This document shows, piece after piece, positions 1 to 28,850 of a stretch of DNA of 28,850 bases; position 1 is the first letter of the stretch; every line of letters starts with the position of its first letter. The notes below the pieces were generated by a model. That model searched no databases. It had not been told where the DNA came from and worked only from the letters and a program-made list of their open reading frames with translations. Source of the DNA: Saccoglossus kowalevskii (Eukaryota; Hemichordata; Enteropneusta; Harrimaniidae). The stretch is taken from contig NW_003126885.1 in assembly GCF_000003605.2 (NCBI RefSeq), forward strand, positions 314,219 through 343,068. The letters run 5' to 3'. The position numbers and the translations under genes are program-made.

Positions 1-1810
1 CGTGTAGCGTGTTTTTGAAATTAGGTGCGACTAATATTTAGACTGGAGATTTTTGTGTGGCGTGTTTTGGATTGAGCTCAAATTGAATGCTTAACATCAT
101 ATTCTAATTGGCGGGCGACAGTGCTTTGTTTAAATTTGAAATCACAGCTAAGATGGACATAAAATATTTCAATTGATACATGATGAATATATTGATAAAA
201 TGGAGCAGCTCTTGGTGTATGGTGACTTCGTGAGGTGAGCTGGAGTAGAATAGGCGTGTTTTATGTTTGAAGGCAAACCTGAGGCGTGTTTAGTGTTCGA
301 AGGTGTCCCCCTTTGGCGGTGTCTCAGTTGTAAGCTGTGTATACAATGTGTCCCTATTCCCATGACCGAATAGCAGCACTAGTGTAGTTTCCGCTTCAAG
401 TCGACTCAGGTAATATTGTCCCTATCCCTGCCACTGCGATATGGTTCATTAAGCAACAAAACCCAATTATATCTGAAAAGTCGATTCGAGGACAAATAAA
501 AAACTCCATGTTTCAGTTGGTGTTTCATCTCAGGCGGTGCTATTAAGGATTATTTGCTGCTTTTGCCGCTTTGACTGCAACCATAGTTGGCTTAGTAGGG
601 GGGGGGGTCTTCGCTGGCAAATCGACACGTACTCTTTCTGACATAGTCACCAACCATGAGTACTAAGTTGTCAGTGTGTTCGTTTGCTCTCCTGTCCGAA
701 TTGTGTAACTTGCGTCTCTTTGTGATGGATGTGAAGTTTACTTTTAAATGTGTTGCCATACCGACAAGTCAATATCCTGAAAGGCCCGGATAAGCGGTCA
801 CTTGGGAGCACAATGTGCGGTTCTCGAGTATGCCAACTTGCCATTCTTAGCAAGAAAATATTGTTTTCAGTTCAATACAAAAGAGAGCCGAAGATAACAA
901 ATAGCTACATTTGCCGTGTGGGAATGGTCAGTTGAATGGAGTCCCTATGTTACATTGGAAAGTGTCATCGTATACGGCGTCACCGCAAAGGCGGGGGCGT
1001 CACCGCAACTCGGACAACTGCACAAAACTTTCAGAATGTCTCACAGGTTTCAGTAAATTCACCAGTGTATATAAACTGTTGTTTCACACACGTGTGTCGA
1101 TTTGCCTGTTTTTTGGCGATATCAAATGAATTGGTCGCTCTCAGATAATATTCGCTTGAAATGATAATTTAGTTTACTCTTTGAACGACTGCACAGCGCC
1201 CGGGGACGTATCAGTATTAAATCTGTTACATTAGTAAAATGTATCCTTGCCCGTGGCGGTAGCATGGTCCCAAAATGACCCCTGCCTCGCCCCATACACC
1301 CTTACCCCGATTCACCGCCGCAGTTTCTGTGTAGTTTGTAGCTGAAATAACTATTCCATAATTTCGGAAACTCAATCGTGCTTTAGATGCGTTTACGTTG
1401 TGTTGATCCCGCAACCGACATCTCACACTACTGCAAGCGACATCTTGCAATATGACACTGTGTTAACATGTACTGTTTTACCGGTTGAGTTTCGGGTTTG
1501 CTTGTATTGTTAAGCAAGAATACACATGAACAAACAGATTGTTGGAGTCCAAACTGTATATCTTTTTACAAATCGTGTGGAACAGTGTTCCCGTTTTTTT
1601 CTATTTAAAAGTGTCGGGATGGTATTTTGCATACTCAGTGCGTATGTTGTATATATTACTGAAATACACACTTTTATCACAGTGCCCTGTTTTTTGACTT
1701 TTTTTCAAAATAAATAAATAAATAATAAAATACAATCGATCAGGTATGTTGACCATACTGAACACCAATAAGTCATTCCAGTGATCTGTGCTACAAAACA
1801 GGCAGCTTAC
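1..1810. other. non-coding DNA, no recognised feature
   Basis: This stretch is comparatively GC-rich for the window. It holds small direct repeats (GGCGTGTTT units near 252-303; GGCGTCACCGCAA at about 977 and 995) and the poly-G run. Short open frames on both strands show no conserved domain. A minus-strand frame at 671-853 has an acceptor-like start and a partial zinc-finger-like string (CRYGNTFKSKLHIHHKE) that lacks the second cysteine. Confidence 0.5.
598..607. repeat. poly-G run
   Basis: Ten consecutive G. A similar run of eleven G lies at 6706-6716; read on the minus strand that one is a C-tract just before a TTGCAG acceptor-like sequence. Confidence 0.9.
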
Positions 1811-1935
1811 CTTGAAGTTTCCTCGCCAACTCTTGGGTCGACAATCGACAAATGATGAGAAACGGTCTATCTTCCCTAAACTCCCTAAACTTGATAAATC
1901 ACGAGTGTCAGGACACAAGGTCTCGTCTGTTACTT
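1811..1935 (-). CDS. orphan internal exon, unknown protein
   Basis: 125 bp between a strong acceptor (tttattttcag) and a strong donor (AAG|gtaagc). Only one frame is open, starting with two bases of a split codon. It encodes 41 residues, from VTDETLCPDTRDLSSLG to DCRPKSWRGNFK. Mixed charged and hydrophobic composition and ordinary codon choice make it look like a real exon of a minus-strand gene whose other exons lie left of the window or are unrecognised. Possible minus-strand donors further right (3082 and 3368, both GTGAGT) could belong to early exons, but the phases could not be connected. I do not recognise the family. Confidence 0.4.
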
Positions 1936-4308
1936 CTGAAAATAAATGACCATGGTCAGAAACGGCTTAAAGCCAGCTTGTACATCAAGGTAATGAACAA
2001 GGTCAGTGGAGTTATTGACTTACCAGCTAACTTGTGGTCAGAAATAGAAAAAAAAAACTTAACGAAGTTGTATGTATAGAAACGGAAATGTTTACTCGCA
2101 CTGAATGTGCGATGGTAGAGCGTGTGGGTAAGTGGTTTAATAGGCTACCTAGCCATACCTACCTAACGTCTTACAAAATCCGAACACTAGTCTAGGTGAA
2201 ACGCAATGAATAGTATGTCCCAGTCACCGAGTCAGCTAACACCCTTCTTGAAAATATCGATGTATTCGACAACACACTGGGGTTTGTTTCTACAGCCCAC
2301 TTATCGTAAAGCACTGTAAACGCTAACGTGAATGAACTTCACCGCTCGACCAATTCGTCGCTCCAAATGAGGCAATGAAGTACATTGTTGTAGATGGCTA
2401 TTTAGAGCAATACAATGACAAAAGTCAAGTACACACGCTCGATTTTACACCCACAGAGGGAAGGGTCAACAGCAACAACACGAACAAAACTACGCGTCTT
2501 AATCACCCTGAATACCGAAGTGACTTCTTGACTGCCCGGGGTCTCAAGCAATCACTGGCTACAAGGCTCTATTGATCACTGTCGTCCCATAGGAGTACCG
2601 ATAGAATGGGCAGGGCGCAGACACGTACACCCCTAAAACGCCGCACAATACAGTACCAAATTACGCTACAACCAGTTGCACACGTTGGATATTAAAAAAA
2701 ATGGGGGCATCTTCTATCGACTAAATCATTGAGTGCGGTTTCCACGGTAACGAAAAGGGGTGTTCTCTTGCTAAAAAAGTATTTTACAAGGCGGGTTTTA
2801 GCAGGCACAATGCTGGGGTTTCAAAGGTCACGCCAGCCAGTAATGTAACGCATTTTAACTCCAGGACAAAAGTAACACGTGCGACACTCAAAACACTGGG
2901 GCTAATAAAATACTGGGAAACGATTAAATGAAGGGACCAATATTACACTATTGTACTAACCACGGCTTAAAATTCCGATTACAAGATGGATTATTATTCT
3001 AAACTTGGTGATTTCGGGCCCAGCAAACCAAATGACGGTGTCAGATTGTAGCAGGGGCGTTGCGTCACGGGTACGACTCACCTTTTGTGGATTTGCATAC
3101 AAAGAACCAATCATAAAAAAAAAATATGACAACTATCTTGGCGTTTGTGTGGTCCCGAAACAAGTATAGGTTTCCCACTCCACTCGACTATGTCTCCGAA
3201 TTTTTTGTTACTGACTACTTGACTCACGTCACCGGAGCCACGGTATTGGTGGAATAAACCATTTCCTTCATCACTGGTGAACGGCGTTTGAAAGTACTTC
3301 GTGATGCGGTCGATCGAAGTAGGGAGCGGCTTTAAAAATTGTGTATATATACCAGTGCGTTCAACTCACCGTGTCGCTGTTAAATAAAGTCCGCAGTCAA
3401 CCCGGAAGGGAAAAGACGAGGAAGAGAAATTACACGGAATCGAGATTTGCGAAATATCTTCATACGTCCGAAATGTCCCATTAAAATGTAGACACCGCAC
3501 GAGTTTAAACTAGTTGGATTTGAATAATTGAAATAGACCACCTACATATGGTTGTTGCAGCTAACGTGGAGGTTTCCCCACGAGGAACAAAAATAAAACA
3601 TCGTCTAAGTTTTGTTACTATTAGCCTCGTTTGTAAAACGAAGGAAACTCAGCCTTAATCAACCAATGCAACGCGAAGAGTGACACACGAATGCATGTAA
3701 CGAAAACAATATCGCGTTATAGATAGATTTGAGTTCTTATTTCATATTTTACCCTCCCCCGCATTTTAGAGTATAATAAGGATGCAGGTTGCAGCCTATC
3801 AGCATGATGTCAGTAATTCACCGATCAATGATATTTTATATGTTTACTTTGAACGCAACCTTTGACCAGTCATACATCATTTTAACATTAAGCGTATGGT
3901 TGAAATTCGTCGTTCTCCAGTTACCATAATTGGGAGTGGACTAGATTATGATTTTGGAGAAAGCCTTAGATTAACACCAGGGATGCGGAAGAGTGAACAT
4001 AATGACAATGGTATATTGCTGTCTTGATGTGGTATTATGGGATTGAATCGATGAACGTTATCATACCAACTGACAATAAATGCATATTTACTTTGTATGC
4101 GTTTATATCGATTTCGATTACTTAATGTGTATTACTGTACATATGATATATGTATATATGAGTTGATATCTACTCTAAGTTGTCGTACTTGAATGACTAT
4201 TAGTAAGTATACCCTATAAGTGTTACGATCTGTCTGTTTTACGGACAAATTAATACGACTTTGACATGTTGATTCGTTAATAATATTAACGACAGTATAT
4301 GATGAGCA

Positions 4309-4310
<2 letters not shown>
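1936..4310. other. non-coding DNA with isolated splice-like signals
   Basis: No recognised gene. On the minus strand GTGAGT donors occur at about 3368 and 3082. The latter follows a short ATG frame, MIGSLYANPQK. A TATATATA motif (3341-3350) and AATAAA (3383) are also present on the plus strand. These could mark early exons of a minus-strand gene ending left of 1811, but nothing ties them together. Confidence 0.4.

Positions 4311-4365
<55 letters not shown>
4311..4365. repeat. (GAT)n / (ATG)n microsatellite, about 18 units
   Basis: A pure trinucleotide run. Read on the minus strand it encodes a polyhistidine stretch in a short open frame, which is an artefact of the repeat. Confidence 0.98.
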
Positions 4366-6044
4366 GGAACCTACATTAGGACACGGTGACATCATTTTTT
4401 TGAAACAGCAAATAGTAAGTACGTCAAAATAAGTTTATTTAGTGGGCAGTAAGAGTTGTTTATTGAAAGGAATCCCTAACTGTCATTTCGGCAACGGTGC
4501 GTGAAATGTAAACGAACCAAATGAACACAAACAACCCAGAAACGGACACCTATCAAACCAGTGAATGAAATAGACAGCGAAATGGAACAGTGAACTGAAC
4601 ACTAAAACTGACCGTAATCTTGTACAGATGCACATACAGGCTATGGACAGAACGAGATCCAGTGAAAACAAATAGGATAGATCGGAAGACATTTTTGATG
4701 GTAAGAACCGGAACAACTGTAATAATAGAATAGTTACAAGTTCTCCTTAATTTCACCCGAACAAAGAGACTTTGATTGGAACTCGAAATGTACCTTGAAA
4801 CAACAACATCCGATGGAAACCATAAACATGTTTAAATCTAAACCTTTAAGAAAGCGGTCCACAAGACGAATTAATGCCCAGTGGCGCGTATGATAGGTCA
4901 ACCACTGAATACACGCTATTACAACAGAATTCGTAATCTTTTTAGAGGAGTGCGTTAAAAAATCCGATGAAAATAACCTTTTAAACAGTGGACAAAATAA
5001 TTACTTAGACAACAAAAACATCTCAATAATAAACATACATACGCAGTGTGTCACTTTTAATTGTCAATCAGCCCGCCACCAAGCTTGTTAAAAACCGAAT
5101 CTACTCCCATTTAATTAAGCAATGACGAAAACAAAACGGGAGCTTAAAACAAATCCCCAAAAATAGCGCTGACAAGAAACAGATTGAAAAAAAGTGAGGT
5201 CAGTCAACAAGTATATCGCATCGAACCGTCCCACTCCCCTCCGTGGAGGACATATGATCCGTGACCCAAGTTTGACGTCCAGTAACTTTACACAAGCGCA
5301 CCTGGCTTGTTAGCTTTACGGGTTGGCATCCTTCCTTCGAATTCGAAACCCATATCACTGCTTCCAGTACTTTCCCACCACTTAACTAGGATTTTAAAAA
5401 CAACTTTACAGTTAAGGGATTTCCTCCTTCATCGAAATTCCACCAAGTCAAAGCATCGCAATAACAGTTAGTATATTTACTGTTTTTAATATGACGACAT
5501 CGTACTTTAAGCAAGAAATACTAACGGACGGAACTTGCTAATAGTTCTCTAATGGATATTAAACTTAAGTGCCATGATTTAACATCGGCACTGTACACGA
5601 ATGTCTATAGCGCGCGTGGATCTGAAGTATCGTTTTGCATACCAAATAAAAAGGTAACTTAATTTTATTATTTTTTTTAAAATAAAAATAGCTCCACAGG
5701 ACCTGTGATGCTAAATATACAATACGAAGCAAATGCCTGCTATCTGCTTACATTATATCATTCAAAACATTGAGGTTACACAGAACACGCAGAATTATCC
5801 AAGTAACCCAGCCCACGAAATCGACATTTCGGAAACTTCAATGCGTTGAGGTGGATAAACAAATATAACGGAGAAACAGGCCGAATGGGAGAAGCTCAAA
5901 CCCTAGAAAACTACCGTTCAATTATTATTATAGTGCCGCACGCTACAGCCCCCCGAGATCATATCGCTTTCGACCAATTACTTTTACTATTAATACAAGT
6001 ACGATCAGGTTAACCTGACGCAAACACTTTAAAAGAAGCCCAAT
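4366..6044. other. non-coding DNA, nothing recognised
   Basis: Moderately AT-rich sequence with only short, low-complexity open frames. No repeat, RNA gene or exon with paired splice sites was seen. Confidence 0.5.
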
Positions 6045-6320
6045 TCAGCCAATGGCGTGTGTGGCGGCTGTTCTGAAAACCAAAAACTAAATTGGCGTTA
6101 TGACCCCAATCTGTTCACACAATTCAATAATTAGCGCCTTAAATCAGGGCAAATGAAAGCACTTTTCTTACGTTTTCACCGTAATTTCTACCAACGTTGC
6201 CATTAGACTAAATGATGACTAAGATCTTCTGTAGTGAATGGTGCCGAGCATGAACGAAACTCACCTTGCCTGGCAGCTCTCTCTCTCTAACCAAGTATAA
6301 GCTTTCTTGACTTCGAAATT
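6045..6320 (-). CDS. possible three-exon 3' end of an unknown minus-strand gene
   Basis: Three short segments, 6320-6265, 6207-6172 and 6072-6045, join in phase. The first has donor AAG|gtgagt, the second AAC|gtaaga, and the third a strong acceptor (tttttggttttcag) before a TGA at 6047-6045. The product starts NFEVKKAYTWLERESCQAS, continues LMATLVEITVKTT and ends AATHAIG. Introns would be 57 and 99 bp. Two consecutive phase matches ending in a stop are suggestive, but exons of 56, 36 and 28 bp can arise by chance. No homologue is recognised and no upstream exon was linked. Confidence 0.22.
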
Positions 6321-7708
6321 CTAATATAACCTATATCATATTCCTGTATATCCCCATCCTTCGGTCACTTGCGTATATGTTCTTCTATGTCGCAGCCCTA
6401 AAGTTTGTATCCAACCCACGCGTGTGTTACTGGCGGAAGCGAGCTTGTACGAGAGCCAAAAAAAAAGTTGCCGTCTAATAAATGTGAATGGCAAAAAAGA
6501 TCGTACAGTCTGTTGCAAGTAACCCAATACTTTTAATTATACGTTGTTTTTTGTGTGTTAAACTCGAAGTAAGATATAGTTACTGGCCTGGCCACTTAAT
6601 ACACAAAGTAACGTATAGCCGACTATCAGCGACCGGCATAAGAGGCATCGGCGGCAAACTACTCGACAGTCCGACGGTGTAGAAAAATCGCCACACCCAC
6701 TGCAAGGGGGGGGGGGTCGTACACTTATATAAACCATTTTTTTTCATGTAAATTCAAAGCTAATGCTACATCAAATGTGATTTTTTTTCGCTGTGACGTG
6801 ATCAGGCTGATTGATTGAGGTCGATCATCAAGTGGATTGATGTGCATCCACCAATCTACTAATTGGGAGACCAGGAGAAAAGAAAAACACGCACCAATGC
6901 GTAAATAACAAGAAGAGTATTTTCAGCTCATGGAATAGTCGCTAAATCAGTCGTTAACGTCTTTAATGGTGGTAATGCTATGCCTATAGTATTACAGACC
7001 TTTGGTTTAATCAGCTTTCTGGTGCAGTGTCACTGTTTTCACAACTAATCGCTTGAAACTTACTCAGAAATTCAAACTTTTAGCCGCGGTCAAAGGTCAA
7101 TGGGGAAAAAACTCTCATCATTGTGTTGATTCGATGACTATTTTTGTTTGTGACATTGTTGTACCAACATTTGTGCGTGGTTGGGTGGGTACTCCTCCAA
7201 CTGTTGTTTGGGGTAAAAATGGGTAAAACAGATTATAGTTTATCATCAACAAATTACATGTACATTGCATGACGCAAGCATTGGTCAACTTATAGCGCCC
7301 TCTCCGACACATCCGAACGCGCGTAACGCAAGTAATATTTTTTGTTTCGGTAAACAAATCGTGTAATGTGACTAATGCATATTTTTTTGTCAATAAGAAG
7401 TCAATTCCTAGTGTATACTTTAAGATAATCCAACTCAGCTGAAAATAAAATTAAGTATACTTTCCGCCTCATACGTGATCGATCATTCAGTACTACGGAA
7501 ATGCACTCATAAGCCTGACGTCACTAAGCATTACGTAATGTGATTAATTATTCATGATGTCATTCTATTCAGACAAACTACTGCAAAAATAAGACTGTAA
7601 CAGAGGGGCGACGTTTGAAATGTTGTCTTGGAGACTAGATTTGAGGCGAATTCGTTTTCCTGACGAAGATGTGACCAAAGCGGGTACAAAATGAAATATC
7701 GTTCTCGT
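6321..7708. other. non-coding DNA; one exon-like stretch at 6584-6699 (minus)
   Basis: On the minus strand a C11 tract plus TTGCAG leads into 116 bp open in two frames at once. One frame ends KWPGQ-stop. Double openness without homology makes coding doubtful. A 20-bp hairpin-like palindrome (GTGGAT...ATCCAC) lies near 6831. The rest shows nothing. Confidence 0.35.
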
Positions 7709-7716
7709 TTGTGCAC

Positions 7717-7842
7717 CAGTGGCGGATCCAGAGGCATGACGATTCATATCATCTGGATTACGCATAGCTTCTCTGCAATTTTCGCTCTGTATATCTTAAG
7801 CGAAGCTTGGCCCCCCAATACATTTTGATGGATCCGCCACTG
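7717..7842. mobile_element. hAT-type MITE, 126 bp
   Basis: The left end CAGTGGCGGATCCA is exactly repeated as the inverse at the right end (14-bp perfect terminal inverted repeats). Identical 8-bp copies of TTGTGCAC flank it at 7709-7716 and 7843-7850. An 8-bp duplication with a CAGTGGCGG-like terminus is typical of the hAT superfamily. The 126-bp interior has no transposase, so it is non-autonomous. The perfect duplication suggests a fairly recent insertion. Confidence 0.85.
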
Positions 7843-7850
7843 TTGTGCAC

Positions 7851-8198
7851 GTTCCCCGACTTTTACGCGCACCCTACGCCGTAAATCATTACTACATTTC
7901 CATTAGATGCGTTCATTACTCAATGACTCAGATTCACGTAGTTTTGAAAAGAAATATTATAATTCTGTTTATGCAAAATAAAATAGCCAGCATTTTTAAA
8001 ACTTTCATCACGTGTGAATTATTCTGGGCCAATTTAATTTTCCGTTGGAGTTTACGAATACTAATTTTTTGATATAATTTTAAAGTGTCGAAATTGTTGT
8101 TCGATTGACGAAGAATATTGTGCGGTGACACACGGTGAACACATTTTATATTATGACTGACCATTAGTGTATTAGTCTTTTTTAATGTAGGGTTAAAC
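7851..8198. other. AT-rich non-coding DNA
   Basis: Open frames on both strands are AT-rich and without recognisable domains. Nothing else was seen before the 11-bp array. Confidence 0.5.
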
Positions 8199-8309
8199 AT
8201 TACAAATGTATTACAAATGTATTACAACTGTATTACAAATATATTACAAATGTATTACAAATATATTACAAATGTATTACAAATGTATTACAAATGTATT
8301 ACAAATGTG
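8199..8309. repeat. 11-bp tandem repeat, about 10 units
   Basis: ATTACAAATGT is repeated with occasional ATA for ATG and one CTG. The period of 11 bp is close to one DNA helical turn. Confidence 0.95.
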
Positions 8310-9054
8310 ACCAAAAAAGCTGATTTGCTGCACTGGGTAAATAGTCGCATACTTGGATACCTGGCGACCGCGTTTTATGTGCGTGGTCATGTGTATGCGA
8401 CATTGACTTCATTTGGTTAAAGATGTATACATATTGCTATCCTCAAATCCAAAAAATGACCTTATCACAGTCTGTAACATATCCACTTGCCGTGTTTTGT
8501 TTATCTGTCCAATTTGTAAGTAGAATACTTGCAAAGTATAACAACCAAAGTATTTCACATGAAGTGTACTTAAATATCGATGAATCGGCCTGTGAAGTTT
8601 GCTCACAATGGGAAATAGTCTTGTAGTCGCCATACCTGTGCTAAGGTGCGTTTTTGTGAAGGGAAATATTAAGCCAAGGCCACTGTCTGGCCAAAATGTG
8701 TTGTTATTTTTCAAAACGGAAAATGGATTTCGTTTTCCCTTAACCGCCATGCATGAATCGAACGTGGGAACTTACATAACTATAACATTCGTCCATTTTA
8801 ATTTATCTTATTAGTCGAAATACGATCGTGCCAAGTACTCAACCTTGAGTTAAGGGTTCGCTAGATTTTGAAGATTAAAGCCTGTTAAACTGTAAATAAA
8901 ACAAGGCTACCTGACATGTCCGACAGATATTTTCACGGCAACTCTCATGTCTTAAAATCACACTATATCGAATGGCGAAGAAGTGAGTAATCCTTGCTAA
9001 CGTAAAACATGAATTCTCGAGCTACACATAAGCCACTGATGACCTCATTCTTAG
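8310..9054. other. non-coding DNA upstream of the 33-bp array
   Basis: Overlapping open frames on both strands (8409-8814) have no recognisable domain. ATGGCGAAGAA with a GTGAGT donor at 8972-8983 and a TTAG acceptor at 9051-9054 is described in the findings. Confidence 0.4.
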
Positions 9055-10660
9055 TATTCATATTCGGGTTGTAAACGGAAACACTTGTATTCATATTCGG
9101 GTTGTAAACGGAAACACTTGTATTCATATTCGGGTTGTAAACGGAAACACTTGTATTCATATTCGGGTTGTAAACGGAAACACTTGTATTCATATTCGGG
9201 TTGTAAACGGAAACACTTGTATTCATATTCGGGTATGTAAACGGAAACACTTGTATTTATATTTAGGTTGTAAACGGAAACACTTGTATTCATATTCGGG
9301 TTGTAAACGGAAACACTTGTATTCATATTCGGGTTGTAAACGGAAACACTTGTATTCATATTCGGGTTGTAAACGGAAACACTTGTATTCATATTCGGGT
9401 TGTAAACGGAAACACTTGTATTCATATTCAGGTTGTAAACGGAAACACTTGTATTCATATTCAGGTTGTAAACGGAAACACTTGTATTCATATTCGGGTT
9501 GTAAACGGAAACACTTGTATTTATATTCAGATTGTGAACGGAAACACTTGTATTCATATTCAGATTGTAAACGGAAACACTTGTATTCATATTCAGATTG
9601 TAAACGGAAACACTTGTATTCATATTCAGATTGTAAACGGAAACACTTGTATTCATATTCGGGTTGTACACGGAAACACTTGTATTTATATTTAGGTTGT
9701 AAACGGAAACACTTGTATTCATATTCGGGTTGTAAACGGAAGCACTTGTATTCATATTCAGATTGTAAACGGAAACACTTGTATTCATATTCGGGTTGTA
9801 AACGGAAATACTTGTATTTATATTTAGGTTGTAAACGGAAACACTTGTATTCATATTCGGGTTGTAAACAGAAGCTCTTGTATTCATATTCAGATTGTAA
9901 ACGGAAACTCTTATATTCATATTCAGGTTGCAAACGGAAACACTTGTATTCATATTCGGGTTGTAAACAGAAGCTCTTGTATTCATATTCAGATTGTAAA
10001 CGGAAACTCTTGTATTCATATTCAGGTTGTAAACGGAAACTCTTGTATTCATATTCAGGCTGTAAACGGAAACTCTTGTATTCATATTCAGGTTGTAAAC
10101 GGAAACACTTGTATCCATATTCGGGTTGTAAACAGATACTCTTGTATTCATTTTCAGGTTGCAAACGGAAACTCTTGTATTCATATTCAGGTTGTAAACG
10201 GAAACTCTTGTATTCATATTCAGGCTGTAAACGGAAACTCTTGTATTCATATTCAGGTTGTAAACGGAAACACTTGTATCCATATTCGGGTTGTAAACAG
10301 ATACTCTTGTATTCATTTTCAGGTTGCAAACGGAAACTCTTGTATTCATATTCAGGTTGCAAACGGAAATTCTTGTATTCATATTCAGGTTGTAAACGGA
10401 AACTCTTGTATTCATATTCAGGTTGCAAACGGAAACACTTGTATTCATATTCGGGTTGTAAACAGAAGCTCTTGTATTTTTATTTAGGTTGTAAACGGAT
10501 ACTCTTGTATTCTTATTCAGGTTGTAAACGGAAACTCTTTTATTCATATTCGGGCTGTAAACAGATGCTCTTGTATTTTATATTCAGGTTGTAAACGGAA
10601 ACAGTTATATCCATATTCGGGTTGTAATCGGAAACTCTTGTATTCATATTCAGGTTGTAA
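9055..10660. repeat. 33-bp minisatellite, about 48 units
   Basis: The unit begins TATTCATATTCGGGTTGTAA and continues ACGGAAACACTTG. The left part (to about 9500) is nearly uniform. The right part carries variants (CAGG or CAGA for CGGG, CTCTTG for CACTTG, AACAGAAG for AACGGAAA) arranged in larger blocks. A 2-bp insertion at about 9235 shifts the frame once. As 33 is a multiple of three, two plus frames (YSYSGCKRKHL, IHIRVVNGNTC) and two minus frames (KCFRLQPEYEY, SVSVYNPNMNT) are open. Each unit holds TTGTAAAC, close to a forkhead core. There is no evidence of a gene product. Confidence 0.97.
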
Positions 10661-10789
10661 TCGCAATGCAGGATATACAGGATAGTATGTTACATTTGAT
10701 TTTCAATAGAGGGCGCTGGTTCGTCGCTGGCAGTACAGTAACAATATAATAACTCTGCCAAATTATTTTGTTTACCATATATCACTGGA

Positions 10790-11066
10790 ATTATTCACAC
10801 GACGGACTACTTCTCTAATATTACTGACATGTATACATACACAATGGACTACTTCTCTAATATTACTGAACTAGTCTCATGTATTCATACACGATGGACT
10901 ACTTTTGTAATATTACTGGACTAGTCACATGTATACATACACAGTGGACTACGTTTCTAATATCACTGAACTAATCACGTGTATCCATACACGATGGTCT
11001 ACTCCTCTAATATTACTGGACTAATCACATGTATCCATACGCGATGCACTACTTCTCTGATATTAC
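10790..11066. repeat. 50-bp minisatellite family, block 1 (about 5 units)
   Basis: The units contain GGACTACTTCTCTAATATTA, then CTGGACTAGTCACATGTAT and CCATACAC. Spacing is about 50 bp and divergence moderate. The same family and orientation recur at 11431-11818 and 14858-15790. Confidence 0.9.
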
Positions 11067-11430
11067 CTGCCCAGTTTTCGTTTGACTGCTATATGATGTC
11101 ACAACTGGGGTGACTCGGGGCAATTTACCACCCTGCTTGCAAAGCTGGGGAAGTTTGGGAAAAAGATAATGAACGACGAAATCGATAAGTGAAAAGATGT
11201 TTAGGTAATTTTCTCAAACATAAAATGCAACTGGGCGTGATTTTAAAATAAATGTTATACATTTTACACGAGTTTCACTCGCATAGCAACGGACCAATAC
11301 GATCACGTGATATTACTTCCCCGGCTTACGTTTGTGTAATCTACTTCCTCGGGGAAACTTTTCGTTGCCATGGGTCACTACTGCCACGTCACTTAGCACA
11401 TCCCCAGAGAGAGACACTAATGCACTCCTG
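11067..11430. other. unique spacer between 50-bp blocks 1 and 2
   Basis: Contains the related strings ATATTACCTGCCCAG (11057) and ATATTACTTCCCCGG (11310), so part of it may be a diverged internal duplication. No gene was seen. Confidence 0.4.
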
Positions 11431-11818
11431 GACTAGTTTCATATATCCATACACAATGAAATATTTCTCTCATATCACCAGCCATTCACATGTATCCATA
11501 CTCGTTGGACTTTTTTCATATCATTGGACTAGTGACATGTATCCATACTTAATGGACTACTTCTCTAATATTAACAGACTAATCATATACATCTATACAC
11601 GACCGACTACTCTTCTAATATCACTTGACTAATCACATGTATACACGGTGGACTACTTCTCTAATATCACTGGTCTAGTTACATGCGTTTATATACAATA
11701 GACTACTTCTTTAATATCACTGGACTAATCACAGCCAAACACGATGGAATGATCAATTATCCATATACACGACAGACTATTTTATTATCACTGAACTTAT
11801 TTACACATATCCATACAT
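11431..11818. repeat. 50-bp minisatellite family, block 2 (degenerate, about 7 units)
   Basis: Diverged copies of the unit in block 1, with indels and lost segments. The open frame at 11252-11632 runs into this block and is not a gene. Confidence 0.85.
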
Positions 11819-14815
11819 GGACAGACATGGAAAAGTAGGTTTGCTAGTGGCTGAGTTGTCTGCCACTGGTGTCATTAAGCTGCCTCTAACAACAGCGAGC
11901 CCTATATTCTTTTCAGTTCGCCCTGCAACTGCTTTGCCAAAAGAATGGTATAACTAAACTAACAACCGATTGAAGAATTTCTAGCACAAAGCTATTCATA
12001 GTATGTGACCGGGTACCACTGTCAAACTGTCACAACATATAACACCACTGTTCCGGAAGGACAGAAGTAAATTGCATTTTAATGTGGGACTTCTTACCTT
12101 GAGGAAATACACGCCCCTTGACACCCGTTACCAAAGCATCCACAGTGACAGAAATGCTCAAGATGGATAGTGTTATGGGGACCTCCTTGGCCAGGTTAAC
12201 TAGGGCAGATCACTAAAAGAAAGCACCCAGATACGTGTCAACGAAATTGTGTTGGTTCTCATTTGTCTCAGTGATGCGTGTGTAGTCATTGCAGTGGTAG
12301 AAGTGGAGAACCATGTCTGGTACTCTACAGTGATTCATGATGTGCTGCTTGGACTGAAATTACTAGCCCAGACTAGCTTTGACTGCTGGTTACAGGATAC
12401 TCCCTTCAATGTGTCTAAATGCATACCTAGAAATGAGTTGTATTTTGTGATTTCTTCTAATCGGAAAATCTCGTGCTTTAAATACAAATTAGTATTGAAA
12501 TCTCTTGAATCAGACCTTGTCTGCTGCAATATTGGAACAGCCAATCATCCAGATAAGAACTTATCAGAATTTCAAATTTGTAAACACAACTGAAGCATAA
12601 TGTCAACCCAAATGGAAGGACTACAAACATATATGTACTTATCCTTCAACTACAAAACACATGAATGTATTTGAATGTGTGAATAAGCATCCTGCAAACA
12701 TCTGATTATCTGATTATATTGAACAATTACCAAGGACTACTATTACTTACTACCATTTTGTATTCAGTATGTTTATTTTTCCAAGCAGCTTTCTTTAATC
12801 TGTAAATCAAGTTATACTAGATAATTACATGACCTTGCACTTTAGCAGATGTCACATGGTGTAACCATGTTAAATAGTTTTTTTAAATGGGATTGTTTTA
12901 AACTGCTGTTGCTGTTACAACTGAGAAAATAGTACTGTATAACGAATTTTCGTTGCCGTTGTAAAGGACTACCACCCCTTGCTTGATGGAAAGTCTTTGT
13001 CTTTCCCCAAAATTGTGATGATCTTATGAATAAAATCATATACTCGCTTCTTCTGACAAACCAAACCAAACCATATAAAGTGTAAACGAACATTTTCAAA
13101 TCAAGACGTAAGTAAAATAGTTTCCCCATAACACCAGCTACAGTGCTCACCAGTAAATAGATTTGGCTTTATTTGTTGTCAGGGTGGCCAAATTTAAGAG
13201 ACACTGCAACTTAAGAACAACACTTTTGGGTTTACGAATCCAGCAATGTTGATTCATCATGGCTAAGTTCCATCTCAGGCATTTGCCACTGTGACCAAAC
13301 TGTTTGGGTGACATTGGATTCTGATTGAATTGGCACTACTGATTTTTGTTACCTCACAAACTTATGAGTGATTTGTTACAAATTGCCTTTTCAGTATATG
13401 TATAAGGGCAAGTGGTAAACATTCAATTGATTTTACTTGAATAAATGTTTTGATTTTCAAGTTGAAATAACAGAAACACACACTAACACAGGGTGAGATA
13501 AATCATAGCAAACTTTCAGGGTTTTAATTTTTTCGGAGCTGACAAAGGCGTTGATTGGTGCTCTTTGACTTACAGGTAGATTTTCCACATACAGGGATGG
13601 CTTTGTACTATCTCACCATTTAGAATCAAAGCCCGAATTTTTATTACTTAAACTGTCCTTTAGAATTGACATTGTTATTATAGTTGTTTGCACTGATACT
13701 GGTCACCAAGACAGTTGGCAGAGCATGACTTCTACAGCTTTCTGCATCTGATGCAGACATCATTCAATGAACATATCCATTCCTTGGGTAATGTTCAGTC
13801 TAGCCTGTGATAAAATAGGGAGATAGATGGTTTAGTTGATGTGGTGTGGAATAAGATCAGGTGCCTTCAAATAGAGCCTGGGCATAGGTGTCTGAGAAAG
13901 TGCAACTGACTCAGTGTGACTAATGGTTGACCAAGCAGCTCTATATTTTAGAACAAGTCCTTGTGCTGCTTTCCACGAACCATTTGTGGAAGTGGACTAG
14001 AATGGTCATAGTTAATGATTTCTAACAACTATTTTGTAGAAGAGCAGGTAACTTCAAGATAGCTTTGACTTCCAAGAGCTTTGCTGAAAATTTGCTGATT
14101 AGACCAACAAAGCACTGGACGAAGCACTGAACTTCACTGTCACCACACTGGTGTCAGTGCCACTTCAGGTGAAGGCAGAAATTGGATCATGAATACAAGA
14201 CTGCTGTGACCTGTGAACTTGCTGGTCAAGCAGCAAGCATCACAAACAAAAAGCAGTTGAAATATGTGGGAAATCAGGAACTGGATCAGGGCTGTGTTTG
14301 ATCTATTTGCATGGATAAATCTAGATGATCACCTTTTGCAAGAGTTTGCTGATGTTGAATACCCTTTTCTACACTACACTGCTCATATAAGACCTGCCCA
14401 AAACTGCCACGACCAGCAACGAACGATGCTATATTATGACCAAGATGTTGATGGGCGCATGGTCATCCAACTCTGAAGGAACTTCATTAGACATACTTTA
14501 AGTCAGAAATGAATGCTTCGTCTAATCCGAGAGATCCCAAATGATGCTCCAAGTATAAATGCAGAAATCTCAGATTAACAAGCATTAAACAAATGATACT
14601 TGGAGCCCTGAGAAGTTCACACACTGATTAATTAGATGTGAAAATAAGTATATATATTCAACATGAATGCCTTCTGGCAATTGAATTTGAAGATGCAATT
14701 AAGAGGACCTTTGCCCTCATGTAGTTCCCAGTAATCTTCGATGATCAGAATAAAACCCAATGAGAATACATCAATACATCAACTTGATAGTTATACACTT
14801 GTAAGACTGAAACAC

Positions 14816-14818
<3 letters not shown>
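11819..14818. pseudogene. decayed coding-like DNA between 50-bp blocks 2 and 3
   Basis: Several stretches read like protein but are broken by stops and shifts. On the plus strand these include LPLTTASPIFFSVRPATALP (about 11878), PLTPVTKASTVTEMLKM (about 12117) and VIHDVLLGLKLLAQTSF (12326 onward, in the open frame 12249-12593). The last string loosely resembles the end of a retropepsin domain (hDvLLGldfL). An open frame at 14264-14476 (MWEIRNWIRAVFDLFAWINL) is unrecognised. An old retroelement is a guess only. Inverted GGTGAGATA ends at 13492 and 13607 may bound a small decayed element. Confidence 0.25.
12098..12199 (-). CDS. possible exon or decayed coding fragment, unknown protein
   Basis: Between acceptor ccctag and donor CAAG|gtaaga, 102 bp encode NLAKEVPITLSILSISVTV and then DALVTGVKGRVFPQ. 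A second open stretch, about 11920-11820, could follow in phase (GRTEKNIGLAVVRGS). The plus strand of the same DNA is also partly open (PLTPVTKASTVTEMLKM). Both-strand openness and nearby stops fit a decayed fragment, possibly of a mobile element, better than a working gene. The family is not recognised. Confidence 0.2.

Positions 14819-14855
<37 letters not shown>
14819..14855. repeat. (TA)n microsatellite
   Basis: A run of about 18 TA dinucleotides immediately before block 3 of the 50-bp family. Confidence 0.98.
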
Positions 14856-14857
<2 letters not shown>

Positions 14858-15790
14858 ATAGACGACTAATTACATCTCTCTAATATCACAAGGCCATTCA
14901 CATTCATTCACAATGGGCTTCTTCTCTAATATTTCTGACTAGTTACATGTATCCATACACAGTTGAATACTTCTCTAATATTACTGGACTAGTCACATGT
15001 ATCCATACACGATGGACTACTTCTCCAATATTACTGGACTAATTACATGTATCCATACACAATGGACTACTTCTCTAATATTCCTGACTAATCACATGTA
15101 TCCATACACAATGGACTACTTCTCTAATATTTCTGGACTAATCACATGTGTTCATACACAATGGACTACTTCTCTCATATTACTTGACTAGTCACATGTA
15201 TCCATACACGATGGGCTTCTTCTCTAATATCATTGGACTAATCACATGTATCCATACATGATGGACTACTTATCTAATATCACTGGACTAATCACATGTA
15301 TCCATACATGATGGACTACTTCTCTAATATTACTGGACTAATGACATGTATCCATACATGATGGACTACTTCTCTAATATTACTGGACTAATGACATGTA
15401 TCCATACATGATGGACTACTTTTCTAACATTACTGGACTAATCACATATCCATACACAATGGACTACTTCTCTAATATCACTGGACTAATCACATGTATC
15501 CATCCATGATGGACTACTTCTCTAATATTACTGGACTAATCACATATATCCATACACAATGGACTACTTCTCTAATATCACTGGACTAATCACATGTATC
15601 CAAACATGATGGACTATTTCTCTAATATCACTGGACTAATCACATGTATCCATACATGATGGTCTCCTTCTCTAATATTACTGGACTAATCACATGTATC
15701 CATACACAATGGACTACTTTCCTTATATTACTGGACTCGTCACTTGTATCCAAACATGGACTACATTTCTAATATCACTGGACCAGTCAC
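14858..15790. repeat. 50-bp minisatellite family, block 3 (about 18 units)
   Basis: This is the longest and most uniform block; between about 15240 and 15720 units differ by only a few bases (ATCACATGTATCCATACATG recurs every 50 bp). It follows a TA microsatellite. Edge units are more diverged than the central ones, as expected when unequal exchange homogenises the middle. Confidence 0.95.
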
Positions 15791-18264
15791 AGCAGAATAA
15801 ATCAGTTCTGCAATTAAAATGTGTGTATCTGTACTCTATACAAGGCACAACTGTGCATCTGTAGGCACTGCTATATGACTGGATGAGTTGCATGAATAAC
15901 TAACTACATCCCTGCTATTACAGATTGTCACACAAATCCTACAGTAGATGAGTGACAACTCGCATGTATCTTTTCATGTGGGACAGATTTAATATTATTC
16001 GACTCGAAAGAATGCGTCCCAGCTCATGAATACGCAAGAAATGTTCATATGTACACTATCCTGGACATATTCCAATCTTAACAATCAACCAATATTATAG
16101 AATTCCAAAACATCTGGATATGCGCCAATGGTATTGATGGGGCAGTATCAGAAAAGAGGTCTCCCATGTCATTGTCTGGCAAAATGCCAGGGACTACAAA
16201 ACCCAGCGGAGCCCTCCAATAACAGCACTCATGTCCTGTTTACAGCGAGTCAGGAATGTACTCGCACTGCTAGAATCAGTCAGTCATGAAACAATCCTGC
16301 AAGCAATTTGAAAACCACATTCAACAGAAACGCATTCTGTTTGACGAAGAATCATATCAACTTGGGAGTCCTGCAAAACCACTTTAAACACAGACAACTT
16401 TCACATTTGTCTTCATATAAGTTGGTTAAAAGGTAGTATTGGTATTTGCTTTGTTTTTTATTACAAGAGGTGTTTGTCAATTTTAGATAGTTTCGACATT
16501 AAAGGACACTGTTGTTTCACCCGACTTTATTTGCAATACTTACCACTTTAAATGTTTGAAACTGTGACAAGGCTGTGACGACGTCACCTGCGCATAAGTC
16601 AGATGGCCATAGCGTACGATTGTTTACATTTTTAGCACGTGTTGTTAACGTCACTTGAGAGTCAATTCGCGTGTATGCACAGGTGAGGACCCTCCTGCTT
16701 TAAGTCAACTTCAGGCACGATCCACAAAATAGTTCCATTTAGAGTCTAAACTGTTGCAAAAAATTTTGATTGAAAACTAAAAGCAATGTGACATTTTGTC
16801 CATTTGGTTCAAAAATTAAAATTTAATTACAGAAAATGTGAACAAAAATATGGGTGGGGAAAAATTTGGCACTAGAAGGGTTACAGACAATGCAGACACA
16901 CCACCAACCATCCATCCATCTAAGGCACAAATGAGACAGATAGTATGTTTATCTCAAGTGACAAGTTTATTTGAAAGAGGCATTTTGTTTGCACCCAGGC
17001 TTTATTTTAGGGAGCAACAGGAAAATCCATCATTGCTGGTGGGGGATGTTTGTGATATGAAAGAAAAGAAATTCTTATGAAAATTCAGCAGATACAGATA
17101 TAAATACAAGATATACAAAAAAAAAAGTAACCATGGCAACTAAAATGTAAATTTAAGTGTGATAAACTTGATCATAAAAAAATGATATGAAGAAAGCTTT
17201 ACTAAAATAAATATTTTTATATCGGCCATACTACATTTGATCTACAGGGATATTTTTCGACAAACTTTTATTTCAGATTTACTAATTGCACTTAAGCTCA
17301 GACTGTTGTCATATGACTGTCAAATCAAGTGCTGATGAAGCACTTCAGAGATGCGAGAATAAAGTAAGTTTCAAAACTACACCTTTTGGCTTTTGGGTTG
17401 TGTTGTAATCAGTTATTTATAGTATTATAGCAAATATGTGGCTTAAAAAAGGTATTTTTATTTATCTAGTTTTATTTACTTATTTTTATATATTTATTGA
17501 CAATCATAGATCAAAACGCACTAAATCAGTGAACAATATCCTTCTGTATGCATTTATACAAAAAGCGTGACTTGCACTAAAGATGTTTTACTGACTGTGC
17601 TCAAAATCTGTATTTACTATAATAGGCAGTGCTCACACATGTAAAACAAAAGTTTGTTTTAAGCAGTTTCAATATCTTTTTAAGGATAGAAAATAGATAC
17701 TGCCCTCACTGTGGAATTGAAAAGAGTGGTATCAATAGGCACTTCATATATGCACCATAAGCAGGAACAAGATTATTGAAAGTGCATCAAGTGTTGTGGG
17801 GGAGAGGTACAGGAAGAGGCACGTAAATCTTTTAATTTACCATTATATCACAACATAAAATTTTAAATTAAAAAAAAAACAATACACTTCTGATAAACAC
17901 TAAATAAAATGCAGATGTACATATATATTAAAATTTGTGTGAGCTTTTGCGCTTTGTGATAAAATCTGATAAGACAGTATGTAACTGAAATATTGCTCAG
18001 ATTACACAATGAAATGTGATCATTTTTAGGGTTCTCAATAGGTTCAGAAAGTGAAACTGATACTATTATCTATTACGAAATTCAAAAATGCCAAAATAAC
18101 TTTCACTGGATGCATATCTCCATATTGTCAATCAGAGTGATATATATCTCATGAATTATTTTACAATATTAGAACATCTACAAAGGAAGGGGTAGTATTC
18201 CATGCATTATATGAAAGAAAAAAAATATTTCGATTTTGCATGCCTGTTTTTATGTGTTACTTCA
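15791..18264. other. AT-rich non-coding DNA with the CRE/E-box cluster
   Basis: A minus-strand acceptor (ggttttgcag, about 16378) precedes 28 open codons (DSQVDMILRQTECVSVECGF onward). Open frame 16838-17080 (plus) and a stretch ending AATAAA|gtaagt at 17353 are exon-like but unlinked. At 17700-17760 the plus strand reads CPHCGIEKSGINRHFIYAP-stop, a partial C2H2-like finger lacking the last histidine. Confidence 0.3.
16575..16657. promoter_or_regulatory. possible promoter cluster: CRE-like sites and E-box
   Basis: GTGACGACGTCAC (16575-16587), CACGTG (16636-16641) and AACGTCACT (16647) lie within 80 bp of locally GC-richer DNA in an AT-rich area. On the minus strand a good donor (AAAGTG|gtaagt, about 16541) lies just downstream, with an open frame of about 50 codons before it. 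That would fit a first exon on the minus strand. It could equally be part of an unrecognised dispersed repeat. Confidence 0.25.
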
Positions 18265-18560
18265 ATAGCCCCCAAGGTATTTCCATATTACATTGGGACC
18301 TGGAAACTCATTCATTCAAAACAATTAAGCTACTATCAAAGTCTTTCTCATCCCCTGTGTACTTCAACAGTCCTCACTGTACCCTATTTTACATCAGGAC
18401 CTGGGTACACGTTCATTCAAAATAATTAAGCTACTATCAAATTCTTTCTCATCCCCAGTCTACTTCAACAGTCCTCACTGTACCCTATTTTACATCAGGT
18501 CCTGGGTACACGTTCATTTAAACATTTAAGCTTTTTTTTGAAATTCTTTCTCATTCCAAA
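18265..18560. repeat. 100-bp tandem repeat, about 2.5 units
   Basis: AATTAAGCTACTATCAAA occurs at 18323 and AATTAAGCTACTATCAAATT at 18424, with a diverged third copy near 18524, giving a period of 100-101 bp. Units share TCTTTCTCATCCCC, CAACAGTCCTCACTGTACCC and GGGTACACGTTCATT. Units 1-2 and 2-3 are highly similar where complete. Confidence 0.9.
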
Positions 18561-19213
18561 CCTACTGCATAGTTAATCGCAACATGTCAAAACACTTTCA
18601 ATTCACTATACATGTTGAATGTATCACTACGATCAATTTCCATAACAATTGTATGGCATGTTTAAAAAAAAAAAAATCAAAAAACATGTGCTAAAATTCA
18701 ATAAAAACAAAAAACGTTCAATATTTACAGAAGAACATAGAGAAAATTACCATGTCCAAAAAGATTTCCACAATAAAAAAAAGAAATGTTTATAAAACAT
18801 GATGTAACAGCAAAATCTAAAGACAGCTAGTAAATCTTAACGAACTACAGTACTCTAGCACAAATTGCACATTATTATATTACAAAAGATTTTAATATTT
18901 TACAAATTGATTTGATGTTTGAGGCACACAATTGTCATAAATATAATAATTAAATTATCTAATAACTATACGACACATTAACATTACATCAGTTGCTGTA
19001 AAAAAACTGTTTAAGGTCATCTTATCATAGAAGTTGCATCAAATACAAGCCAAACCAGAAACCATTTTTGTGTGCATGGTATTACAGTTGACAGTCCAAA
19101 AAAGAACGTTAACATACAAACATCTTGCTAGAAGTTGTATTATTAAAGTCCTTGTTCTATCTCTCTCTCTCTTCATCTGAATACCCGAAGCCAAGCTGCT
19201 TCCTTTTTAGTTT
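18561..19213. other. very AT-rich DNA, 3'-UTR-like on the minus strand
   Basis: Poly-A and poly-T runs and several AATAAA-like hexamers on the minus strand. No open frame. Confidence 0.35.
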
Positions 19214-19261
19214 TCATTTTGCAGAGCAATCCAACATTAGGTCAATCAGTGCCAGCATCGC
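19214..19261 (-). CDS. possible alternative terminal exon (AMLALIDLMLDCSAK-stop)
   Basis: A good acceptor (aaatttcctcag) is followed by 15 open codons and TGA; the other two frames stop at once. Phase 0 would fit after ERC exon d. The short amphipathic hydrophobic peptide resembles in style, not in residues, the end of the long ERC isoform. The AT-rich stretch from 19210 down to 18600 looks like 3' UTR on the minus strand. No intervening FIP-domain exon was found, so membership in ERC is only a guess. Confidence 0.25.
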   Translation of the reverse strand, partial: AMLALIDLMLDCSAK

Positions 19262-19421
19262 CTGAGGAAATTTAAAAATAGTCAAACATATGATGTTGTC
19301 AACACTTTAAGGTTAAGCAGGAGAAGAAACTACGTGATATGCTCAGCTATTTGAGGTCAGCCCAAGACATGACAAAACTAGTGCACAATTAAAAAATGAG
19401 TATGTCATGTTAAAATACAAG

Positions 19422-19605
19422 TACTGTAAAATCTGTATTAGAAGCTGCGGCTTCTATTAAAATGGTACAATGCAACAGAAGGGATGTGGCTTCTATTAGA
19501 GCGTCTAAACATATGAGAAATGGTGAATTTTTGGTTCTCAATTATTCAAAAAGAATGGGTGCGACTTTTATTAGAGATGCGGCTTCTAATACAGATTTTA
19601 CGGTA
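19422..19605. mobile_element. TA-flanked MITE with subterminal repeats
   Basis: 184 bp with inverted ends TACTGTAAAATCTGTATTAG (left) and TACCGTAAAATCTGTATTAG (right, read inverted). The outer TA would be the target duplication of a Tc1/mariner-superfamily element. A motif like GCGGCTTCTATTAGAG recurs about four times inside, a layout seen in pogo/Tigger-type elements. No ORF is present. The class assignment is by inference. Confidence 0.7.
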
Positions 19606-20195
19606 CTACATGTTGTGTGAAGTGAAAAATACTACAAGGCATGTGACATAATAGCGCCCTCTACAGGCAGTATTATACAGATATTAAAGAGAGCAGTTGA
19701 CATTACAGTGATTCTGATGCAGTTTTAACAACATTAAATTATTTCAATTTTTACAGAAGAACACTGTAGCTGGGAAATGCAGGAAAACGAGCGGTTGATA
19801 ACATGAAATTGTTCTAAAACAGTTATAACGATAGTGATTGATACAACCAAAGATAGAGAGATAAAGTTATACGCAACTGTGTGATGAAGATCCTACGACC
19901 GATTACAAATTTCTAGAAATACCATTAGAAATGAGCGAGTCTAAACAAGTCTTGTGTGTATTCAGCTAAGCTCGTTTTTTTTCTACACTGTTCTTGATGT
20001 TTGTACAGCACCAGTATATACCGGTACTGTCTGTTTCTTGTATAAACAGATAACCTCACTCATTTCTGTTTGCACAATCAAACCTTTCAATGGTTTAATT
20101 ACCGACACGAATCCATGATGTATTGGCTAGGGTTGGACCATGTATGAATAGAACTAATTCGAAATAGGATCTTAATCGTATATCACCATACATGG

Positions 20196-20897
20196 TTAAC
20201 TTTTTCACCACCAGACTTCAATATTTCTGGAAAGGAGCCCTATTTTTATATTCTTCAATATTTCTGGAAAGGAGCCCTATTTTTATATTCTTCAATATTT
20301 CTGGAAAGGAGCCCTATTTTTATATTCTTCAATATTTCTGGAAAGGAGCCCTATTTTTATATTCTTCAATATTTCTGGAAAGTAGCCCTATTTTTATATT
20401 CTTCAATATTTCTGGAAAGGAGCCCTATTTTTATATTCAATATTTCTGGAAAGGAGCCCTATTTTTATATTCTTCAATATTTCTGGAAAGGAGCCTTATT
20501 TTTATATTCTTCAATATTTCTGGAAAGGAGCCCTATTTTTATATTCTTCAATATTTCTGGAAAGGAGCCCTATTTTTATATTCTTCAATATTTCTGGAAA
20601 GGAGCCCTATTTTTATATTCAATATTTCTGGAAAGGAGCCCTATTTTTATATTCTTCAATATTTCTGGAAAGGAGTTTTATTTTTATATTCTTCAATATT
20701 TCTGGAAAGGAGCCCTATTTTTATACTCTTCAATATTTCTGGAAAGGAGCGCTATTTTTAAAGCCAACACACAAAATTTTAGTCGATTTTCAGTTTGCCT
20801 ATTTTTGTCTCAATCTTCTCAAGGAAAGTGCAGACTATAAACGAGACTATTTTGTGAATTTGTGATGAAAATAGGGAACTGGTGGTGAAAAGGTTAT
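20196..20897. mobile_element. TTAA-type MITE with internally amplified 37-bp unit
   Basis: This is a sister of the element at 21669-21913. It has TTAA at 20196-20199, left end CTTTTTCACCACCAGACTTC and right end CTGGTGGTGAAAAGG followed by TTAT at 20894-20897 (one base off TTAA). The right half (20761-20893) aligns with the short copy, sharing AATTTTAGTC, AGACTATAAA and TTTGTGATGAAAATAGGG. The left half is replaced by 15 tandem units. The element grew from about 240 to about 700 bp by array expansion. Confidence 0.8.
20217..20757. repeat. 37-bp minisatellite, 15 units, inside a MITE
   Basis: The unit contains TTCAATATTTCTGGAAAGGA followed by GCCCTATTTTTATATTC. Fifteen copies are nearly identical; two have lost 3 bp (34-bp units) and a few carry point changes. 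Because 37 is not a multiple of three and no stop is present, one frame reads through 189 codons with a rotating peptide. This is not a gene. Confidence 0.95.
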
Positions 20898-20989
20898 ATT
20901 TATCATTGATGCAACTGTCTAATAATAGGAATAACAAGTATCAGCTTCATGGCCTCTACTGAATAAAGATGATAAAATAAGGGATTTTT

Positions 20990-20995
20990 TTTATT
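20990..20995 (-). terminator. possible polyadenylation signal AATAAA for ERC
   Basis: AATAAA on the minus strand, about 400 bp downstream of the ERC stop codon, is the first clear signal found in that direction. It lies in AT-rich DNA where chance matches are common, so it is only a candidate 3' end. Confidence 0.25.
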
Positions 20996-21392
20996 CACTG
21001 TGAGACCTTGCATATTGTGTGAAAGGAACAGGCCAGATGTCAGCTGAAAAAAACAACTTAAATCTGAATTTAAATTTCTTTTTTTAGAGCTCCATGTCAA
21101 AATGCAGATCTTTTAAGAGGGGAATATTGCATTGTGATTCCCTTACTTTATCAAAATTGACCATCATCGTATGTGTACAAGAACAGTATTGTTAAAGTGT
21201 GGAAATACCGAAACAATTTCATGTTTGTCAAATGTGAACTTTTAATGTCACTGTGACGGTATGACCCTTGTCCTATTTTTCTGTTCAATTTCATCAACAA
21301 TGCAGGATCTCGCTTTGAACAGAAGAAATGAAAAATTATATTGACATTTACCCTGATGAGTGGTTTATAACATTGTCTCCGGGACGACAACA

Positions 21393-21419
21393 TCATGCCC
21401 ATATGCCTTCTTCTTCATC
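21393..21419 (-). CDS. ERC: ERC terminal exon encoding the PDZ-binding tail DEEEGIWA
   Basis: 27 bp: eight codons, DEEEGIWA, then TGA. A pyrimidine-rich stretch ending catatag precedes it on the minus strand. The phase is 0, exactly as needed after SPSPDQ of exon d. Vertebrate ERC short isoforms end PSPDQ-DDEEGIWA, so sequence, exon boundary and stop all agree. The last residues IWA are the known ligand of the RIM PDZ domain. The exon is far too short to be noticed by ORF length. Sequence below 21393 would be 3' UTR of this isoform. Confidence 0.9.
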   Translation of the reverse strand, partial: DEEEGIWA

Positions 21420-22263
21420 CTATATGCAACACATGAAAAACAGTGAGAAATGATAAGTTACCATATGATACCAACCATCTAAATGACAAATGTGTTTGTG
21501 TGTGTGAATGAATAAAATAAAACTTGTCAATTTGATGGCATAATACATCTTACAAACTACAGAAGTGTAACACGTATGCATAACATACTGCTGTGTACAC
21601 TTGACAAATAATAGTGACATGTAAATTCATTGAAATTAAAATATTAATCATACATAATTGTTTAATTATTAACCTTTTCATCACCAGACTTTCTAGCCCA
21701 AATTTTTTTGCACTTTTTTCTTAAATTCTTCATTATTTTTGGAAATGAACCCTAATTTTAGAGCTAACAGAAACAATTTTAGTCAATTTTTAGTTTTTAC
21801 TCAAAAGATTTGGCTATTGTCCCAATCGTCTGAAGGAAAGTTTAGACTATAAATGGAACTATTTTGTGGATTTGTGATGAAAATAGGGAAAGAACTGGTG
21901 GTGAAAAGGTTAATATACTAACGGCAAAACTGTTGAGTATCATTAATTGCGTTAATAAAAAAAACCTTGATATGAAATTAATATCTGAGTTATTCCAAAA
22001 TAGGACTCTAAAAACTACATCCATCACTCTTGGTCCATTTGAGAATATGAATGACCTTGATAGTAGAGATGTTCCATTCTTATTCGTAATGAGGTGATAA
22101 AACCAAATCAGAACCAAATGATCCAGAAATTTGAAAGATTTAAAGAGATACAGTGAATTAAGTACAACTAATGATTGTTTATGGTGTTAGCTACATGGTT
22201 GAAATGTTATAGCGAGTGCAATAACCTAGAAACAGTCTTTCCCCATCTTATCTTTTTTCCATG

Positions 22264-22297
<34 letters not shown>

Positions 22298-25200
22298 AAA
22301 CTGAGATCCTGTTGTAACATTTAAGATAGAAGCTTACTCACAATTTTTGTTAAAAAAGTCATAAATCGTTTGACAATATTCGTTGGTTTATTACATAAAA
22401 TCATGAAGCTATTGTTCCATGAGATAGCTTTCTTTTGTGTGTTAGTGGCGTTTTTTGAGAAACTTAAAAATCACTATTTTTAGAACAACTCCATAAAACA
22501 CAATGTAAAACAAATGCATTTTTGACATTTTTTAAAGCCAAGATTTTAAAAATAATTCAGGACAATCAAAAGTACGTATCATTAGCAATATAGGATTGTT
22601 TCAGCCCACAATTTGAGATACGACATAATGGTACATGTACTAAAAATGCTGCCAAAATGGCCACTATCCACTAAAATACAAGTATCATTTTCTCAAAAAT
22701 GAGGCTGGTGGGCCCTAACTTTTTTCAAATCAGTATCACCATATAGCCCAAGGGTACAACTTATTGCAAAATGAATAAATTTGCATTTATGAGTAGGCTT
22801 CTACCTTTAGTACAGGGTACACAGTGAGGCCAATCTTGGTAGCAATGCATACCGTGATTTATATACATATATACTGCAGGGAAAAATGACGAAAGGAAAA
22901 AACATTTCAAATAGTAATTGTGTCAATATTTTACTTAAACTTTGGTATCATGAAGACATAATAATTTGAAGTGTACTGAAAATCAAATACTGAGCGAGTT
23001 TATTAAATGCACTCACTATTTTAATGATGTATGTAGTCTTGTTGATGCCTGGCCTACTACAAGACTACATTGTATGAATATACATGTTTTAATGACCAAC
23101 TACCCACTACCCTAGTATGATATTAACATCTACCAATGACAGGAGAGTTGGTTGGGAATACAGGTGTTGCATGCTATATACATACCCAATAAAATAACAT
23201 CAAAACAAATCACAATATTTACCATTATTCATGCAACAAAGAAAAGACGACAATAAGCAACATGCACAAGATACGATACCAATAAGTCAACCAACAGACG
23301 TGTGTGAATGGTCAATGCATTTGTGATATGAATGCTGGTTTGAACTTTGTCGTTTCCAAAAGTTTTCAAACACAGCTGCAGGTATCTGGCATGCTCGCTA
23401 TTTCCAGCAAAGCAGGTTATGTAATAAACAAGTTTGGTTGGTGCAGATCAAATCAATGTCAAGCATTTCTATTGCAACATATTTAGAAGACATTATCGCA
23501 TCTTGTGACCACATCGGCACGATGGGTGTCAATAAGAGAACTAGCATATAGCAAAAACAAGGCATTTCTAATCTATCTGTTGCATGACTGTGTGCAATAA
23601 TACATTTTTAAAGTGAATTAATTGAAATATGTGGTGACTGCAGATATAAACATGAATGATAAACTAATGAAAAAGCCAGAAAGGTTTTCTCCTATTATCA
23701 ACTTTATATTAAAGTATTCGTGTGTACCTTTAATGAGTTTTCCTAAAGCGCAAGCAAAGGATAAAGGTGCAAATGTCAAAATGAAACAAAGCAACATGTG
23801 AGTAAATTAAAGAGAGAAGCCAACAAATGGAAAGTTGTATGAAAACCAATATTTGCTATACCAATTATACCAGTTACAGGTAGACACACAATCTGATGAA
23901 AATCAGATCTACCGGTAGATAGAGGGTCTGGTCTCTTAAAGGGCGGTATTTATAGGTTTGAATTTCATGTGAACAATCAATTAATTTTACATACATTGTG
24001 TACATCGCTATGAGTTCGCATAACAAACATGACGCGACACAAGCACTGACATTTAAACATCTGACTAGTTACCTATATGCAAATAGTATTCATTCAGCAG
24101 ACTAACAGTCTAACATGTGTTTTCATTGGTTTCTCATCATGTCAGATCTGAATGTGATTTGCATAGCTAATTGGCCAGAAAATAGTTGGTGGTGCTATGC
24201 ATCAGTGAGGCAGATGACAAAATTGAACTTTGAATGCCATATTTTTCCCCTCAAAAATTTATCCTTTTGTACCTTTTCATTATTAATTTTAGACGAAAAG
24301 AACACAGTTTTCCAATGGCTACAGATCTTGATCAAAATGGTAGAAAGTGTCAAGAACTGAATTTGGTATTCAAAAAGTGAAAAGAGACTGGAACCTCTAT
24401 CTGTACTTTGATCTCATTTTAATCACACTGAGGTACCAGTAGTAAATTATTTAAAGCAAGAAAGTGAAGCACAGTGTGTATAGGGAATGGCTGTTAAGTA
24501 ATAAAGAATGATGTTATCTGCAGATATGAATTATCTATTCACCAGAGTTGAATACATAAACTGCAAAGAAACTTATGGGTTTTACATAAAAGACAGTAAA
24601 CTAACATCCAAAAAATGAATGCATGAAATGTCTGGCAAAATTGGTGTAAGCATGAAAACAGCTGCAACAATGACAAAAAGAGCAAAGTGCTGGAAATGTT
24701 AATGTTAGCTTGAAAACCTCACTGGACGATCATTACAGACCAAATAGATGTACCTATACAGTGCTTCTCTTGGAGTCATTCACTCAATATACATGAATAC
24801 AATTAACCACATTTCAATGACAACACATTATACAAAACTATATATTGCAAATAAGCCACCTTTCAGCAACAAGAATTGGTGTCATGTGTACATAATATAT
24901 AGACACCTGCACACATAGCAAAATATATATTATCTTATAATAAAAAATAATGATACAAACAACGGTCTCAGCAAGATAAGGAAAAAGGTATGAAAGTGGA
25001 AGGAGTAGAATTGACAGACTGAATAAGAATAAGAGAGGAGAGAATGCTAGAGACCTGGTCTGGTGAGGGACTTTGTACCTCGTTGTTATGATCTCCATTT
25101 TGGTTTTGCTGCTGCTGAATCAGCTTCATTCGCCTTTCAGTCTGAAATAATATAAAATAATATTTATCATTTTATATAACAAGTTTTATAAGAAGCAAAG

Positions 25201-27934
25201 TGATAACAGGAAAATGATGTCAACGGGGATAACAAGATATTATATTAATTCCTGTCTTACCTGTTGCTTGAGCTGCTTGACAAGTGCATCTTTTTCTTTT
25301 TTAAGCCTTCTTATTTCTTCCTCAGTTCTTGCATTCTTGATAGATTTCGAACTCATTTCAATTAAGGCAATATTGGCATCTTTTTCACAAATGGCAGCTT
25401 GGAGAGCTTCTTGTCTGTCAAAAAAAAAAGTTCATATAGTTAGTCAAAGGAGGTGCAGCTATTTAGAATATTGGAAAACTGATACCCTCCCGCAGCAGTA
25501 TGATTTAGATGGCCTATGCAATAAACAAGGAAGATGTAGATGTTTGTTGTCAGATCCTCTATATTCCTAAACTACAATCTGATCTGAAGTTTGTTTTCAA
25601 CAACTGATTTAATCAATTTAATCAGACCACATGCAAAATTCAATGCCTCAGTAGTATTTATCTTCAAAAGTAAAAAGTATCAATTTTTACACAACGACTA
25701 GCGGAAGTCTTTTGCATGTCCATATACAATTATCAGAAATGGCATCTTTGTAAACTATGAGAAACTATTTGCATGGTTAGAACCACAGTCAGCTGGCGTA
25801 TCAATCAGTTTGCATACATATCTGTCATTTTGAAGATTAGGAGTGTGTTTCTTAGAATTATCATTCATCCCAGTAACCACAATATCACACTAAAATTAAT
25901 ATTAACTTAAATATAGAATTGGCAGACAAGCTGCAGAATTTACATTATAAATCAAACACTGTTATATCATTTCTATCCACGGTTCACAACAAAATGCATA
26001 CATCAGCTAAGGGCATCAGCAATGGCAGATTAGATCCTGATCTATCTCCAGGTTAAAAGATCACCTTCAATTTTCCATCTATCACTCAGTCATGAGTACA
26101 AACAATCATACAACAATGACACCGTGATTGCGATGGTTTAATCAAGACTAATAATGGTTTGACAAAGCACAAGCGAAATGGGGGTGAAAAACTCGTTCTA
26201 AAAAAGGTGTTATTGTTAGCATTCTAATATTCTGTGTCAGTGTAGCGATAAAATAAAACTGTACACATAATTTCCAATTCTATAGTATCGTAATCCTATC
26301 AATTCGGCCATGTAAAAATAACTATTTTTGAGAGTGGCCGATTTATCAGAAGAAAAACAGAAATTATTTTTTTGTGTGGTCGAATTATCAGAGGCATATT
26401 TTGAGTGGTCGAATTATAGGGGTATAAATTCTAGCAACTGAACTGCAGGATTGAGAACGAAAAAGAAACTACCACTTCAAGAAGAGAACGCAACAGACAC
26501 AGCAGCAGCGCCGCTACATGTACCATGTCGCTGGTAAGCTAAACCCTTATACATTTCCATAATCAGCACTTTCATTATGTTTATGAGGTTTTTTGTATTT
26601 TTTGTACCAAATTTTGGAAGTCAATGTTACAAATGAAAACACATGATGATAGTGATTTGACCAACAAAACATTTATACCACCAATCGATAAGATCAAATT
26701 ATTCAAAAGAGGGACAGAAAGATCATAACTTTGAGATCAATCAGTACGGTTTGAAATTTATTATTCAACAAGCTTTTATGTTTATTATGCACCGAGCGTT
26801 AGTGATATTCAACTCACTTCATTTCTAAAACTTCAGCAAGTTGTTTTCGTCTTTCCACTAGCATAGCTTGCATCTTGGCTTCTTTGTCTTTCAATGCCAT
26901 GGTAGTGTCAGCTAGTTTACCACTAGTTGCTGATAAATGCTTCTTTAAAGTGTCTTTATCTTTGCTAATATCTTCCAACTATGGAAAGAACAAATTATTA
27001 TTATAATACATTTAGCACCAGACAATAGAATTTACCATAAAAAGCGTCTCTGTATTCATTCAAACTTTCTAATTATTCCTTATTTGGAGACTACATCGCC
27101 AGCATTTGATATTATTGACGTTTTAATAATACACTTAAATATTATTCTTTGTTTACATTAGGATGCAGAATCCTTATACTGTAAAAGGATTAGTTATTCA
27201 CTGGGTTTTAATTACGCTTATTTCGCTGACTGGAGAATGCACTAAATTAAAACCCAGGGAATATGTAAAATTTAGCATAGAACACATTAAATGATAAAAC
27301 GGTAAATTTAAAACCCACTGAATATGCCAGAAATGCTAATCAGTGAAATTTAAACCCAGTGAAAATTAGTCATTTTACAGTAACACATGGTGGAAATAGT
27401 AACTGCGCACAAACGTTCACATAACGTAAACACAATTTCCTCTGCCATTTTGGGCCATTAACTCGTTAAAATAATCACTACAAGCAGGAAAATGATGTAA
27501 AATAATAAGGCTGCCATAAGTGTTTCAGAAAGTATGCAATAAAATAAACTTTGAAATAAATTTAAAATATTTTTACATTGTACCCAGTTTCTCAAAAATA
27601 ATTGTCAATAATTGTAAGAGCACCAAATAAATATGTGATGAGAAAGTATTATGAAAATCATAAAACCACACAGGTGAAAGCGGTCATAAGAATGTCAAAT
27701 CATCGTCATTTTGCAAAAATATTAGAAAATGAGATTTTTACTTTCCTATATATAGCAACTAATGCATCTCAATTGAGAATTCATAGTACCCTTTTTACAC
27801 ACCTGTTTTTCCACAGCAGACAGCATGGCTTGCTGCTGGGCGAGCACCATTTCTCTTTCAGCAGTGATGTTTACACTTTCCTTCAAAGCTTCCTCTAATT
27901 CCTCTATTCTGTCATCTTTTTGTTTTATGGAATC
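21393..27934 (-). CDS. ERC: ERC/ELKS/CAST active-zone scaffold protein, C-terminal portion (5 exons, 5' end outside window)
   Basis: Join of 27934-27803, 26978-26818, 25414-25261, 25141-25055 and 21419-21393 on the minus strand. The exons splice in phase with no stop until TGA at 21395-21393, giving about 186 residues. ERC/ELKS/CAST proteins are long coiled-coil scaffolds. At synapses they bind RIM, Bassoon/Piccolo and liprin; elsewhere they act at cortical exocytosis sites with Rab6. Recognition rests on recalled family motifs: KQKDDRIEELEEALKES, ITAEREMVLAQ, ERRKQLAEVLEMKQEAL, EKDANIAL, KQLKQQTERRMKL, SPSPDQ and the final GIWA. Heptad-like Lys/Glu/Leu/Ala runs fill the first three exons. 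In vertebrates the GIWA tail is the RIM PDZ ligand of the short isoform. Introns are 824, 1403, 119 and 3635 bp and three hold MITE copies or remnants. Family identity is very secure. Which paralogue it is cannot be said; invertebrates usually have one. Confidence 0.93.
21669..21913. mobile_element. TTAA-flanked MITE (piggyBac-like), short form
   Basis: TTAA at 21669-21672 and 21910-21913 encloses 237 bp that begin CCTTTTCATCACCAG and end CTGGTGGTGAAAAGG, inverse repeats with one mismatch. A TTAA target with CC/GG outer bases is typical of piggyBac elements. It has no coding capacity. It sits in the last ERC intron. One copy of a sequence like the 37-bp unit of 20217-20757 is present near its left end. 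Confidence 0.8.
22266..22295. repeat. (TA)n microsatellite in ERC last intron
   Basis: A run of about 14 TA dinucleotides. Confidence 0.97.
22296..25054. other. large part of the last ERC intron
   Basis: AT-rich and without exon-like segments that I could link. It holds a 12-bp stem hairpin at 23031-23070, overlapping palindromes at 23891-23920, and a 15-nt microexon-like GAAAACTCATTAAAG (minus, about 23730) behind a pyrimidine tract with a GTACAC donor. No FIP-domain exon was found. Confidence 0.4.
25055..25141 (-). CDS. ERC: ERC exon d (Gln/Asn-rich linker, SPSPDQ junction)
   Basis: 87 bp, 29 codons, phase 0 at both ends. The product begins TERRMKLIQQQQNQNG and ends VQSPSPDQ. Vertebrate ERC has NRMKL followed by a variable His/Asn-rich linker and PSPDQ at the same exon boundary. 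The donor CAG|gtctct has a good exon side but a poor intron side. A better-looking donor, GAG|gtacaa at 25078, would drop the conserved SPSPDQ. Without splicing the frame reads on 28 codons to a TGA at 24970-24968. Confidence 0.85.
25261..25414 (-). CDS. ERC: ERC exon c (coiled coil)
   Basis: 154 bp. Its first base completes the lysine codon left open by exon b, then 51 codons follow. The acceptor lies behind a T-rich tract (ttttttgacag) and the donor is CAG|gtaaga. The product QEALQAAICEKDANIAL to KKEKDALVKQLKQQ is among the most conserved parts of ERC. The following intron is only 119 bp. Confidence 0.95.
26291..26424. mobile_element. TA-flanked MITE remnant in ERC intron
   Basis: The left end TAATCCTATCAATTCGGCCA is inverse to the right end, which reads GTGGTCGAATTATAGGGG then TA. 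Inside, GTGGCCGATTTATCAGA (26334) and GTGGTCGAATTATCAGA (26376) are further copies. This is the same terminal-plus-subterminal design as the element at 19422-19605. The ends have diverged and no transposase is present. The right edge abuts a TATAAAT motif. Confidence 0.5.
26423..26533 (+). other. possible antisense first exon inside ERC intron
   Basis: TATAAAT at 26423-26429 is followed by about 95 bp of GA/CA-rich leader-like sequence. An ATG at 26525 then reads ATGTCGCTG before a consensus donor (gtaagc, 26534). The TATA motif touches the right end of the MITE at 26291-26424. No downstream plus-strand exon could be assigned. Confidence 0.2.
26818..26978 (-). CDS. ERC: ERC exon b (coiled coil)
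   Basis: 161 bp, entering in phase 0 and leaving two bases (AA) of a lysine codon. The acceptor is ctttccatag and the donor AA|gtgagt is strong. The product runs LEDISKDKDTLKKHL to ERRKQLAEVLEM. The junction with exon a reads VEKQ-LEDI and that with exon c EVLEM-K-QEAL, as in other ERC proteins. Confidence 0.93.
27177..27382. mobile_element. TA-flanked MITE in ERC intron
   Basis: 206 bp. The left end TACTGTAAAAGGATTAG and the inverted right end TACTGTAAAATGACTAA both lead into CACTGGGTTT, giving imperfect terminal inverted repeats of about 35 bp. An AAACCCA-type motif recurs in the middle (about 27251-27256 and 27310-27315). The termini share TACTGTAAAA with the element at 19422-19605, so both probably used related transposases. 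It lies between ERC exons a and b. Confidence 0.65.
27803..27934 (-). CDS. ERC: ERC exon a (coiled coil)
   Basis: 132 bp, 44 codons, phase 0 at both ends. The acceptor reads ttattgtag and the donor CAG|gtgtgt. The product starts DSIKQKDDRIEELEEAL and continues with ITAEREMVLAQ, which matches the vertebrate ERC segment just before the last coiled coils. It is preceded on the minus strand by at least 900 bp of non-coding DNA, so the next upstream exon is outside the window. Confidence 0.93.
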
Positions 27935-28212
27935 CTACAATAAGATTTGATTTAGTCAATAAAACATACCTTATCACACAATATTATCATCTCATTTCAT
28001 CCTTCCCTAAGGGAGGCCCCAGAAATAAGTCAAATACACCAAGCCATTGAAAATGACACAGTCCCCGTTAAATTTTTGAAAGTTCTCTTTGTGCTCGTCA
28101 TATTAAAGCGGAGGGGTTGTCGTGAGCATGTCCTTGAAACTTGAGTTCCAAGTGGCGTATACAACAGATTGTTTATTTACATCAAAACACTTGTTCAGTG
28201 CAGTAGTAATAT

Positions 28213-28815
28213 GGCCAAAAATAAAAACAGCCGTTATTCGGCCATCTTTGATCTGATTATGAAACACACTGATATGTATGATGTATGTGCCAAATACGAA
28301 TGAAAATGGTACATAAATTGTGGAAATATAGTAGTAAGGCCAAAAAGTCAGATGGCTGTCAATCGGACATCCTTGACCAGATTTTGAAACAAATTGTCAT
28401 GGACATGCATCCTAACATGTATAAAGTACATGTATGTGCCAAATTTGAATGAAAACTGACAGAGCACGTCCTAGATAACGCATAAAAAAATCAAAGAAAG
28501 CGTAGAAAGAACTCCCATGTGCCGAGAGTATTGGAGACACATTAAATATAATTCGAAATTACTTAGCTGAAAACTAATTATGCAAATTAGAAAATTAATT
28601 TGACCAGATTTGAGTGTAAAACTAATGAGGTCTGCGCAATGTAACAGAAAATCTATGTCTCCAAGTTTAATTGAAATGTGATTAGAACCAAAAAATTATG
28701 AATTATTATGCTTATTAGGGAATTAATATGAACAGATTTTTACCCCAAACTAATTAGGTTTGTACATTGTCCTAGAGCATCTTTGTACTAAGTTTCATTG
28801 AAATGGAATAATTAG
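28213..28815. repeat. degenerate tandem repeat of about 125 bp, running to the window end
   Basis: A GACCAGATT-like motif recurs at about 28249, 28374, 28602 and 28730. A motif like CCAAATTTGAATGAAA follows it at a similar offset (28438, 28658 and others). Spacings are about 125, 228 and 128 bp, so about five diverged units are present. It lies in the ERC intron upstream of exon a. Confidence 0.55.
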
Positions 28816-28850
28816 TACCGTGAAAACTCCAAAATTTCGACCCCTCTAAA

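Follow-up and report, generated by a model that had tools for sequence, protein, structure and literature searches.

Tandem arrays within the interior of MITEs have already been published, and the locus described here, element A, is a further example of this known route to tandem repeats. The Xstir/Xmix MITE of Xenopus (Hikosaka and Kawahara 2004) is presented as a case of riding tandem repeats in the passages on it in PMC2872659, PMC9659126 and PMC12628747. Like element A, it forms tandem arrays from partial MITE sequence, and PMC2872659 describes an internal part of a piggyBac-MITE. It differs in comprising three structural types in several Xenopus species, according to the same passages, whereas A is one array copy in one genome. 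The amplified part of Xstir is given as the terminal inverted repeat in a table of PMC9659126 and as internal in the relevant text of PMC2872659 and PMC12628747.

The miDNA4 element of Xenopus tropicalis (Scalvenzi and Pollet 2014) also carries an internal monomer or array in variable number, and short direct repeats are proposed as the driver of its changes in the sections that treat it (PMC9659126, PMC12628747). These sources place it with Tc1/mariner and credit its authors with suggesting capture of an existing repeat, whereas A has TTAA ends and an array apparently built from its own interior. The BrickBuilt MITE of Porphyromonas gingivalis resembles A as an inverted-repeat element with a tandem 23-nt repeat of 1 to 22.8 units; it is, in contrast, bacterial and described in 19 forms in one strain with a copy-dependent unit number (PMC4596501).

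The family of A also resembles the CMITEs of the coral Acropora, for which PMC2872659 reports, in the part concerned with them, a TTAA target and CC[C/T]T ends, the left end of family VI being CCCTTTCACTGCCA. Their interior is common to families with different ends, as is seen for 16705-16895 versus 21669-21913 at our locus. CMITEs differ in their length of ~100 bp and in forming tandem arrays of whole elements (PMC2872659, same part).

Element A and its relatives in the window

We analysed a stretch of 28.85 kb as a whole, hereafter the window, which is contained in a genome of 572,110,611 bases in 4830 contigs. The features referred to below are as follows.

20196-20897: element A, a TTAA-ended inverted-repeat element of 702 bp whose interior is a 15-unit array of 37 bp
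20196-20214, forward strand: left terminal inverted repeat of element A, including the TTAA target site at 20196-20199; 18-nt arms with 94% complementarity to 20879-20896
20216-20760, forward strand: 37-bp minisatellite of 15 units (units 6 and 11 of 34 bp), from Tandem Repeats Finder and unit splitting
20254-20578, forward strand: copy 1 of a likely five-unit block (182-bp shift), 6 mismatches to 20436-20760
20761-20878, forward strand: right half of the MITE in single copy, homologous to other family members
20879-20897, reverse strand: right terminal inverted repeat of element A; target site TTAT (20894-20897), which matches TTAA in all but one base
21669-21913, forward strand: element B, a single-unit short family member of 245 bp with TTAA at both ends
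16705-16895, reverse strand: distant relative; 33-bp core 97% identical with 21839-21871; different end GTAACCCTTCTAGTGCCAA; profile E 9e-11
Family end sequence: TTAACCTTTTCACCACCAG

The inverted ends span 18 nt at 94% in element A and 21 nt at 95% in element B. Allowing up to 3 mismatches, a 19-base end pattern matched the window four times, namely at both ends of A and of B, where shuffles expect 0.02 matches. The sequence-only reading had held that the ends and right half of A match 21669-21913 and that the array triples the length of the element. Both statements proved correct: the right half of A is 78% identical to B over 195 columns with 16 gaps, 21 of the 23 left-end positions are identical, and the two elements measure 702 and 245 bp. 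For the distant relative at 16705-16895, comparison with B indicates that the interior is more conserved than the ends, as in the coral CMITEs.

A TTAA target site duplication and terminal inverted repeats starting with CC[C/T]T are both present. The family is short and multi-copy (244-bp consensus, 41 copies besides B) and, as judged from this length, non-coding. The CC[C/T]T rule for the ends of piggyBac/TTAA MITEs is taken from the passage stating it in PMC2872659, and CCCTT is given as the most conserved start motif in the corresponding part of PMC10813416. CCTT starts both the family consensus and the right end of A, whereas the left end of A, with CTTT, deviates by a single change. By target site and CC[C/T]T ends alone, the element would fit the piggyBac/TTAA group. 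Our preferred reading, which we consider probable, is that element A is a single inserted copy of a MITE of the non-autonomous TTAA/piggyBac type, and that 37 bp of its interior were duplicated in tandem and grew to 15 units. The element has no evident function.

Searches outside the family returned the end pattern at 5 loci in viral and 24 loci in bacterial/archaeal contigs. We took these as chance matches, because a facing second end (up to 3 mismatches) was absent from the fetched stretch at 29/29 loci; a few lie near the stretch edge (e.g. L003, L012, L021, L026, L029), where a partner end could be cut off. The 20-base pattern of the unit had 0 matches in viral contigs. No phage record matched, and Rfam and tRNA searches each gave 0 hits. 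Of the 51 stop-to-stop frames with at least 70 aa, 10 were compared with Pfam, which gave a single match at E 0.1, below the cut-off, and the end sequence, entered in four forms as words, matched 0 papers.

Family copies and the junctions of element A

With all of A as query, a genome search that scored 40 of 2489 first-look candidates returned 51 matches. Besides A itself, these matches represent 40 places, a copy matched in both its left and its right half being counted once. The 39 stretches fetched cover all 40 places and contained one extra copy (L075), giving 41 copies. Judging from the absence of element B itself from the listed matches, this census is incomplete and tilted towards A-like copies. 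Left out of the 41 were a second piece in L058 (region 54-163 of the consensus) and, by E-value, a 49-column fragment in L076.

The copies have aligned lengths of 191-252 bp, and 37/41 reach both ends of B within 8 bases. Their majority consensus comprises 244 bp, from which the 41 copies differ by 3.7 to 16.5%, A (left end, last unit and right half) by 8.9% and B by 9.1%. Of 43 rows (the 41 copies, A and B), 19 retain TTAA at each end; A has TTAA and TTAT.

Set against this consensus, the left junction of element A joins GACTT directly to CAATATT, between which the consensus has 39 bp more, with CTT bounding both sides. We interpret the missing 39 bp of the left arm as lost by deletion between two matching triplets, CTT/CTT. 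The right boundary of the unit in A is TATTTTTAAAGCC. A T-rich tract precedes the unit in relatives; it is TTTTTATATT in L040, L042, L053, L054 and L074, and such copies would place TTTTTA on both sides of the 37-base unit. In the 31 of the 42 short copies (the 41 and B) with an exact anchor, 9-mers spaced by 37 bases agreed at no more than 3 to 7 of 9 positions at best. The flanking-repeat model of minisatellite birth (Haber and Louis), as outlined in the part of PMC3389668 concerned with it, uses direct repeats of 5-10 bp, and the TTTTTA flanks of the relatives come close to these. Since the seam match in relatives is weak and the left flank of A is missing, we infer rather than observe the first duplication step.

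The preferred reading would then unfold as follows. The MITE, whose TTAA ends are visible, would have inserted at TTAA by means of a piggyBac-like transposase supplied from elsewhere. Slippage or microhomology repair between the bracketing T-rich tracts may have produced the first duplication, and a 39-bp deletion between the CTT matches, at the junctions given above, may have removed the left flank, presumably in this order. Further slippage or unequal exchange, including duplication of a 182-bp block, would have enlarged and homogenised the array.

One further copy carries an internal duplication. In L058, consensus positions 54-163 are joined to 24-244 at a shared TCT, giving two diverged copies of a piece of the element that is different from, and larger than, the unit of A; this fits a general process. 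It is possible in principle, and in our judgement unlikely, that duplication and 39-bp deletion in A were one event, in which excision by a piggyBac-like transposase was followed by gap repair from the sister copy that stalled and switched template at short matches. Were this true, transposition, and not background slippage, would seed minisatellites in the family, and L058, with its TCT, would be a second case.

Distribution and structure of the array

The sequence-only reading had staked its claim on two points, namely that the ends recur elsewhere and that other copies do not all carry the same 15-unit array. The ends recur in the genome copies, and the array of A occurs in 0/41 of the copies read from the genome search, which form a partial census. 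A minisatellite with a score of at least 100 and a period of at least 10 was likewise found inside 0/41 of them. Element A contains 15 ungapped unit cores. Of the 41 other copies, 40 contain a single core each, and L069, with an insertion at this site, has no ungapped core. This count extends 60 bases to each side of a copy, and a second, diverged core in L058, which lies 126 bases upstream and is part of the separate duplication, falls outside it. In a tree built from the right half together with the last unit and shown without support values, A falls among the other copies.

Since the unit is the ordinary interior of the family and 0/41 other copies have the array, we regard the array as a derived change in A's lineage, made, as the alignments indicate, of MITE sequence. 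The earlier picture of a minisatellite being born inside a transposon holds as far as derivation in A is concerned; it gives no age, because tandem arrays homogenise.

Alternatively, the array might be older, having resided in a master copy and spread by transposition, with A as one member of an array-bearing MITE subfamily. Scoring covered 40 of 2489 first-look candidates, and element B, the neighbour at 21669, was unlisted, which leaves room for such members, and unit number varies from 1 to 22.8 between the BrickBuilt copies described for Porphyromonas in the relevant section of PMC4596501. However, although the query contained the whole array, alignment at the 40 places is confined to the right half plus roughly the final unit or, in 10 rows, to the first 89 bases. 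With the array in 0/41 copies read, we consider such a subfamily improbable.

Capture of a pre-existing minisatellite by the MITE is the order reported for miDNA4 in the portion of the review PMC12628747 dealing with it, and minisatellites are common in the sampled stretches. Against this, the 41 other copies have sequence that aligns with the unit at the corresponding position of their ordinary interior, and the transition from array to right half is smooth. A repeat older than the MITE, as in miDNA4, is thus not what these 41 copies display, and we deem capture highly unlikely here.

Growth of the array within element A, our preferred reading, can be followed in its units. Minisatellites are tandem units of ~10-100 bp in many copies, and the array, at 37 bp and 15 units, is one of them. 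Tandem Repeats Finder reported 20216-20760 with period 37, 14.9 copies and 95% matches. Splitting at a repeated motif yielded 15 units, units 6 and 11 lacking CTT (34 bases each); together with the ungapped core count, this corroborates the earlier statement that one internal segment is present 15-fold. The 15th and last unit continues into the right half, which is single-copy. Unit 13 has three substitutions (C20T, C21T and C22T), and units 5 (G17T), 8 (C22T), 14 (T33C) and 15 (C21G) have one each.

The two 3-bp deletions (units 6 and 11) are spaced by five units, as are the two occurrences of C22T (units 8 and 13). At lag 182, 20254-20578 and 20436-20760 align ungapped with 6 differing positions, the whole overlap matching at 332/363 positions; lag 401, which spans both deletions, matches better (138/144) over a shorter overlap. 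When the unit-variant labels were shuffled, 9.6% of 20,000 trials reached two variants shared at a single lag, so that variant sharing by itself does not establish a block duplication. The array likely includes a five-unit (182-bp) block duplication. The hint of such an event previously seen in the shared 3-bp deletion gains from the five-unit spacing, from C22T and from the lag-182 match, the label shuffle alone being weak (9.6%).

Over 542 bp, 7 substitutions and 2 deletions separate the array from its own consensus, and the right half of A differs from the family consensus at 12/138 positions (8.7%). The array is younger than the element, or else homogenised, and the data do not separate these. 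An assembly artefact, or a wrong unit number, is very improbable: near-identical repeats are easily mis-assembled and the array length comes from one assembly, but private and shared unit variants stand in an ordered pattern, and 545 bp should be short for assemblers.

All three forward frames of the unit are free of stops, and three overlapping open frames cross the array. We rejected a protein-coding repeat and regard these frames as a by-product, as a stop-free unit keeps even a period not divisible by three open.

Minisatellite background

Using a score of at least 100 and a period of at least 10 as threshold, we counted 7 minisatellites in the 28.85-kb window (the array of A included), 6 in the 58,452 bases of the 39 stretches and 9 in a 200-kb sample with 79,659 readable bases. 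N made up 120,341 of the 200,000 sampled bases (L078-L097). Stricter arrays (at least 5 copies, score 300) numbered 8 in 138.1 kb, 2 from the 39 stretches and 6 from the 200-kb sample. At this rate, ~0.6 would be expected in the ~10 kb of the 41 copies, where 0 were seen; A was known beforehand. One array among ~40 copies roughly agrees with random placement, and nothing marks the MITE as a special cause. Special seeding of the array by the MITE was rejected as unneeded, because the background rate suffices.

By itself, the array in A alters no view. It is a tidy single-locus record, in which single-unit relatives give the "before" state and internal variants point to block duplication. A full census of the family could measure how frequently arrays start in a fixed sequence against the genome background.

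Two arrays were observed beside family copies. A 36-bp array of 2.5 copies (551-640 in L044) ends at the base immediately preceding a MITE copy, and within 1-841 of L058 a 96-bp array of 5.7 copies abuts the internally duplicated copy, overlapping the partial duplicate by 3 bases. Within the window itself, a 33-bp array of ~49 copies occupies 9054-10660; because its period is a multiple of three, both strands are open over ~400-520 codons. One 50-bp unit occurs in three separate arrays within 5 kb (10797-11066, 11552-11748 and 14905-15791), a pattern that would fit splitting or reseeding of a single array. A unit of 101 bp is repeated 2.4 times at 18288-18532.
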